Below are positions 1 through 64,000 of a stretch of 64,000 nucleotides of DNA, piece after piece. The notes below the pieces were generated by a model. The model did not search any database, was not told the origin of the DNA, and saw nothing but the letters and a program-made list of their open reading frames with translations. Origin of the DNA: Hansschlegelia quercus (GTDB lineage Bacteria; Pseudomonadota; Alphaproteobacteria; Rhizobiales; Methylopilaceae); the NCBI RefSeq assembly GCF_004310425.1, contig NZ_SIUB01000002.1, positions 434,001 to 498,000 of the forward strand, given 5' to 3'. Positions within the stretch are counted from its first letter, which is position 1, and each line of letters starts with the position of its first letter. The translations under genes and the position numbers were made by a program.

Positions 1-1522
1 GCGCCATGCCGGTCAACGGCGCGACGGTGGCGAGATCGCCGGCCTTGAGGGTCGCGTGGCCCTTCGCGGCTGTGGGCGACACGTCGCCGGCATAGGACGC
101 CGCGACGTCGGCGAGACGCACGTCGGAGCGCTCGATCGTGGCCTCGCCCTTGAGGTTGGTCACGCCGGCGGCCGATATGTTGAGGGCGCGGCCGAGCGCA
201 AACATGCGGTCGTCGGCGAACTTCACGCCGTCCGCGTCGGCGTCGATCACGAAGGCGACGCGGGTGTTGTCATCCGAAAGGGCGCCGTTCGGCGTCGCGG
301 TGAGCTTGATGCGCGCAGTCTCGGCCTGACCCTGCTCCGCGGCGAGGCCGCCGCCGTCGGCGGTCGCCGTGATGACGGGATGATCGAGCGGTCCCTTGGC
401 CGTCCCGAGCACGCCGAGCGAGGCCCAGCGCAGACCGGGAGGAAGCACCGCCGCGAAGCGCGCGGGATCGCCCGCCTTCACGTCGAAGGAGAGGTCGACC
501 GTCTCGGCCGCCGTGTCGACTTTGCCGCGCGCGCCGAGGCGGACGGACGGCGCCTCGATCGTGACGTCGGTGAGGTCAATCGGCCCCTCGTCGGGAACGA
601 GCGCCTCGGCCGAAATCTTCGTCATGCCGTCGACCAGCGGCGTGATCGAAGGATCAACCAGCCGCCCGACGTCGCCATTGATCCCGAGCGTCACGCGCCG
701 CGCCCTGCCCTCGCGGGTCACGTCGGCCGCGCCGTCCATGCGTCCTTGGGTTCCTGCGACGACGGCGAGCTGCGCACGAAGCGCGTCGAGCGTGCCGGCG
801 GCGTCGAGGCCGATGTCGATCGGAGGAAGGCCGGGGATGTTGGCCATGCGCGCGACGAGGCCGCCGGCCGGTTCGCTGCCGCGCAGAGACAGCTCGACCC
901 CATTGGTCGCGGGGATGAACCGGCCCTTGCCTCCGATCCGGCCGGGGATTGCGTCGATCCGCTTGAGCTCGAACTCCGCGGAGACGCCGTCGGAGGCCTT
1001 GCGCAGGGTGGCGGCCGCGTTCGCCGTCAGCTTGGCGGGCGTCCCGATCACGGGCTGCGCGAGATCAAGCCCGGCGAGGTTGAACTTCTCGAGGTGTATC
1101 TCGATCGGCAGTTCGGGGAACAGCGGCGCGTTCGGGTCCGGCGGCGGCAGGTTTTCGGTTTGCGCCTCGTAGACCGGCTGGCGCGCGACCTTCACCTCGC
1201 CGACGTCGACGAGGTTCACGACGAGCTTGCGGGAATAGAGCTGAAGCGGGGACCAGAGCAGGCGCGCGCGGTCGACTGTCAGCCACTCGCCCTGCCGGTC
1301 GGAAAGCTTCACGTCCTTCAGCGTCAGGTCGTAGGGGAACGAGCCTTCGATGCCGCCGATCGCGATCTTGGTGTCGTCGGAGCTTGCGTATTTCGACGTC
1401 AGGCTCGCGATCGTCGACAGGCCCTGAGCAGTCGACAGGTAGAACAGCGCCGCGCCCAGCACGAGCACAGGGATCAGCAGCAGGATCCCAAGAACGATGA
1501 GGACGCGCTTGAATATGGCCAT
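1..1522 (-). CDS. tamB: TamB, translocation and assembly module subunit (3' end cut by window)
   Basis: Inner-membrane-anchored periplasmic protein that works with the outer-membrane protein TamA in moving proteins or lipids across the envelope. The ATG overlaps the tamA stop by one base (TGATG). The protein begins with a short basic stretch and one hydrophobic segment (about residues 6-28), followed by a long beta-rich region typical of AsmA/TamB-like proteins. Only the first 507 codons are visible; family members usually exceed 1,200 residues, and the C-terminal DUF490 domain would lie beyond base 1. The call rests on the anchor, the composition and the position directly after tamA. A long open frame on the opposite strand here is a GC-driven shadow. 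Confidence 0.85.
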   Translation of the reverse strand, partial: MAIFKRVLIVLGILLLIPVLVLGAALFYLSTAQGLSTIASLTSKYASSDDTKIAIGGIEGSFPYDLTLKDVKLSDRQGEWLTVDRARLLWSPLQLYSRKLVVNLVDVGEVKVARQPVYEAQTENLPPPDPNAPLFPELPIEIHLEKFNLAGLDLAQPVIGTPAKLTANAAATLRKASDGVSAEFELKRIDAIPGRIGGKGRFIPATNGVELSLRGSEPAGGLVARMANIPGLPPIDIGLDAAGTLDALRAQLAVVAGTQGRMDGAADVTREGRARRVTLGINGDVGRLVDPSITPLVDGMTKISAEALVPDEGPIDLTDVTIEAPSVRLGARGKVDTAAETVDLSFDVKAGDPARFAAVLPPGLRWASLGVLGTAKGPLDHPVITATADGGGLAAEQGQAETARIKLTATPNGALSDDNTRVAFVIDADADGVKFADDRMFALGRALNISAAGVTNLKGEATIERSDVRLADVAASYAGDVSPTAAKGHATLKAGDLATVAPLTGMA

Positions 1523-3525
1523 CAGAACGACTGCCCGATGCTGATGTAGAAGGCGACGCGGGAGTCGTTCTTGCTCTTGCCGACGATTGGCGTCGCGACG
1601 TCGGCTCGGATCGGCCCGATCGCCGTATAGTAGCGCAGGCCGATGCCGGCGCCGACGCGGATGTCTTCCTTGAAGCTGGGAATCGATTTGTCGAACGCTG
1701 CGCCGGCGTCGACGAAGGGCACGACGCCGATCGTGTCCGTCACCTTGATGCGCGCCTCGATCGAGGTCTCGAGCAGGCTGCGGCCGCCGATCGGCTGGTC
1801 TTCGTCACACTCCAGCGCCTTCTTCGGCTTCGGATTGATCGGCGTGCAGAACGGGCTCGCGCTCTGATAGGCGAAGCCGCGGATCGAGCCGCCGCCGCCC
1901 GCGAAGAAGCGGCGGTTCGCCGGCACGTCCTCGAGCGATTTGGGGCCGACCATCGAGCCGAAGCCGATCTTGCCGGCGAGGATGTAGCGCTTGTCCTCGT
2001 CGAGCGCGTAGTAGGTCGACACCTGACCCTTCAGGATGTTCAGCGACTTCGATTCGCCCTGGAAATTGTAGTACGGCGCAGCCGTCACGATGGCGCGGAA
2101 GCCGGTCGACGGATCGAGCTTGCTGTCGGTGTTGTCGAAGGTGACGCCGACCGGGATGCCGAGCAGCACGAAGTTCTTTTCGCCGAAGGTGTCGCGGATC
2201 GTAGAGCCCTCGGCTTCGATGCCGATCTGCGCCGAGAACGCGCTCGTCAGCCGCCGGCGGATGGCGGCTGCGGCGCGCACGCCGTCGCGCTCATAAGCGT
2301 CCGGACGCTCGCGCAGCGCCTCGACGTCGACCAACAGGTCGTCGAACCCGGTCCAGACGCCCGGCTTCTCGAAATGCGCCTTGGCGGTATACTCGTAGTC
2401 GGCCGGCTTGTTGGTGATCAGCCGTCCGGCGCCGACCTCGAGACGAAGCTTCTCCGCCCCGCCCCAAAGATTGCGGTGGCCCCAATAGGTCGAGACGCTG
2501 GCGCCGTCGATCGAGTCGTATTTTGCCGCCGCGCCGACATACCGGAACTTCTTCTCCTCGACTTCGATCGCGATCGGCACCTGGCCATTGGCGTCGGGCG
2601 CGGTTCCCTCGCGGATGCGCACCGAGGAGAACACGTCGAGCTTCCCGACCTCGTCGCGTAGTTCCGCCACCTTCTTTGGGCTATAGCGTTCGCCCGGCTT
2701 GAACGGCACGCGGCCGAGAACGACGCGAGGGTCGACCTCCTTCGTGCCGGTGATCGTGACCTGACCGAGCGGCGCGCGCGGGCCCGCGGCGACGCGGATC
2801 GTCAGGTCGAGCTGCTTGCGCTGGTGGTCGGCGACAGCGTCGCGGCCCTTCACCGCCGCGAACGGATATCCGTCGTTGCGAAGCTGATCGACGATCCGCG
2901 ATTCTGCGGCGAACACGACCGCCGACGGGGCGGGCGCGCCGGGGCTCAGGCCGACCTTCTTCGGATCGATCGCCGTCGCCTGTCCCGCGCCCGAATCGAG
3001 GCTCTGGATGCGGACGTTCCCGAAGGTGAAGACGGGTCCCGGCTGGACGTGGACCACGACGGGCACGGGTTTCGACGAGCGCTGCACCGCGTCCGCGGCG
3101 CGTTCCGACGAGACCGGCGCTCCGGCGGCCGTCACGTCGACGACCGCGCCGTAGCGTCCGGTGGCGGTGAGAGCCGCGGCGATGCGCTCGATGTCGGCCT
3201 TGGCGCGCCCGACGAGGCCAGGAGGGCCAGGCGGCGCGTCCTTCTCCAGCGCCTTCAGCGTGGAGGTTTCGTTCGCGATCTTTTCTACTTCGGCGTCGCC
3301 GCCGTCGATCGTGAAGGTGGTGACATAGGAAACGCCGGGAACCGCCGCAGCGGCGGGCGGCGCGGGTAACGGCGACTGCGCCAATGCCGCCGTGCTGATT
3401 AGGCAGGCGACACAACCCGCAACCAGACGCGACGGCCAGACGCCGTCAAGCCAACCCCGCGCTACGCCCACACACCGTCCCCGCATCGACACCCCAATAC
3501 CGTCATAACGATCGGTTCTGGACAT
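1522..3525 (-). CDS. tamA: TamA, outer-membrane assembly protein of the BamA/Omp85 family
   Basis: Outer-membrane beta-barrel partner of TamB. The 667-residue product has a signal peptide ending near ...STAALA, POTRA-like repeats in the N-terminal half, and a C-terminal surface-antigen D15 barrel. The barrel carries the Omp85 loop motif GGGGSIRGF, and the protein ends in Phe (SIGQSF) as expected for a beta-signal recognised by the BAM complex. The start is uncertain: the first ATG is used here, but a second ATG 13 codons downstream gives a more usual signal peptide. The gene is transcribed into tamB with a one-base overlap, which supports a two-gene operon. Confidence 0.93.
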   Translation of the reverse strand: MSRTDRYDGIGVSMRGRCVGVARGWLDGVWPSRLVAGCVACLISTAALAQSPLPAPPAAAAVPGVSYVTTFTIDGGDAEVEKIANETSTLKALEKDAPPGPPGLVGRAKADIERIAAALTATGRYGAVVDVTAAGAPVSSERAADAVQRSSKPVPVVVHVQPGPVFTFGNVRIQSLDSGAGQATAIDPKKVGLSPGAPAPSAVVFAAESRIVDQLRNDGYPFAAVKGRDAVADHQRKQLDLTIRVAAGPRAPLGQVTITGTKEVDPRVVLGRVPFKPGERYSPKKVAELRDEVGKLDVFSSVRIREGTAPDANGQVPIAIEVEEKKFRYVGAAAKYDSIDGASVSTYWGHRNLWGGAEKLRLEVGAGRLITNKPADYEYTAKAHFEKPGVWTGFDDLLVDVEALRERPDAYERDGVRAAAAIRRRLTSAFSAQIGIEAEGSTIRDTFGEKNFVLLGIPVGVTFDNTDSKLDPSTGFRAIVTAAPYYNFQGESKSLNILKGQVSTYYALDEDKRYILAGKIGFGSMVGPKSLEDVPANRRFFAGGGGSIRGFAYQSASPFCTPINPKPKKALECDEDQPIGGRSLLETSIEARIKVTDTIGVVPFVDAGAAFDKSIPSFKEDIRVGAGIGLRYYTAIGPIRADVATPIVGKSKNDSRVAFYISIGQSF

Positions 3526-3555
3526 CGAAAGATAAAACGACCTCTTCGCCCGGAT

Positions 3556-4164
3556 TCAATTCCGACCGGCGAGCAAGCGACGGCATTCAAGAAGATCGTC
3601 CAGCGCGCCAATCAGACCTGCGCGCTGCGCGTCGCTCAGCCCGGCATGTACGACAGGGGCGGGCGTTGCGATCACGCGATCGTCCCGCAAATCTTCGGGG
3701 GGCGTTTCCGCCCTGCGCGGCGTCTCGGGCTCCTGCGGCATGCCGCGCCCCGCCGGCGCCCAGAAATCGGGACCCACGCTGTCGTCCATCAGGCCGCGCA
3801 TCCGCGGCTCCTGAGGCCGCTCGATCGACGGCTCCGCAGCGAGGGCGCGTTCGGCCGCAGCCGTCAGCCCTGCGGCGGCGGCAGCCTTGCGGCCGCCCTG
3901 CTCCCGGAGAATCCGCTGGACGCCGCGGATCGTGTAGCCTTCCCCATAGAGCAACTGCTTGACGCCGCGGAGCAGCTCAACGTCATTCGGACGGTAGTAC
4001 CGCCGCCCGCCGCCGCGCTTGATCGGCTTGATCTGTGGGAAACGCGTCTCCCAGAACCGCAGGACGTGCTGCGGCAAGCCGAGGTCTTCGGCGACTTCGC
4101 TGATCGTGCGAAATGCGTCCGGGCCTTTGCCCTCGCGTTCGAGGTCGCCGTCTTCGTCGCTCAA
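3556..4164 (-). CDS. MerR family transcriptional regulator
   Basis: DNA-binding regulator with an N-terminal MerR winged helix: [20 protein letters not shown], then [14 protein letters not shown]. The rest is a low-complexity, Pro/Arg-rich tail with a short helical end, and there is no recognisable ligand domain. The start is taken as TTG because it overlaps the ihfA stop (TTGA) and places the HTH at the usual distance from the N-terminus; no ATG fits. The gene order fabH-ihfA-merR is conserved in Hyphomicrobiales. Target genes cannot be read from the sequence. Confidence 0.88.
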
Positions 4165-4493
4165 GCGCTGGCTTTCCTCTTGGCCGGCGTGGTTTCCTCT
4201 TCCTCGCCGTTGATGCGGCTCTTGAGGATGTTCGAGGGCTTGAACACCATCACCCGTCGCGGCGGGATCGGCACTTCCTGGCCGCTCTTGGGGTTGCGGC
4301 CTACGCGCTGGCCCTTGTCCCGCACTACGAAGGAGCCGAACGACGAGAGCTTCACCGTCTCGCCCCGCTCCAGGCAGTCTCCGATCTCTGCAAGAACCAT
4401 CTCCACCAGCGCCGCCGACTCGGTGCGCGAAAGTCCCACTTTCTGGTAGACCGCCTCGCATAAATCCGCGCGCGTCACCGTCCGCCCGGCCAT
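4161..4493 (-). CDS. ihfA: Integration host factor subunit alpha
   Basis: Small nucleoid protein that pairs with IHF-beta to bend DNA at specific sites. At 110 residues it has family length. It shows the HU/IHF fold: a helical N-terminus ([18 protein letters not shown]), the beta-arm segment [20 protein letters not shown] and the conserved [10 protein letters not shown] end. It lies downstream of fabH and overlaps the following MerR gene, an arrangement suggesting translational coupling. Confidence 0.95.
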
Positions 4494-4629
4494 ATCAGCC
4501 TCCCCCTGCTTCCCGGGCGGATCGCGCGGATGGATTCCGCGTCTCTGTCCGTCCGGCGGAAGAGGCTATGTGCGCTCCGCGCGGCGGTCAACGATCTGAT
4601 AGTATTGGGAGAGTGCGGACGGTCGCCGC

Positions 4630-5598
4630 TTACCAGCGGACCAGCGCCGAGCCCCAGGTGAAGCCGCCGCCCATGGCCTCGAGCAGGACGAGATCGCCCT
4701 TTGCGATTCGACCGTCCTTGCGCGCCGCGGCGAGCGCGAGCGGGATCGAGGCGGCCGACGTGTTGCCGTGGCGGTCGACGGTCACGACCACCTTCTCTGG
4801 AGCGATTCCGAGCTTCTGCGCGCTGGCGTCGATGATCCGTCGGTTCGCCTGGTGCGGCACGAACCAGTCGATCGTCTCGGCGCTCTCGCCGGTCGCCCTG
4901 AACGCGTCCTCGATGACGTCGGTGATCATGCCGACTGCGTGCCGGAAGACCTCGCGGCCTTCCATCTTCACATGGCCCGTCGTTCCCGTGGAGGATGGGC
5001 CGCCGTCGACGTAGAGCTTGGCGCGATGCCGCCCGTCGGAGCGCAGATGGGTGGTGAGGACGCCGCGACCGTCGTCCTCCTCGGAAGCTTCGAGCACCAC
5101 CGCGCCGGCGCCGTCTCCGAACAGGACGCAAGTGGTGCGGTCTTTCCAGTCGAGGATGCGCGAGAAGGTCTCCGCGCCGATCACCAGAGCCCGCTTGTGC
5201 TGGCCAGAAACCAGGAACTTGTCGGCGATCGACAGCGCGTAGACGAAGCCCGAGCAGACCGCCTGCACGTCGAAGGCGAAGCCGTTCGTCATGCCGAGCG
5301 CGGCCTGAACGGTCGCGGCCGTCGCGGGGAACGTCTGGTCCGGCGTCGAAGTCCCGAGCACGATGAGGTCGATGTCGCCGCCATCGAGGCCGGCCTCAGC
5401 GAGCGCTTCGCGCGCGGCGCCGATCGCGAGATCGGACGTCATCTCGCCTTTGTCGGCGATGTGGCGCTGCCGGATGCCGGTGCGCTGGACGATCCATTCG
5501 TCGGACGTGTCGACGCTCTGCGCGAGCTCTTCATTGGTGAGGACGCGCGAGGGAAGATACGAGCCGCACCCCCGCACCACGGAACGAATTTGTGTCAC
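4630..5598 (-). CDS. fabH: Beta-ketoacyl-ACP synthase III
   Basis: Starts fatty-acid synthesis by condensing acetyl-CoA with malonyl-ACP. The 322-residue protein has the Cys-His-Asn triad: Cys115 in VQAVCSGF, His249 in PHQANRR and Asn279 in HGNTSAAS. The N-terminal thiolase-fold motif is also present. The start ATG overlaps the stop of plsX by four bases, so the two lipid-synthesis genes are probably co-translated. Confidence 0.97.
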
Positions 5599-6659
5599 GA
5601 AACAGCCTCTGCGAGCGCCGTCTCGCCCGGCGTCGCCGCCGCGCCTGTCGACGCCAGTCCTTCATGGATCTTCTTGGTCAGATCGTAGCGCGCCATGTCG
5701 TAGCCGAGCTCGACGGCGGCGGCGAAGCCTTCCGCGTCCGTGCCGCCGTGGCTCTTGATGACCACGCCGTCGAGGCCGAGGAACACGCCGCCATTCACCT
5801 TGCGCGGGTCCATCTTGTCGCGAAGCGTGTCGAAGGCGTGGCGCGCGAGCAGATAGCCGATCTTGGACATCAGCGTGCGCGACAGCGCGTCGCGCAGATA
5901 TTCCGCGATCTGACGAGCGGTGCCTTCCGCCGTCTTCAGCGCGATGTTGCCGGAGAAGCCTTCGGTCACGACGACGTCGACCGTGCCCTTGCCGATGTCG
6001 TTGCCCTCGACGAAACCCTGGAAGTCGAGCGCCGTAAAGCCGCCTTCCCGCAGGATGGCGGCCGCAGCTTTCACCTCCTCGACGCCCTTGATCTCCTCGA
6101 CGCCGATATTGAGCAGCCCGACCGTCGGCCGATCGATGTCGAACAGGATGCGCGCCATGGCGGAGCCCATGACGGCGAAGCTCACGAGCTGGTTTGCGTC
6201 CGCGCCGATCGTCGCGCCGACGTCGAGCACGATGCTCTCGCCACGCAGCGTCGGCCAAATCGCCGCGATCGCCGGACGCTCGATGTCCGGCAGCATCTTC
6301 AGGCAGAGACGCGACATCGCCATCAGCGCGCCGGTGTTGCCGGCGGAGACGGCGACGTCAGCCTCGCGCGCCTTCACGGCCTCAAGCGCGAGCCACATGG
6401 ACGATCGGCGCCGGCCCTGGCGAAGCGCGACGCTTGGTTTGTCGTCCATTCGCACCGCGACGTCGGTGTGCAGGATCTCCGAGGCGGCCTTGAGCTTGGG
6501 ATCGGCATCGACGAGCGGCCGGACGCGCGCCTCGTCGCCGACGAACAGAAACCGCATGTCGGGCTTGCGCGACAGCGCGATGGCCGCTCCCGGCGCCACG
6601 ATCTCGGGGCCGAAGTCGCCCCCCATGGCGTCGAGCGCGATGCGAACCTTGTCTGTCAT
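5595..6659 (-). CDS. plsX: Phosphate acyltransferase PlsX
   Basis: Converts acyl-ACP to acyl-phosphate for phospholipid synthesis. The open frame extends 13 codons further upstream, but the start at [15 protein letters not shown] is chosen because this is where the conserved family N-terminus begins. Typical PlsX segments are visible: [22 protein letters not shown] and [13 protein letters not shown]. It precedes and overlaps fabH, the standard arrangement. Confidence 0.96.
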
Positions 6660-6776
6660 TCGTCCTGGGGTCCGAAGCTCAGCGCGCCCGTTCGGCAATG
6701 GAGCTGAAGAAACAAGCGGTTTCGGCGCGCGCGGACCATAGCGATCGTCGGGCCGGAGGCAACCCTGAGCTTTATC

Positions 6777-7283
6777 TCATGAGTCACGCTGGGAACCGTC
6801 CTTGGCCAGCGCCTTCAGAACTGCGAAAGGCGATTCAGGCGCCTCGTCCGAGGGCGGGTCAAAGACCACGCCGGGCTTGCGCGGATAGGGATCGAGCCCG
6901 AGCGTGAAGAACTCGCCGACGATCACGCCGAGGTCCACTTCGCCGCCCTCGAGCGGCTCCGGCGCGTCGTCGCGCAGATCGTCGGGCGACGCCCCCGGAA
7001 CGAAGCGGACGTCGATGTCCTCGGCGACATTCTCGTTGAACGGCTCCAGCGTCACGCTGCAGGACCGAGTCGTCGCCGCTTCGAGCCGTCCGCGGGCGCG
7101 CAGGCCGTTGCGGCCGAGCGGCGTGACGTGAAGCTTCGCGGCGAAGCTTTCGATCGAAATGACGTCTTCATTGAAGGCGGCGAGCGCCTTGCGCTCCTCT
7201 TCCGATGGAAGGATCTCGAATTCCAGTCCCTCGGCAGGCACGTCAGAAACCTGGAGCGGGCGGGACAACGGCAGGTCGCTCAT
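6777..7283 (-). CDS. DUF177 (YceD-like) family protein
   Basis: 168-residue soluble protein of the DUF177/YceD family, linked in other bacteria to 23S rRNA accumulation and often located next to rpmF and plsX. The acidic middle and the C-terminal motif GLDPYPRKPGVVF are diagnostic. The start ATG overlaps the stop of the upstream bc1 chaperone gene (ATGA). No rpmF is seen between it and plsX. The biochemical function remains unsettled for the family. Confidence 0.85.
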   Translation of the reverse strand: MSDLPLSRPLQVSDVPAEGLEFEILPSEEERKALAAFNEDVISIESFAAKLHVTPLGRNGLRARGRLEAATTRSCSVTLEPFNENVAEDIDVRFVPGASPDDLRDDAPEPLEGGEVDLGVIVGEFFTLGLDPYPRKPGVVFDPPSDEAPESPFAVLKALAKDGSQRDS

Positions 7284-7822
7284 GATGCGGCTCCCACGGC
7301 AGGGAAGACCGGGCCCCGCGCGACGAGCCGGTCGATGTCCTGAAGGTCGAGCGCAGCCGCAGCTTCGAAAACGTACGCCGTCAGGGCCTTCGAGCGCTCG
7401 TCCGGCCCAGCGCGATAGACGATTCGGGCGAGCGCCGCCGACATCGCCTCGAGGTCCCCGGCTGTAAGCGCGGCGTCGTATTGCTGCGCGCCGTCATAGA
7501 AAGAGCTCGCCATTGTCTTCATCTTCTTGGGGACGGACATGTCGCCGATCCCAATTTCGCGCAGTTGGGCGTCGAGCGCCTTGAACAGCACGTCCACCAC
7601 CTCCTGCGCGACCGCCTCGGCCCGAGGCCCCCGCCCTTTCAGTCGGCGTAGATAGAGCGCGACATGAAGAACGAGGACTTCAAAGCGGCCGGGCAGCGTG
7701 TCGGGAGCGTCGAGGGCGTCGTATAGCTCCGGCCGTCGCGACGCCGCCACGAGACCGGCGTGGATGACTTCCGCAGTCGTCGGCGCGACGGGCGCGCGCA
7801 TCTTGAGCAGTCCGAGGATCAT
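7280..7822 (-). CDS. Ubiquinol-cytochrome c chaperone (CBP3/UQCC-like)
   Basis: 180-residue helical protein resembling the Ubiq_cyt_C_chap family, whose mitochondrial members assist cytochrome b assembly in complex III. Supporting segments include YLRRLKGRG, VVDVLFKALDAQLREIGIGD and MSVPKKMKTMASSFYDG, the latter with the typical SVPKKMK pattern. The frame runs further upstream, but the ATG at MILGLLK is chosen because family similarity begins about there and upstream codons look non-coding. It is divergent from bamE with about 160 bases between. Confidence 0.82.
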   Translation of the reverse strand: MILGLLKMRAPVAPTTAEVIHAGLVAASRRPELYDALDAPDTLPGRFEVLVLHVALYLRRLKGRGPRAEAVAQEVVDVLFKALDAQLREIGIGDMSVPKKMKTMASSFYDGAQQYDAALTAGDLEAMSAALARIVYRAGPDERSKALTAYVFEAAAALDLQDIDRLVARGPVFPAVGAAS

Positions 7823-7985
7823 CGCGTCAGATCGCGCAGCAGCGGTGGCGGGCCGTATCGCCTGTCGCCTGTTGAACTGCGGCCTGCCGCGGGTTACGCC
7901 AAGTGCCGCGGAGGAGCAAGCTGGGCAGGCCTTCTCCGGGGGCTTGGGCGGCCCCGGCGTGGCGTATGGGGAGATAGCTTCAGGA

Positions 7986-8423
7986 ATGAGCAACAACCGA
8001 GTCATCGGGCTCGCCGCCGCAGGCGCGCTCGCCCTCGTCCTGTCCGCATGCGCGGAAGAGCAGTCGAAGGGGTACGTGCTTTCCGAGAGCGCGCTGCAGC
8101 AGGTGCAGGTCGGCGCAAGCCAGGAGCAGGTGCTGGTCGTGCTCGGCACGCCGTCGACCACCGCGACCCTGAAGGGCGACGTCTTCTATTACATCTCGCA
8201 GAAGACCCACCGCCCGGTCGCCTTCATGAACCCGAAGATTTCCGACCAGCGCGTGCTCGCGATCTATTTTAACGGGCAGCGCCGCGTGGAGAAGATCGCG
8301 AATTACGGGCTGAAGGACGGCCGCGTGTTCGACTTCCTCAACCAGGCGACGCCGACAGCGGGCCAGGAGACCAACTTCGTCGAGCACATGTTCAAGGGCC
8401 TGCTCTCGACCGAAGACGAATAA
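7986..8423 (+). CDS. bamE: Outer-membrane assembly lipoprotein BamE
   Basis: Lipoprotein component of the BAM complex. The 145-residue product has a lipoprotein signal with lipobox LSAC (Cys22), followed by the SmpA/OmlA fold: VQVGASQEQVLVVLGTPS and a beta-strand pattern containing DVFYYISQK. The short start at MSNNR is preferred over an upstream one because it places the lipobox correctly. The gene is divergent from the bc1 chaperone, as in many alphaproteobacteria. Confidence 0.92.
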   Translation: MSNNRVIGLAAAGALALVLSACAEEQSKGYVLSESALQQVQVGASQEQVLVVLGTPSTTATLKGDVFYYISQKTHRPVAFMNPKISDQRVLAIYFNGQRRVEKIANYGLKDGRVFDFLNQATPTAGQETNFVEHMFKGLLSTEDE

Positions 8424-8442
8424 ATCTGGGCTTGCGGAGGAA

Positions 8443-8883
8443 TTGGCGATGGCCGCTCGCTGGCCTCTCATCGGCGTTCTCGCCGCGGCGCTTCTCGCGT
8501 CCGGAGCGCCCGCCTCGGCTGCGCCCGGCGATAGCCAGTTCGTCGGGCTGGAGCGGCACGACCCGTCCGCTCTGCTGAAGGCGGTGCGGGCTGGCTCCGA
8601 CTTCGTAAAGGGCGGACGCGGACGTCAGTTCCGCGTCATCCTTGCGAACGCCGGCGTGATCTCGGTGATCCCGGGCGTCGCGCTGGTGCAGCGGGATCTT
8701 CCGCCGCTGCTGCGCGGCGCCGGAGGCCTCAAGATCATCGCCTGCAAGGAGACGCTCGACGCGCTCGCCCGAGCGAACCGGCGTCGCGTGCCGGTCATTT
8801 CCGGCGTGACGGTCATGTCGTGCCGCGGTCTCCGGAACAAGATGACGGTCACGGGCTGGCAACCGGCGATCGGCTTCGAATAA
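8443..8883 (+). CDS. Exported DsrE-like small protein
   Basis: 146-residue protein with a clear Sec signal peptide (about residues 1-26, ending ASA). The mature part resembles the periplasmic DsrE/DsrF-like family: a strand FRVILANAGV, then IIACKETLDALARA with the Cys in the place typical of these proteins, and VISGVTVMSCRGLRNKM. It sits 19 bases after bamE and 15 bases before a DUF1489 gene, probably in one transcript. The assignment is by pattern only, and the role is unknown. Confidence 0.55.
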   Translation: MAMAARWPLIGVLAAALLASGAPASAAPGDSQFVGLERHDPSALLKAVRAGSDFVKGGRGRQFRVILANAGVISVIPGVALVQRDLPPLLRGAGGLKIIACKETLDALARANRRRVPVISGVTVMSCRGLRNKMTVTGWQPAIGFE

Positions 8884-8897
8884 CGCGCTCGGACCTT

Positions 8898-9335
8898 ATG
8901 ACGCTCCATCTTCAGAAGCTGTGCGTCGGCTGTGATTCTCCCGAGGATCTGCGCAGCTGGATCGACGAGCGCATGGCCGAGCGCCGCCGCACCGGACGGC
9001 CGCAGGAGCAGATCCACACCACGCGCATGACGCCAAAGCGCGCGGCGGAGTTGCTCGATGGCGGCTCGCTCTACTGGGTGATCAAGGGGACGATCCTGAT
9101 CCGGCAGGCGATCCTCGACCTCAGACCGGCGAAGGGCGCGGACGGGATCGAGCGCTGCGACATCGTGCTGTCGCCGGAGACGGTCGCCGTGCGCCCTGCC
9201 CCTCGCCGCGCATTTCAGGGATGGCGCTATCTTGCGGCCCATGAGGCGCCGGCCGACACGGCGGTCGACGAGCGCGCGGCGCCAGGCCTGCCGCCCGCGC
9301 TTGTCGCCGAGCTCCGCACGCTCGGACTGATATGA
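8898..9335 (+). CDS. DUF1489 family protein
   Basis: 145-residue cytosolic protein matching the alphaproteobacterial DUF1489 family: N-terminus MTLHLQKLCVG, the segment HTTRMTPKRAAELLDGGSLY, WVIKG and RAFQGWRYL. The downstream gene starts inside its stop codon (ATGA), indicating coupling. The frame extends further upstream, but this ATG marks the conserved family N-terminus. Function is not known. Confidence 0.85.
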   Translation: MTLHLQKLCVGCDSPEDLRSWIDERMAERRRTGRPQEQIHTTRMTPKRAAELLDGGSLYWVIKGTILIRQAILDLRPAKGADGIERCDIVLSPETVAVRPAPRRAFQGWRYLAAHEAPADTAVDERAAPGLPPALVAELRTLGLI

Positions 9336-10024
9336 ACGCGTTCGCGCAGATCTTCTCCACGCTCGATCTCGTCGCGGTCGGCGTCTTTCTCGCAGCCTGG
9401 ACCGTCCATCACTTCCTCTCCGAGCGCTCGGATAAGAGCCTCAACGTCGTCATGGCGCGCAGACGACGCGAGTGGATGGCCCGCATGGCGGGGCGGGACG
9501 CTCGCATGCCGGACTCCATCACCATGCAGGGGCTGCAGAACGGGACGGCCTTCTTCGCCTCGACCTCGCTGATCGCCGTCGGCGGCGGGCTGGCGGCGCT
9601 TCGCGCGAGCCGCGAGGCGGTCGACGTCTTCGCCGCGCTCCCGCTCGGCATCGCCACGACGCCCCAGGTCTACGAGGCCAAGGTGCTCGGCTTCTGCGCC
9701 ATCTTCGTCTACGCCTTCTTCAAGTTCGTCTGGTCCTACCGGCTGTTCAACTACTGCTCGATCCTGATCGTCGCCTCGCCGCCCCCGGCGATGCGGGACA
9801 CGCGCGAGATGGAGGTGGCGGTCGAACGCGCCGCTCGGATGAACATTGAAGGCGGCCGCCACTTCAATCGCGGCCTCAGGGCGCTGTTCTTCGTGCTCGC
9901 TTATCTCGGCTGGTTCGTCAGCCCGATGGTGCTGATTGGCGCGAGCCTGATCGTCTTCGTCGTGCTCTATCGCCGCCAGTTCAACTCCGAGCCGATGCGG
10001 GCGGCGGGGTTTGGCGAGGACTAG
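9332..10024 (+). CDS. DUF599 family integral membrane protein
   Basis: 230-residue membrane protein with about four hydrophobic segments: near residues 10-30, 70-95, 115-140 and 190-220. It carries DUF599 motifs WTVHHFLS and a cytosolic RRRREWMARM stretch. It overlaps the preceding DUF1489 gene by four bases and is followed by the convergent cimA gene. No enzymatic residues stand out. Confidence 0.82.
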   Translation: MNAFAQIFSTLDLVAVGVFLAAWTVHHFLSERSDKSLNVVMARRRREWMARMAGRDARMPDSITMQGLQNGTAFFASTSLIAVGGGLAALRASREAVDVFAALPLGIATTPQVYEAKVLGFCAIFVYAFFKFVWSYRLFNYCSILIVASPPPAMRDTREMEVAVERAARMNIEGGRHFNRGLRALFFVLAYLGWFVSPMVLIGASLIVFVVLYRRQFNSEPMRAAGFGED

Positions 10025-10039
10025 GGGGCGGCGACTCCG

Positions 10040-11634
10040 TTACGGCGCCGGCGCGTCGGCCTTGAGCAGCCGGTACGTCACGCTGTCGATCAGCGCTTCG
10101 AACGACGCGTCGATGATGTTCGGCGACACGCCGATGGTCGTCCAGCTCTGACCCTCGCCGTCCATCGACTCGATCAGCACGCGGGTGATCGCCTCGGTGC
10201 CGCCGTTCAGGATGCGGACCTTGTAATCCGTCAGCCTCAGGTCGGCGATGAAGGGCTGGTAGCGGCCGAGATCCTTGCGAAGCGCGACGTCGAGCGCGTT
10301 GACCGGGCCGATGCCCTCCGCCGCCGTGATCAGCGGCTCGCCGTCCACCACGACCTTCACCACCGCCTCGGAAACCGTGACAAGTTCGCCCAGCGCGTTG
10401 TGCCGACGCTCCACCATGACCCGGAAGCTCTCGACCGAGAAGAAATCCGGCGCGCGTCCGAGCGTGCGACGGGCGAGCAGCGCGAAGGAGGCGTCGGCGC
10501 CCTCATAGGCGTAGCCCTGCGCCTCACGTTTCTTGATGAGCTCGAGCAGGTCCACGAGGCGCGGGTCGTCGCGTTCGATCTCGACGCCGACACGGGCGAG
10601 TTCGGCCAACAGGTTGGAGCGCCCGCCCTGATCCGAGATCAGCAGCCGGCGGTGATTGCCGACGCGCTCCGGGTCGACGTGCTCGTAGGTCCGCGGGTTC
10701 TTCACGATCGCGGAGGCGTGGATGCCGGCCTTGGTCGCGAAGGCGTTGGCGCCGACATAGGGCGCGTAGCGGTTCGACGTCCGGTTCACGAGTTCGTCGA
10801 ACGAGCGGGACAGCGACGCTAGACCTTCGAGCGCTTCGTCGCCGACGCCGATCTCGTAGCGGTCGGCATATGCCGGCTTCAGCTTCAGCGTCGGAATCAA
10901 CGTGATGAGATTGGCGTTGCCGCAGCGCTCGCCGAGCCCGTTCAGCGTGCCCTGGATGTGGCGCGCGCCCGCGCCGAGAGCCGCGAGCGAATTGGCGACC
11001 GCGAGCCCCATATCGTCATGCGCGTGGATGCCGAGACACGTTCCAGGCACGACGGCGCTCGCGGCCGTGACGATCTCGGAGATCTCCTCCGGCGTGGTTC
11101 CGCCATTGGTGTCGCAGAGCACGACCCAACGGGCGCCGGCCTCGTAGGCCGTCCGCGCGCAGGCTAGCGCGAAATCGGAATTCGCCTTGTAGCCGTCGAA
11201 GAAATGCTCGCAGTCGACCAAGGTCTCTCGACCGGCGGCGACTGAGGAATCCACCGTCTCGCGGATCTGAGCGAGGTTCTCGTCGAGCGTAACGCCGAGC
11301 GCCTCGCGGACGTGGAAGTCCCATGCTTTCGCGACGAAGCAGCATGCGTCGGCGGCCGCCTGCAGCAGGCCTTGAAGTCCTGGATCGTTGGAGACCGAGC
11401 GGCCGGAGCGCTTCGCCATACCGAAGGCGGTGAAGGCGGCACGCGTCGTGCGTTTCTCGGCAAAGAATTCTGTGTCCGTCGGGTTTGCGCCGGGATAGCC
11501 GCCCTCGACATAGTCGACGCCAAGCCCGTCCAGCAGCTTCGCCACCGCGATCTTGTCGGCGAGCGTGAAGTCCACGCCCGCCGTCTGCGCGCCGTCGCGC
11601 AGCGTGGTGTCGAAGAGATAGACGCGCTCGCACG

Positions 11635-11638
<4 letters not shown>
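10040..11638 (-). CDS. cimA: (R)-citramalate synthase
   Basis: Condenses pyruvate with acetyl-CoA to citramalate, giving a threonine-independent route to 2-oxobutyrate and isoleucine. The 532-residue protein has the HMGL-like TIM barrel ([10 protein letters not shown] at residues 9-18; metal-binding HAHDDMG; GNANL) and a C-terminal LeuA-type allosteric domain. The opening [17 protein letters not shown] and total length fit CimA rather than 2-isopropylmalate synthase. The gene overlaps the cysS stop by four bases, suggesting one transcript. Confidence 0.92.
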
Positions 11639-12996
<1,358 letters not shown>

Positions 12997-13387
12997 GCCC
13001 GTCCTCCCTTTCGGCCGGGCGCCACTCTTCTTCTCAAGCAAAGAAAAACGCCGCGGCCAGCCTCTCAGCTATCCGCAGATAATGACGATCCGGTTGATTT
13101 CGGCGGCGCGTCGGGCGGCGGTCATCGCGGCGGGACAATGGCGAGGCGAAAGAGGCCCGTCAAGCCGCTCGGAAATCAGGCGAAACGGCGCCATCAACGG
13201 CTTGCGATGCGGTCGGTGAGTAGCGCTAAGCCTAAGAAGTTCTTGAGAGAAGTGGCGTCCGCATTACCAAGATTTAAGGTGCGACAGTCTGGCGCCTGCC
13301 GGGGCTGGAAGCTATCTATCATCCGGCGAAGGGTGAACCCTTAGGGGTCATCTCAAGCAATCTATCGAGGAACCTTAGGAGGCTACA
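12997..13387 (+). promoter_or_regulatory. pqqA/cysS divergent intergenic region with palindrome and strong ribosome site
   Basis: The 391 bases between cysS and pqqA hold no convincing gene; short frames there lack family features. A perfect inverted repeat AAGGGT-GA-ACCCTT lies at 13329-13342, 46 bases before the pqqA start. Its two-base gap suits a DNA operator better than an RNA hairpin. A near-consensus ribosome site AGGAGG is at 13377-13382, five bases from the pqqA ATG. No clear sigma-70 boxes were picked by eye. That the palindrome regulates the operon is inference. Confidence 0.4.
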
Positions 13388-13468
13388 ATGGCCGTTTGGA
13401 CCGCTCCGATCGTCGAAGAGACCCCCGTTGGTCTCGAAGTGACGTCCTACAGCCCGGCTGAGCTCTGA
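13388..13468 (+). CDS. pqqA: PqqA, precursor peptide of pyrroloquinoline quinone
   Basis: 26-residue peptide that supplies the Glu and Tyr from which PQQ is built. The sequence contains the diagnostic E-V-T-S-Y motif, so Glu17 and Tyr21 are the residues cross-linked by PqqE. The C-terminal end is SPAEL. It has a strong AGGAGG ribosome site, as expected for a peptide needed in excess over the downstream enzymes, and starts the pqqABCDE operon. The gap to pqqB is 51 bases. Confidence 0.96.
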   Translation: MAVWTAPIVEETPVGLEVTSYSPAEL

Positions 13469-13519
13469 GCTCAACCGTGCTTGATCTAGAGGCGATCTGC
13501 GTGATTACGGGCTAAACCC

Positions 13520-14458
13520 ATGTCGTTACGCGTGATCGTCCTCGGATCCGCCGCCGGCGGCGGCTTTCCGCAATGGAATTGCCGTTGTCCGGTGTGCGCT
13601 CTCGCTTGGGATGGCGACTCCCGCGTCAAGCGTCGCACCCAGTCGTCTATCGCGATAGAGACCGGGTCTGGCCGCTGGACGCTGTTCAACGCGTCTCCCG
13701 ACCTCCGCTCCCAGATTCTCGCGACGCCGCGGCTGCAACCAACAGGCCTGCGCGAAACTCCCATCCGCTCCGTGGTGCTGACCAATGGGGACGTCGACCA
13801 CATCGACGGCCTGATCACGCTCCGCGAGCGCTCGCCGCTGACGGTCTACGCCACCAAGCAGATCTCCGAGGTTCTGGACGCCAACTCGATCTTCGGCGTG
13901 CTCGCGCCGGACATGGTGAGCCGTCGCGTCGTCGAGCTTGGCCAGACCATTACAATCGATGACGCCCGGATCGAATTCTTCGCCGTGCCCGGCAAAGCGC
14001 CGCTTTATCTCGAAACCGAGAACCTGAAGATCGGCGACAGCTCGGGCGACACGATCGGCGTCGACGTCCGCAAGGACGGCGAGCGCCTCGTCTATATTCC
14101 TGGCTGCGCGGTCGTGAACGACGACGTCCTCGCGCGGGTCGACGGCGCGGACGTTTTGCTGTTCGACGGCACGGTGTTCGAGGACGACGAGATGCAGCGC
14201 GCAGGCGTTGGCGTGAAGACCGGCCGCCGCATGGGTCATGTGCCGCTTTCGGGCGAAGGCGGGTCAATGGGCGCCTTCGACGGTGTGAAGATCGGCCGGA
14301 AGATCTACATACACATCAACAACACCAACCCTATCCTGATCGAGGGTTCGCCCGAGCGGCGCGCGGTCGAGGCGAAGGGTTGGGAAGTGTCGGAAGACGG
14401 CCTCGGGATCGTCGCCGGCGCTCGGCATGCCGAGGTCCGCGGATCGACCGCGGCCTGA
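13520..14458 (+). CDS. pqqB: PqqB, MBL-fold PQQ biosynthesis protein
   Basis: 312-residue member of the metallo-beta-lactamase fold, thought to act as a hydroxylase late in PQQ synthesis. The N-terminus (VLGSAAGGGFPQWNC) is highly characteristic, and the metal motif is NGDVDHIDG. It lies between pqqA and pqqC, in the classical order. Confidence 0.96.
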   Translation: MSLRVIVLGSAAGGGFPQWNCRCPVCALAWDGDSRVKRRTQSSIAIETGSGRWTLFNASPDLRSQILATPRLQPTGLRETPIRSVVLTNGDVDHIDGLITLRERSPLTVYATKQISEVLDANSIFGVLAPDMVSRRVVELGQTITIDDARIEFFAVPGKAPLYLETENLKIGDSSGDTIGVDVRKDGERLVYIPGCAVVNDDVLARVDGADVLLFDGTVFEDDEMQRAGVGVKTGRRMGHVPLSGEGGSMGAFDGVKIGRKIYIHINNTNPILIEGSPERRAVEAKGWEVSEDGLGIVAGARHAEVRGSTAA

Positions 14459-14480
14459 GCTCACGGCCCGGGAGGATTCG

Positions 14481-15233
14481 ATGACCGAACTGCTGACCGC
14501 TGACGCGCTCGAAGCCGCCCTGCGGGACGTCGGCGCGACGCGCTATCATCACCTGCACCCGTTCCAGCTGCGGCTTCAGTCCGGCGCGTGCTCGCGCGGC
14601 GAGGTCGAGGCGTGGGCGCTGAACCGCTATCTCTACCAGGCCTGCATCCCGCAGAAGGACGCCGCCATCCTTGCCCGCATGGACGACGCGCAGCTCCGCC
14701 GCGAATGGCGCCAGCGCATCATCGACCATGACGGCGAGCGCGAGGGCGAAGGCGGCATCGCCAAATGGCTGAAGCTGACCGACGATCTCGGCCTCGACCG
14801 CGAGGACGTGATGTCCGGCCGGCTGGCGCTCCCTGCGACGAAGTTCGCGGTCAACGCTTATGTCTCGTTCGTGAAGGATCGCTCGCTGCTCGAGGCGATC
14901 GCCTCGTCGCTGACCGAGCTGTTCTCGCCGATGGTGATCAAGATCCGCAGCGCCGGGATGCTGGAGAACTACGACTTCATCACCCCCGAGACGCTCGCCT
15001 ACTTCAACAAGCGCCCGGTTCAGGCCAAGCGCGACAGCGATTTTGCGCTCGACTACGTCAAGCGTTACGCGACGACGCCCGAGCTGCAGCGCGCGGCGAT
15101 CGGCGCGCTCGAATTCAAATGTTCGATGCTCTGGGCCATGTTGGACGCGCTCGAGCATGCCTATCTCTATGCGAAGCCCTGGCCCGACGCGTTCCAGACC
15201 GCAGACCGCGGCCAGCGTCAGGCGGCGGAATGA
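14481..15233 (+). CDS. pqqC: PqqC, pyrroloquinoline-quinone synthase
   Basis: Catalyses the final ring closure and oxidation to PQQ. The 250-residue protein matches the PqqC/TenA-like helical fold: YHHLHPFQLRLQSG, NRYLYQACIPQKDA and ENYDFITPETLAYF. The start with GGAGG eight bases upstream is chosen. Unlike Methylobacterium extorquens, where PqqC and PqqD are fused, here PqqD is a separate gene overlapping by four bases. Confidence 0.96.
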   Translation: MTELLTADALEAALRDVGATRYHHLHPFQLRLQSGACSRGEVEAWALNRYLYQACIPQKDAAILARMDDAQLRREWRQRIIDHDGEREGEGGIAKWLKLTDDLGLDREDVMSGRLALPATKFAVNAYVSFVKDRSLLEAIASSLTELFSPMVIKIRSAGMLENYDFITPETLAYFNKRPVQAKRDSDFALDYVKRYATTPELQRAAIGALEFKCSMLWAMLDALEHAYLYAKPWPDAFQTADRGQRQAAE

Positions 15234-15517
15234 CAGACATCGAAGTGCTCTCGGCCGCCGTACCGAAACTGCCGCGCGGCGTGCGTCTCCGCCGGGACGA
15301 GGTCCGGGACCAATGGCTGCTGCTCGCTCCCGAGCGCGTGCTGCATCCAGACCCGGTCGCGGTCGCCGTTCTCGAACGGTGTGACGGCGTCCGGACGGTG
15401 GACGCGATCGTGGACGACCTCGCGACGGCCTACGCCGCGCCGCGGGAGACCATCGAGGCCGACGTCAAGAAGATGCTGGCCGATCTCCAGGCCAAGCGGG
15501 TGCTCGACCTGGACTGA
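15230..15517 (+). CDS. pqqD: PqqD, PqqA-binding peptide chaperone
   Basis: 95-residue RRE-type protein that binds PqqA and delivers it to PqqE. Family features are [24 protein letters not shown], then two helices containing [11 protein letters not shown] and [11 protein letters not shown]. The start overlaps the pqqC stop (ATGA), and pqqE follows 22 bases on. Confidence 0.95.
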
Positions 15518-15539
15518 CCTTCCGAGGAGGGAGGGCGAC

Positions 15540-16718
15540 ATGAACGACATGACGATCCCGAACCCGATCGAAGCGGCCCGCGTCGCGCCGCCGGCCCCGC
15601 TCGGCATGCTGGCCGAGCTGACGCACCGCTGCCCGCTCTCCTGCCCCTATTGCTCGAACCCCGTGGAGCTCGACAAGCGCTCCGGCGAGCTCGACACCGA
15701 GACCTGGAAGCGCGTGTTCTCGGAAGCGGCCGCTATGGGCGTGCTGCACCTCCATTTGTCCGGCGGCGAGCCGACGGCGCGCAAGGATATCGTGGAGCTG
15801 ACCGCGCACGCTGTGCAGGTCGGGCTCTACACCAACCTCATCACCTCCGGCATCGGCGTGGCGCGCGAGAAGCTCGAAGAGCTCGCCAACGCAGGCCTCG
15901 ACCACGTCCAGCTTTCGATCCAGGACGCCGAGGCCGAGAACGCCGACAAGATCGCGGGCCTCAAGGGCGCGCACAGCCGCAAGCGGATCTTTGCGGGCTG
16001 GGTGCTGGAGCTTGGCCTGCCGCTGACGATCAACGCCGTGATCCACCGCGGCAATGTCGAGAATATCGAGGCGCTGGTGAACATGGCGCTCGAATTCGGC
16101 GCCCGCCGCGTCGAGATCGCGCATTCGCAATATTACGGCTGGGCGCTTGAAAACCGCCGCCAGCTGATGCCGACCCGAGATCAGGTCATGCGCGCCGCGG
16201 CCACCGTCGAGCGCCTGCGCGACGAGCTCAAGGGCAAGCTCGTCATCGACGCCGTGGTGCCGGACTACTACGCCAAGCGTCCGAAACCGTGCGTCGGCGG
16301 CTGGGGCCGCCAGTCGCTCAACGTCACGCCGCAGGGCAAGGTGCTGCCGTGCCACGCGGCCGAGACGATCAAGCACCTCGAATTCGACTACGTCACCGAC
16401 CGCAGCTTGCCCGACATCTGGGCGAACTCCTCCTCTTTCGAAGCCTATCGCGGCACGAGCTGGATGAAGGAGCCCTGCACCTCCTGTCCGCGCAAGGAGA
16501 TCGATTTCGGCGGCTGCCGCTGCCAGGCGCTGGCGATCGCCGGCGATCCCGCGCAGGCCGATCCCGCCTGCTCGCTGTCGCCGTTCCACGCCAAGATCAC
16601 GGCGCTCGCGATCAAGGACGCGGTCGCCGACGCGCCGGACTACATCTACCGCCGCTTCGGCGCGACGTCGGGCAATGCTCGCGTGCAGATCACCCGCAAC
16701 GGCGCGCCTGCCGAATAA
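15540..16718 (+). CDS. pqqE: PqqE, radical SAM enzyme of PQQ synthesis
   Basis: Forms the Glu-Tyr carbon-carbon bond in PqqA. The 392-residue protein has the radical SAM cluster CPLSCPYC (Cys31, 35, 38), the SAM motif LSGGEP and a SPASM-type C-terminal domain with many cysteines ([17 protein letters not shown]). A GGAGGGAGG stretch precedes the ATG. No pqqF/G protease gene is present in the window, so PqqA processing would depend on a gene elsewhere. Confidence 0.96.
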
Positions 16719-16809
16719 CACCCCGGGGACAACGCTTCCTTGGCGTATTCGGGCGGCGCGCTTATGTTGGGCGCGTCCCCGACACGCATGCCTTTGAGCC
16801 GCCCGAACG

Positions 16810-17637
16810 ATGACCTTCGTCGACGCCCAAACTGCCCCGCTTCGCAAGAACGGGACGATCAAGATCCACGGACCTGATGCTTTCGAGGGAATGCGGAAGG
16901 CGGGCCGTCTGGTCGCCGAGGCGCTCGACATGCTGTCGGATCACGTGAAGCCGGGCGTCACGACCGAGGCGCTCGACAAGCTCGCGCTCGAGTTTGGCAT
17001 GGACCACGGCGCGCTGCCGGCCTGCCTCTATTACCGCGGCTATTCCCACACGATCTGCACGTCGATCAACCACGTCGTCTGCCACGGCATCCCGAACGAC
17101 AAGCCGCTGCGCGAAGGGGACATCGTCAATGTCGACGTCACCTACATCCTCGACGGCTGGCACGGCGATTCGAGCCGGATGTTTGCGATCGGCGCGATTC
17201 CGCGCCGCGCCGAGCGGCTGATCGAGATCACCTACGAATCACTGAACCGCGGCATCGCGGCCATTCGCCCGGGCGCCACCACGGGTGACATCGGCGCCGC
17301 TATCCAGCGCTACGCCGAGGGCGAGCGCGCCTCGGTCGTGCGCGACTTCTGCGGTCATGGCATCGGCCGGCTGTTTCATGACGAGCCGAACATCCTGCAT
17401 TACGGCCGCCCCGGCGAAGGCGCAGAGTTGAAGCCCGGCATGCTGTTCACGGTCGAGCCGATGATCAATCTCGGCCGGCCGCACGTGAAGATCCTCGGCG
17501 ACGGCTGGACCGCGGTCACCCGCGACCGTTCGCTCTCGGCCCAGTTCGAGCACATGGTCGGCGTGACCGAAGACGGCTGCGAGGTCTTCACGCACTCGCC
17601 CCGCGGCATCGAGATGCCGGTTTTTACCGCGGCCTGA
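16810..17637 (+). CDS. map: Methionine aminopeptidase, type I
   Basis: Removes the initiator methionine. The 275-residue enzyme has the metal ligands of the pita-bread fold: Asp in NVDVTY, Asp in GDSSRMF, His in GHGIGRLFHDEP, Glu in TVEPMI and Glu in QFEHMVG. It follows pqqE on the same strand by 91 bases. Core copies of map are often next to radC in alphaproteobacteria, as here. Confidence 0.95.
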   Translation: MTFVDAQTAPLRKNGTIKIHGPDAFEGMRKAGRLVAEALDMLSDHVKPGVTTEALDKLALEFGMDHGALPACLYYRGYSHTICTSINHVVCHGIPNDKPLREGDIVNVDVTYILDGWHGDSSRMFAIGAIPRRAERLIEITYESLNRGIAAIRPGATTGDIGAAIQRYAEGERASVVRDFCGHGIGRLFHDEPNILHYGRPGEGAELKPGMLFTVEPMINLGRPHVKILGDGWTAVTRDRSLSAQFEHMVGVTEDGCEVFTHSPRGIEMPVFTAA

Positions 17638-17663
17638 TCGAGATGTTCTACTTGCTTCGAGAC

Positions 17664-17681
17664 GCCTTCCTGTCGGAAGGC
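17664..17681 (+). terminator. Possible hairpin downstream of map
   Basis: GCCTTCC-TGTC-GGAAGGC forms a 7-base-pair stem with a four-base loop 27 bases after the map stop. A second inverted repeat, GCAGCC/GGCTGC, lies at 17705-17726. Neither is followed by a T-run, so intrinsic termination is doubtful. The structure could instead be an RNA-stabilising stem. Confidence 0.3.
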
Positions 17682-17820
17682 TCCTCAGCATAAGGGCCGT
17701 TGAAGCAGCCATGCTGAGAAGGCTGCCGTAACAGCCGTTTCGAAGCTTGCAGGCGCTTGCCGTTCGCGAGGTCCCGCTTCACGGTAGGCGTCAAAGACGT
17801 CGTCCCCGAGCCGAGCGCAG

Positions 17821-18564
17821 ATGCCCGTCGAACACGAAGACGCCCTCCCCGGCTTCGATGAGGCGCCCGTCAAAAAGCAGCCGCCGTCTGAAGAGCCCCA
17901 TTATCTCGGCCACCGCGCCCGGCTGAAGGCTCGCTTCCTCGAAGGCGGGCCGGAGTCGCTCGCGGATTATGAGCTTCTCGAAGTCGTGCTGTTCCGCACG
18001 ATTCCCCGCTCGGACGTGAAGCCGCTGGCCAAGCATCTGATCGCGACCTTCGGGTCGTTCGCGGACGTGCTGGCCGCGCCTTACGAGCGGCTGGTCGAGA
18101 TAAAGGGGATCAAGGACGCGACCGCGACCGACTTCAAGATCGTCGAGGCCGCGGCCAGGCGCTTCGCCAAGGGAGCGGTGACCAAACGGCGGGCGCTGTC
18201 GTCGTGGTCGTCGGTCATCGATTACTGCCGCACCGCGATGGCGTTCGACGACCGCGAGCGTTTCCGAATCCTGTTCCTCGACAAGAAAAACGGCCTGATC
18301 GCCGACGAGGTGCAGCAGACCGGGACGATCGACCACACGCCGGTCTATCCGCGCGAGGTCGTGCGCCGCGCGCTAGAGCTGAGGGCGAGCGCGCTGATCC
18401 TCGTGCACAATCATCCCTCCGGCGACCCGACGCCAAGCCGCGCCGACATCGAGATGACGCGGACCATCGTCGACATCGCCAAGCCGCTCGGCATCGAGGT
18501 CCATGACCATGTCATCGTGGGACGCGAAGGCCACGCGAGCTTCAGGGCCCTCAAGCTGATATGA
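17821..18564 (+). CDS. radC: RadC family JAB-domain protein
   Basis: 247-residue protein with an N-terminal helix-hairpin-helix region ([10 protein letters not shown]) and a C-terminal JAMM/MPN domain showing [16 protein letters not shown]. The name RadC comes from an old repair phenotype now doubted; the enzymatic role is unsettled. The N-terminal pattern [25 protein letters not shown] (given here in part: [12 protein letters not shown]) is typical. It is separated from map by a gene-free stretch. Confidence 0.92.
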
Positions 18565-18674
18565 CCGATCAAAGGGCGACGCGGCGCCGAAAAATGGGGC
18601 GCCGAACCCCTTTCCACGCGCGTTCAGCGGATTAGCATCTCTCCAGTCGTTTGCGTCACAGGAGTACGCCTCGC

Positions 18675-20093
18675 TTGCCCAGAGCCTTCGACGAGATGAC
18701 GCTCGCGGACGGGTCTATCCGCTCCGCCTATGCCAAGCTCGCAGACTGGCTCAGCGGCGCTCCCGCCGATCTGCTGCAGTATCGCGTCAAGGAGGCGGAG
18801 CTCCTGTTCCGCCGCATCGGCATCACCTTCGCGGTCTATGGTGATCAGCAGGCCCAGGAGCGGCTGATCCCGTTCGACATCATTCCCCGCATCATCACGG
18901 CGAAGGAATGGTCGATCCTGACCAAGGGTCTGGAGCAGCGCGTATCGGCGCTGAATCGCTACATCTCGGACGTCTACGGCAAGCGTGAGATTCTCCGCGC
19001 CGGCGTGGTACCCGAAGATCTCGTGTTCCAGAACGAGGCGTTCCGCCCGGAGATGGCCGGCAAGACGCCGCCGCACGATCTCTGGGTGCACATCGCCGGC
19101 ATCGACATCGTCCGGGTCGATTCCGAGACCTTTTACGTGCTCGAGGACAATGCGCGGACGCCGTCGGGCGTCTCCTACATGCTGGAGAACCGCGAGGTGA
19201 TGATCCGGCTCTTTCCGGAGCTGTTCGCCAAGCACCGGGTCGCGCCTGTCGAGCGTTACGCCGATGAGCTGCTGGCCACGCTCCGCTCGCTTGCGCCGCG
19301 CACCTCCTCGGCCGATCCCAACGTCGTGCTGATGACGCCCGGCGTCTACAACTCGGCCTATTACGAGCACTCGTTTTTGGCCGACAAGCTCGGCATCGAG
19401 CTCGTCGAGGGCCGCGATCTCTTCGTGCGCGACGACGTCGTCTACATGCGCACGACGGAAGGCCCTCAGCGCGTCGACGTCATCTACCGGCGTATCGACG
19501 ACGAGTTCATCGATCCGCTGGTGTTCCGCCCGGATTCGGCGCTCGGCGTGCCTGGGCTGATGAGCGCCTACCACGCCGGCAACGTCACGCTGACCAACGC
19601 CGTCGGCACCGGCGTCGCCGACGACAAGGCGATCTACAGCTACATGCCGGAGATCATAAAGTTCTACCTCGGCGAAGAGCCGATCCTGAAGAACGTGCCG
19701 ACCTATCGCTGCCGCGAGCCCGAAGCGTTGAAATACGTGCTCGACCATCTCGATGAATTGGTCGTGAAAGAGGTCCATGGCTCGGGGGGCTACGGCATGC
19801 TTGTCGGGCCGCACGCCTCGAAGGAGCAGATCGAGCTGTTCCGCGCCAAACTCAAGGCCTCGCCCGCGGGCTTCATCGCCCAGCCGACGCTCGCCCTGTC
19901 CACCTGCCCGACTTACGTGGAATCCGGCGTCTCGCCGCGCCACGTCGACCTCCGCCCGTTCGTGCTCACCGGCTCCGACGGCGCCCGGATCGTCCCCGGC
20001 GGCCTGACCCGCGTCGCGATGCGCGAGGGCTCGCTGGTGGTGAACTCCAGCCAGGGCGGCGGCACCAAGGACACATGGGTGCTCGACGAATGA
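18675..20093 (+). CDS. Circularly permuted type 2 ATP-grasp protein
   Basis: 472-residue protein of the DUF404/DUF407 circularly permuted ATP-grasp family, predicted to form amide or peptide bonds. Typical segments are FDEMTLADGSIR, VLEDNARTPSGVSYMLENR and VVKEVHGSGGYGMLVGP. A TTG is chosen as start because an AGGAG lies ten bases upstream; another in-frame TTG is eight codons further upstream. It is the first of four clustered genes (ATP-grasp, alpha-E, transglutaminase, Anbu peptidase), a grouping known from comparative genomics. Confidence 0.9.
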   Translation: MPRAFDEMTLADGSIRSAYAKLADWLSGAPADLLQYRVKEAELLFRRIGITFAVYGDQQAQERLIPFDIIPRIITAKEWSILTKGLEQRVSALNRYISDVYGKREILRAGVVPEDLVFQNEAFRPEMAGKTPPHDLWVHIAGIDIVRVDSETFYVLEDNARTPSGVSYMLENREVMIRLFPELFAKHRVAPVERYADELLATLRSLAPRTSSADPNVVLMTPGVYNSAYYEHSFLADKLGIELVEGRDLFVRDDVVYMRTTEGPQRVDVIYRRIDDEFIDPLVFRPDSALGVPGLMSAYHAGNVTLTNAVGTGVADDKAIYSYMPEIIKFYLGEEPILKNVPTYRCREPEALKYVLDHLDELVVKEVHGSGGYGMLVGPHASKEQIELFRAKLKASPAGFIAQPTLALSTCPTYVESGVSPRHVDLRPFVLTGSDGARIVPGGLTRVAMREGSLVVNSSQGGGTKDTWVLDE

Positions 20094-20145
20094 GCGCGCC
20101 TGGTTCCTCCCCTAGCCTTTCCGCAATCAAGAGCCGCGTGACGCC

Positions 20146-21087
20146 TTGCTGAGCCGCACCGCCGACAATCTGTTCTGGCTCTCCCGCTACGTCGAGCGCG
20201 CAGAATCGCTCGCGCGGATCCTTGAGACCACGCAGCGGCTCGCCTCGCTGCCGGCGGCCTATGGCGGGCTCACCAACGAATGGGAGAGCGCGCTTGCGAC
20301 CGCCGGCGCTTCCGAGACCTTCTTCGCCAAGCATGACGAGGCGACGCAGGACACCGTCGTCGCCCACATCGCCTTCGACCGCGACAACCCCTCCTCGATC
20401 CTGAACTGCGTCGAGACCGCGCGGCACAACGCACGCTCGGTGCGCACCGCGCTCACCATCGAGATGTGGGAGGCGATCAACGGCGCGTGGCTCGAACTCC
20501 GCCGCATGGCCGACCGCAAGCTCGAAGGCGAGGAGCTGACGCGCTTCCTCGGTTGGGTGAAGGAGATCGGGCTACGCTTCGACGGATCGGCGCACCGCAC
20601 GATGCTTCGCAACGACATCTACGATTTCTCGCGCGTCGGCATGCTGCTGGAGCGCGCCGACAACACCGCGCGCATCCTCGACGTGAAGTACCACTTGCTG
20701 CTTCCCGAGCAGGGCGAGGTCGGCGGCGGCCTCGACTACTATCAGTGGTCGGCGATCCTGCGCGCGGTCTCCGCCGTCACGAGCTACCACTGGGTCTATC
20801 GGCAGAGCCTGAAGCCCTGGCTGGTGGCGGATCTGCTGATCCTGAACGATCAGATGCCGCGGTCGCTTGCGGCATGTTACGCGGAGCTTGTCCGCCATCT
20901 CGATCATCTCGCCCGCAGCTATGGCCGCCAGGGCGAGGCGCAGCGCATCGCCCGCAGCGGGCGGGTGAACCTTGAAAACGGCGACATCCGCTCCGTCTTC
21001 CAAAGCGGACTGCACGAGTTCATCACGAAGTTCATCGGCGACAACAACCGGCTGGGCGCCGCGATCCACGCGCAGTACCTCGCCTGA
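20146..21087 (+). CDS. Alpha-E domain protein (DUF403)
   Basis: 313-residue all-helical protein of the alpha-E family, nearly always encoded beside circularly permuted ATP-grasp and transglutaminase genes. The start is a TTG giving LSRTADNLFWLSRYVERAES, the diagnostic N-terminus; no ATG fits. It lies 52 bases after the ATP-grasp gene and 13 bases before the transglutaminase gene. Its biochemical role is not established. Confidence 0.9.
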   Translation: MLSRTADNLFWLSRYVERAESLARILETTQRLASLPAAYGGLTNEWESALATAGASETFFAKHDEATQDTVVAHIAFDRDNPSSILNCVETARHNARSVRTALTIEMWEAINGAWLELRRMADRKLEGEELTRFLGWVKEIGLRFDGSAHRTMLRNDIYDFSRVGMLLERADNTARILDVKYHLLLPEQGEVGGGLDYYQWSAILRAVSAVTSYHWVYRQSLKPWLVADLLILNDQMPRSLAACYAELVRHLDHLARSYGRQGEAQRIARSGRVNLENGDIRSVFQSGLHEFITKFIGDNNRLGAAIHAQYLA

Positions 21088-21100
21088 TGGCCGACCCGCG

Positions 21101-21934
21101 ATGCGCCTGATCATCAGCCACCAGACGGCCTACACGTTCGAGACGCCCGCCACCGGGGTCATCCAGACGCTGCGCCTCTCGCCGCGCAGCCATGAGGGCC
21201 AGCACATCGTCCGCTGGCGGCTCGACATCGACCGCGACTGCCGGCTGCGCTCGGCCGAGGACGCGTTCGGCAACCAGACCCATGTCTTCGCCGTCGACGG
21301 GCCGATCGACAGCCTGACCGTATTGGTCGAAGGCGAGGTCGACACGCAGGACACCAACGGCATCGTCCGGGGCGCTCCCGAGCGTTTTCCGCCCGCGCTC
21401 TATCTGCGCGAGACGCCCCTCACCGCGCCCGACGCCGAGATCGCGGCCTTCGCCGCGGAGGCAAGCGAGGCCGCGAAGGGCGATATCCTCGGCTCGCTGC
21501 ACAATCTGCTCGATCGCCTGCACGAGCGTATGGAGTTCGAGGTAGGACCGACCGACGCCCACACCACGGCGGCCGAGGCCTTCCGCATCAGGAAGGGCGT
21601 GTGCCAGGACCTGACGCATGTCTTCCTCGTCGCCGCCCGCTCGCTCGGCATCCCGGCGCGCTATGTCGGCGGCTATTTTCGCCGCGACGACTGCGCCGAC
21701 CAGGAGGCCGGCCACGCCTGGGCGGAGGCCTACGTGCCCGGCCTCGGCTGGATCGGCTTCGACGCTGCGAACGGCGCGTGCCCGACCGAAGGCCATGTCC
21801 GGGTCTCGCTCGGGCTCGACTATCTCGGCGCGGCGCCGGTACGCGGCTCGCGCTACGGCGGGAGCGGCGAGACTCTCGCGGTCGCCGTCAGCGTAACCGA
21901 CGCGCTGGCCCACCGTGCGCATCGCCGTTCCTGA
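21101..21934 (+). CDS. Transglutaminase-like peptidase family protein
   Basis: 277-residue protein with an N-terminal beta domain (MRLIISHQTAYTFETPATG) and a transglutaminase core. The triad is visible as Cys168 (GVCQDLTHVF), His205 (AGHAWAEAY) and Asp221 (GFDAANG). These proteins accompany ATP-grasp/alpha-E genes and are thought to act as peptidases or amidases on the product of the ATP-grasp enzyme; this is inference from gene neighbourhood. Confidence 0.9.
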   Translation: MRLIISHQTAYTFETPATGVIQTLRLSPRSHEGQHIVRWRLDIDRDCRLRSAEDAFGNQTHVFAVDGPIDSLTVLVEGEVDTQDTNGIVRGAPERFPPALYLRETPLTAPDAEIAAFAAEASEAAKGDILGSLHNLLDRLHERMEFEVGPTDAHTTAAEAFRIRKGVCQDLTHVFLVAARSLGIPARYVGGYFRRDDCADQEAGHAWAEAYVPGLGWIGFDAANGACPTEGHVRVSLGLDYLGAAPVRGSRYGGSGETLAVAVSVTDALAHRAHRRS

Positions 21935-22042
21935 CGGCTTCTTCATCGCACGATTAGATTTCGCACATGCGCCCTCCCGGAGAGTGTCGCGCCGCGAAGA
22001 GTCTTGATAGCGTCGCGCCGCTGTGAAGTCCGGGAATCGTCA

Positions 22043-22807
22043 ATGACCTATTGCGTCGGCATCCTCGTCCGTGACGGGCTGGTCATGATCGCGGACACCC
22101 GCACCAACGCCGGCATCGACAACATCGCGACCTTCCGCAAGCTGAAGATCGTTTCCGAGCAGGGACGCCGCACGCTCGCGATCGCGACCTCAGGCAACCT
22201 CTCCGTCAGCCAGTCGGTCGTCTCCATGCTCGCCGAAGGCGTCGAGAACCCTGAGACGGGAGAGCTCGAGACGCTCGAGGCGCAGCCGACCATGTTCAAG
22301 GCCGCGCAGCTCGTCGGCCGCGCTGTGCGCGAGGTCTGGCGCGTTGACGGCGCCAGCATGAAGGAGATGACCGCGCGCTTCGACGTGCAGATGCTGTTCG
22401 GCGGCCAGGTCGCGGGCGGACGCCTGCGCCTGTTCATGATCTACGCCGCCGGTAATTTCATCGAGGTGACGCCGGACACCCCCTATTTCCAGATCGGCGA
22501 GCACAAATACGGCAAGCCGATCCTCGACCGCGCCGTGAACTACGAGACCGACCTCTACGACGCGCTGAAGATCGGGCTGATCTCGATGGATTCGACGATG
22601 CGGTCGAACCTCGGCGTCGGTCCGCCGATCGACGTCCTGGTCCTGAGAAAGGACGCCCTGGTCCCGGAGCTCGATTACCGAATCGAGCCGAACGACCGCT
22701 ATTTCCTCGATCTGCGCGAACGCTGGTCCCAAGCGTTGCGCACCGCGCACATCGAGATCCCGCGGCCGCCCTACGGGTCGAACGTGCCGGGGGATGTCGA
22801 GGTCTAG
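22043..22807 (+). CDS. Anbu, proteasome-like peptidase
   Basis: 254-residue N-terminal-nucleophile hydrolase of the Anbu family, related to the proteasome beta subunit. After Met removal the N-terminus is Thr2 (MTYCVGILVRDGLVMIADTR), the expected nucleophile; ADTRTNAG and IATSGNLS also fit. It closes the ATP-grasp/alpha-E/transglutaminase cluster after a 108-base gap, which may carry its own promoter. Substrates are unknown; published Anbu work describes open-ring assemblies with weak activity. Confidence 0.88.
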   Translation: MTYCVGILVRDGLVMIADTRTNAGIDNIATFRKLKIVSEQGRRTLAIATSGNLSVSQSVVSMLAEGVENPETGELETLEAQPTMFKAAQLVGRAVREVWRVDGASMKEMTARFDVQMLFGGQVAGGRLRLFMIYAAGNFIEVTPDTPYFQIGEHKYGKPILDRAVNYETDLYDALKIGLISMDSTMRSNLGVGPPIDVLVLRKDALVPELDYRIEPNDRYFLDLRERWSQALRTAHIEIPRPPYGSNVPGDVEV

Positions 22808-22926
22808 GCGCGCTTTACGCCCGAGGCCCCCTCATCTTGAGATCATAAACGCGACGGCGAAGCCCCCTCTCCCGCTTGGGGGAGTGTAAGGGTGAGGGCG
22901 CGCCTCAAGAAAGAGCGCCGCCGCCC

Positions 22927-23409
22927 CTATTCGCCCAGCGTCGGTCCCTGAGGCGCTTCCGGGCGGGCGCCGCCCTTACAATCCACCAGCCAGACATCGT
23001 AGATCGGGTGCTCGACGCCCGACAGGCCGGGGCTGGACGCGAACATCCAGCCGGAGAAGATCTTGCGCTTCTCGTTGGAAAGCGTGGTCTCCTCGACGTC
23101 GACATAGGACGTCGTGTTGGGCGCCTCGGTCGGCGGGCGCGTGTAGCAGACGTGCGGCGTCACCTTCAGCGCGCCAAAGGTCGCCGACGAGTCGATTGCC
23201 GCATCGAAGACGGTGATCCGGCCGGTGATCTTGTCGAGGCCGTTGAACACGGCCACCGGGTTCTGGATGCGCGGCGTGGGCGCGATGACCTCGGGCTTTG
23301 CGGCTCTCGGCTGCGGCTCCATCGTCGACGCGCCGGGCGCCTGCGCGAAAGCGGGCGCTGCGAAGGCGATCGGCAATGCGGCGAGCAGGCGAACAATCGA
23401 ACGATGCAC
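22927..23409 (-). CDS. DUF2155 family exported protein
   Basis: 160-residue protein with a signal peptide (RSIVRLLAALPIAFAAPAFA) and the DUF2155 core: VAVFNGLDKITGRITVFDA, a Cys in TPHVCYTRPP, and KIFSGWMFASSPGLSGVEHP. The GTG start is inferred: the open frame runs much further upstream but that part belongs to another frame, and signal-peptide similarity begins here. It follows the NDUFA12 gene, a conserved neighbour pair in Hyphomicrobiales. Confidence 0.88.
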   Translation of the reverse strand: MHRSIVRLLAALPIAFAAPAFAQAPGASTMEPQPRAAKPEVIAPTPRIQNPVAVFNGLDKITGRITVFDAAIDSSATFGALKVTPHVCYTRPPTEAPNTTSYVDVEETTLSNEKRKIFSGWMFASSPGLSGVEHPIYDVWLVDCKGGARPEAPQGPTLGE

Positions 23410-23489
23410 GGGGATCTCGTCGCGCGGGACTTTGAGCGGGCGTCGCCCGAAGACTGACGCCTCGAATGCGGCGGCCTTGAGGGCGGCGC

Positions 23490-23906
23490 TCAGTCGTCCG
23501 GCGACCAGGCCTGGTAGTCGCCGGTCGCAGCCGGCCGCTGGCGCAGCGACAGCGCCGAGCCCTTCGGACGATAGGCGTCCGCCTTGCCGGTGCGGTTGTC
23601 GCGGTGCGGCTTCTCCCACTCGCGCGCGGAATAGTTTTCGTTCGCCGGCGGCACGTTGACGGTGTGGTGCATCCAGCCGTGCCAGCCCGACGGAATCGCC
23701 GAGGCCTCGGCGTAGCCGGCATAGACCACCCACCGCCGCTCGGTCGAAAACGCCGCGTTCTTCTTGGGGTCGTTCGGCAGCCGGTAATAGCGGTTGCCAA
23801 ACTCGTCCTCGCCCACGAACTCGCCGCCCTTGAGCGCGACGCGGGTGCCGATGGTGGAGCCGTTCCACCAGGTGAAGATGTCGGTGAGGATGCTCATCAG
23901 GGACAT
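23490..23906 (-). CDS. NADH:ubiquinone oxidoreductase subunit NDUFA12 family protein
   Basis: Accessory subunit of respiratory complex I, shared by alphaproteobacteria and mitochondria. The 138-residue protein shows the family pattern: DEFGNRYYRLPNDPKK, RRWVVYAGYAEASAIPSGWHGW and a proline/arginine-rich tail. The ATG at MSLMSILTD is chosen; an upstream ATG would add eight basic residues. It is encoded alone, away from the nuo operon, as is usual. Confidence 0.9.
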   Translation of the reverse strand: MSLMSILTDIFTWWNGSTIGTRVALKGGEFVGEDEFGNRYYRLPNDPKKNAAFSTERRWVVYAGYAEASAIPSGWHGWMHHTVNVPPANENYSAREWEKPHRDNRTGKADAYRPKGSALSLRQRPAATGDYQAWSPDD

Positions 23907-24012
23907 GCGCGGTCGCCGGGCTTGAGCCATTTAGAGGGTCCGCTCCGGTATCGGACGCCGGAGCGCGATTGTCCATAACGCGGAACGCGAGACGAAGCCT
24001 TTTCCAGAACGC

Positions 24013-24906
24013 TCAGGAGCGGATGAAGTCGACGAAGGCGCGGAGCGGCGCGGGCACGCGGCGGCGTCCGGGATAATAGAGGAAAGGCCCACTGAAGGTC
24101 TGCCACCATGGCTCGAGAACGGGCTCCAGCGCGCCGCTCTCGATGTGCGGCTTCAGCCAATCCTCGAACAGCTGGATGACGCCGACGCCCTCGACCGCCG
24201 CCGCGACGGCCAAATCAGTCGCGCCGCCTATCCGCACGCGCAAAGGCCCGGCCGGGTCGACCCGCACGACATCGCCGTCCCGTTCAAACTCCCAGGCCGG
24301 CATGGTTCCGCTCGCAAACTGCCCCCGCAGGCAGGCGTGCCGAAGCAGGTCGCGCGGATGCTCCGGTCGGCCGTACGCATCGAGATATTCGGGCGAAGCG
24401 GCGGTCGCGAAGCGCAGGACCCGCGGCCCGATCGGGGTCGCGATCATGTCCTGCTCGAGCCGCTCGTCGAAGCGGATCCCTGCGTCGCAGCCCGCAGCGA
24501 GCACGTCCACGAAGCCGTCCTCAGCGACCACCTCCATCCGGATGTCGGGATACGCTTTGAGGAAGGGCGGAACGATCGCCGGGAGAACCATGCGCGCGGC
24601 GTAGACGGGCACGTTAAGACGGAGCGTTCCGGCGGGGCGGTCCCGAAAGCTGTTCACGACGTCGAGCGCGGCCTCGACCTCGCCCAGCGCAGAGCCAAGG
24701 CGTTCGGCTAGACGCGCGCCGGCCTCGGTCGGCGCGACGCTGCGGGTGGTGCGGTTGAGCAGGCGGACCCCGAGCCGCGCCTCAAGGCGGCGGACCGCAG
24801 CGCTGAGGCTGGAGGCCGAGGCGTCGCTCGTCCGCGCCCCTTCCCGGAAACCGCCTGCCCGGACCACCGAGAGGAATGCCGAGAGATCCTGAAGATCGGC
24901 GCTCAT
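24013..24906 (-). CDS. LysR family transcriptional regulator
   Basis: 297-residue regulator with an N-terminal winged HTH (DLSAFLSVVRAGGFREGART, then RRLEARLGVRLLNRTTRSV) and a LysR substrate-binding domain. It is divergent from the aldo-keto reductase gene 95 bases away, so it probably controls that gene and itself from the shared region; this is inferred from layout. The start MSADLQDL gives the usual HTH position. Confidence 0.92.
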   Translation of the reverse strand: MSADLQDLSAFLSVVRAGGFREGARTSDASASSLSAAVRRLEARLGVRLLNRTTRSVAPTEAGARLAERLGSALGEVEAALDVVNSFRDRPAGTLRLNVPVYAARMVLPAIVPPFLKAYPDIRMEVVAEDGFVDVLAAGCDAGIRFDERLEQDMIATPIGPRVLRFATAASPEYLDAYGRPEHPRDLLRHACLRGQFASGTMPAWEFERDGDVVRVDPAGPLRVRIGGATDLAVAAAVEGVGVIQLFEDWLKPHIESGALEPVLEPWWQTFSGPFLYYPGRRRVPAPLRAFVDFIRS

Positions 24907-25001
24907 TGTCCGGCTTTCCGCACGCATCTGTGCCGACTTCACGGGATTATCGTTCAGAAGGTCAAGGCCATATGCCGGACGCATCCTCTTGGGAGACGAC
25001 G

Positions 25002-25874
25002 ATGACCACTCTAGGGAAAGCGGGCGACTTCACGCTCGGCGATCGGCGCGTGAACCGGATGGGCTACGGCGCCATGCAGCTCGCCGGACCCGGCGTCTAC
25101 GGGCCGCCAAAAGACCATGACACCGCGCTTGCGGTGCTTCGGGAAGCGGTCGCTGCAGGCGTCAACCACATCGACACCAGCGATTTCTACGGACCCCACG
25201 TCACCAACCAGCTGATCCGCGAGGCGCTGAGCCCCTACCCCGCGGACCTCACCATCGTGACCAAGGTCGGCGCCACGCGCGGGACCGACAAGTCTTGGAA
25301 TCCGGCGCAGAGCCCGGCTGAGCTGACCAGCGCCGTGCACGACAATCTCAGCAATCTTGGCGTCGACGCGCTCGACGTCGTCAATCTGCGGCTCTGGGGC
25401 GACGGCCACGCACCGGCGGAAGGCTCGGTCGCCGAGCGGTTCGAGACGCTCGCCGAGCTTCAGCGCCAAGGGCTGATCCGCCATCTCGGACTCAGCAACG
25501 CGACAGGAGCGCAGGTCGCGGAAGCGCGCGGCATCGCCGAGGTCGTCTGCGTCCAGAATCAGTACAATCTCGCTCATCGCGAGGACGACGCCCTGATCGA
25601 CGAGCTTGCCGGAGACGGCATCGCCTACGTGCCGTTCTTTCCGCTCGGCGGCTTCACGCCGCTCCAGTCGGACGCGCTGTCCCGCACGGCGTCCGCGCTC
25701 GGCGCGACCCCGATGCAGGTCGCGCTCGCCTGGCTGATCGCGCGGTCGCCGAACATCCTGCTGATCCCCGGCACCTCCTCGCTTGGGCATCTGAAGGAAA
25801 ACCTCGCGGCGGCGGAGCTCGCATTGCCGGTCGACGTGCTGGTCGACCTCGACGGCATTGGAAAGGCGGCCTGA
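25002..25874 (+). CDS. Aldo/keto reductase (YdbC-like)
   Basis: 290-residue NADPH-dependent oxidoreductase of the AKR superfamily. It has GYGAMQLAGPGVYGPP, the catalytic-region motif HIDTSDFYGP, the lysine in IVTKVGA, and the late NADP-binding IPGTSSLGHLKENL. The start at MTTLGKAG is chosen because GGGAGA lies seven bases upstream; another ATG ten codons earlier is possible. The substrate is unknown. The divergent LysR gene is the likely regulator. Confidence 0.9.
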   Translation: MTTLGKAGDFTLGDRRVNRMGYGAMQLAGPGVYGPPKDHDTALAVLREAVAAGVNHIDTSDFYGPHVTNQLIREALSPYPADLTIVTKVGATRGTDKSWNPAQSPAELTSAVHDNLSNLGVDALDVVNLRLWGDGHAPAEGSVAERFETLAELQRQGLIRHLGLSNATGAQVAEARGIAEVVCVQNQYNLAHREDDALIDELAGDGIAYVPFFPLGGFTPLQSDALSRTASALGATPMQVALAWLIARSPNILLIPGTSSLGHLKENLAAAELALPVDVLVDLDGIGKAA

Positions 25875-25993
25875 AGCAGGGGGCGTCGGCCAGGCGGATC
25901 CTGCGCGGCGGCTGAAACTTAGGCAGTGAGGATTATCCCCACTGTCATCCACAAGACCTCAGATCCGCCGCGGAGCGTCGAGGACGTTGAAAA

Positions 25994-26026
25994 ACGAACG
26001 GTTCGGCGGCCCCGACCACCGTTCGT
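25994..26026. repeat. Inverted repeat upstream of nrdJ
   Basis: ACGAACGGT (25994-26002) and ACCGTTCGT (26018-26026) form a perfect nine-base inverted repeat with a 15-base loop, placed 25 bases before the NrdR box. On the minus strand it is followed by a T-run (opposite AAAA at 25991-25994), so it may end stray antisense transcription. On the plus strand it could mark the end of the aldo/keto reductase transcript. Confidence 0.4.
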
Positions 26027-26050
26027 CAACCTTCCATTCACAACCTGTCG

Positions 26051-26066
26051 ACACTATATCTAGTGT
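26051..26066 (+). promoter_or_regulatory. NrdR box upstream of nrdJ
   Basis: The 16-base ACACTATATCTAGTGT closely matches the NrdR repressor box (consensus of the type ACACwATATwTwGTGT) and is a near-perfect palindrome. It lies 316 bases before the nrdJ ATG, implying a long leader or a distant promoter. A second box at the usual 30-32-base spacing was looked for and not seen. NrdR control of a class II reductase is well known in other bacteria. Confidence 0.75.
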
Positions 26067-26381
26067 CGCCTGACGGCCACGCTGACAAGGGATAGACAAA
26101 TCGAGCGTGGAAAGTTGGAAATCGCGACTCGACGCTCCCGGCAGACTCGCACTAGCTTCCGGACCTCGCCAGACCAGTGCCGCAAGAGGCGGCCCGGCGG
26201 CGGAAGCACATTCGAGCATCGTCGCGGGCAGGCGTATCTCTGTCCCGATCGGACCGGCGCAGGGCATGCGCCGGAACGGGGACTTGCGTCCGACGATGAG
26301 CATGAAGACGCCGGCGTTTGTCGCTGGCCCGAGCGCGTCGCGGGGGCGCGCCCGACCTGACACTTCTGGAGCTTCGGACCG

Positions 26382-29300
26382 ATGCGCATCGAACGTCGCT
26401 ACACCAAGGCCGGCCAGTCTCCTTACGCGGACATCGCGTTCCGCAAGGCGACCAGCGAGATCCGCAATCCGGACGGCTCCGTGGTGTTCCGCGCAGCCGA
26501 CATCGACGCGCCTGAGGCGTGGAGCCAGGTGGCGGTCGACATTCTTGCGCAGAAGTATTTTCGCAAAGCCGGCGTCCCGACGCGGCTGAAGGCGGTCGAG
26601 GAGAACACCGTTCCCTCGTGGCTGTGGCGCTCGGTCGCCGATGAGAGCGCGCTGTCGAGCCTGCCCGATTCCGAGCGTTATGGGCCGGAGACCGACTCGC
26701 GTCAGGTCTTCTCGCGCCTCGCCGGCACCTGGACCTATTGGGGCTGGACGCACGATTATTTCGACACCGAGGAGGACGCGCACGCCTTCTTCGACGAGCT
26801 CGCCTACATGCTCGCGACCCAGAAGGCCGCGCCGAACTCCCCGCAATGGTTCAATACCGGCCTGCACTGGGCGTACGGGATCGACGGTCCGAGCCAGGGG
26901 CACTTCTACGCCGACCATCTGACCGGCGAGGTCCATGCGTCGGCCTCGTCCTACGAGCGGCCGCAGCCGCACGCCTGCTTCATCCAGGGCGTCTCCGACG
27001 ACCTCGTGAACGAGGGCGGCATTATGGACCTCTGGGTCCGCGAGGCGCGCCTGTTCAAGTACGGCTCCGGCACCGGCTCGAACTTCTCCGGCCTTCGCGG
27101 CGAGGGCGAGCGGCTGTCGGGCGGCGGCAAGTCGTCCGGCCTGATGTCGTTCCTCAAGATCGGCGACCGCGCAGCGGGCGCGATCAAGTCCGGCGGCACG
27201 ACGCGGCGCGCGGCCAAGATGGTCGTGGTCGACGCCGACCACCCCGACATCGAGGCCTACGTCTCCTGGAAGGTGAAGGAGGAGCAGAAGGTCGCGGCGC
27301 TCGTCACCGGCTCGCGCATCGTCAAGAAGCACCTCAAGGCGATCCACAAGGCCTGCGTGAACTGCGAGGGCGAAGGCGACGATTGCTTCGTCGCGGACCG
27401 CAACCCCGCGCTCAAGCGCGAGATCAAGCTCGCCCGCCGCGCGCAGGTTTCCGACAACATGATCCGCCGCGTGATCCAGCTCGCCAAGCAGGGGCGCGAC
27501 GACGTCGACGTCGAGGCGCTGACGACCGATTGGGACGGCGAGGCCTATCTCACCGTCGCCGGCCAGAACTCCAACAACTCGATCCGCGTCACCGACGACT
27601 TCCTGCGCTCGGTCGAGAGCGACGGCGACTGGTCGCTGATCTCGCGCACCACCGGCAAGCCCGTGAAGACGCTGAAGGCGCGCGGCCTGTGGGAGCAGGT
27701 GTCCTACGCCGCCTGGGCCTGCGCCGATCCCGGCGTGCAGTTCCACACCACGGTGAACGACTGGCACACCTGCCCGGCTTCGGGGCCGATCCGCGCCTCG
27801 AACCCGTGCTCGGAATACATGTTCCTGGACGACACGGCGTGCAATCTCGCGTCGCTGAACCTGCTGCAGTTCCGCCGCGACGATAAAACCTTCGACGTCG
27901 AGTCCTACGCCCACGCCTGCCGGCTGTGGACGATCGTGCTCGAGATCTCCGTGCTGATGGCGCAGTTCCCCTCGCGCCAGATCGCGGCCCTTTCTTGGAA
28001 GTACCGCACGCTCGGCATCGGCTACGCCAACATCGGCGGCCTGCTGATGTCGTCGGGCGTCGCCTATGACAGCCCCGAGGCCCGCGCGCTCTGCGGCGCC
28101 CTCTCCGCGCTGATGACGGGCACCGCCTACGCCACCTCCGCCGAGATGGCGGGCGAGCTCGGCGCGTTCGATGGTTTCCCGGAGAACCGCGACCACATGC
28201 TGCGCGTCATCCGCAACCATGCCCGCGCCGCGCGCGGCGAGGCTGAGGGCTACGAACAGCTCTCGACCCTCCCCGTCCCGCTCGACATCGCCTCCGTCAA
28301 GGAAGGCGCGATCGTCGAAGCCGCTCAGGCGGCCTGGGAGCGCGCGGAAAAGCTCGGCGAGCAGATGGGCTTCCGCAACGCGCAGGTCTCGGTCGTCGCC
28401 CCCACCGGCACGATCGGTCTGGTGATGGATTGCGACACGACCGGCATCGAGCCCGACTTCGCGCTGGTGAAGTTCAAGAAGCTCGCCGGCGGCGGCTACT
28501 TCAAGATCATCAACCGCGCCGTGCCGGAGGCGCTGCGCGCGCTCGGCTACGCCGAACACCAGATCGCGGAGATCGAGGCCTACGCCGTCGGCCACGCCTC
28601 GATGCGCCAAGCCCCCGCGATCAACCCCTCGACGCTGCGCACGAAGGGTTTTCCGGACGCGCTGATCGAGACGCTGGAAGGCGCCGCAAAATCGGCGTTC
28701 GACCTCAAGTTCATCTTCAACAAGTGGACGCTCGGCGAGCGCTTCCTGGTCGACACCCTGCAGGTGCCGGCCGAGAAGCTGGAGGACCCGTCCTTCGAGC
28801 TCCTGACGCATCTCGGCTTCTCCAAGGCCGAGATCGAGGCCGCGAACACCCATGTCTGCGGCGCCATGACGGTCGAGGGCGCGCCGCACCTGCGGGTCGA
28901 GCACTACCCCGTGTTCGACTGCGCCAACCCCTGCGGCCGCACGGGCAAGCGCTTCCTCTCGGTCGAGAGCCACATCCGCATGATGGCGGCGGCGCAGCCC
29001 TTCATCTCGGGCGCGATCTCCAAGACCATCAACATGCCGAACGAGGCGACCGTCGCCGATTGCGCCGCGGCTTACGACCTGTCCTGGAAGCTCGCGCTCA
29101 AGGCCAACGCGCTCTATCGCGACGGCTCGAAGCTCAGCCAGCCGCTGAATTCGCAGCTGATCGCCGACGACGCCGAGGAAGAGGACGACGCCGTCGAGGC
29201 GCTGGTCGCCCAGCCGGCCGCTGCGCGCACCGCGCAGGTCATCGAGAAGATCGTCGAACGCGTGCAGATCGTGCGCGAGCGCGAGAAGCTGCCGAACCGC

Positions 29301-30092
29301 CGCCGCGGCTACACCCAGAAGGCGATCGTCGGCGGGCACAAGATCTATCTGAAGACCGGCGAATATGACGACGGCCGCATCGGCGAGATCTTCCTCGACA
29401 TGCACAAGGAGGGCGCGGCCTTCCGCTCGGTGATGAACAACTTCGCCATCGCGGTCTCGCTCGGCCTGCAATACGGCGTGCCGCTTGAGGAGTATGTCGA
29501 GGCCTTCACCTTCACGCGGTTCGAGCCGAACGGCTTCGTTCAGGGCAACGACACGATCAAGAACGCGACGTCGATCCTCGACTACGTGTTCCGCGAATTG
29601 GCGATTTCGTACCTGTCTCGCTACGACCTCGCCCATGTCGACCCGTCCGACATCACGCCGGACGCGATCGGCACGGGCGTGAGCCAGGACAAGGCCCCTG
29701 CCCCGGCGCCGGTCTCCAAGGGCCTGCTCCGTGGTCGGCAGCTCTCCTCGGTCCCCGGCGGCTCGAACGAGCCGAAGGCGTCGGCCGCGAGCTCCAACGT
29801 GACCGCGATCGGTGGCCGCCCCGCGACGACCGCGATGTCAGGAGGAGCGGCGACGGCTCTGAAGAGGGAGCCCGCCGAGGCCAAGGAAGAGGTTCCCGCC
29901 CTCGGCCACCTCGCTTGGGAGGCCCCGAAGGAGCCCGCCCCGGTCGCCAAGTCCGCCGACGCGCGGCGGATGGAGGCCCGGCTGAAGGGCTATGAGGGCG
30001 AGAACTGCTCGGAGTGCGGTAACTTCACGATGGTGCGTAACGGCACCTGCCTGAAGTGCGACACGTGCGGCTCAACGAGCGGGTGTAGCTGA
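26382..30092 (+). CDS. nrdJ: Vitamin B12-dependent ribonucleotide reductase, class II
   Basis: Reduces ribonucleotides to deoxyribonucleotides using adenosylcobalamin, independent of oxygen. The 1,236-residue protein has the family N-terminus ([17 protein letters not shown]), the active-site region [20 protein letters not shown], and a C-terminal cysteine-rich tail with CSECGNF and [15 protein letters not shown] 1,225-codon frame on the opposite strand is an antisense shadow produced by codon bias. It is the last core gene before the accessory region. Confidence 0.97.
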
Positions 30093-30469
30093 GAGGCAGA
30101 TAAGGGTCATTGAGAGACCGGTCATAAGTCGTCCTCAAAGCCGTTTTCGCTTCCTCAAACCCGGGCAAAACCTTTCCTCAAGTCTCAGAGCCTCGATATC
30201 GGTTTAGATGGATGAACGGAACAATCGGTGCAGTTGTGAGACCGCTGATTGTCTTTCGCCAAGGGGGTTTTACAGACCGCAATACCGTCCGAAAGACTTT
30301 TGCTGTAGCTGCTCGCTAGGGGACCTTGCGAGAACTACGGAATCAACCTCCGGGCGGCCAAGGGGCTGCCCGGAAAACTTCAGCGAACGAACCATGAATC
30401 TGGCTTGGAGCGGCGGACCTCGGGACATCCCGGATTCTTCGAAGCGACCCTTCAACAAGGAGCGACGCG
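30093..30469. other. Gene-free junction between core and accessory DNA
   Basis: 377 bases with no credible coding frame; short frames here have atypical Cys/Arg-rich translations. Base composition drops compared with nrdJ. A hairpin CCGGGC...GCCCGG sits at 30350-30373. The ribosome site AAGGAG lies seven bases before the ATG of the next gene. No tRNA or attachment-site core was recognised, so the mode of insertion of what follows is not visible. Confidence 0.5.
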
Positions 30470-31597
30470 ATGACAGGGCACATGACCTTCTTCCCGCTGG
30501 GCAACGCAGACACAACGCTGCTGCGGCTCACCAATGACGACCTGATCCTTCTCGACTACGCGAACATGCGCTCCGCCACTGACACGAGCGACAAGCGCAT
30601 CGACTTGCCGAAGGCGCTTCGCTCCGAACTCGCCGACGCAGGCCGCAAGTCCTTCCGGGTCGTGGCCTTCACCCATCTGGACTAGGACCATGTCCACAGG
30701 GCGTCCGAGTTTTTCGAATTCGAGCACAGCAACAGCAGACAGGGCGGCGATCGCGTCCGTATGGACGAGATGTGGGTCCCGGCCGCGGCGGTGACCGAAA
30801 CCGGGCTCGACGAAGACGCCCGCGTCATTCGCCAGGAGGCCCGTCACCGTCTCCGCGAGGGCAAGGGGATCAAGGTCTTCTCCCGTCCCGAGAACTTGGC
30901 TGGCCTACTCGACGAATGGGGCCTGTCGGTTGAGGACCGCCGCCACTGCATCGTCAACGCCGGGGAGCTCGTGCCCGGCTTCTCCGTCTCCGGACCCGAA
31001 CAGGCTGAGTTCTTCGTCCACAGCCCGTTCGCCTGGCGCACCGACGACGGCCTCGATGATCGAAACGAGAACTCAATCGTCATGCAGATGACGATGCGCG
31101 AGAACGGGAACGACACCTTCGCGCTCCTCGGCGCGGACATCGACCATGAGACGCTCTCCCAGATCGTCCGGACCACCAGGGATCACGGCAACGAGGATCG
31201 CCTGCACTGGGACGTGCTCAAGCTGTTCCACCACTGCTCGTACAGGTCGCTCTCTTCCGAAAAGGGCGAGGACATCACGGAGCCGGTCGAAGACGTGAAG
31301 TGGCTGTTCGAGGAGCTCGCGCGCCAGAAGGAGATCATCATCTCGCCGAGCTGGCCGATCCCGGCGAAGGGGTCGCTCTACGACGACGATCAGCCACCGC
31401 ACAGGCAGGCCGCCCGCTACTACAAGCAGATCATCAAGGACTCGGATGGCGAGTTCAAGGTCACGATGGAGACCCCCAGCGAGGCTGCCCCGAAGCCGAT
31501 CAAGCTGCGGGTGTCCGCCGCGGGAGTGACGATCGTCTCGTCGGCCGCCCCGACGGTGGCCGCCGCGGCGTCGTCCGGGACGACCCGGGCCGGTTGA
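30470..31597 (+). pseudogene. MBL-fold metallo-hydrolase with in-frame amber codon in the metal site
   Basis: One continuous frame of 376 codons is interrupted only by TAG at codon 72 (30683-30685). The residues around it read FTHLD-stop-DHVHRASEFF, so the stop falls inside the HxHxDH-like metal motif (His69, Asp71, Asp73, His74). Upstream (FPLGNADTTLLRL, LILLDYANMR) and downstream parts both look like an MBL-fold protein. The C-terminus is an Ala/Ser/Thr-rich tail ending ...GTTRAG. It is the first gene of an operon with the E2-E1-JAB and patatin genes, four bases before the former. A recent point mutation, a sequencing error or suppression are all possible. As read, no intact metal site would be made. 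Confidence 0.8.
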
Positions 31598-31601
31598 TCG
31601 G

Positions 31602-33827
31602 ATGTGGCGGTTCGGCGAAAGCGAGGAGCTCGGCGCGGACGACCTGAACGTACCGCTCGCACGAGAGTTCGCGGCGCACGTCAGGGATGCCTGCGGCGAG
31701 TTCTGCCGACTGGTCGATTGCCGACGGCTTGATAACGGGGTGGAGATCGTCACCTTCGAGATCGACATCGACCTTCCGCAACGCCCCGTCTACGCGATCC
31801 TGGCGACAGAGAGGGTCTCGGCCTGCTTCGCGCCGAGCAACAGCGGCGCTCCGCTGGTCGTTGTGGACCGAGAGGATTTCCCGGACACACCGCACCAGGG
31901 CCTTGTCTTCGAAGGCCTGCCCAGCCTCCTCTGCGTGGACGACCGTCCCTGGCAAGACGTCCGGGGCGGCTACACGGCCTCCGAGCTCATGTCGCGCATC
32001 GCGATCTGGTTCAGGAAGGCGTGCGAAGGCGACCTCCACGGAGCCGACCAGCCGTTCGACGCCTTCTTCGGCCTGGACGGCGATTTGGACATCATCATCC
32101 AGCACGACGCCCAGGGCGCGATGGCGGCGGGCGGCGAACTCAACGTCTGGTCGACGGACGACAGGATCCGCTTCCTGATCATGACCACAGCCCCGCGGAA
32201 GGCGGACTTGGCTGACACCGTTGGCATTCACGTCCTCCACGTGGCGGTGGAGCCTGGCGCCATGCGCCGCATCCGCCGCGCACCTCGCACCCTGCAGGGC
32301 CTCGCCGTCTTGCTGGCCGATCGCGGCGTCGATCTCTTGGACCGGCTGAAGACATCCGTTGTCGAATGGACCGAAGCCGGAGGGAACGCCCAGAACCGCA
32401 AGTGGGTCTTCTGCATCCTCGTCAGCATGCCGCAGATCCATCCCCTGACGGGGGCAGTCGGTGCGACGCGTCCCATGGCGTTCCTGTGCCACGCGAGCCC
32501 CGGCGAGATCGGCGTCGCGATGGGCGTTCTCGAGGCCAACAAGAGCGATGCGGCGAGGGAAGTCAGCTATGTCAGGGTGGTGGGGGCCATGCCTTCCGCT
32601 GAAGGCCTTCAGGCGCTGTCCGTCCAGATCGCGCCGGTGCACCTGGAGCTCGAAGCCGCTCGATCCGCGATAATGGCAGGACGCACGGAACCCGACCTCC
32701 GGCGCATCGTGATGATCGGAGCCGGATCACTTGGGTCGCTGCTCGCGGAGAACCTGGCTCGAGAAGGGCTCTTCCGCTGGACCGTAATCGATCCTGACAC
32801 CTTCCTGCCCCACAACGCAGCGCGTCACACCCTGACGCGGGACGAGTTCGGGAAAGCGAAGGCTTCCGAACTGGCTGCCCGCCTCCTCGCGATCAGGGCG
32901 GACACGGCTCCAGAAGCCATCTGCGAGAACGTGCTGGCACTCAAGGAGGGCAACAAGACTGAGCCAGCCTTGGACGCTGCGGATGTCATCCTCGACTGCT
33001 CGGCTTCGGTGCCCGTATCCCGCTGGCTCTCGGATCGTCCGGGTGGCGCGCGTCGCCTGTGCGCCTTCTTCACGCCCGACGGACGGGCAGCGGTGCTGAT
33101 GGCCGAATCTGAGGACCGCGCCGTAAACCTCCGCGACGTGGAAGCGGCTTACCTGAGGGAAGTCCTGACGAACCCATCGCTGGAAGGACACCACCGCCCC
33201 TCCCAGCAGATGCGTTACACGGGAGCGTGCCGCGCGCTCACGAACAGGATCCCTGCGTCTTCGGTCGCGCTCCTCTCGAGCCTTATCGCTTCCGCGCTGC
33301 CCGAAGCCTCTTCAAGGACGAAGGCGACGCTCAAGATCTGGACGCTTCGTGGCGGAGGCGTCGACTGCGTCACGGCCTCCACCGCGTCCCTAAGAAGCAA
33401 GATCGGAGACTGGGGCATCACGCTGCCCCGATCGCTCGCGGAGGAACTCGACCGGAAGCGCGCCGACGCCCTGCCGAACGAGACCGGAGGGCCCCTCATC
33501 GGCATGATCGACCAAGAGGCTCGCCACATCACCGTAGCGCACGTTTTGCCCCCTCCCCCGGACAGCGTCGCCTCGCCGACGGGCTTCGAGCGGGGGACCG
33601 ATGGCCTGCATAGGAGCATCGAGGAGGCGCAAGCGCGGTCGGGCGGACAGGTACGTTACGTCGGCGAGTGGCATTCGCACCCAAAGGGAAGCTCCGCGGA
33701 CCCAAGCGTAATCGACCTGGCGCAGATCGATCAGCTCTCGCACTTGATGAAGATCGATGGCCTCCCTGCCATTTCGCTGATCGCCGGCGAGGGCGAAGTG
33801 GGTTTCTTACTCGGAAAGGCGGATTGA
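31602..33827 (+). CDS. E2-E1-JAB fusion: ubiquitin-conjugation-like enzyme with deconjugase domain
   Basis: 741-residue three-part protein. Residues 1-160 resemble a prokaryotic E2 fold, with candidate catalytic Cys111 in SLLCVDDRPWQD followed by a helix like those of Cap2-type E2 domains. Residues 365-600 are a ThiF/E1 adenylating domain with nucleotide motif GAGSLGS (373-379); Cys543 (RYTGACRALTNR) is a candidate E1 thioester cysteine. Residues 610-741 are a JAB/JAMM peptidase with Glu627 and HSHPKGSSADPSVID (His691, His693, Asp705). It thus joins in one chain what type II CBASS encodes as Cap2 and Cap3. It lies between an MBL gene and a patatin gene, overlapping the latter by one base. No separate ubiquitin-like gene is present. 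A role in phage defence is inference from relatives. Confidence 0.9.
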   Translation: MWRFGESEELGADDLNVPLAREFAAHVRDACGEFCRLVDCRRLDNGVEIVTFEIDIDLPQRPVYAILATERVSACFAPSNSGAPLVVVDREDFPDTPHQGLVFEGLPSLLCVDDRPWQDVRGGYTASELMSRIAIWFRKACEGDLHGADQPFDAFFGLDGDLDIIIQHDAQGAMAAGGELNVWSTDDRIRFLIMTTAPRKADLADTVGIHVLHVAVEPGAMRRIRRAPRTLQGLAVLLADRGVDLLDRLKTSVVEWTEAGGNAQNRKWVFCILVSMPQIHPLTGAVGATRPMAFLCHASPGEIGVAMGVLEANKSDAAREVSYVRVVGAMPSAEGLQALSVQIAPVHLELEAARSAIMAGRTEPDLRRIVMIGAGSLGSLLAENLAREGLFRWTVIDPDTFLPHNAARHTLTRDEFGKAKASELAARLLAIRADTAPEAICENVLALKEGNKTEPALDAADVILDCSASVPVSRWLSDRPGGARRLCAFFTPDGRAAVLMAESEDRAVNLRDVEAAYLREVLTNPSLEGHHRPSQQMRYTGACRALTNRIPASSVALLSSLIASALPEASSRTKATLKIWTLRGGGVDCVTASTASLRSKIGDWGITLPRSLAEELDRKRADALPNETGGPLIGMIDQEARHITVAHVLPPPPDSVASPTGFERGTDGLHRSIEEAQARSGGQVRYVGEWHSHPKGSSADPSVIDLAQIDQLSHLMKIDGLPAISLIAGEGEVGFLLGKAD

Positions 33828-34963
33828 TGACCGCAGGCGTCTTCCCGTCCAGCGGCAGGATCGGGCTCGCCCTCTCAGGCGGAGGCATCCGCGCGGCGGT
33901 CTTCCACCTCGGTGTCCTCAAGCACCTCGCCGAGCAAGGGCTGCTCGAGCGCGTCACCCAGGTCTCGACGGTGTCGGGCGGGAGCCTGATGGTGGGCGCG
34001 GTCTTCTCCAGCACGGGCGGCCGGTGGCCCGCGTCCGCGGAGTTCCTGAAGAGCGTCTATCCGTCCGTGCGGGAGACACTCGTGTCCGGTGATCTCTTCA
34101 GCTTCCGGGCGCTCGGCGTTGGCGGCTTGCTTCGGGAGAACGTCGGCGTCCTGTTCCGACGTGCGAACATTCTGGCGAGGCTCTTGCGGGCGCGGTGGGG
34201 CATCAGGCTGAAGCTGTCAGACCTACCCGAAAAGCCTGTCTGGCACATCAATACGACCTGCCTCGAGACGGGCAAAAACTGGCGCTTCGCGCGCGCCGCT
34301 ATGGGCGACTGGCAGTTCGGTCGGCACTACTCACCCGACGTAGGGGTGGCGGAGGCCATCGCCGCTTCGGCGGCGGTCCCGTACGTCATCGGCGCGCTGA
34401 AGCTGCCGCTGCCGGAGCACGGCTGGTGGCAGACCAATCCGGCGACGAAGGATCCCATCAGGCAAATCACGCCGCCGCAAAGGAGCGTCCGGCTGTGGGA
34501 CGGCGGGGCCTACGAGAACATGGCCCTCGAGCCGCTCTACAAGCCGACGGATGGGTTACAAGACTGCGAAGTGCTCATCTGCAGCGATGCATCGGCGCCT
34601 CTGGGCGGACCGAGTTCGATCCTGTCGAGCCTTCTTTCTGGGCGTCTGGCTTCGCCACGCCTGTTCGACATCGCCGCCGACCAGATCCGCTCCCTTCGAT
34701 CTCGCATGCTGGTCAAGTCCATCAAGCAGGGCGAAGTCCACGGCTTCCTGTTTCGCATAGGCGCGCCAGCACGAAGCCTAGATCGCGAGGCTGCCGCTTC
34801 CGGCGAATTCCTGAGCGATCAGGAGAGCGGCGCGTGCTTGAGCTACCCTACGAACCTGACCAAGATCTCCTCTAGCAACTTCGACCTCATTGCCCGTCAT
34901 GGGCACGAAGTCGCCCGACTGACGATTGCTGCATTCGGAGAGCGGCACCCTCACCCTGCGTAG
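33827..34963 (+). CDS. Patatin-like phospholipase, putative effector
   Basis: 378-residue protein with patatin/cPLA2-type features: oxyanion motif SGGGIR (residues 17-22), nucleophile Ser50 in STVSGGSL, and dyad Asp225 in LWDGGAYENM. This is an intact lipase active site. The start overlaps the E1/JAB stop (TGATG), so it is translationally coupled. In CBASS, patatin enzymes (CapV) degrade membranes when activated; a similar killing role is likely here but not shown. A much longer upstream frame overlapping the previous gene is ignored. Confidence 0.88.
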   Translation: MTAGVFPSSGRIGLALSGGGIRAAVFHLGVLKHLAEQGLLERVTQVSTVSGGSLMVGAVFSSTGGRWPASAEFLKSVYPSVRETLVSGDLFSFRALGVGGLLRENVGVLFRRANILARLLRARWGIRLKLSDLPEKPVWHINTTCLETGKNWRFARAAMGDWQFGRHYSPDVGVAEAIAASAAVPYVIGALKLPLPEHGWWQTNPATKDPIRQITPPQRSVRLWDGGAYENMALEPLYKPTDGLQDCEVLICSDASAPLGGPSSILSSLLSGRLASPRLFDIAADQIRSLRSRMLVKSIKQGEVHGFLFRIGAPARSLDREAAASGEFLSDQESGACLSYPTNLTKISSSNFDLIARHGHEVARLTIAAFGERHPHPA

Positions 34964-35102
34964 GGAGCGACGTTCAGGCGAGGGGGCCGGGCTCACGGAA
35001 CCCACGGCCCAGTCCAAACACCGCTTGAGCCGGGCGCACCGCATGGTCTTGAAGCCGTTGCGCGCGCAGACGAGATCAGGTGCGACGGAACGAGGTACCT
35101 GC

Positions 35103-35570
35103 TTGAGCGACACGTCTCCACCAACCGCCCCAACGACGGCGATCCCGGTCGTCTCCACGCGTGGCCTGAGCGAGGACATGATCCGGGCGGTCGTTGACCG
35201 CTTCTACGCGAATGCCCGCGAGGACGAGCTCGTCGGCCCCGTGTTCAAGGCCGCGGTGCCCGACCAGAGATGGCAGGCTCACCTGGACACGATCGTCGAC
35301 TTCTGGAGCTCGGTGTTGCTGGGGACCAGACGCTACGACGGCCGCCCCCTGCGCAAGCACCTCATGCTGCCCGAACTTCAGGACGTCCAGTTTCGTCGGT
35401 GGCTCGCCCTTTTCCGGCAGACAGTCGAGGAGGTGTGCCCGCCCGACCTGGCGGCATTCTGGGTCGACCGGTCCGAGCGCATCGGCAACTCGTTTCGGAT
35501 CAGCGTCAGGATGCACAACGGGGACGACGTGACGGGCCTGCGGCCGCTCGAGCGCGAGGTCCTGCCCTGA
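35103..35570 (+). CDS. Group III truncated haemoglobin
   Basis: 155-residue 2/2 globin. Matching features are MIRAVVDRFYANAREDELVGPVF, shown here as RFYANAREDELVGPVF, then FWSSVLLGTRRYDG, the conserved His in RKHLMLPELQ, and FRRWLALF. A TTG start is chosen with GAGG eight bases before it; the open frame runs upstream into the patatin gene, and an ATG at 35043 is an alternative. Probable ligands are oxygen or nitric oxide. It may share a transcript with the patatin gene, but 140 bases separate them. Confidence 0.85.
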   Translation: MSDTSPPTAPTTAIPVVSTRGLSEDMIRAVVDRFYANAREDELVGPVFKAAVPDQRWQAHLDTIVDFWSSVLLGTRRYDGRPLRKHLMLPELQDVQFRRWLALFRQTVEEVCPPDLAAFWVDRSERIGNSFRISVRMHNGDDVTGLRPLEREVLP

Positions 35571-35680
35571 CGCAAGGCGCCCGGCGCAAGCGTCGCGGGC
35601 ACTTCACGCAACCGTCTCGACCCTCCGAGAAGCCTTACAGGCGCACGGCTCCTTAAACTCTGCGGGGCACCATCCGGGGC

Positions 35681-36622
35681 ATGGCCAAGCCGCCCCGCCC
35701 TCCACGCGAGATCAAGCGCTCGACCGACGTCCCGGACGCGTCGGTCGCCAGTCCGCCGTTGCTGCGGAGGCGCGACCCGCGGCAGGCGGAGCTGTTCACG
35801 ACCAGCTTCGTCGAGCCGTGCAAGCCGACGCTGAGGTCCAGGGCGCCCGTCGGCTCTCGCTGGCAGTATGAGATCAAGCACGACGGCTACAGGGCCCAGT
35901 GCCACGTCAACGGGGGCAACGTCCGCATCTTCACCAAGGGCGGCTTCGACTGGGCCGCGCGCATGCCGGCGATCGTTATGGCGCTCCAGGCCCTGCAGGT
36001 CGACGATGCGGTGATCGACGGCGAAGCCTGCATGGAAGGGCCGGACGGCATCACGGACTTCTTCGCCTTGCATGCCGCGCTCGCGGCGAAGAGCGCGCCC
36101 GCGGCCTTCCTCTACGCCTTCGACCTGCTCCACCTGAACGGCGAGGATCTCCGGCCCCTGCCACTCGACGAGCGCAGGCTCCTGCTCGAGGACCTCCTGA
36201 TCTACGGGCCAGGCACCCTGCGCTTCAGCGAGCACGTTCTGGAGGATGGTCCCGGCGTGGCGGCTGCCGCCTGCCAGCTCGGTTTGGAGGGCATCATCGC
36301 GAAGCTGCGCGACGCCCCATACCGCTCCGGCCGAAGCGAGACCTGGCTCAAGGTGAAGTGCGTCCAGTCCGGGACGTTCGTCGTCACCGGGTACGACCCC
36401 GACGGCCGGACAGGGGTGCGATCACTCGCGATCGCCGAGCAGCTCGGCCGCAAGCTCCTCCCCGCCGGCTCCGTTGGGTCCGGACTGACGGCGGTGCTCA
36501 GCCGGGACCTCCGGCGGCGCCTGGACGCTGGCGAGACGGTGACGGTCGAGGTCGAGTACCGCGGCCGAACGCCAAGCGGCGGGCTCAGGCACCCGGCGCT
36601 AAAAGGCATCCCGGAGCACTAG
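35681..36622 (+). CDS. ATP-dependent DNA ligase (LigD/LigC-like)
   Basis: 313-residue ligase with adenylation-domain motif I Lys66 in YEIKHDGYRA, VIDGEAC, a later lysine motif GIIAKLRDAPY and WLKVKC, plus a C-terminal OB fold (VVTGYDPDGRTG). It resembles the ligase part of LigD in end joining, but there are no polymerase or phosphoesterase domains and no ku gene nearby. A decayed copy of its 3' end is found at 40090-40187. It may act with the SRAP protein in DNA repair; this is inference. Confidence 0.88.
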   Translation: MAKPPRPPREIKRSTDVPDASVASPPLLRRRDPRQAELFTTSFVEPCKPTLRSRAPVGSRWQYEIKHDGYRAQCHVNGGNVRIFTKGGFDWAARMPAIVMALQALQVDDAVIDGEACMEGPDGITDFFALHAALAAKSAPAAFLYAFDLLHLNGEDLRPLPLDERRLLLEDLLIYGPGTLRFSEHVLEDGPGVAAAACQLGLEGIIAKLRDAPYRSGRSETWLKVKCVQSGTFVVTGYDPDGRTGVRSLAIAEQLGRKLLPAGSVGSGLTAVLSRDLRRRLDAGETVTVEVEYRGRTPSGGLRHPALKGIPEH

Positions 36623-36654
36623 GGCTGCTTGTGCCTTCGCGCTCGCGCTGCCCC

Positions 36655-37143
36655 TCAGTCCCAATCATAAGCCTCGCCAAAGGGCGTCGCGTAGACCAGT
36701 AGACCGTCGCAGCCCGGGGACAAGTTTTTCCCGCGGCGCTCACAGATCTCCACCCACTTCTCCGGATACTCTACGAAGATCGGCCATCCCCCTCGGCTCC
36801 ATAGCAGATCCAAGTACGAGGGTGTCGTCCAACCGTCGTATTCGTAAGAGCGGCCACCCGGCGTTTGGAACCTGCCCGCGACGGTGCCGTCTCGGCAGTA
36901 GCTGGGGTTCTCGCGGGCGAAGTCATCGACATCCTCTTCGAGATGCTCCCTTCGCGAGTTGAATTGCGTCTTGATGATGTAAGCAGCGGCAGCACGACAC
37001 CGCTTGCTATTCGGATCGAAGCTCGGTCGAGAGTACGGATCTTCTTCGTAAACCGAGGGCCGTCCGAGGAGCTGAACCCCGCCAAGGAGGCACCCAAGGA
37101 GAGCCAGCGGTACGAACACGTTGAGGACGCCGAAGCGGATCAA
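36655..37143 (-). CDS. Hypothetical membrane-anchored or exported protein
   Basis: 162-residue protein beginning with one hydrophobic segment (about residues 4-25, [18 protein letters not shown]), then a soluble part rich in Tyr, Trp and Arg with four cysteines. The start is a TTG overlapping the SRAP stop (TTGA), implying translation coupled to SRAP. No known domain was recognised. Being third in a GNAT-SRAP operon gives no clear function. Confidence 0.55.
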
Positions 37144-37883
37144 CGCGCCACCTCAGCAAGGCTCCCAAGGTCTTCCTTCTCGCCTCTCGCCACGATCCTC
37201 AGCACTTCGTCCGGCAATGGCCGCTGCAGCGCCTTCGCCTCGCTCCAGTCCGCACGCATCCACACGTCGATCTCCTCGGGCGTGGTGAGGATCACGGGCA
37301 TCGCCTTGGGGTGGATCGGCGCGACGACCGCGTTCGGCTCACTCGTGAGGAAGCCGTAGACATCCGCCGTCACGACGCCCTCCTTGGCCTTCCGGACCGA
37401 GGTCCAGTTCGTCCAGATCCCGGCGAACACCGCCAGAGGCCGGCTCTCGTCGAGCGCGAACCAGACGATCTCCTTCTTGCCGTCCGGCAGCGTGTCGTAC
37501 TCCGAGAAGCTCGTCAGGGGGACAACACACCGTGACGCGGGTCCGAGCCAGGGCCGCCAGTGCTGGGACGCGACGTTGCGGATGTTGGTCGTGCCGATGT
37601 CCGGCTCGACCTTCAACAGCGCCTGGAAGTCGACAGCTTGGCCCTTCTTCTCCAGCGCCGCGGCGCGCTTCTTCGTGTTCTCGAAGATGGCCCGGCTCGA
37701 GGACGGCATGCCCCAGCGGGCCATTACGAGCTCGCGGCCTTCGGCGCCGTTCCTGACGATCGGCGCCGGGTAATCGGGGAAGATCCCGGGCATCGGCGGC
37801 AAGTTGCCAGTTCGGTCGACCAGCGCCTTCGTCAACGCGCGGATCGCGGCCTGGCCCTTGGTGAGGCTGTAGAGGTTGCACAT
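37140..37883 (-). CDS. SRAP-domain protein (YedK/HMCES family)
   Basis: 247-residue protein that in relatives binds abasic sites in single-stranded DNA by a covalent thiazolidine link. Cys2 is present after Met removal ([10 protein letters not shown]). The segment [17 protein letters not shown] carries the DNA-binding Asn, Glu lies in TSFSEYDTL, and His in HPKAMPVIL. Its start follows the GNAT stop directly, and the downstream gene overlaps its stop. Fragments of a related gene's 3' end recur at 40.5, 40.85 and 41.5 kb. Confidence 0.93.
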
Positions 37884-38317
37884 TCAGGGATGCGCTCTGA
37901 GCTTCTTGCGCATCCAGAACTGGCTGTTCTCTTCAATGAAGGCTTCGAGTTCGCCGAACATCTCGTACCCGTGACGGCGATAGAACTCGGGAGCCTGAAA
38001 GCTGAAGGTGTAAAGGTATGCATCCGTGCATCCCTTGTCCGCGCCCGCCTGTTCGGCCTGCCGAAGGAGGGTAGAACCAACGCCTGAGCCTCTAACTCGC
38101 TCGTCAACCCAGAGCATCGCGACATAGAACCAGTTCGCCGAGATGAAGCCCTGGACGCCACCGACCACCGCGCCGTCTTCGTCACGCGCCACGATCCAAA
38201 CCGTAGAGGGCGGTGGGAAAGGACCTGCCCGCGACTCGTTGAATTTGGTCAGCCCTCCGAGACTGCGTTCTGGGCAGCCTCGTCTGGAGCATCGTCCAGC
38301 GTGATACCGACGCTCAT
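37884..38317 (-). pseudogene. GNAT acetyltransferase with a one-base frameshift
   Basis: Two frames together make a normal GNAT. From ATG 38315-38317 the protein reads MSVGITLDDAPDEAAQNAV, then ...SEG-stop. One base out of frame it continues as LTKFNESRAGPFPPPSTVW to the acetyl-CoA motif VRGSGVGSTLL and ends at the SRAP start. The junction is at about 38250-38255, where one base seems lost from a GGCCTGACC-like sequence. Total length (434 bases) is one short of a multiple of three. Either the gene is recently broken or the assembly has an error; the rest of the sequence is undamaged. Confidence 0.82.
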
Positions 38318-38508
38318 GCGACCTCCGATGCCTGCGGCAACACAGCAGATCCTCCAAGATCCTCCGGACCGACCGTCTCGGCGCCGACACAGCTAGGTTT
38401 ATCGCAGCAGTCGTCGCTGACGCCTCGATAAAACCGAACGACAACCTTAACGCAGGTTCGCTAGCGCCCCTGCCGCGCGTCACACCTATGCTCCTCTGAG
38501 GTCTGAGG

Positions 38509-40062
38509 ATGCGAATGGGTGTCTGGATGTCGTTTTGGCCCAAACTTGTTCTGGCGATGTTGGTCTCTGCTACGGCAACGTGGGGAACCGCCCGGGCTCA
38601 GAAGACCCCCGATGATCCTCTGCCGACCTACATGTCGACCGCACTCTTCCCAAGCACATTTGTCGAGGGATACATCGCGTCGGCCTTGCGTCCGCTTCGT
38701 GACGCGGACTTGCAGGGGGACGGCCTGGACAGTGCTGACGTCGAAATTGCTGGCAAACGGGCCTGGGCGCTGGCGCGTTCTAGGGTGGCGAGCGAATTCG
38801 TTCTGCTTGATCTCAACGGCGACGGTAGCGTCACCGCTGATGAGCGAGCGCGAGCCGCACTGGTACGGCGCCGCGGGTTCAGCCAATTGCAGGACCGGAT
38901 TTTCACAGGCTGGGATAGCGATCACGACGGCGTCGTAACCTTGAGTGAAGCCCTATCCTCAGCGCGGCCATATGAGCGAGACGCGCAGGTGGCGGATCTG
39001 ATGCGGTTCGATGCTGACGGCGACGGCAAGGTGCAGGCTTCGGAACTTGAGGCTGCTGCCCGGCGGGCGTTCGCAAAGTTCGACCTGAACAATGACGGGC
39101 TGATCGATCACGAGGAATCTCAGAAGGTGAGGCAGCAAGCCCGTAGGATCGTGGAAACGGTGGCCGAGGATAGGAGAGCAGCATGTGAACTGCCGCCCCC
39201 GGGCAAAGACGATCTGATAGTGGCGTTCGGCGTCTACGAGGGGAATGCGATCCCGACGGTTACCGTCGCCGGCCAGGATAAGGAAACAACAACGGCTAAA
39301 CTGGAGATCGAGCCGGGCGACCGGCCTCTTTATGTCGTTGTCTCTTCCTATGACGCTATGATCTGGCAGGTCGCGGGAGCGACCTCGAGGATGTCACGGC
39401 TTGTGCTGATCTCTTCGCAGTCCACCTCCGACGGCCGAAGCGCGGCTGGGGCGACCGGGCTGCCTGGCGACAAAGTGACGATTGCAGGCCCTGGAGAATG
39501 CAGAGGTTACTTCGATAGGAGCGACTCGCCGGTAGGCGTCATGGTTCGCAATGCTATGACGGCCGCTCTCGGGCGCGCACCAGACGTTATGGCCGGGGCG
39601 TATAGCGTCATCTCGGCCTCCGTGCCTTCGCTGGCATGGGCTAAGGCTAAAACGCCTCGTGACCAGAAGGACACTCCGGCGGGCTATGATCCCCAGACGT
39701 GGCTCGACGCATCGCGCTATACGCCGGGTGGCGTGGTCGAGATCGACCCTGCGGCCGTCGTATCAGCGTCGCCGGCCGCATCCTACGAAGTTCTGCCGGG
39801 GCAAATGGGCTTGGCGCGCTTGGTGTCGTCAGGCGAACTCGTCCGCGAAAACAACTGGTTCAAGGTCGTAAAGCCGATCCCGCGCTTCCCTGCGGGACTC
39901 GGCGGCGCGATGGCCGTGTCGTTCGTCATCGCGAAAGGCGTTCCAGCGCCAGCAGGCAGCCCTGGCCACTCGTGTGTGACTTATGAGGATCCTGCCGGGC
40001 CACCCCCGGTCGGCGCGCAGTGTCGTCCGCCAAGAGGAGGCATTGCGGTACAGGGCAAATGA
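38509..40062 (+). CDS. Exported EF-hand protein with unknown C-terminal domain
   Basis: 517-residue protein with a signal peptide (residues 1-30, ending ARA). Four canonical calcium-binding loops follow: D101-E112 (DLNGDGSVTADE), D136-E147, D168-E179 and D192-E203. A degenerate one lies near residue 65. The following 300 residues, from about 220, match no family I know; they are rich in small residues with a motif DDLIVAFGVYEG. Probably a periplasmic or secreted calcium-responsive protein. Confidence 0.75.
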   Translation: MRMGVWMSFWPKLVLAMLVSATATWGTARAQKTPDDPLPTYMSTALFPSTFVEGYIASALRPLRDADLQGDGLDSADVEIAGKRAWALARSRVASEFVLLDLNGDGSVTADERARAALVRRRGFSQLQDRIFTGWDSDHDGVVTLSEALSSARPYERDAQVADLMRFDADGDGKVQASELEAAARRAFAKFDLNNDGLIDHEESQKVRQQARRIVETVAEDRRAACELPPPGKDDLIVAFGVYEGNAIPTVTVAGQDKETTTAKLEIEPGDRPLYVVVSSYDAMIWQVAGATSRMSRLVLISSQSTSDGRSAAGATGLPGDKVTIAGPGECRGYFDRSDSPVGVMVRNAMTAALGRAPDVMAGAYSVISASVPSLAWAKAKTPRDQKDTPAGYDPQTWLDASRYTPGGVVEIDPAAVVSASPAASYEVLPGQMGLARLVSSGELVRENNWFKVVKPIPRFPAGLGGAMAVSFVIAKGVPAPAGSPGHSCVTYEDPAGPPPVGAQCRPPRGGIAVQGK

Positions 40063-40089
40063 TCATGACGAGCCGCCCGTCCTCGCTTC

Positions 40090-40187
40090 GACGCCGGCGA
40101 GACCATGACAGTCGGGGGCGAATACCCGGCTGCGCGTCGATCGGCGGGCTCAGACACTCTGCGCTAAAGGGCGTCCCGGAGCATTAG
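40090..40187 (+). pseudogene. Decayed 3' end of a DNA ligase gene
   Basis: About 98 bases align with the last part of the ligase at 36524-36622: the stretches GACGCCGGCGAGACC, TCGGCGGGCTCAG and GCGTCCCGGAGCATTAG correspond to ligase positions ending in its TAG. Several substitutions and a one-base deletion break the frame. It is a remnant of a related ligase, not of the resident copy moved intact. Confidence 0.75.
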
Positions 40188-40206
40188 AGAGCCCAAGGAT
40201 TCATGG

Positions 40207-40434
40207 ATGAACGAGAGGCCTCTTTGGTCGCGGATGGTACGAGAGCGAGGGACGATCCTCCTTATTGCGTTCTTTGCGGCGTTCTTCGTTTGGGTCCTGT
40301 TTCTGGCTCCGCCGAAGACAGGCAACAAAACGAACTGGCCTGAAGGGGAACAATGGGATTGTGCCGCCACGGGCTCGCCTCGTGGTCAGCTATGCCTCAA
40401 GAGAGCTGCGCCCGAGCAAACCCCCGCTCGGTAA
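40207..40434 (+). CDS. Small single-pass membrane protein
   Basis: 75 residues with one hydrophobic segment (about 17-35, TILLIAFFAAFFVWVLFL) and a short outer part with the pattern W-x-C ... L-C-L-K. A similar pattern (WKC ... TCIK) occurs in the 77-residue protein at 41206-41439 on the other strand, so the two may be diverged paralogues. No function can be given. Confidence 0.45.
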   Translation: MNERPLWSRMVRERGTILLIAFFAAFFVWVLFLAPPKTGNKTNWPEGEQWDCAATGSPRGQLCLKRAAPEQTPAR

Positions 40435-40494
40435 TGAGCGCACGAGCCCGAGTCGTTCTTCTCGACAGACACAGAACGCTTTCCCGCGACGGCT

Positions 40495-40575
40495 CCTTAA
40501 AGAAGCGTTCCGGCGGCTCGAGCGTCGAAGAGTCTTGCCTTTACCAATGCGACGATGCTCAGAGGCGGTATTTGA
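40495..40575 (-). pseudogene. Decayed SRAP 3' fragment, copy 1
   Basis: On the minus strand the translation RQDSSTLEPPE resembles RQDPSTLDPAE at the end of the better preserved fragment at 41465. At DNA level CCTTAAAGAAGCG (40495-40507) is identical to 41463-41475. The coding frame is lost on both sides. The flanks from 40435 to 40834 hold no other recognisable gene. Confidence 0.5.
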
Positions 40576-40834
40576 GTACGCTCATGCGTCCGTATCTGAC
40601 CACATCTCACGCTTGCGCTCGCCCTCTTCCTGCTTCCGGCGATAGCGCATCCCGAGGAAGAAACCGCAACTCGCCATGCTCAGGCGATCAGTATAACTCC
40701 TAGGTCGCGTCCCACTGATCTGGCGAAGATACCGGCGACGACACCCACCATGAGCGTCGCCCTTTCGACTGTGGTAAGCCCCCCCAATAGGCGAGTTTTT
40801 TCTTCATTCTGGGAGCTCCAGTGTTGAAGGATCT

Positions 40835-40898
40835 CGCTACGCGCCGCTGGCGACGATCCTCAAAGCATCGTCTGGCAGCGGCCGCTGCAACGCCTTGG
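40835..40898 (-). pseudogene. Decayed SRAP 3' fragment, copy 2
   Basis: Minus-strand translation [20 protein letters not shown] corresponds to [20 protein letters not shown] near the C-terminus of the SRAP protein at 37140-37883. The similarity stops at both ends; only about 20 codons survive. It abuts the stop codon of the membrane protein gene beginning at 40899. Confidence 0.65.
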
Positions 40899-41192
40899 CT
40901 AGCCGCGATTTCGCGCAACTCTCATCAACCTGAGGCCGCAGAGGATAGCGGGAACAAGACCTATCGCACCTCCTCTCAAGGCGATGATCGCCAAAGCAAT
41001 CATCGTCCAAAGAGACGCATCTAAGGCCCACCAGATGCCGGCGTTTTTAAAGGACCATCTTTCCCCAACGTTCAGATCGTATTGGCCCGCCCTCCACCTT
41101 CCGTTCAGCAAATAGATGGTCAGCGCTGTCATGGCCAAAATGGCAGCCGCGAACGTAATTGAAAGCAGATCGTCATAGGTCCGATCGGACAT
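40899..41192 (-). CDS. Hypothetical membrane protein
   Basis: 97 residues with two or three hydrophobic segments (about 8-28, 58-75 and 78-90). The ATG at MSDRTYDDLL is the only good start. It lies 13 bases downstream of the small membrane gene at 41206-41439 on the same strand, so the two may be co-transcribed. No family was recognised. Confidence 0.45.
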   Translation of the reverse strand: MSDRTYDDLLSITFAAAILAMTALTIYLLNGRWRAGQYDLNVGERWSFKNAGIWWALDASLWTMIALAIIALRGGAIGLVPAILCGLRLMRVARNRG

Positions 41193-41205
41193 GGTCTAGA
41201 CTTTG

Positions 41206-41439
41206 TTAGCCGTCTGCGCGTTCGGGTGGTGACTTGATGCAAGTGGGAAGCCCCTGGGAGCGTGCCCCCGCAGTACACTTCCAGTCGGGCGGGAAGCCGT
41301 AGTGTCTCCCATCTCCAGGATCAGAAGCGGCGCGTAACGCGACCCACGCGCACACTAGAGCAATGACCACTATGGGACCGATCCACGCCCGTGGATTGAG
41401 GTGGTACCGAAGCGAGCTTAAGAGCGATCTGGCATCCAT
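41206..41439 (-). CDS. Small single-pass membrane protein
   Basis: 77 residues with one transmembrane segment (about 19-38, WIGPIVVIALVCAWVALR) and a short tail with W-K-C and T-C-I-K. This is the same layout as the 75-residue protein at 40207-40434. It is followed 13 bases later by another membrane protein gene. Function unknown. Confidence 0.45.
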   Translation of the reverse strand: MDARSLLSSLRYHLNPRAWIGPIVVIALVCAWVALRAASDPGDGRHYGFPPDWKCTAGARSQGLPTCIKSPPERADG

Positions 41440-41464
41440 TCCGGAGACTCGCGCGAGCGTGCCT

Positions 41465-41625
41465 TAAAGAAGCGTTTCGGCCGGATCGAGGGTCGAGGGG
41501 TCCTGCCTGGCGCCGCGCGCGACGATGGTCAGCGCCTCATCCGGCAGCGACCGCTGCAGCGCCTTCGCCTCGCTCCAGTCCGCACGCATCCAGATGCCGG
41601 CGAACACAGCCATCACTCGGTTCTC
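41465..41625 (-). pseudogene. Decayed SRAP 3' fragment, copy 3, with internal deletion
   Basis: Bases 41551-41592 are identical over 42 positions to 37221-37262 inside the intact SRAP gene. Read on the minus strand the fragment ends ...VARGARQDPSTLDPAETLL before its own TAA (41465-41467). This end differs from the resident gene, so the fragment comes from a paralogue. Beyond 41590 the similarity jumps to SRAP positions 37413-37450 (CCGGCGAACAC...), showing a deletion of about 150 bases. Confidence 0.8.
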
Positions 41626-42199
41626 AGCCGGAAGTTTGGCGGCATGGAATGCAAACGTCCTGCGCTACAGCCTCCCAAACCTCCTGCTCCGGTTTCAAAT
41701 CGCCGGCGCCAAGGCTTAAGTAGCCATCAGCCCGGTAGGTCAGGACGCGCCCGTCGGGAAGATAGAGCGACCACTGCTCCTCCTCGTTGGCTTCGTAGGG
41801 CCAAGCCGAAAGGGTCGCGCCGAGGTCGAACGAGAAGGTGGCTTGCCGGGAAGGAGCGTCGAGGGCGAAGGCGGCCAGCTTCTGTCCATCGATCACTCGC
41901 GCAGAGGCTTCGATCTGCTCGTCGGGGCTCTCATCCTCTGCCAAGACCTCCCCGGTCGACGTGACGACACGCCAGTGGCAGCAAAAAACGAGGAGGTTCC
42001 ACTCCCCCACTGGTTTGACCAGCCGCCGCGCCGCCACCTGCCGCACCTTGGCGGACGAAGAGGTCGAGACGTATGGCTCGCGAACCGAGAGACGGGGCGT
42101 CCCGAACTGGAGCGATAAGATGCTGCCTTGGACGCGCTCGACACGCCAGCAGGGCACGCCGATCAGCGGCTCGAAGGCGGTGGTGCTCGCGTTTGCCAT
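41624..42199 (-). CDS. Hypothetical protein
   Basis: 191-residue soluble protein, rich in charged residues, with no recognised domain. The ATG at MANASTTAFEPLIGVPCW is preferred; the frame continues upstream with poor codon use. Its last codons run into the SRAP fragment, so the C-terminus (CIPCRQTSG) may have been changed by that rearrangement. Segment WSLYLPDGRVLTYRADGYLS suggests a beta-rich fold. Confidence 0.5.
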   Translation of the reverse strand: MANASTTAFEPLIGVPCWRVERVQGSILSLQFGTPRLSVREPYVSTSSSAKVRQVAARRLVKPVGEWNLLVFCCHWRVVTSTGEVLAEDESPDEQIEASARVIDGQKLAAFALDAPSRQATFSFDLGATLSAWPYEANEEEQWSLYLPDGRVLTYRADGYLSLGAGDLKPEQEVWEAVAQDVCIPCRQTSG

Positions 42200-42314
42200 G
42201 CAGTCGCATGATTGCGAACTCTGCTGAGGTCCGCAAACCATCCCGCTGTAATGTGCGCGTATGGCGTGATCAGAGCGATAGCGTCGGCCGATTAGAGGCT
42301 TGCGGCAGTATTCG

Positions 42315-42797
42315 CTACACCTCGTCGAGGATCGGTTCGCCGGGGTCCATGCCGCCACCCCAAGGAGCGACGTAGGGCCGGACGTCCGTGAAATGCGACT
42401 TCATCAAGCTCAGGACATTCTCGTCCGAAGTTATAACTTCGAAGAAGGAGCTATCGATCGCGCGTACTGTCACCCACACGGCGGCTGAGTTTAAGTCGGT
42501 ATGGCCGACGAACTGCCCCCAAATGACCTGCCGCGTTTCCTGGGCGAGTTCCGCAAGAGCTTCGCCGGTGATGAACTCACCGGACTTTGCGAGCATCTCC
42601 AGCTTCTCGGAACTTGCTCCCGTCGCGTCGAAATAGTCGTCGCGGTCGCCGGGAACTGGCGAGATCCGCCAATACGTACGTGGCTCTAGGGTGGTCAACA
42701 GACCGACGAAGTCCTTGATATCAGAGCCGAGCCAAACGGCTTCTTCGCCGTAGATCCTCAGGGTTTTCACGCCAGCCTCATCGATCGACAACCACAT
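42315..42797 (-). CDS. Hypothetical protein
   Basis: 160-residue acidic protein without signal peptide or membrane segment. It resembles small immunity-like or SMI1-type proteins only in composition; no motif supports a family call. It is divergent from the gene starting at 42892, with 94 bases between. Confidence 0.5.
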   Translation of the reverse strand: MWLSIDEAGVKTLRIYGEEAVWLGSDIKDFVGLLTTLEPRTYWRISPVPGDRDDYFDATGASSEKLEMLAKSGEFITGEALAELAQETRQVIWGQFVGHTDLNSAAVWVTVRAIDSSFFEVITSDENVLSLMKSHFTDVRPYVAPWGGGMDPGEPILDEV

Positions 42798-42891
42798 CCC
42801 GCGGCCGCACTTGTCCGGCGGCCGTGCCGACGACTACCGTACGCATCTTTATCGGCTTCATCTCGACGCCATTCCGGGAGAGCGTCACGCA

Positions 42892-43242
42892 ATGGGCTAC
42901 ACGGCAAAGCTGGCGATGTTCCCGCCTTGGAAGGCTCCCGTTCCTTACGAAACTCTTCCAATGACTTTCGCGACAGTCGCCGACGCATGGTCCGCCGCCG
43001 AAAAGGCGCTCTCGGCCATCACGGCGCGCGAACTCATCGAGATAGCGCCCCACCTGCAGCCGAGATCAGAGCGCAGCGGCGAGCTTTTGGTGACGGCCAT
43101 TGCCGTTCCTGAGGAAGCAGTTCACGGGTTCATCATCTACGACGAGGCAGGCGTGGAAGTCGCCAACTGGACCACTCTGGATGTCGCCGTGGAAGAGGCC
43201 TCAAGCAGAATGGAATCCCCCGGATCCGAAAGGAGAGGCTGA
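42892..43242 (+). CDS. Hypothetical protein
   Basis: 116-residue protein starting MGYTAKLAMFPPWKAPVPYE, with GGGAG about eleven bases upstream. An earlier ATG at 42811 would add 27 residues of weaker codon use. No domain was recognised. It is the first of three closely packed plus-strand genes, ending at 43242, 43579 and 43893. Confidence 0.45.
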   Translation: MGYTAKLAMFPPWKAPVPYETLPMTFATVADAWSAAEKALSAITARELIEIAPHLQPRSERSGELLVTAIAVPEEAVHGFIIYDEAGVEVANWTTLDVAVEEASSRMESPGSERRG

Positions 43243-43579
43243 GATCGAGCGCGGCCAAACCTCTGCGCTTCTCTACGTTTTCCGCAGCCCGGCCTTCCCG
43301 GGCAGCAACACGGTTGCCAGCGCTGCAGCCCTCGATCTCGTTGTCGCCGTCTTCGGTGGAGGCGGGATGAAGGGAGAACAAGGCTTGGCCGAGACGTTTG
43401 GAGGCGCCGCGTTCTTTCGGAACGAAGAGACTGGCGAAAGCTATCTCGGCGTCTGGGGCGCCCGGAAGGTGTCGCGCTTCAGGAGCAGGATGCGGGTAGC
43501 CGGAGGTGACCTCCGGATCATCCGTGAGCCGCCGCCCGCGCGGCTCGTCTGGCGACAATCCATTCCCGCTGGACGCTGA
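43181..43579 (+). CDS. Hypothetical protein, start uncertain
   Basis: The coding part is clear from about 43243 (EIERGQTSALLYVFRSP onward), with GGGGMKGEQGLAETFGGAAFF and a basic C-terminus. The stop overlaps the next ATG (TGATG), which supports it being real. No normal start lies between the previous stop and that point. The ATG at 43181 is used here, overlapping the preceding gene; a frameshift joining it to the preceding gene is another possibility. No family recognised. Confidence 0.4.
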   Translation: MSPWKRPQAEWNPPDPKGEAEIERGQTSALLYVFRSPAFPGSNTVASAAALDLVVAVFGGGGMKGEQGLAETFGGAAFFRNEETGESYLGVWGARKVSRFRSRMRVAGGDLRIIREPPPARLVWRQSIPAGR

Positions 43580-43893
43580 TGTACGCCGCGGCGCTCCTCA
43601 TCCTCATCGCGCAGTCTTCCGAAGGCGCCCGGCACGACGACGCCGCCGTGCTCCAGCAGCTCGGCTTCATCGCCGGACAGGCAGTGGCCTGCGACATCGA
43701 AGAGCCTGACATCGCGGCTCGCGTCGCCATTGCTCTAGCGGACAAGATGGGCCGCGACGACGAGGCGAGCCGTGAACTCGTCGTTGAGACCGCCTTACGT
43801 GCCGCGGCTATGCCGTGTGCAGCTCCGCCCGATCGGCTCGATGAGATCAGGACGGGTTGGTCGGTGATGCGGAGGCGCGCGGGCGTCAACTGA
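43579..43893 (+). CDS. Hypothetical protein
   Basis: 104 residues, start overlapping the previous stop. It has a weakly hydrophobic N-terminus (MYAAALLILIAQSSEGA) that could be a short signal peptide, then a helical part with two cysteines (ACDIEEPD, MPCAAPP). No family recognised; it is probably co-translated with the gene before it. Confidence 0.45.
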   Translation: MYAAALLILIAQSSEGARHDDAAVLQQLGFIAGQAVACDIEEPDIAARVAIALADKMGRDDEASRELVVETALRAAAMPCAAPPDRLDEIRTGWSVMRRRAGVN

Positions 43894-43936
43894 AGTAAAG
43901 CCAGTCAGGGCGCGCTCGGCGTCGTGTAGAGATCAG

Positions 43937-44371
43937 CTAGCTGACGGGCTTCGCCGCCTGCTTTCCGCGACGCTCAGGCTTTGGAGCCGGAATTGCCGCG
44001 ATCGGCTCGAGCGCCAGCACCACGGGGTTCGGGTAGTGGTCGAGCGCCGCGCCGGTGGATGCGTCGACGCCCATTCCGATGAGCCCGCCGACGAGAACGT
44101 TCCCGGCGAACGCCGCCCCGCCGTTGCCAGCGACCTTGGTCTTCACCGGGACGCTCGCCTCCTTGAAGCCCGGCTTCGTCGCCGTGACAATGAACTCGTC
44201 CTTGCGGCCGACGGTCAGGGTGCAAGGACTTGTACACTGATGGTTCATCGAGGTCCGGACCGTGGCTTCGGACGGCGTCGTGGTGACGGTGAGCTGTTCG
44301 GTCGATCCCCGAGTGATGGACGCGCAGCCGGACAGCGCCGCGCAGGCGGCGAGAGCAACAACGAGCTTCAT
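43937..44371 (-). CDS. PEGA-type lipoprotein
   Basis: 144-residue lipoprotein: signal peptide with lipobox LSGC (Cys16), then SITRGSTEQLTVTTTPSEA, a Cys pair in HQCTSPCTL, and a PEGA-like repeat VTATKPGFKEASVPV. A glycine-rich hydrophobic stretch (FAGNVLVGGLIGMGVDASTG) is typical of this common lipoprotein family. It is likely anchored in the outer membrane; the role is unknown. Confidence 0.75.
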   Translation of the reverse strand: MKLVVALAACAALSGCASITRGSTEQLTVTTTPSEATVRTSMNHQCTSPCTLTVGRKDEFIVTATKPGFKEASVPVKTKVAGNGGAAFAGNVLVGGLIGMGVDASTGAALDHYPNPVVLALEPIAAIPAPKPERRGKQAAKPVS

Positions 44372-44471
44372 GGACGTTCCCCCGACCGGGCCGACAAGGC
44401 GCGGACAGGTGCAATGAACCGGGTGTGCAACTGCGTCACAAGGCCCGCGGGGCTCTTACCCACAGCCGCAT

Positions 44472-45044
44472 TTATTTGAAGACGCGCTTGCGCCCCTTCG
44501 GCAGCCCTTCCCGCATCTTGTCCCACTCTGCGTTGCTCTCGGCGGCCGTCGCGGTCCTGACCGTCTCTTCCTCCGGGTATCGGGCAACAGCTTGCCCGAA
44601 CCGCCGCAGGAGGAGCCACCAGCCCTCCTCGAGCTTCATCTGCCGGACCGCCACGTCGTAGGCGCCACGGGCGATGTCGATGTCCATGGTCGCGGCGACG
44701 AGTCGGTCCAGACTGCCGCCCTTCTTGTAGAGCTCGACGCGGTGGGGCAGAGCCGACATGTCCTCGAGGGGATCATGAAATCGGACCCTGCCTTCATCCG
44801 TCTTCGGCGGAAGCACGAAGGCGACGGTGACCTTGAGCGACCTGCAGGTCGGGCAGCGGAGGCGCGTCGCCAGGTCCGCGAGGGGCATCGCGGCGCCTCG
44901 AGTCCAGACGAGGGTCTCCATGTCGGGCTCGTACTCGCGGTGGCATTCCCGAATCGACTTCAGCCCGGCGCGCCCTCCCGCCGCGCACCGCGCCTTGACG
45001 CGCCAGCCCGCGCGCCAGGCGTCGCCAAGCGTCTCGACCGTCAT
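44472..45044 (-). CDS. Hypothetical protein with a putative zinc-binding CxxC
   Basis: 190-residue soluble protein. A CPTCRS knuckle lies around residue 65, with other cysteines at positions near 20 and 34 that may complete a zinc site. The C-terminus is helical and basic (MREGLPKGRKRVFK). It overlaps the small upstream gene at 45041-45256 (ATGA), so the pair is translationally coupled. No family known to me. Confidence 0.55.
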   Translation of the reverse strand: MTVETLGDAWRAGWRVKARCAAGGRAGLKSIRECHREYEPDMETLVWTRGAAMPLADLATRLRCPTCRSLKVTVAFVLPPKTDEGRVRFHDPLEDMSALPHRVELYKKGGSLDRLVAATMDIDIARGAYDVAVRQMKLEEGWWLLLRRFGQAVARYPEEETVRTATAAESNAEWDKMREGLPKGRKRVFK

Positions 45045-45256
45045 GCGAGCTGGCGGGGCGGCTGTCGCCCACGGACGTAACCCAGCGACACGCGACCGAC
45101 GGCGAGCGCCCTCGCCCGCTCTGTCTCGGCCAGTTGCACGAGCAGCGCGTGGATTGCCTGGCGCTCGCCTCCGGCCGCCAGAATCACGTCGTCCACGGCC
45201 GCCTCGTCCCCGGCCACAGCCTCGTCTTCGAACAGTTCTTCCGCTGCGTCAGCCAT
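45041..45256 (-). CDS. Small hypothetical protein
   Basis: 71 residues, acidic at the N-terminus (MADAAEELFEDEAVAGDEAA) and helical later (IHALLVQLAETERARALAVG). It overlaps and precedes the 190-residue gene. The size and acidic-then-helical layout could fit a small partner protein, but no toxin-antitoxin motif was seen. Confidence 0.45.
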   Translation of the reverse strand: MADAAEELFEDEAVAGDEAAVDDVILAAGGERQAIHALLVQLAETERARALAVGRVSLGYVRGRQPPRQLA

Positions 45257-45465
45257 GTCTCACTCCCTCGTTGGAGAGCATCGATTCTACGGGAACGAAT
45301 GAAGAACAAGCCTGCAGGCGCTGGGTATGTCGTGGCCGAGATCGAAGAGGTTCTGCGGGGCTGAAGGACACGGGCGTGGGCGCGCCCTCGCCAAGCTGAG
45401 ACACTTCGTTGACGGTCTGTGGATCCCGCCGTTGCACGCTTGAGGCTGCTGGCTAAGTTCGAGCC

Positions 45466-45915
45466 ATGCATCGAGCACCCACGTCGCGGTCGACCGCGCT
45501 TGCCCTTCTCGTCGCCGTACTGGCGGGTATCGGTTCGTCGGCTTCGGCCTGCAGGTCCCCCTTTTGGGCCGCCGAGCGGATCGCGCAAGGGCAGTTCGAC
45601 GCTGTCGCCCTGGTTCGCGTCGTCGGGGCTGAGTATGTCGGTGACCGGAAGGTCCAGCGCGGTTGGCGCGGCACAGCCAGTGTTGAAAGACTGCTGAAGG
45701 GGACTTCAGTCGATCCAGCCGTCGCGATCCTCGGGGGCCGCGGTTCCGCAATGTGCGAGGGTGACGACGGCCCGCCTTCGCCGGGCGAGCGCCGGGTCGC
45801 CTACATAATGACCGGGGGTCGTGTCGTTAGTTATCCGCTGGACACCGCGATGAAGCTCGACCCCTGGCTGAGGAAGTTGCTGGAAGCCGACTTCCCCGGC
45901 GGCGCCAGCCGATAG
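45466..45915 (+). CDS. Hypothetical exported protein
   Basis: 149-residue protein with a signal peptide (residues 1-28, ending SASA). The mature part begins with a Cys (CRSPFWAAERIAQG) and contains a second one (SAMCEGDDG), a possible disulphide. It is followed 16 bases later by a DUF4153 gene on the same strand. No family recognised. Confidence 0.5.
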   Translation: MHRAPTSRSTALALLVAVLAGIGSSASACRSPFWAAERIAQGQFDAVALVRVVGAEYVGDRKVQRGWRGTASVERLLKGTSVDPAVAILGGRGSAMCEGDDGPPSPGERRVAYIMTGGRVVSYPLDTAMKLDPWLRKLLEADFPGGASR

Positions 45916-45931
45916 AACAACCGCCGACGCT

Positions 45932-47683
45932 GTGGTGGCGCCCGATTATGCCGGAGCTGAGCACGTGTTCACGAACGCCGTCCGCTGGGCCTCGCCCGAC
46001 CTCGCCTCCGTCCTGCGCCGCTTCCCAATGGCCCTCGCCGCCTGCGCGGCGCACGCGGCCTACGCCGTGGCGGTCGAGCCCCAGTACCGCAGCCTTCTCG
46101 GCTACGACGGAACGGGATCCGTCCGCCTCGCGCTCGGCTTCCTCGCGCTGGCGTCGGTCGCGGCGCAGCTCTGGTCCGAGTTCCTCGGCGGGCGCCTGCG
46201 GTGGCCGCTGCAGTGCGTCGCAGCCGCGGCCGCCGCGGGCGTCTGGCTGGGCTTTGGCACCGAGTGGCTCTCCGGACCGTTCGCTCTGATAGCCGTCGCG
46301 GCCCTCCTCCTCGCGGCTCCAGCCCCGCTGCGGAACGACGGGGCGAGCTTCGCCTTCGCGACCCGCGCGGTCCTGCTGTTCTTCTTCGCCGTCGCCGCCA
46401 CCTCGCTCGTCCTGCTCGGGATCGGCGCGCTGGAGATGACGGCGGAATACCTGCTCGCCGTGAAGTTCCCTGCCGGGTCCTTCGAGCGCCTGGCGACGGT
46501 CTGCGTCTGGTTCGTCGCCCCGGCCTACTGGTGCGCGCTGCTTCCCTCTCGGGACGCCTCGGCCGCCCCGCTCCCGCCCGCCGACCTCGTCCCCCGGGCC
46601 GTCGCGGCCCTCGCCACGCTGCTCTGCGTCACCGCGGCCGCGCTGGCCATCCTCCTCCACGCCTACGCGATCAGGATCGGCGTGCAGGGCGAGATGCCGA
46701 AGAACCAGGTCGGCTGGATCGTGTCGGCCTTCCTCGCCCTGTCGCTCGCGGCATGGCTGTCGTCGGCCGGCGGCGAAGGCCCGGCACGGGCGCTGCGGGA
46801 GGGTTGGCGGCGGTTCGTGTGGCTTCCGGCAACCGTCCTGCCGCTCGTCCTCCTCACCGTCGCGATCTGGTCGCGCATCGACGACTACGGTGTGTCGATG
46901 GACCGCTACACGGTCGCCGCGGGCGGCGCCTTCGGCGCGGCCTGCCTCACCATCACAGCCGCCGCGCGGCGGCTGCCGCGCATCCACGAGGTTATGCTCG
47001 TCGGGGTCCTGTTCGCCGCGGTCGCCGCCGTTGGTCCGTTCGGCGCGAAGTCGGTCGCGGCGGGCAGTCAGGCGGCGCGGCTCCGCAGCATGCTCGAGGC
47101 CGAGGGCCTGCTGGTCGGCGGCAGGATCGAGGCCCCCCTCGGGCAGGACAGGCTGGTTCGGGCCCGCAAGGGGGAGGTCGCCTCGATGCTCGCCGAGCTG
47201 TCGCGCGCCGACGCCCTCGGGCGGCTGGCGGCGTTCGCGCCGCCGTCGCGCACGGGGAAACTCGCCGACGCGCAGTCCTTCTTCGGGGCCTGGCCATGGG
47301 CGCGTGCGGTGCCCGCCACGTTCGTCGTCAATGGCGGTCCCGGCACGGCCTCCGTGGGCGGGGGCCGTCTGTCGGGGCCGTTCATCCTGCGGTCCGCGGT
47401 GAGGGGCGGCGTGGAGACCGTGGTGGGCGCCGGCGACGGCAGGGTCACGCTGTCGCTCGAAGGGCTCGAGGTCACCGCGACGGGATCTTCGGGCCGAGCG
47501 AGCTTCAACCTGGGGCCGGTCCTCGGGGACCGAAAGCGGGGGACGTCCCCGACGGCGCCGCTGTCCGTCCCGTCCGCGGCCGGCGACGCGACGCTCGTCC
47601 TGACCTACGCCGAGTTCGAGGGCGAAGGCGCGGCCGCCACGGCGGGGACGGTCCAGGGATGGGTGTGGTTTGGGTCCCGTTGA
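45932..47683 (+). CDS. DUF4153 multi-pass membrane protein
   Basis: 583-residue protein with about ten hydrophobic segments in its first 400 residues and a soluble C-terminal part. The arrangement and segments such as SFERLATVCVWFVAPAYWCAL and RIDDYGVSMDRYTV fit the DUF4153 family. Start is GTG with a second GTG beside it. A 648-codon antisense frame is a shadow. Function is unknown for the family. Confidence 0.75.
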   Translation: MVAPDYAGAEHVFTNAVRWASPDLASVLRRFPMALAACAAHAAYAVAVEPQYRSLLGYDGTGSVRLALGFLALASVAAQLWSEFLGGRLRWPLQCVAAAAAAGVWLGFGTEWLSGPFALIAVAALLLAAPAPLRNDGASFAFATRAVLLFFFAVAATSLVLLGIGALEMTAEYLLAVKFPAGSFERLATVCVWFVAPAYWCALLPSRDASAAPLPPADLVPRAVAALATLLCVTAAALAILLHAYAIRIGVQGEMPKNQVGWIVSAFLALSLAAWLSSAGGEGPARALREGWRRFVWLPATVLPLVLLTVAIWSRIDDYGVSMDRYTVAAGGAFGAACLTITAAARRLPRIHEVMLVGVLFAAVAAVGPFGAKSVAAGSQAARLRSMLEAEGLLVGGRIEAPLGQDRLVRARKGEVASMLAELSRADALGRLAAFAPPSRTGKLADAQSFFGAWPWARAVPATFVVNGGPGTASVGGGRLSGPFILRSAVRGGVETVVGAGDGRVTLSLEGLEVTATGSSGRASFNLGPVLGDRKRGTSPTAPLSVPSAAGDATLVLTYAEFEGEGAAATAGTVQGWVWFGSR

Positions 47684-47911
47684 GATCGCTAGTTGATGAG
47701 AGGCGCGACTTCGGATGCGGTTCTTCAACGTCCTGTCAAGCGCTGCTGCTGTCCGAAGCCCTGTCGTCTGCACCGCCAGTCGCCGCTCCGGAGATGATCT
47801 CCGGACCGACGCTCGACGATCCCCACGGTCACGGCGAGGCCGCCGATTGGTGCCGGTCGCTGTCCGCTATGTTCCCCCTTTTCACGTGAGTAAGGGGTTC
47901 CATGAGAACGA

Positions 47912-48061
47912 ATGAAGACAAGAGCTGGGCGTGCAAAACTGGCTGAGGCTTTCATCTCCGGCGGAGCGAAAAGGATCATGGCGAAGACCACTGACCGGCC
48001 GGTCAAGGCGCCCATTGCCGCCGATGATGGCTCGGCTGGACGCCGAAGCGCCTCGCGCTGA
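47912..48061 (+). CDS. Possible small basic protein
   Basis: 49 codons from ATG 47912 to TGA 48059-48061, 15 bases before the metallophosphoesterase start. The translation is basic (MKTRAGRAKLAEAFISGGAK...) and has no recognised motif. The 390 bases between the DUF4153 and phosphoesterase genes contain no other plausible gene, so this is only a candidate. Confidence 0.22.
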   Translation: MKTRAGRAKLAEAFISGGAKRIMAKTTDRPVKAPIAADDGSAGRRSASR

Positions 48062-48076
48062 AGGCGTTAGTTGACC

Positions 48077-48562
48077 ATGGCAGTCTTCTTCACCAGTGAC
48101 ACGCACTTCGGCGATCAGCGCGTGCTGAACCTCTATCCGCGGCCGTTTGTGTCCGTCGCTGAGATGGACGCTGCCTTGATCGCCCGTTGGAACGACCTCG
48201 TCGGTTCCGACGACGAGGTCTGGCACCTCGGCGACTTTGCCCGGTCGACGAAAAGCGCGGCCGAGAACTTCCGTCAGCTTAAGGGCCGCAAACACCTCGT
48301 CGTCGGCAACATCGATTCTGCCTTCGTCAGGGAACTGGCTTGGGCAAGCATTGCCCCATATGCCGAGATCGAGGTGGAGGGCGTAAAGCTTATCCTCTGC
48401 CACTACCCCTTTCGCAGTTGGAACGGGATGCACCGAGGCGCGGTGAACCTTCACGGGCACAGCCATGGCCGGCTAAACCCGCTGCCTCGCCAACTCGACG
48501 TGGGAGTGGATGCGCGGGACTATCGCCCAGTTCGCCTGTCCGAATTACTGCTTCGACGGTGA
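48077..48562 (+). CDS. Calcineurin-like metallophosphoesterase
   Basis: 161-residue protein with the full set of metal motifs of the family: SDTHFGD (residues 7-13), WHLGDFA, VVGNID, CHYPF and HGHSHG. It is a short, single-domain enzyme; relatives include phage- and plasmid-borne phosphoesterases of unknown substrate. The ATG is preferred over a TTG two codons earlier. Confidence 0.88.
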   Translation: MAVFFTSDTHFGDQRVLNLYPRPFVSVAEMDAALIARWNDLVGSDDEVWHLGDFARSTKSAAENFRQLKGRKHLVVGNIDSAFVRELAWASIAPYAEIEVEGVKLILCHYPFRSWNGMHRGAVNLHGHSHGRLNPLPRQLDVGVDARDYRPVRLSELLLRR

Positions 48563-48693
48563 GTAACGCAGATCCGGCGCGGAGACGCCGCCGGCGTCAT
48601 GACCCGTTGGACTATTTGAACCCTACGATGGTGAACATCGTGCCGGTCCGCTGTTGACCCATAGCGGGCTTGGCTGAGGGCCGTTTTGGGAAC

Positions 48694-49095
48694 TTAAGGT
48701 TCGAGGACAATCTGCGGTTGCCAGCGCCTGCGGTGCTGCCGAAGAAAGTTCCTCTGCTCACTGGATAGCTGACGACGCAAGCGTGAAGCCGACCCTAGGA
48801 GCTGCCCCGCCTCTGAAGAGATTTGATCGCTGATCAACGCAGCGCCATCGTCGTCGAAGCTGACCAATCCGGCATCGAAAGCGGCATCCCACAACGCCGA
48901 CAGAAGTAAGCCATTGTTGACGTTTAGGCGGTGAGCGTTGCTCACGCACTCGGACCAGGGCACAATGTGTGACGCCCTGAGCAGCGCGGGATCGCTGAGG
49001 CCAGTGACCGCGCAGCGCCCTTCCCAATACTGTAGGAGTGCTCGACGGAAGATGTCCTGGCCGACGCGCTGGCGGCGCAGATGCGAGTGAAGGAC
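48694..49095 (-). pseudogene. HNH endonuclease, 3' remnant
   Basis: This frame is open from 49095 (after a TAG at 49096-49098) to the stop at 48694. It reads GQDIFRRALLQYW, CAVTGL, LLRASHIVPWSECVSNA, NGLLLSALWDAAFDAGLV, the C-terminal HNH domain of a common nuclease family, with the His-Asn-rich core intact. The N-terminal half is missing. Upstream sequence changes to an unrelated gene start in another frame, so this is a truncated gene at a recombination joint. Confidence 0.82.
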
Positions 49096-49151
49096 CTAGC
49101 GAACCGCTCGTAATCCCCAGTTAGCCGCCGATCGAGATCAAAAACATCCAT
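49080..49151 (-). pseudogene. N-terminal fragment of a DUF1998-type helicase-like gene
   Basis: From ATG 49149-49151 the frame gives MDVFDLDRRLTGDYERFARS followed by FTRI. From memory, this opening resembles large DEAD/DEAH helicases carrying DUF1998. After about 24 codons the DNA becomes the HNH remnant in another frame. Too short for a firm family call. Confidence 0.4.
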
Positions 49152-49233
49152 TCTATGGCCTTGTTCGAACAGCGGCAGTCATGGGTTAACAGCGGCCTCG
49201 GCACTTCACCTTGGCCCAGTTGAGCAGAGGGTT

Positions 49234-52200
49234 TCAACGTCTGGTGTGACGTGCGCTAGGCGCGGCGTCTGCCGCTTTCTTTTGCGCTAGGCGGAATGGG
49301 CATAGGTCGAGCGTTAGCTCTTGGAGTACGGCAAGGAGCTCAGGCTCACTCTTGGCCAGTATCTCAAGCAGGTCCTCTTGGTTCGGCTGACCGAGCGCCA
49401 GCCGATAGAGGAAGCGCTGCTCTCGAAGCACCTTGTAGCGATGGACGTCGCGACCAAAGGGGCGCTCAAATACCTGCCGCGTCACCCGTGCCTCGGGTAG
49501 AATCCACCACGGGCTCAGTCCGCCCTTTTCAGCCAGTCGCGCCTCAGCGAGGCTGGAGAGGCGCCGCCAGGGTGATGCTGCGGCCGTGTGATCGGCGAAC
49601 ACATCCTCGTGCAACACCTTGCCTAGACGGCGGCGAATAGACAGGCCTCCATAGCGCTGGATTCTCCCCTCCCGCTGCTCCAGGTCGAGCGGGTTGGACG
49701 GCAAATCCCAATGGAGGACGCGGGAACACCAAGTATGGAAATCCAGCCCCTCCTGGCCGACCGAGGTAGTCGCCAGGACGTGAGGCCAGAATGGCGAGTT
49801 GAAGCTCTGGCGGATCTCGTCAGGTCGGACGGAGCCGAGATCTTCCTCAATTTCCAGCACGGGCGCGCCCGCTTTAGGGGGCGGGGCCGCCTCCGCGTCG
49901 CCAAATGGCATCGCGGCATGGCACCGAAGGCGCAAACGCTCTGAGTCGCCGAGCGCGTGGAAACTGAAGCCGCCTGTGATGAGGCGGAGCGACGATTGCA
50001 AGTCCTTCGCCAATGCCTCGACACCCTCTTGGGACGAGCTGCGAATCCAGAGGTGTTCGTCGAGCACGCTCTCCAGATTGCCTGCGAATGCCGCCGCCAA
50101 AAGACCTTCAACCGCGCTGGAGCCGCCGATCGCAGACAGAAGAACGGGATTGTCGAGATACGGACGCAAGCCCTGCCAACTTAGTCGAACTACGCATGGG
50201 TAGGTGTCGGGGTTGAGGGTATCGGCCGCGTGACGCCACAACGCCCGCCCAACGATGACCCCCGGCGCAGCGATAGCGTAGGTGACGAGATCCTCGAGTT
50301 CACGAGGCGAAATCCAGCTTACAGGCTCCGCCTCGCGCCATGCCTGGACGGAGGCTTTTGCCAATCGGTCATGACCGACAACGGCCGCCCACGCGTTGGC
50401 CGAGCGGTCAGCCAAACCGGCGTGTTTCTCGATTCCGGAGAGAACACGGCCGATTGATCGACGCCGCTTTCGTTTCGCCGCGCTCGAACGGACCACGTCT
50501 ATCTTCAGTGGGCGCAGAGCCTCTTTGATCTTCTTTCGCACCCAGCGGCGCAATCCAGCCCGAGATCGATCGGGTGCGGTCGCTGGATCGGTATTGCGGA
50601 TCAACCAGATTGAAGGATGGAAGGCGGCCATCACCGGGCCAGGCGGCCCCGAAAGTTTTATCTTCCGCCGAGCGTACGCCTTCTCATAACCGCCGCGCCG
50701 GTCGATCAAGTGCGCCTCGACGCCGAAGCTCAATAGGCTGGTGACGGCCGGCGGCGTCGCCTTAAACCGACTGAACATTAGAAGCTTCGTCTCTTGGCCT
50801 TGCTCAGCCCAGGCTCCGCTCAAATCCCACCACGGCAACGAAGGCGCGATCCACGGCAAAGCGAGCTTCTCGGGCGGCGTTGTCGCCGCTAGGGCTCTCA
50901 ACTTCGCATCTGGCCAAATCACAGGGGCCAGGTCGTCGCGCCGTCGCCGCGTCAGCGCCATCAGGCCGCGCGTCGGTTTGAAGATGCGATCACGCGTGAT
51001 CGCATAGCGTTGCCCCAGGGCCTGAGCCGGTAGCGGCACTGAGGACCAGTAAGCCAGCGTATCTGCCCTGCGGTTCGCATCGGTCGAGCGAACGAGGTGT
51101 CGATAGACCGCGACGTCAGCGACCTCTGAAGCGGCGGGAAGGCGAAGGAGATCCGGTTCAAGGTTGCCGTGACCCCGTGTGAAGCCGTCGCGTTCGGTCC
51201 GCCCAATGACCGGCGAGAGAAGCGCCTGAAGGTGATCGCGCAGAGCAGCCGCCTCCGCGGCAAGCGGCGCCCGCTCTGCGACCGGAGCCTGCACAAGGAG
51301 CCGCAGCGTATCGCCGAACGCTTTGAAGTGGGTTTGCGCCTCGACCCTAACCTTCCCTCCCGCCAGAAAATCGATCAGGCCGAAGAACTCACGGTGGGCC
51401 TGGATGCCTCGGCCCTCCTCCCACCGAGACGCGAACAGTTTGTAAGGCGTCGCCGACAATAGGAGGAGCGCCGGCGGCCTTTTACCATTGCCCTTCAGCA
51501 GCTGCGCCATCAGCGGATCAACAGGCGCTTCGCCTTTGATCAGATCGCGATACTTCTGGAACTCATCCAAAATGATGATGTCTGGCGGCTGGTGAACCAG
51601 ACAGGCCAGGCAAAGCGCCCTGCGCAGACGCCCGATAAATGCACGTTGGTTGAGCAGAGCCAGCTCAACAAGCCGGCCGGCGAAGGATGGCGCCGCTCCC
51701 GATGTCTTAAACTCTGCAAACTCGCGTTGGAGCGCGTCCCGATATCGGGCGACAAGACCCGGCGGCGCATCCGCCATCCGTTTGCGCGCGACCGCCAAGG
51801 CGCCGAGCCATCCTGATGTCGCTTGCAGCTGAAGGAAATTCGCCGGGAGCCTGGCGATCACAGACGGGTAAGCCTTCACGAGCAGCTGGGCGACAAAGGC
51901 GCGCTCAACCGCCTTCCCACCGCTCAGGCTTGCCCGGCTGGTACGCGGAAACGAAGTGTCGGGAGACAAGGCGTAGATGGCGACCGTCGCGTCCGGCGGC
52001 GTACTGACGGCAACCAGCGAAAGACGGTCCGGCGTACGAACCGCCTTCTTCAGCTCAGCTTTCTCGAGAAATTCCACTACCCGAGGCTTGTTCTGGTGGG
52101 AAACCGCTGAACCGCTGGCGATGTAGTAAACCACTAAGGGACGGCCCGCCTTTCGGCTCAAGGCCTCAACCACATCGCGTGCGACAACGGTTTTGCCCAA

Positions 52201-52305
52201 ACCGACCTCATCAGCCACGAGGTAGCGGCGGCTTCCGCCCTTGACAGCGAAGGCGGCAAGAGCGGCCTTTACGGTCGCCGTTTGAAACTCCCGGGCCAAC
52301 CTCAC
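49234..52305 (-). CDS. SNF2-like superfamily 2 helicase
   Basis: 1,023-residue protein with helicase motifs in order: Walker A DEVGLGKT (residues 32-39), motif II LDEFQ (246-250, a DEAH variant), motif III LLSATPYKL (283-290) and, near residue 890, motif VI QREGRIQRYGG. A 500-residue insert separates the two RecA-like lobes. The GTG start overlaps the stop of the PLD gene (GTGA). It is the last gene of the DUF6361/PLD/helicase operon. Such helicases are common in anti-phage systems; the function here is inferred from context. Confidence 0.88.
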   Translation of the reverse strand: MRLAREFQTATVKAALAAFAVKGGSRRYLVADEVGLGKTVVARDVVEALSRKAGRPLVVYYIASGSAVSHQNKPRVVEFLEKAELKKAVRTPDRLSLVAVSTPPDATVAIYALSPDTSFPRTSRASLSGGKAVERAFVAQLLVKAYPSVIARLPANFLQLQATSGWLGALAVARKRMADAPPGLVARYRDALQREFAEFKTSGAAPSFAGRLVELALLNQRAFIGRLRRALCLACLVHQPPDIIILDEFQKYRDLIKGEAPVDPLMAQLLKGNGKRPPALLLLSATPYKLFASRWEEGRGIQAHREFFGLIDFLAGGKVRVEAQTHFKAFGDTLRLLVQAPVAERAPLAAEAAALRDHLQALLSPVIGRTERDGFTRGHGNLEPDLLRLPAASEVADVAVYRHLVRSTDANRRADTLAYWSSVPLPAQALGQRYAITRDRIFKPTRGLMALTRRRRDDLAPVIWPDAKLRALAATTPPEKLALPWIAPSLPWWDLSGAWAEQGQETKLLMFSRFKATPPAVTSLLSFGVEAHLIDRRGGYEKAYARRKIKLSGPPGPVMAAFHPSIWLIRNTDPATAPDRSRAGLRRWVRKKIKEALRPLKIDVVRSSAAKRKRRRSIGRVLSGIEKHAGLADRSANAWAAVVGHDRLAKASVQAWREAEPVSWISPRELEDLVTYAIAAPGVIVGRALWRHAADTLNPDTYPCVVRLSWQGLRPYLDNPVLLSAIGGSSAVEGLLAAAFAGNLESVLDEHLWIRSSSQEGVEALAKDLQSSLRLITGGFSFHALGDSERLRLRCHAAMPFGDAEAAPPPKAGAPVLEIEEDLGSVRPDEIRQSFNSPFWPHVLATTSVGQEGLDFHTWCSRVLHWDLPSNPLDLEQREGRIQRYGGLSIRRRLGKVLHEDVFADHTAAASPWRRLSSLAEARLAEKGGLSPWWILPEARVTRQVFERPFGRDVHRYKVLREQRFLYRLALGQPNQEDLLEILAKSEPELLAVLQELTLDLCPFRLAQKKAADAAPSARHTRR

Positions 52306-54113
52306 GACGGCGCTCCCAATCCCTCTTCACAGACGGCCCACATCTGCGCGAACTGCTTGAGTTGTGTGTGACCGTTAGGGTCGGCCGTCCGCGTATGCTC
52401 CAGAAGCGCTGGCAAATAGGCGCTGATCCGGTATTGAACGGCTTTGTAGACGGCGGGCGACCGGGACCAGGTGCTGAATATTTCTTCCTGGGTCGGCAGG
52501 TCCGCCGTCCAGGTCGGTGTCGGCTCGCCAGTTGAGCTGCGGGATGGCTCGTCCTTCGTCCAATCTGGATCATTGGGCGAAGCGGCGGCGCCGCGCATGG
52601 TGTCAGCGATCCACAGCAAGAACTCGCGGGCTCCCATCGCACGCATAAAAGCTGCACGGTCCCGCTCAACGCCGAAGGGAGGCGTCGCCGGCGCCTGCAC
52701 GATCCACTCGCAGCTCGCGTCCCCTAACATCAGCCGTAGCTGGACGAGTTCGGTTAGGTCCGCTGTTTGAATAGGGCCGAGATCAAGCTCGGTTTGTCCG
52801 GCCGGCCACGTCTTAAGATCGCTGGTGATCAGCCCAGCCTCCAGGCGAATGCGGGCGTCTGACGGGTGGAGAATGGACGAATGGCGGAGTCGAATGCTTT
52901 CGGTGTCCCAAACGATCTCACCCTTCCAACGAGCGGAGACTTCGGCGCGCGCACGCTCGAGCTCGTCCTTTTCCGCCTCGACATCCTTCAGCACCGCCGC
53001 GTCTTCCCATCGGATGGGTCGAGCCTCTGCGATAAGGCTCATGAGGCCACCCTCGACCGCTTCGTCCACGGAAAGCTCAGCGATGATCTCGACGTTGCGT
53101 CCCGTCCAGGCGCGTTGCGTGGCGTTCGCACTGCCCGTCCAAAGACGCCGTTTATCGCCCTGGCGTATGTGCAGGAGTTTTGCATGCAGGCCTCGGCCGA
53201 GCTCTTCGCCCTCCTCGACCGCAGACGCGGGTGTTGGATCGACTGGATCCGGCGCCTCAAAGTTGGTCGGTGGATAGTCTGGAGCATCAAGCGCAAGAGA
53301 GTCTCCGAAGGGTCGACAGGTTGCGCCGAGCCTTTCGATTTCAAACCGCGTCGAAAGCAGTTGACGCTCGCCGCCGCGACACTCCGTCTTCGCCACGTGC
53401 CGGAGGAAGCCAGCGTCCAAGAAGGGGCTGACCACTGTGAGCGCGTCGACCGCCTTTGGCAGAGCCGGCAGGCTCCAATCGCCTTTGCCGGTGCTGATGC
53501 CGAGGCGGTCCACCCGGACGCCGGCTGGAGCCTTCCATTTGAGAGCCGCGATCTCTGCGGCTAGCCCTCGCGCTGATACGCCCGGCAGCCCGGCACGTTC
53601 GGCCAAGGCGGTAGCGATGTCGTCGACGCCCGGCACTCGGCGTCCCTGTCCGCCTGGACGTGCGACCAGTACAAGGCCGAGATCGCGGTTTTCCTGGGCT
53701 GTGAGATTGCGACTGCCAATCCACAAGCGCCACTCGATGGCCTTGTCTGTAGAGACCTTCACCAAAGCGGCTTTGGGATGCCAACTTTGGCGACGCTCGT
53801 CGAAGGCGACGTCACGTACAAACTGATCCAAGACGCCCGTCAGCCGAGGTGTTCGCGCCATTTTGGCGAGGCGGCCCCTCTGAATGACAACCCGGAACCT
53901 GTCCCGTGCAGCTTCGATCGCATCGGCGAGATCGCGACGAGCAGCGGGGCGATCTTCATCGTCGCGCCCAACCATGGCGAGCAAGGCCGCGACGATTGAA
54001 ATCGGATCTGCTGAATAGGCGGCGATGATCGCCAGGTCCGCCGTCCAACCTTGTTCGGGCCGCAGGGCGTCCAGATAACTGGTCACCCTCCAGGGCGCCG
54101 CCGCTCCGCTCAT
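52302..54113 (-). CDS. Phospholipase D-like protein with two HKD-type motifs
   Basis: 603-residue protein. Motif 1: His112-x-Lys114 in WHPKAALVKV followed by GSRNLTAQENRDLG; motif 2: His310-x-Lys312 in LHAKLLHI followed by GSANATQRAWTG. Both halves of the PLD active site are therefore present, though the Asp of the HKD motif is replaced by the Asn-rich GSxN form seen in PLD-like nucleases. The C-terminal 200 residues have no known domain. Start and stop overlap its neighbours by four bases each. The best guess is a DNA-directed nuclease working with the helicase. Confidence 0.85.
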   Translation of the reverse strand: MSGAAAPWRVTSYLDALRPEQGWTADLAIIAAYSADPISIVAALLAMVGRDDEDRPAARRDLADAIEAARDRFRVVIQRGRLAKMARTPRLTGVLDQFVRDVAFDERRQSWHPKAALVKVSTDKAIEWRLWIGSRNLTAQENRDLGLVLVARPGGQGRRVPGVDDIATALAERAGLPGVSARGLAAEIAALKWKAPAGVRVDRLGISTGKGDWSLPALPKAVDALTVVSPFLDAGFLRHVAKTECRGGERQLLSTRFEIERLGATCRPFGDSLALDAPDYPPTNFEAPDPVDPTPASAVEEGEELGRGLHAKLLHIRQGDKRRLWTGSANATQRAWTGRNVEIIAELSVDEAVEGGLMSLIAEARPIRWEDAAVLKDVEAEKDELERARAEVSARWKGEIVWDTESIRLRHSSILHPSDARIRLEAGLITSDLKTWPAGQTELDLGPIQTADLTELVQLRLMLGDASCEWIVQAPATPPFGVERDRAAFMRAMGAREFLLWIADTMRGAAASPNDPDWTKDEPSRSSTGEPTPTWTADLPTQEEIFSTWSRSPAVYKAVQYRISAYLPALLEHTRTADPNGHTQLKQFAQMWAVCEEGLGAPS

Positions 54114-55372
54114 GGTCGGGGCCCGCGAAGGTCAGAGAGCAGTCCGCTCACCGACCCCCAGCGATAATGGAGCGGGTAGCCAACGGGATGGTCGCTGGCG
54201 TCCCACTCGGCGCGTCGGGTTCTAGCGCTTGCGGTGTCGGGCAGTCGGGAGCGCAAGCCCTTGCGGCCCTCAGCCGCTTCGTAGGCGCCGACCAAAGCCG
54301 TCGGGTCAGTCGCCCCCTCATGGACCCAATCTAGCGTCTGGGCCAGCACGGTGCGGAGCCGCGGCGGTAAGTCGCCGATATCATCCTCAACCAGATGTAG
54401 ATTGGCGCTGTTCAGCTCAGACGCCGCGCGTGCGCCGTGCTCCCTGAGCAACCGCCCGAGTTGAGCGCGATGCAATCGCGGCGTCTCACGACCATCCAAC
54501 AGTTCGCGGCGATCCTCGACGAGGGCAGCGTAAACGCCCCTTCCGATCGCAGCGAGGGCAGCCACCGCGCGCGCTCTGCGGAGAGGCGCAGCATCCGGAC
54601 CGGCGAGTTTGATGATGGCCTTGTCCCACAGCGAAAGCGGCGGGTCGATCTCGTGGCGCGCCAACTGACTGAGAAGAGACAAGTGCCTCAGAGGCTCAGG
54701 CGCCGGTATGTGGCTCAACCGCTCGCGGAGAAACTCACGCTCATCGTCTCTCAGATTGAAGGATAGAGGCGTATCGGCCGACCAGTCCTTCGGGGGTTGA
54801 GGCAGGGCGACGAAGAGAGCCTCGACCTCGATGAGCGGGCGGCCCTCGTCATCCATCGTCGGACGTGATGCGGAGAGGCGGGTGTGAACGGTTCCACGGT
54901 TAGGAACACGATTTCGTCCGTCACGCCGCAAGATTCCCCAGGCGTCCAAGGCTGACCAATAGGTGCTGGAAGGCGGCTGATCCGCCAGTTGAGGCCAGGT
55001 AAGACCGCCGATTACACCCTGTTCCCCACGATCCTTCAGCCGTTTCGCCAGCCCGATCTCAGCCCGCTTCAGCGCGTCCTGGGCGTTCGCTGAAGATTTT
55101 CCAGATTGATCCAGAAACTGCCACGGTACGAAAAGCGCATATCGCAAGCGGGTGTGCAGCACCGAGGTGCCTGGAAAGAAGCGGTTCGCGTAGCGTTGGT
55201 GCAGAAGTAGAAGTCCTACCTCATCGCGAACGCCCTGACCTTTTTCGTTCAGCTGCGCACGGGCCCGGGCTAGAGCCTTGGGCGTAAGACTTACCCAACC
55301 GAATGCTGGCTCCAACCCCCTGCCCTCCCCCGGAGCGGTACCGCGATCGAGTCGCACACTGGATCCGGACAA
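54110..55372 (-). CDS. DUF6361 family protein
   Basis: 420-residue protein matching DUF6361: AFGWVSLTPKALARA near the N-terminus and GTSVLHTRLRYALFVPWQFLD around residues 68-90, both diagnostic. The rest is helical with no catalytic motif that I recognise. The frame starts at TTG 55372; an internal TTG at 55315, preceded by a purine-rich stretch and directly before the conserved part, may be the real start. It is the first gene of the operon with PLD and helicase. Confidence 0.82.
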   Translation of the reverse strand: MSGSSVRLDRGTAPGEGRGLEPAFGWVSLTPKALARARAQLNEKGQGVRDEVGLLLLHQRYANRFFPGTSVLHTRLRYALFVPWQFLDQSGKSSANAQDALKRAEIGLAKRLKDRGEQGVIGGLTWPQLADQPPSSTYWSALDAWGILRRDGRNRVPNRGTVHTRLSASRPTMDDEGRPLIEVEALFVALPQPPKDWSADTPLSFNLRDDEREFLRERLSHIPAPEPLRHLSLLSQLARHEIDPPLSLWDKAIIKLAGPDAAPLRRARAVAALAAIGRGVYAALVEDRRELLDGRETPRLHRAQLGRLLREHGARAASELNSANLHLVEDDIGDLPPRLRTVLAQTLDWVHEGATDPTALVGAYEAAEGRKGLRSRLPDTASARTRRAEWDASDHPVGYPLHYRWGSVSGLLSDLRGPRP

Positions 55373-56055
55373 AGATCAAGATGTAAGGCTAGGCGGCAAC
55401 CTTAGCGAGAGGGGCTCGAGACTTGGGTGAGCCGCGGGGTGGGAATCCGATGTGCACGCCGCGTAGGATCACGCACACGCCACCGCCCCTCTTTGGACGG
55501 GATCGCGTGTTTTGCGGTTCGCAGTCCTGGGATGTCGCGACGCCCGGCTGTCTGCCAACGGATCGGGAGCAGATGTTGAGCTGTCGGCCGCCTATGGTCC
55601 GCTCTTCGGCGCGGCGCCAGAGTCCGCTCATGGCGCAGGTCGGCACCGGGAGCGGATGCCGGTCCTTGGAGCCATGTGCGAAGGGAAAGCGCGGGTCGAT
55701 ACCGAGTTCGTAGGCAAGCGGCGTGAGGCGCCAACCGCATCGAGATGATGCGGCTCCGCTATGTCCATCTGCCGACGAACTGGCGATCCAGTTCCACGTC
55801 GGCATGACGACGGCCAACACCTTCAGCCACGATAATCCGCAGTCGCAAACCGTCCAGGTGCCTGGGTCCGCCGAGTTCGAAGCCGATCTCGCCTTTCTCG
55901 ATCAGCTCATCAAGGCCTCAAGACGCCGGCGAGAGGGCGCAGGCCAATCCGGCTAACGATGAACCCTCAGCCCGGAAGACATCCGCCGCGAAAGGGTCGG
56001 CTGAGACCCTAGGGACGCGCTACAGGCAGGTAGGCCTCGGTTATCGCTCGAGCCG
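55373..56055. other. Gene-poor spacer
   Basis: 683 bases with overlapping short frames on both strands and none with family features. The least unlikely is a plus-strand frame ending at 55956 that contains AIQFHVGMTTANTFSHDNP and a helical basic end; it has no ribosome site. The stretch separates the DUF6361 operon from the protease gene and probably contains the promoter of that operon. Confidence 0.4.
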
Positions 56056-57159
56056 TCACGGTCGTGCGGCAAAGAGTTGAGGGAAGCCAACTGCGTCCGC
56101 ACGAACGATGCATTGGCTGACCGCGTAATCCGCTCCCAGACGCTCTGCTTCGGCGCGGGCCGACGCCTCATCGCGGAACAATCCTGCGATGTCGTCCCCG
56201 CTATGAATGCACGGAGCGAGCCGCGCCAGCGGATCGTCCGGGTGAAGGGTCGGCGCATAGGCGCTGAGATGCTGGTGCAAAGGCTCGATCCATGTCGCGA
56301 CCCCGGTACCGAGCTCGCCGCCGTTCGCCGCGGCAATCGACCGGCTCACCACGCCGACGACCTCGCCACGCAGGTTCAACACCGGCCCGCCGCTCATGCC
56401 TCCGGGCCAATCCGCTTGGACCTCAAAGATTGGCGTTCCGCGCACGCCGCCCCGCCCTTCGAGATACAGCGCGACGACCTCACCGTAGGCGGCTTTCATC
56501 CGGGCCCCCACCACGACGGCTTCGGCGCGGTCGCCCTCGAAGGCGCTGATCTCGGGAAACCCGATCGCAAGCACGGTTTCACCAGGCCTCGGGCCGACCG
56601 GAGATCGGCGGAGGGGCAGACACTCCAAGCGCCGTTCAGCATGGATGCGCGCCTCCATCATGACGAGATCCAGAGGCCTGACGTCGGGCTCTCCGCGCAG
56701 CGCCGCAAGAGGATCGTCACCGGGAAGCCCCAGCCACGCATACCGAGTGATCGGTGCCAAACCGCCCTCTGGGACTCTTGGTCGGCCGAACACCAGCCCT
56801 ACTCCCAAAAGCACGCGGAAGCCACGATCCGCCGGCGCCTCCATCGTGTAGCGAGGCGCGCCGGCCGGGCCGGCTTCGACTGCGGCGGCCGCCAGCGGCA
56901 CCCATCGCTCCATCTCGGCGAACACATGGTGCGCGCTCATGAGAGCACCCCAGGGGTCGAGCGCGAAGGCTGTGCCCAGCCCGGTCAGTCGACCGTCCTC
57001 ACCCTGTCGGAAGACCGGAAAAACGGCCCAGCGAGCTCCCATCGGATCTTCATAGTCAAACAGCGCCGACGTCTGCCCGTTCTCAGGCAGCGCCGGGAGA
57101 CCGGCCTCTCCCCGGGCGATGGCCTCGCAGGTCCGGACCGTGATTGGCTTGAGGGGCAT
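56056..57159 (-). CDS. Trypsin-like serine protease
   Basis: 367-residue protease with a chymotrypsin-fold triad: His in LMSAHHVF (residues 77/78), Asp164 in RPLDLVMME, and Ser256 in WPGGMSGGPV. No signal peptide is present, so it is likely cytosolic, which is unusual for DegP-like enzymes and typical of conflict-system proteases. About 80 residues after the protease domain (SGDDIAGLFRDEASARAEA) form a small unknown tail. The ATG at 57159 is chosen because AAAGGA lies eight bases before it; ATGs 3 and 10 codons upstream are possible. Confidence 0.82.
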   Translation of the reverse strand: MPLKPITVRTCEAIARGEAGLPALPENGQTSALFDYEDPMGARWAVFPVFRQGEDGRLTGLGTAFALDPWGALMSAHHVFAEMERWVPLAAAAVEAGPAGAPRYTMEAPADRGFRVLLGVGLVFGRPRVPEGGLAPITRYAWLGLPGDDPLAALRGEPDVRPLDLVMMEARIHAERRLECLPLRRSPVGPRPGETVLAIGFPEISAFEGDRAEAVVVGARMKAAYGEVVALYLEGRGGVRGTPIFEVQADWPGGMSGGPVLNLRGEVVGVVSRSIAAANGGELGTGVATWIEPLHQHLSAYAPTLHPDDPLARLAPCIHSGDDIAGLFRDEASARAEAERLGADYAVSQCIVRADAVGFPQLFAARP

Positions 57160-57569
57160 CAGTCGCATCCTTTCGTTAGACGCGGCCATGGCAATCTCGC
57201 CGGGTCAGCGCCGGCGTACATGACATGGCTCGGCCGCCAAGAGAGGCTCGTCAGCGGTTGTCGGGTAACGTTGTAGGCCGCGAGCGTGGTCCCGATCATT
57301 GCGGGAGGATGTCCTAAAAGGGCCGCAGTCGCGTTATTGCGATGCCTCGTGAGCAACAAGCTCCCGCTGATCGTCGATCTATGTACGGATGTGGGAGCGA
57401 AACGCTCAAATCGAGGCCCGCTTTTTCCGGCGATTTTACAACGATCGCTGCTTGGAAAGGGTAGTCCCGCATCGCGATTAGCGGGTGGTTGATCATTAAA
57501 GGCGAGTGCAGCGAGCGCTACCGATCGAGCTCCCACCGTCCCAGGGCGAAAGGGTGATCCGTGAAGCGA
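57160..57569. other. Gene-free spacer
   Basis: About 410 bases without a credible gene on either strand. It probably holds the promoter of the protease gene. No repeat, hairpin with T-run or mobile-element end was recognised. Confidence 0.4.
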
Positions 57570-58211
57570 CTATGTCGGAGGAGGTCCTTTGGGCATCTCC
57601 CACGGTCGACCGGTTTTCGCCTCAAGTCGCGCTCGAACCTTTTCCATTCGATCCGCCATCAGCTCGTCGATGAACTTGACAAGCTCTAGCCATTCCCGCG
57701 GGCCACCGACGTGGAAGCCGAGTGCGAGGCCAAGCTTGATCTCGAAGCGGCCGTCTCCGAACCCAATTTCTAACGCGTCAGAGACGCTGTGATGTCCGGC
57801 ATTGTGCGCGAAGCGCTTGTTGCGAAGATCGATGATGTCGTCATGAATCGGTCGAAGCCGTTCTGGGAGGGCGCCGCGTCCGAAGCCGCTTCCCCCGCCG
57901 CCCTGGTGTAGGCGTGCATAGGTGACGACAAAGGCCGTCGTCAGCATATCCAGCTCGAGAATAGCCTCCATTGTGGGTGCGAACCGATATAGCGTAAGGC
58001 GACTCTGAATATGCTTCAGTGTCACTAAGGTACCTAGCGAACGTGTAAGCCGCGAGAGGCTGGACAACTCATTGTCTACTGACCTCAGGACTGCACGACC
58101 GTCATCGACGATCTCCTGCATCTGATCACGCCAGTGCTGCGGTAGGAACTCAAGCGCCTCTTCAGGGAGAACAACGTATTCGTGACCATCCTCAAAGGGC
58201 TGATCCAACAT
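57570..58211 (-). CDS. Hypothetical HEPN-like helical protein
   Basis: 213-residue helical protein. The segment DDIIDLRNKRFAHNAGHH contains Arg130-x5-His136, resembling the R-x(4-6)-H motif of HEPN RNases, in a setting (LRN...H) typical of that fold. The C-terminal half ends in basic helices. The ATG at MLDQPFEDGHEYVVL is preferred; the frame runs 21 codons further. A HEPN assignment is tentative; a structural model would settle it. Confidence 0.5.
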   Translation of the reverse strand: MLDQPFEDGHEYVVLPEEALEFLPQHWRDQMQEIVDDGRAVLRSVDNELSSLSRLTRSLGTLVTLKHIQSRLTLYRFAPTMEAILELDMLTTAFVVTYARLHQGGGGSGFGRGALPERLRPIHDDIIDLRNKRFAHNAGHHSVSDALEIGFGDGRFEIKLGLALGFHVGGPREWLELVKFIDELMADRMEKVRARLEAKTGRPWEMPKGPPPT

Positions 58212-58773
58212 CCACCTCTCCCGACCTTGCTGCGCCCCCAAGACGGATAAGCCCCTAACTCTCATAGCGACCATCTGTGGTGGTCAAGATGATTGATGTT
58301 TGGATTGCGGGCATTGTTTGGAGGTCCGGGAGCAGACGTTCAGCGTTGGATGAAAAGCGAAAAGCGGATTGCCGCCCAAAAGTAAACGTTCCTGACGTCT
58401 GTCATGGGATCAAGTGCAGACGCGCTGGCTGCCGGCTCAGTGCCCGCTTGTAGGGTGTGAGCGAAAGTCTGGTCTGGCGCGGAACCGAATGTCAGCTTCT
58501 GGCGCAAAACGGCGGCGAGGCTCCTTCGCGTGCTGACCCATAGTTGACGTTCGAGGTGCCCGCTTTGCGCCAAATTAGAGCGACCGCATCTCCAGCGTTG
58601 CCGGCCCCTGACGCGACACCTCCTTTTTCTTTCTGTGGAACCGCTACCCCGGCGAGGTTGCGGCGGCCGTCCGTGATCTGGTCCGACAGGAAGCCTAGGT
58701 TTCGAATTCTGGTGCGCCGACGTCTCCTAGACCAATATACCCCTCATTCCAGCGGCCAGAACATCGAGGTCAA
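58212..58773. other. Gene-free spacer, probably decayed sequence
   Basis: 562 bases between the HEPN-like gene and the GTPase operon. Frames on both strands are short and out of character with neighbouring codon use. Base composition is lower in GC than the flanks. No recognisable transposase, tRNA or repeat was found. Confidence 0.4.
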
Positions 58774-60768
58774 TCAGTTGCTATGCACGGCTTTGCTTAG
58801 CCGGTGCCCGCCGGGAACATCATCTGCAGCTTTCCGGAGCAATTTTAGCTCCTTGCCGTCACTTAGGAGCCTACCGAAACTTGATGTATCGAGGTCATGG
58901 CGTACGTATGCTATCGATACAGCCAGACGTAATTTGAGGGCTTTGTCCCAATTTTTGAATATGCTGATATCAGGCAAGACCGGATTTAGAATTCGCTCGG
59001 CTCGCCAAGAAAGGTACGAGTCCATCATTCTGTGATGTAGGTAGGTAAACGACCGTTCAAAAATCTGCGGCGCATATTGGCCGCCGACGATCGTCGCCAG
59101 GGCAAACAGAAAGGCCTCGAGTTCGTCTCTCTCGTATGTATCGAGGTCTTCCTGGACGTTTCTGATGGCAGCAGCCCAGGGGTCAAGGCCCGCCTTTACT
59201 ACTTCCTCGCTGAGCCACCCCATCGCATCAGCAAGCGTCGACAGGATTGAGGTTCTGTCGATCCTTCGGAAGACCTTTGCGTCGAGGACACGGGATGGAG
59301 CAGCCGCCAGGGCAGATAGCCAGACCTCGGACGACTGCGCCCCGAAAAGGTTCGCCTTCTCGATCGCTTGGCCAAGAACGGGCACCGAAAATTTCTCGAC
59401 GGCTTTCTTTACGACCGCATCTGAAATGGGAGAAGGCAACCGCCGGACTAGCGCCCCCCCGACCCTGTGACCTTCCGGGATAGCATCGAGAAGCACTAGG
59501 AGGCTTTCTGTTTCGAGCCCTGCGATATGCTCGGAATCCAGCACGTCTGGATGGTTCGCCGCCAACCGGCGACGCATTTCGGGGAAACCTACTGTCACGT
59601 CCCAGAAGTCGGCTTCCGGCACCACCTGCGCTACTGTCGTGAGCAACGCGTCGGCCAGCCTCCCCGGGTGCGTGGCCGCCCATTCCGCAAGGCGCATCAT
59701 GTCGGTAGACCGCGCAGGCCAGGACCGCGCGACTCTAGCCAGCCCATCATCGGATGGTTGCGGAAGGCTGCGCCCTCGATCGATTTCGCAGAGATAGAGG
59801 AGGGCGTCTACCTGGCTTTCGGCAAAGAGAGCGCCGTTGATCAGATCGCTCTTGAGCGTCGAGGCGTCCTTGATCTCTGGGAACGCGTTCGTAACAGAGG
59901 CAAGGATGTATGTGCTCGGCGTCCGTTTGGTCTCCTTCGAGGCAATGAACAGCTGAACGAGTGGGCGGAACGATCCGCGCTGGCGTTTTACGTCCTGTCC
60001 GTATCGCCAGAGAAATGTCCGCAACTCGTGGGAGGAACTGGGCATGACGTCGTCTGCTGCTGCGACCAGCCATGGCTCTGTCTTCGGGGCAGGAGCGTTT
60101 GGTTTGTCATCGGAGCATCGGACGCTAGTCAACGTAAGGTCGAAGGACGAGCTAGTGCTGTCTGTTCCGGTCGACGCGGCGGTCTGGAACCGAAAGTTTC
60201 GCCGGAGCCGCGGCCACTGCTGCGACCAGAGCTCAAGTATCAGCCGATCAACTTCGCCGGGTCTGGCGACCTCGACGGAACGGTGGACGCCGCCGTAGAG
60301 GACCTCAAGCAGCTCGATCGTTCTGTTGCGGTCGAATTCGATTGTTGTGTCCGACCATGGACGATTGTCACCGGGACGGGAATGCAGCTCGATCCGACGA
60401 GCATATCGGGCGTGGGCGTCTCGGGATCCGGGCTTGCGGATCAGCGCCTCGAAGCAGGACAGATCGCTTACCTGCTCGAGCAGCGAGGGCTCGAGCAGAA
60501 GCAGGTGGGTCCAGACGCATCCAGGCCGGGGCATTTCGGGAGCTGGCCAAGTGTGCATCAGGCCGTAGCGCGACAGCGTTGGGATGGGGAATCCGGTCCA
60601 GTAGCCAACGGACGCGCTTGCGAAACGCGTCCCTGGCGCGAGATCGCTCGCAGCCGTCAGGTCCGAGGCCAGATCCGCCGGCAGCCTGATTGATGACGCC
60701 AGAAGCCGATGGCCGTCCGAATATCCGAACAGGCACTGGTCGATTTTGATAACGGCTTCGTCAGCCAT
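58774..60768 (-). CDS. GAP1-type GTPase-associated protein
   Basis: 664-residue protein. Its N-terminus (QCLFGYSDGHRLLASS, then YWTGFPIPTLSRYGLMHTW) matches the GAP1-N domain described in predicted NTP-dependent conflict systems. The remaining 450 residues are helical, with no known enzyme motif. Its start overlaps the DO-GTPase1 gene by eight bases. In related loci GAP1 proteins always accompany two small GTPases, as here; they are thought to be adaptors or effectors. Confidence 0.82.
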   Translation of the reverse strand: MADEAVIKIDQCLFGYSDGHRLLASSIRLPADLASDLTAASDLAPGTRFASASVGYWTGFPIPTLSRYGLMHTWPAPEMPRPGCVWTHLLLLEPSLLEQVSDLSCFEALIRKPGSRDAHARYARRIELHSRPGDNRPWSDTTIEFDRNRTIELLEVLYGGVHRSVEVARPGEVDRLILELWSQQWPRLRRNFRFQTAASTGTDSTSSSFDLTLTSVRCSDDKPNAPAPKTEPWLVAAADDVMPSSSHELRTFLWRYGQDVKRQRGSFRPLVQLFIASKETKRTPSTYILASVTNAFPEIKDASTLKSDLINGALFAESQVDALLYLCEIDRGRSLPQPSDDGLARVARSWPARSTDMMRLAEWAATHPGRLADALLTTVAQVVPEADFWDVTVGFPEMRRRLAANHPDVLDSEHIAGLETESLLVLLDAIPEGHRVGGALVRRLPSPISDAVVKKAVEKFSVPVLGQAIEKANLFGAQSSEVWLSALAAAPSRVLDAKVFRRIDRTSILSTLADAMGWLSEEVVKAGLDPWAAAIRNVQEDLDTYERDELEAFLFALATIVGGQYAPQIFERSFTYLHHRMMDSYLSWRAERILNPVLPDISIFKNWDKALKLRLAVSIAYVRHDLDTSSFGRLLSDGKELKLLRKAADDVPGGHRLSKAVHSN

Positions 60769-61651
60769 CGGTCATGAGCCAGAGCAGCGGAACAGTGATG
60801 TCGTGGCCGGGTTCGCCAACGTCGACGATCATGATCCTTTCACTGGGGTTTTTCTTCGCAGCTTCACGCACCGCCGCTTCGTCCTTGAAGTCGACGCCCT
60901 GCGCTGAGACCCCGTATAAGCGGCTGTCGAAGAAGTCCCGGTTCGTGCGCAGGAACTGATCCACAAGGGGCATCTCGCCGGCAATCCACTGAGCAGGCGT
61001 GCGACCCGACGGAACGATTAGATCCCAGGCAGAAATGACGAGAGCCAGTCGTCGCCGTCTGACTTCGAACGGCGCTCGCAGCAGGTCGCTTAGGATTTGC
61101 ACGATCCGAACGGAGCCGGGCGTCTCCTTGGGCTCCCAGACAAGCTCTTCCTCCTCATCATCGTCCGACCAGCTCTCCTGGGCTGTCTTGTCTTCTGGAT
61201 CACTGTCTGTGGCCGGTGGCTCGGGCGGCAGCTGGGCGTTGAGCTCAAGGATCGAGAGGAAGTCTTGTTTGGAGTTGGCGTTAATGAACAGCATGACGCC
61301 ATCGCATTCAGCAACGTTGTCGACGAAGATGCGGCGGCTCCTTCGCGCCTCGACCTGGTCTGAAAACCTCTCGCCTGCGACGTCCGGAAAGAAAGCCGCG
61401 GCTTGGGTGCCGGAGCTGTCGTCGACGAGATGCATCACCACGTCCGTGTCGCCTGTCTGGGACGTCCGCTCGACCGGCTGAAAAGTGCGCCAAGCCTCGG
61501 AGATCTTGTTTAGATAGGTCTGGTCACCTTCGAACCGTTCGAGCCTCAACAGGCAAGGTTTTTCGTTGGCCTCGACGATATGCCAGAGCGCGGCAAGGAA
61601 CGTAGTCTTGCCGGAGCCGGGCAACCCTATGATGACGAAGTTGGAATTCAT
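60761..61651 (-). CDS. Small GTPase, DO-GTPase1-like
   Basis: 296-residue P-loop GTPase: Walker A GLPGSGKTT (residues 9-17), switch-II-like PDVAGE (89-94), and SAWD in the base-recognition position. An acidic insertion (SDDDEEEEL) near residue 165 is unusual. It overlaps both neighbours (four bases with DO-GTPase2, eight with GAP1). It is one of two GTPases in the operon, the hallmark of double-GTPase conflict systems. Confidence 0.82.
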   Translation of the reverse strand: MNSNFVIIGLPGSGKTTFLAALWHIVEANEKPCLLRLERFEGDQTYLNKISEAWRTFQPVERTSQTGDTDVVMHLVDDSSGTQAAAFFPDVAGERFSDQVEARRSRRIFVDNVAECDGVMLFINANSKQDFLSILELNAQLPPEPPATDSDPEDKTAQESWSDDDEEEELVWEPKETPGSVRIVQILSDLLRAPFEVRRRRLALVISAWDLIVPSGRTPAQWIAGEMPLVDQFLRTNRDFFDSRLYGVSAQGVDFKDEAAVREAAKKNPSERIMIVDVGEPGHDITVPLLWLMTDG

Positions 61652-62574
61652 GCTCGTCGTTTCCGTAACAGGAAGCGATCAAACTCGTCGTCAAGCTTCA
61701 ACTCTGGAATTGGGGCCCCCGGCGGATCGGGAGGGGTCAACCAGCTACGGAGCATTGCGTCCATGCCGTATGCCGGGGCCGTCTGTCCCGAGGGATCTCT
61801 CGCAGCTGTGCGCCAGCTGGTCACCTTGGCGAAGCGGCCGGCATAGAGGTCTTTTGTCCGCTGCTCGAATGTCTCGATCGCTGTTATGGCGTGAGTGAGG
61901 GAGGCCGCCTGCAGCAGGTCGATCTTGGTGGTCACCAATTGAACTTCGACATGCTCGGGAACTGCGTCCGCGTCGGCGGCCGCCCGAATGAGCTGGCGAG
62001 CCGAAGTCAGTGTCTCTTCTCGTCTTAAATCGTCAGCTAGACGAGCTCCGTCTAGAACGAAGACGAGCGTCCTGGCCTTTACGATCTCCAAAAAGCCTTC
62101 AACCTTTGCCGTGTTGTCGCGGATAGCTCGATAGCTTTCACCTGCGCGCTCGGTGATCAGAAGGTCGACGCGGTCTTGCCCGCTGTCGGTTGCTAAGCCG
62201 AGATGAAAGAAACGCAGCCCTTCGCGGACTGAGGTCCGCTCGGTGTCCGGGATGGGCGCGCCCGTGATCATGCGCGCGAAATAGCATCGCCTTTCAAAGC
62301 CGGCGAGCGTCCTGCTTCCAGCAAAGTGCAGTCCCGCAAACGGCCCGCGAAGAAAGCGTTCGTAAATCTCCGTCACGAGCGTGGTCTTGCCAGCCCACCG
62401 CTCTCCGATCACCGCCACGACATTCGCGGCCCGCCAACGCATCAGAGCGTCGGCGTCCTCGATCGTCAGTAGATCCGCGTGCGGAAGCCAGAGCCGCTCT
62501 GTGTCGGTTGGAGAGGTCTCTTCTGGTTTGGCCTGGTCGAATACGTCAAGATCGGTGTCTTTCTCCTCGATCAT
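61648..62574 (-). CDS. Small GTPase, DO-GTPase2-like
   Basis: 308-residue GTPase with Walker A GERWAGKTT (residues 57-65) and TERAGE (141-146) in place of the usual DxxG(E) switch II. The base-recognition motif TTKID is at 215-219. The N-terminal 40 residues are acidic and probably disordered. The changed switch II suggests altered hydrolysis. It overlaps its neighbours by four bases on each side. Confidence 0.82.
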   Translation of the reverse strand: MIEEKDTDLDVFDQAKPEETSPTDTERLWLPHADLLTIEDADALMRWRAANVVAVIGERWAGKTTLVTEIYERFLRGPFAGLHFAGSRTLAGFERRCYFARMITGAPIPDTERTSVREGLRFFHLGLATDSGQDRVDLLITERAGESYRAIRDNTAKVEGFLEIVKARTLVFVLDGARLADDLRREETLTSARQLIRAAADADAVPEHVEVQLVTTKIDLLQAASLTHAITAIETFEQRTKDLYAGRFAKVTSWRTAARDPSGQTAPAYGMDAMLRSWLTPPDPPGAPIPELKLDDEFDRFLLRKRRA

Positions 62575-63620
62575 AGTGCGGACTCGAGCAACTGCTCGTA
62601 GAAGACCTGTTCGGCGAGTTCGCTCGCCTTGAACTCCATATGGGCGTCGAGACCCGTTGCAGACTCAAACGCCTGCACCCAGCCACCCCCACCGATCTCT
62701 CGAGCTTTGTTCAGCGCGGTCAGGACGGGACAGATCCCAGGGCGCAGCGGCATTTCGAGACTGAGCGTGTCAAGATCAGCGCTAAGGCCGTCGACGGCCA
62801 AAGCAAGTGAGATCGATTTGCTGTCCTTCTTCGCGCTCCGAAGTACTCGCTCAAGCACTGCCGGCGCCGCCACCGGACCAAGATACGACGTCGTGCACAG
62901 CTCACCGAGCTCGATGCCGCCGAGCAGGGCAGCCTGCGCAGGGCGAAGGCTGTCGAACGGCTTTCCCGATGAGCGGCTGTGTTCTCCAAACAGCCACCAC
63001 AAAATCTGCGATTCTTCGCGAAGATAATTGAAGTTCGCATTGAGCGCGCTGACCGCGTCCGTCACCTGCTTCGCGACGACCCTATCAGATTCCTGACTCT
63101 CTCCGCGGGTTTTTGAAAGGGCGGCAACCACTTGCGGAATGTCAGCGGCTACTTCGATCGTCTCGGCGAGCTTTGGGGTCGCGCTATGCTTAATCGGCGT
63201 GACGATGGATTGCGGGATCCTGTTCGTAACCGCTCGTTGCTTCAACGCTAATCGAGCTTCGTCGACAAGCCCGACAGCTTCCGTCGGCGACCTTTTGCCC
63301 TGAACCGATCCCGCGACTAGCCCAAGGATCGAGACGGCATCGCCCGCGGCGACGCTCGCTCCCAGTATCGCGGCCGCTACGATTATCGCCTCGCGCTCTC
63401 CTGTGACGAGGGAGAACGTCAAATCCTCCTTGCGAAGCTCGTCACGGAACCATGTAAGATCGGGCCTCAAGCCGTAATACGCGCCTACCAAATCAAGCTT
63501 TTGTTCGTCCGTCGCGTCTTCTTGGACGCGCGTGGCCGACAATTCGCGAAGGTTGATAATCTCGGCAGTGGGCTGGAGGCCGCCAAGCGCGTACCGGTCG
63601 GCGAAATCAATGCTGCTCAT
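62571..63620 (-). CDS. GASH-like all-helical GTPase-associated protein
   Basis: 349-residue, mostly helical protein resembling the GTPase-associated system helical (GASH) family. Features are an N-terminal SIDFADRYALGGLQPTAEII, the segment ILWWLFGEHSRSSGKPF, and SYLGPVAAPAVLERVL. It has no enzyme motif. It is encoded immediately before the GTPases with four-base overlaps on both sides. A hydrophobic Gly/Ala-rich stretch near residue 80 could be membrane-associated, but this is weak. Confidence 0.75.
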   Translation of the reverse strand: MSSIDFADRYALGGLQPTAEIINLRELSATRVQEDATDEQKLDLVGAYYGLRPDLTWFRDELRKEDLTFSLVTGEREAIIVAAAILGASVAAGDAVSILGLVAGSVQGKRSPTEAVGLVDEARLALKQRAVTNRIPQSIVTPIKHSATPKLAETIEVAADIPQVVAALSKTRGESQESDRVVAKQVTDAVSALNANFNYLREESQILWWLFGEHSRSSGKPFDSLRPAQAALLGGIELGELCTTSYLGPVAAPAVLERVLRSAKKDSKSISLALAVDGLSADLDTLSLEMPLRPGICPVLTALNKAREIGGGGWVQAFESATGLDAHMEFKASELAEQVFYEQLLESAL

Positions 63621-64000
63621 CTATCGGTGCGCCCTTCAGCTTCTGTTATTGCTTGCTCGAGATCCGCGAGCTTGCCGCGCTCGCTGGCTCGGATGAAGAC
63701 CCGCCTGAACCGCTCGAAATCTGGTTGCGCGATGTCGTTGTCTTCGAGCAAGGCAAGGCGGCCGACGATTTCGGATTTCTGACTAAATGTCAGTCCGTAA
63801 AACCGGATCCCGAGCTCGCGCAGCCTTGTCATTGTTTCCGGGCTAAGTCTTTGCTCGGCCGAGAGGATCTCGAACTCGTTTTTCCTTGGCGCTAAGATGG
63901 CATCGGCGATCTCAGAGTGGTCGAGAGCGCGACTGATGCGGGCGATACAGGCGGAAAGATCAGAGCATATCGGCGAGGATTGGTCGAGCGACCGTGTCGC
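63617..64000 (-). CDS. C-terminal part of an unidentified gene (5' end beyond window)
   Basis: The frame is open from base 64000 to TGA at 63617, 127 codons, with good coding character throughout, so the gene begins beyond the window. The translation includes SACIARISRALDHSEIADA, PETMTRLRELGIRFYGL and FERFRRVFIRASERGKL. The stop overlaps the GASH start (ATGA), making it the upstream member of the GTPase operon. No domain recognised. An internal ATG at 63832 is not the true start. Confidence 0.7.
   Translation of the reverse strand, partial: ATRSLDQSSPICSDLSACIARISRALDHSEIADAILAPRKNEFEILSAEQRLSPETMTRLRELGIRFYGLTFSQKSEIVGRLALLEDNDIAQPDFERFRRVFIRASERGKLADLEQAITEAEGRTDR

What the first reader, a model, noticed from the sequence alone, without database searches (positions are those of the whole stretch)
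49234..55372. DUF6361 / PLD-like / SNF2-like helicase operon
Three genes overlap by four bases each (ATGA, GTGA). A helicase with a two-HKD PLD-like protein recalls DISARM (drmD/drmC), but the methylase, drmA and drmB are missing and the first gene is DUF6361. I cannot assign it to a named defence system. The tight coupling implies a stoichiometric complex.
Basis: partly seen in the sequence, partly recalled or inferred. Interest (0 to 1): 0.66.

Follow-up and report, generated by a model that had tools for sequence, protein, structure and literature searches.

The report
Azaca anti-phage operon (zacA-zacB-zacC)
The three overlapping genes are an intact copy of Azaca, a bacterial anti-phage system that already has a name; the locus is ordinary, although how Azaca works still seems to be unknown.

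Summary
In detail: three intact minus-strand genes (420, 603, 1023 aa), each overlapping the next by four bases, encode a DUF6361 protein, a two-HKD PLD protein and an SF2 helicase. The claim that they fit no named system is wrong: they are Azaca. PADLOC's ZacA, ZacB and ZacC models match end to end (E 1.3e-77, 1.5e-105, 1.6e-251). DISARM is excluded: one DrmA and one DrmB model find nothing in the genome; DrmC and DrmD scores are far below cut-off.

DUF6361 is a faithful marker of the trio. Of 80 relatives kept from 574, 75 match all three genes, all in order (61 over 85% or more of each protein); of the other five, four run out of contig and one is a truncated zacA.

I saw no mechanism in the listings and passages of held papers. 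My inference (about 50%): ZacC is an ATP-driven translocase that licenses the ZacB PLD nuclease, as in CglI/NgoAVII or SauUSI, with helical ZacA as sensor or adaptor. A double-GTPase/GAP1-N1 conflict system lies beside it.

The parts
54110..55372 (-). zacA: DUF6361 protein, 420 aa, predicted mostly helical; proposed sensor/adaptor
   Evidence: PADLOC ZacA E 1.3e-77, profile 3-391/396; PF19888 E 7.3e-18; model mean pLDDT 84.9
54110..54113 (-). ATGA overlap of zacA stop and zacB start
   Evidence: ORF coordinates and start codon
52302..54113 (-). zacB: PLD-superfamily protein with two HKD-type motifs, 603 aa; proposed nuclease
   Evidence: PADLOC ZacB E 1.5e-105, profile 8-581/586; PLD/Tdp1/PLD3-4 fold over about residues 5-385, Z 18-20; both motifs invariant in 48 sequences
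52302..52305 (-). GTGA overlap of zacB stop and zacC start
   Evidence: ORF coordinates and start codon
49234..52305 (-). zacC: superfamily 2 helicase/ATPase, 1023 aa; proposed DNA translocase
   Evidence: PADLOC ZacC E 1.6e-251, profile 13-1017/1019; Walker A, DEF, SAT and QREGRIQR motifs

Best explanation
This is an intact Azaca anti-phage operon, zacA-zacB-zacC (identity about 97% sure). Mechanism (about 50%, inferred): ZacC is an SF2 ATPase that binds and moves along DNA; ZacB is a PLD-fold phosphodiesterase that cuts nucleic acid once ZacC is engaged; ZacA is a helical adaptor or sensor that limits activation to infected cells. With no methyltransferase seen beside the trio, self would be spared by sensing rather than by modification: either a phage DNA structure or modification releases the nuclease, or the nuclease is unleashed on all DNA and the cell stops growing. 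Shown: gene content, order, catalytic motifs, co-inheritance and the predicted ZacB fold class. Inferred: the complex, the substrate, the trigger and the outcome.
For: PADLOC ZacA/B/C full-length hits in order. Of 80 kept relatives, 75 match all three genes, 75 of 75 in the order A-B-C, and 61 over at least 85% of each window protein. The trio is in 8 of 8 plasmid loci opened out of 42 matching records. Distance matrices correlate at r 0.974 (A-B), 0.972 (A-C) and 0.986 (B-C); the highest of 500 permutations per pair was 0.171 (68 trios). ZacB's model matches PLD enzymes, Tdp1 and the PLD3/4 exonucleases and, weakly, SauUSI (E 9.7e-4) and R.NgoAVII (E 1.3e-3). Catalytic motif residues are invariant or nearly so. 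CglI/NgoAVII and SauUSI couple a helicase-like ATPase to a separate or fused nuclease (abstracts of PMC4267653, PMC5737866, PMC7913695). Recurrent neighbour clusters in the 80 loci, named by one scanned representative each, include a type I methyltransferase (4 loci), AbiEii (4), PDC-S01 (6), ArdcN-UvrD-PD-(D/E)XK (19), RepB proteins (11 and 9) and a serine recombinase (10).
Against: No activity of this copy was tested. ZacB's fold also matches lipid-acting PLDs and phosphatidylserine synthase equally well (Z 18-20, nearly tied), so a nucleic acid substrate is not shown. Its DrmC and PLDc_2 sequence scores are below curated cut-offs. The genome was not searched for a stand-alone methyltransferase. 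Nothing shows what ZacA does.
Confidence: 0.6

Rival explanations
1. Hachiman-like genome-integrity sensing: the helicase ZacC holds the nuclease in check on intact DNA and releases it when damaged or single-stranded phage DNA is met, so that all DNA is degraded and the infected cell dies.
For: Hachiman HamAB is a sensor helicase plus effector nuclease (start of the abstract of PMC12278908 as shown in the search listings; that study names ZacC among the defence helicases chosen for its phylogeny, passage). No methylase was seen beside this trio.
Against: HamA is not a PLD protein (recalled) and Azaca has a third protein. I saw no growth-arrest data.
Confidence: 0.3
2. A DISARM variant that has lost its methylase, DrmA and DrmB and kept drmC/drmD analogues.
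For: Local DrmD-like helicase motif (NF038317, 63.6 bits, residues 829-886). One close relative, L027 (89% identical ZacA), has DrmA- and DrmB-type proteins directly upstream of zacABC.
Against: Scores far below cut-offs (DrmD 63.6 of 610; DrmC 14.8 of 133). No DrmA or DrmB in this genome with the one model of each that was tried. A phmmer search with the L027 DrmA/DrmB proteins over the called ORFs of the 80 loci hit only L027 (genes beyond the 8-kb flanks or contig ends would be missed). DUF6361 is not a DISARM part (recalled).
Confidence: 0.03
3. ZacB acts on phospholipid or on a protein-DNA adduct rather than cutting phage DNA, so the system damages membranes or processes covalently capped genome ends.
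For: The best structural matches include phospholipases, phosphatidylserine synthase and Tdp1.
Against: A helicase partner in strict co-inheritance makes a nucleic acid substrate more likely; PLD3/4 nucleases score nearly the same.
Confidence: 0.1

Closest known systems
Azaca (zacABC; Millman et al. 2022, attribution and DOI recalled; paper not held)
   Same: All three protein families, end to end, and the gene order
   Different: This ZacA is a divergent member: 260 bits to the PADLOC model against 397-454 for nine other full-length ZacA found; about 24% mean identity to the L024-L026 branch, 31-89% within its own
CglI / NgoAVII ATP-dependent restriction systems
   Same: Separate nuclease and DEAD-family helicase-like ATPase (abstracts); R.NgoAVII is a weak fold match of ZacB (E 1.3e-3); that its nuclease is of PLD type is recalled
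   Different: They carry a DNA methyltransferase and a recognition site (abstracts); no methylase seen beside this trio; no DUF6361 protein (recalled)
SauUSI (fused helicase and nuclease)
   Same: Helicase-like ATPase plus nuclease domain and translocation (abstract); weak fold match of ZacB (E 9.7e-4); that it works without a partner methylase is recalled
   Different: One fused protein that recognises a methylated target (section heading); here three proteins and an unknown target
DISARM
   Same: A PLD protein and an SNF2-like helicase (drmC, drmD)
   Different: No DrmA or DrmB in the genome with the models tried, DrmC and DrmD scores far under cut-offs, DUF6361 instead
Hachiman (hamAB)
   Same: Helicase plus effector nuclease (abstract in listings)
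   Different: Different nuclease (recalled) and two components instead of three

Membership tests
Azaca | ZacA (DUF6361) present, full length | tested here: met
   PADLOC ZacA E 1.3e-77, 3-391/396; PF19888
Azaca | ZacB (PLD) present, full length | tested here: met
   PADLOC ZacB E 1.5e-105, 8-581/586
Azaca | ZacC (helicase) present, full length | tested here: met
   PADLOC ZacC E 1.6e-251, 13-1017/1019
Azaca | One operon in the order A-B-C | tested here: met
   same order in 8 of 8 plasmid loci opened and in 75 of the 75 genome relatives that match all three genes
Azaca | Protects against phage | not testable with these tools
   Needs a plaque assay
DISARM | DrmA helicase | tested here: not met
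   PDLC02575 finds nothing in the own genome; the same search rings in 7 of 14 control genomes. Only one of several DrmA models was used
DISARM | DrmB (DUF1998) | tested here: not met
   PDLC02583 finds nothing in the own genome; rings in 2 of 14 controls. Only one of several DrmB models was used
DISARM | DrmC PLD protein | tested here: not met
   NF038319 14.8 bits against a cut-off of 133
DISARM | Methylase DrmMI or DrmMII | tested here: inconclusive
   No methylase among the neighbouring genes scanned; the whole genome was not searched for it
CglI/NgoAVII | Cognate DNA methyltransferase | tested here: inconclusive
   None among the neighbouring genes scanned; genome not searched
CglI/NgoAVII | Nuclease homologous to R.NgoAVII | tested here: inconclusive
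   Foldseek E 1.3e-3, TM 0.17 by query length

The most novel reading that the evidence does not exclude
This copy belongs to a deep second branch of Azaca, and DUF6361 (ZacA) is a new kind of helical infection sensor that switches on a helicase-driven PLD nuclease without any self-marking methylase. If so, Azaca would be a sensor-gated ATP-dependent restriction system of its own kind.
Probability: 0.2. Interest if true: 0.45.

Novelty: already known. Interest (0 to 1): 0.15.

Why it matters
What remains open, as far as the literature seen here goes, is how Azaca works. The invariant residues listed here (ZacB H112/K114/H310/K312; ZacC K38, D247/E248; ZacA F66-P67-G68 and R75) and the confident ZacA and ZacB models give direct targets for that work.

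Tried and rejected
DISARM was rejected. A ZacA scan of viral contigs found no relative. A ZacA fusion in L059 first looked like a new architecture. It is a zacA cut off near residue 380 and run into a histone-deacetylase/nitroreductase frame in a metagenome assembly, most likely a deletion or misassembly.

ZacA fold: Foldseek gave nothing better than E 1.5; VIA-align's best was FokI, Z 3.5, rmsd 6.1 over 164 residues, which is noise level for a helical model; a ZacA profile found no solved structure at E <= 1. This does not show that the fold is new. The C-terminal third of ZacB (about 386-603) was barely covered by the fold search and stays unassigned.

Flank genes as island markers led nowhere. 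Of 13 genomes of the genus, the DUF4153-like gene is matched only in the own genome; the phosphoesterase and a distal gene that I take for glyoxalase-like (impression, no family scan) each match one other genome, at 34% and 37% identity. So no empty site could be read.

Full report
What is there. Three ORFs lie on the minus strand at 54110-55372, 52302-54113 and 49234-52305, with four-base overlaps ATGA and GTGA. All are intact. Pfam gives DUF6361 for the first, a PLDc_2 match just under cut-off for the second and Helicase_C for the third.

What it is. The PADLOC models ZacA, ZacB and ZacC match the three proteins over almost their whole length: 3-391 of 396, 8-581 of 586 and 13-1017 of 1019, with E 1.3e-77, 1.5e-105 and 1.6e-251. 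ZacA and ZacB are the only PADLOC families hit by their proteins at E 0.001. The other 22 families hit by the helicase score at most 63.2 bits, against 836.1 for ZacC. The locus is therefore Azaca. In the passages I saw, Azaca is a listed defence system of unknown mechanism (PMC10482375; PMC12926258), with a PLD-like domain (table in PMC10952713) and a helicase ZacC (methods passage of PMC12278908); it is reported in a Pseudomonas genomic-island defence hotspot (passages of PMC12629846) and was sought in E. coli genomes (passage of PMC10121019). Searches for Azaca and for ZacA/ZacB/ZacC listed no title or abstract start on its mechanism; I opened passages of six of the 28 papers that hold the word, several of the others being unrelated uses of it. 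DUF6361 appears in no held paper. The founding paper, looked up by a recalled DOI, is not held.

Co-occurrence. A scan of the genome collection with a ZacA alignment found 574 relatives and kept the best 80. Of these 80, 75 match both zacB and zacC downstream, all 75 in the order A-B-C on one strand. In 61 of the 75 each protein aligns over at least 85% of the window's; of the other 14, eleven have a zacC that stops at or within 106 bases of the contig end, and three (L051 zacC, L053 zacB, L091 zacB) have a short match inside the contig. Of the remaining five loci, three have zacB but the contig ends within 1,862 bases of zacA; in one it ends 21 bases after zacA; and L059 has a truncated zacA and neither partner. 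The best 80 lean towards the window's own branch. From the other branch I opened three plasmid loci (L024-L026), and all carry the trio. In total 8 of the 42 matching plasmid records were opened, and all 8 have zacA-zacB-zacC in order. Four-base overlaps are called for 62 of 75 A-B and 63 of 75 B-C junctions, with the bias that starts nearest that position were chosen. Across 68 trios (the window, 6 of the 8 plasmid loci and 61 of the 80 genome loci; 19 genome loci and plasmid loci L022 and L023 were left out), pairwise distances correlate at 0.974 (A-B), 0.972 (A-C) and 0.986 (B-C); the largest of 500 permutations per pair was 0.171. Permutation ignores shared ancestry of the hosts, so this shows joint inheritance, not contact.

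Distribution. ZacA is sparse: 2 of 101 relatives, 7 of 398 genomes drawn from the phylum, of which two are short partial matches, and 8 of 385 from the class, of which one is partial; the own genome is counted each time. In one search one other genome of the same genus has it, and that copy is of the other branch (450.7 bits to the model against 260; 24% identity). This fits horizontal transfer. In relatives the recurrent neighbours include RepB/ParB proteins, serine recombinases, a type I methyltransferase, AbiEii, PDC-S01 and an ArdcN-UvrD-PD-(D/E)XK protein. Those clusters rest on greedy ORF calls and single-linkage BLAST, and only one representative of each was scanned. Close relatives may share neighbours by descent.

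Anatomy. In 48 ZacB sequences, the window's included, both HxK...S.N motifs are invariant. AlphaFold2 gives a confident ZacB model (mean pLDDT 87.6, pTM 0.88). About its first 385 residues match PLD enzymes, Tdp1 and the PLD3/4 exonucleases at Z 18-20 (for instance 7e0m_B Z 19.7, rmsd 3.7, 284 aligned); Foldseek ranks Tdp1 first (E 1.1e-5) and lists SauUSI and R.NgoAVII weakly. In 29 ZacC sequences the ATPase motif residues are largely invariant; its profile matches RapA in the PDB (E 3.9e-7, best stretch only positions 23-48). ZacA is modelled as mostly helical (mean pLDDT 84.9, pTM 0.81; residues 1-48 under 50). Its invariant residues include D50-E51, FPGTSV (66-71), R75, Y78, P83, E368, K371, R387 and R404-W405 (57 sequences).

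Mechanism. The nearest tested analogues are CglI/NgoAVII, where a helicase-like ATPase and a separate nuclease cut DNA only with heavy ATP use (abstracts), and SauUSI, where both sit in one chain (abstract). Azaca has the same two engines, no methylase among the genes scanned nearby, and adds ZacA. I therefore infer a sensor-gated ATP-driven nuclease (about 50%). A Hachiman-like damage sensor that unleashes general degradation is the main rival (about 30%). Neither complex formation nor substrate is shown here.

DISARM. One DrmA model and one DrmB model find nothing in the genome, and the DrmD and DrmC similarities are far below NCBIfam cut-offs. A close relative, L027, does have DrmA- and DrmB-type proteins directly upstream of zacABC; a search of the called ORFs found no others in the 80 loci.

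Verdict. Interest is low; the open part is the mechanism, and the models and invariant residues above are the useful product.

Noticed in passing
58774-63620 (-), continuing beyond the window to L017:14476: A GAP1-N1 type double-GTPase conflict system as described in PMC7159879 (passages): GAP1-N1 (58774-60768), DO-GTPase1 (60761-61651), DO-GTPase2 (61648-62574), GASH (62571-63620), then outside the window a 1205-aa protein with GAAD, a bDLD2-trypsin, a trypsin and a trypsin/Endonuclease_NS/subtilase protein. The GAP1-N1, two GTPase, GASH, GAAD and bDLD2-trypsin proteins match no PADLOC v2 family at E 0.001; the last two proteins match nacht, RT-Protease, subtilase or PDC-M35A models at E 1e-5 to 1e-14.
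   Followed up: partly
56056-57189 (-): A trypsin-like protease gene (Trypsin_2, E 1.5e-12) between Azaca and the GAP1-N1 gene, probably an effector of the GTPase system.
   Followed up: partly
57570-58274 (-): A 234-aa protein with no family above cut-off; only a sub-threshold HEPN_AbiU2 resemblance (E 0.064).
   Followed up: no
48694-48963 (-): A short 89-aa ORF downstream of zacC that looks like the C-terminal end of an HNH-type nuclease (impression from recall, not tested).
   Followed up: no
L027:324-7362: DrmA (E 1.5e-257) and DrmB (E 6.1e-79, profile 9-602/606) directly upstream of zacABC in a close relative, preceded by an RmrA-like regulator and a 169-aa ORF without a PADLOC match: DISARM core next to Azaca.
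   Followed up: partly
L078:790-4317 and 18 further loci of the 80: An ArdcN-UvrD-helicase-PD-(D/E)XK protein recurs near Azaca in 19 of 80 loci, and a PD-(D/E)XK protein in 11 of 80 (one representative of each scanned): a possible recurrent partner system, or shared descent of islands.
   Followed up: partly
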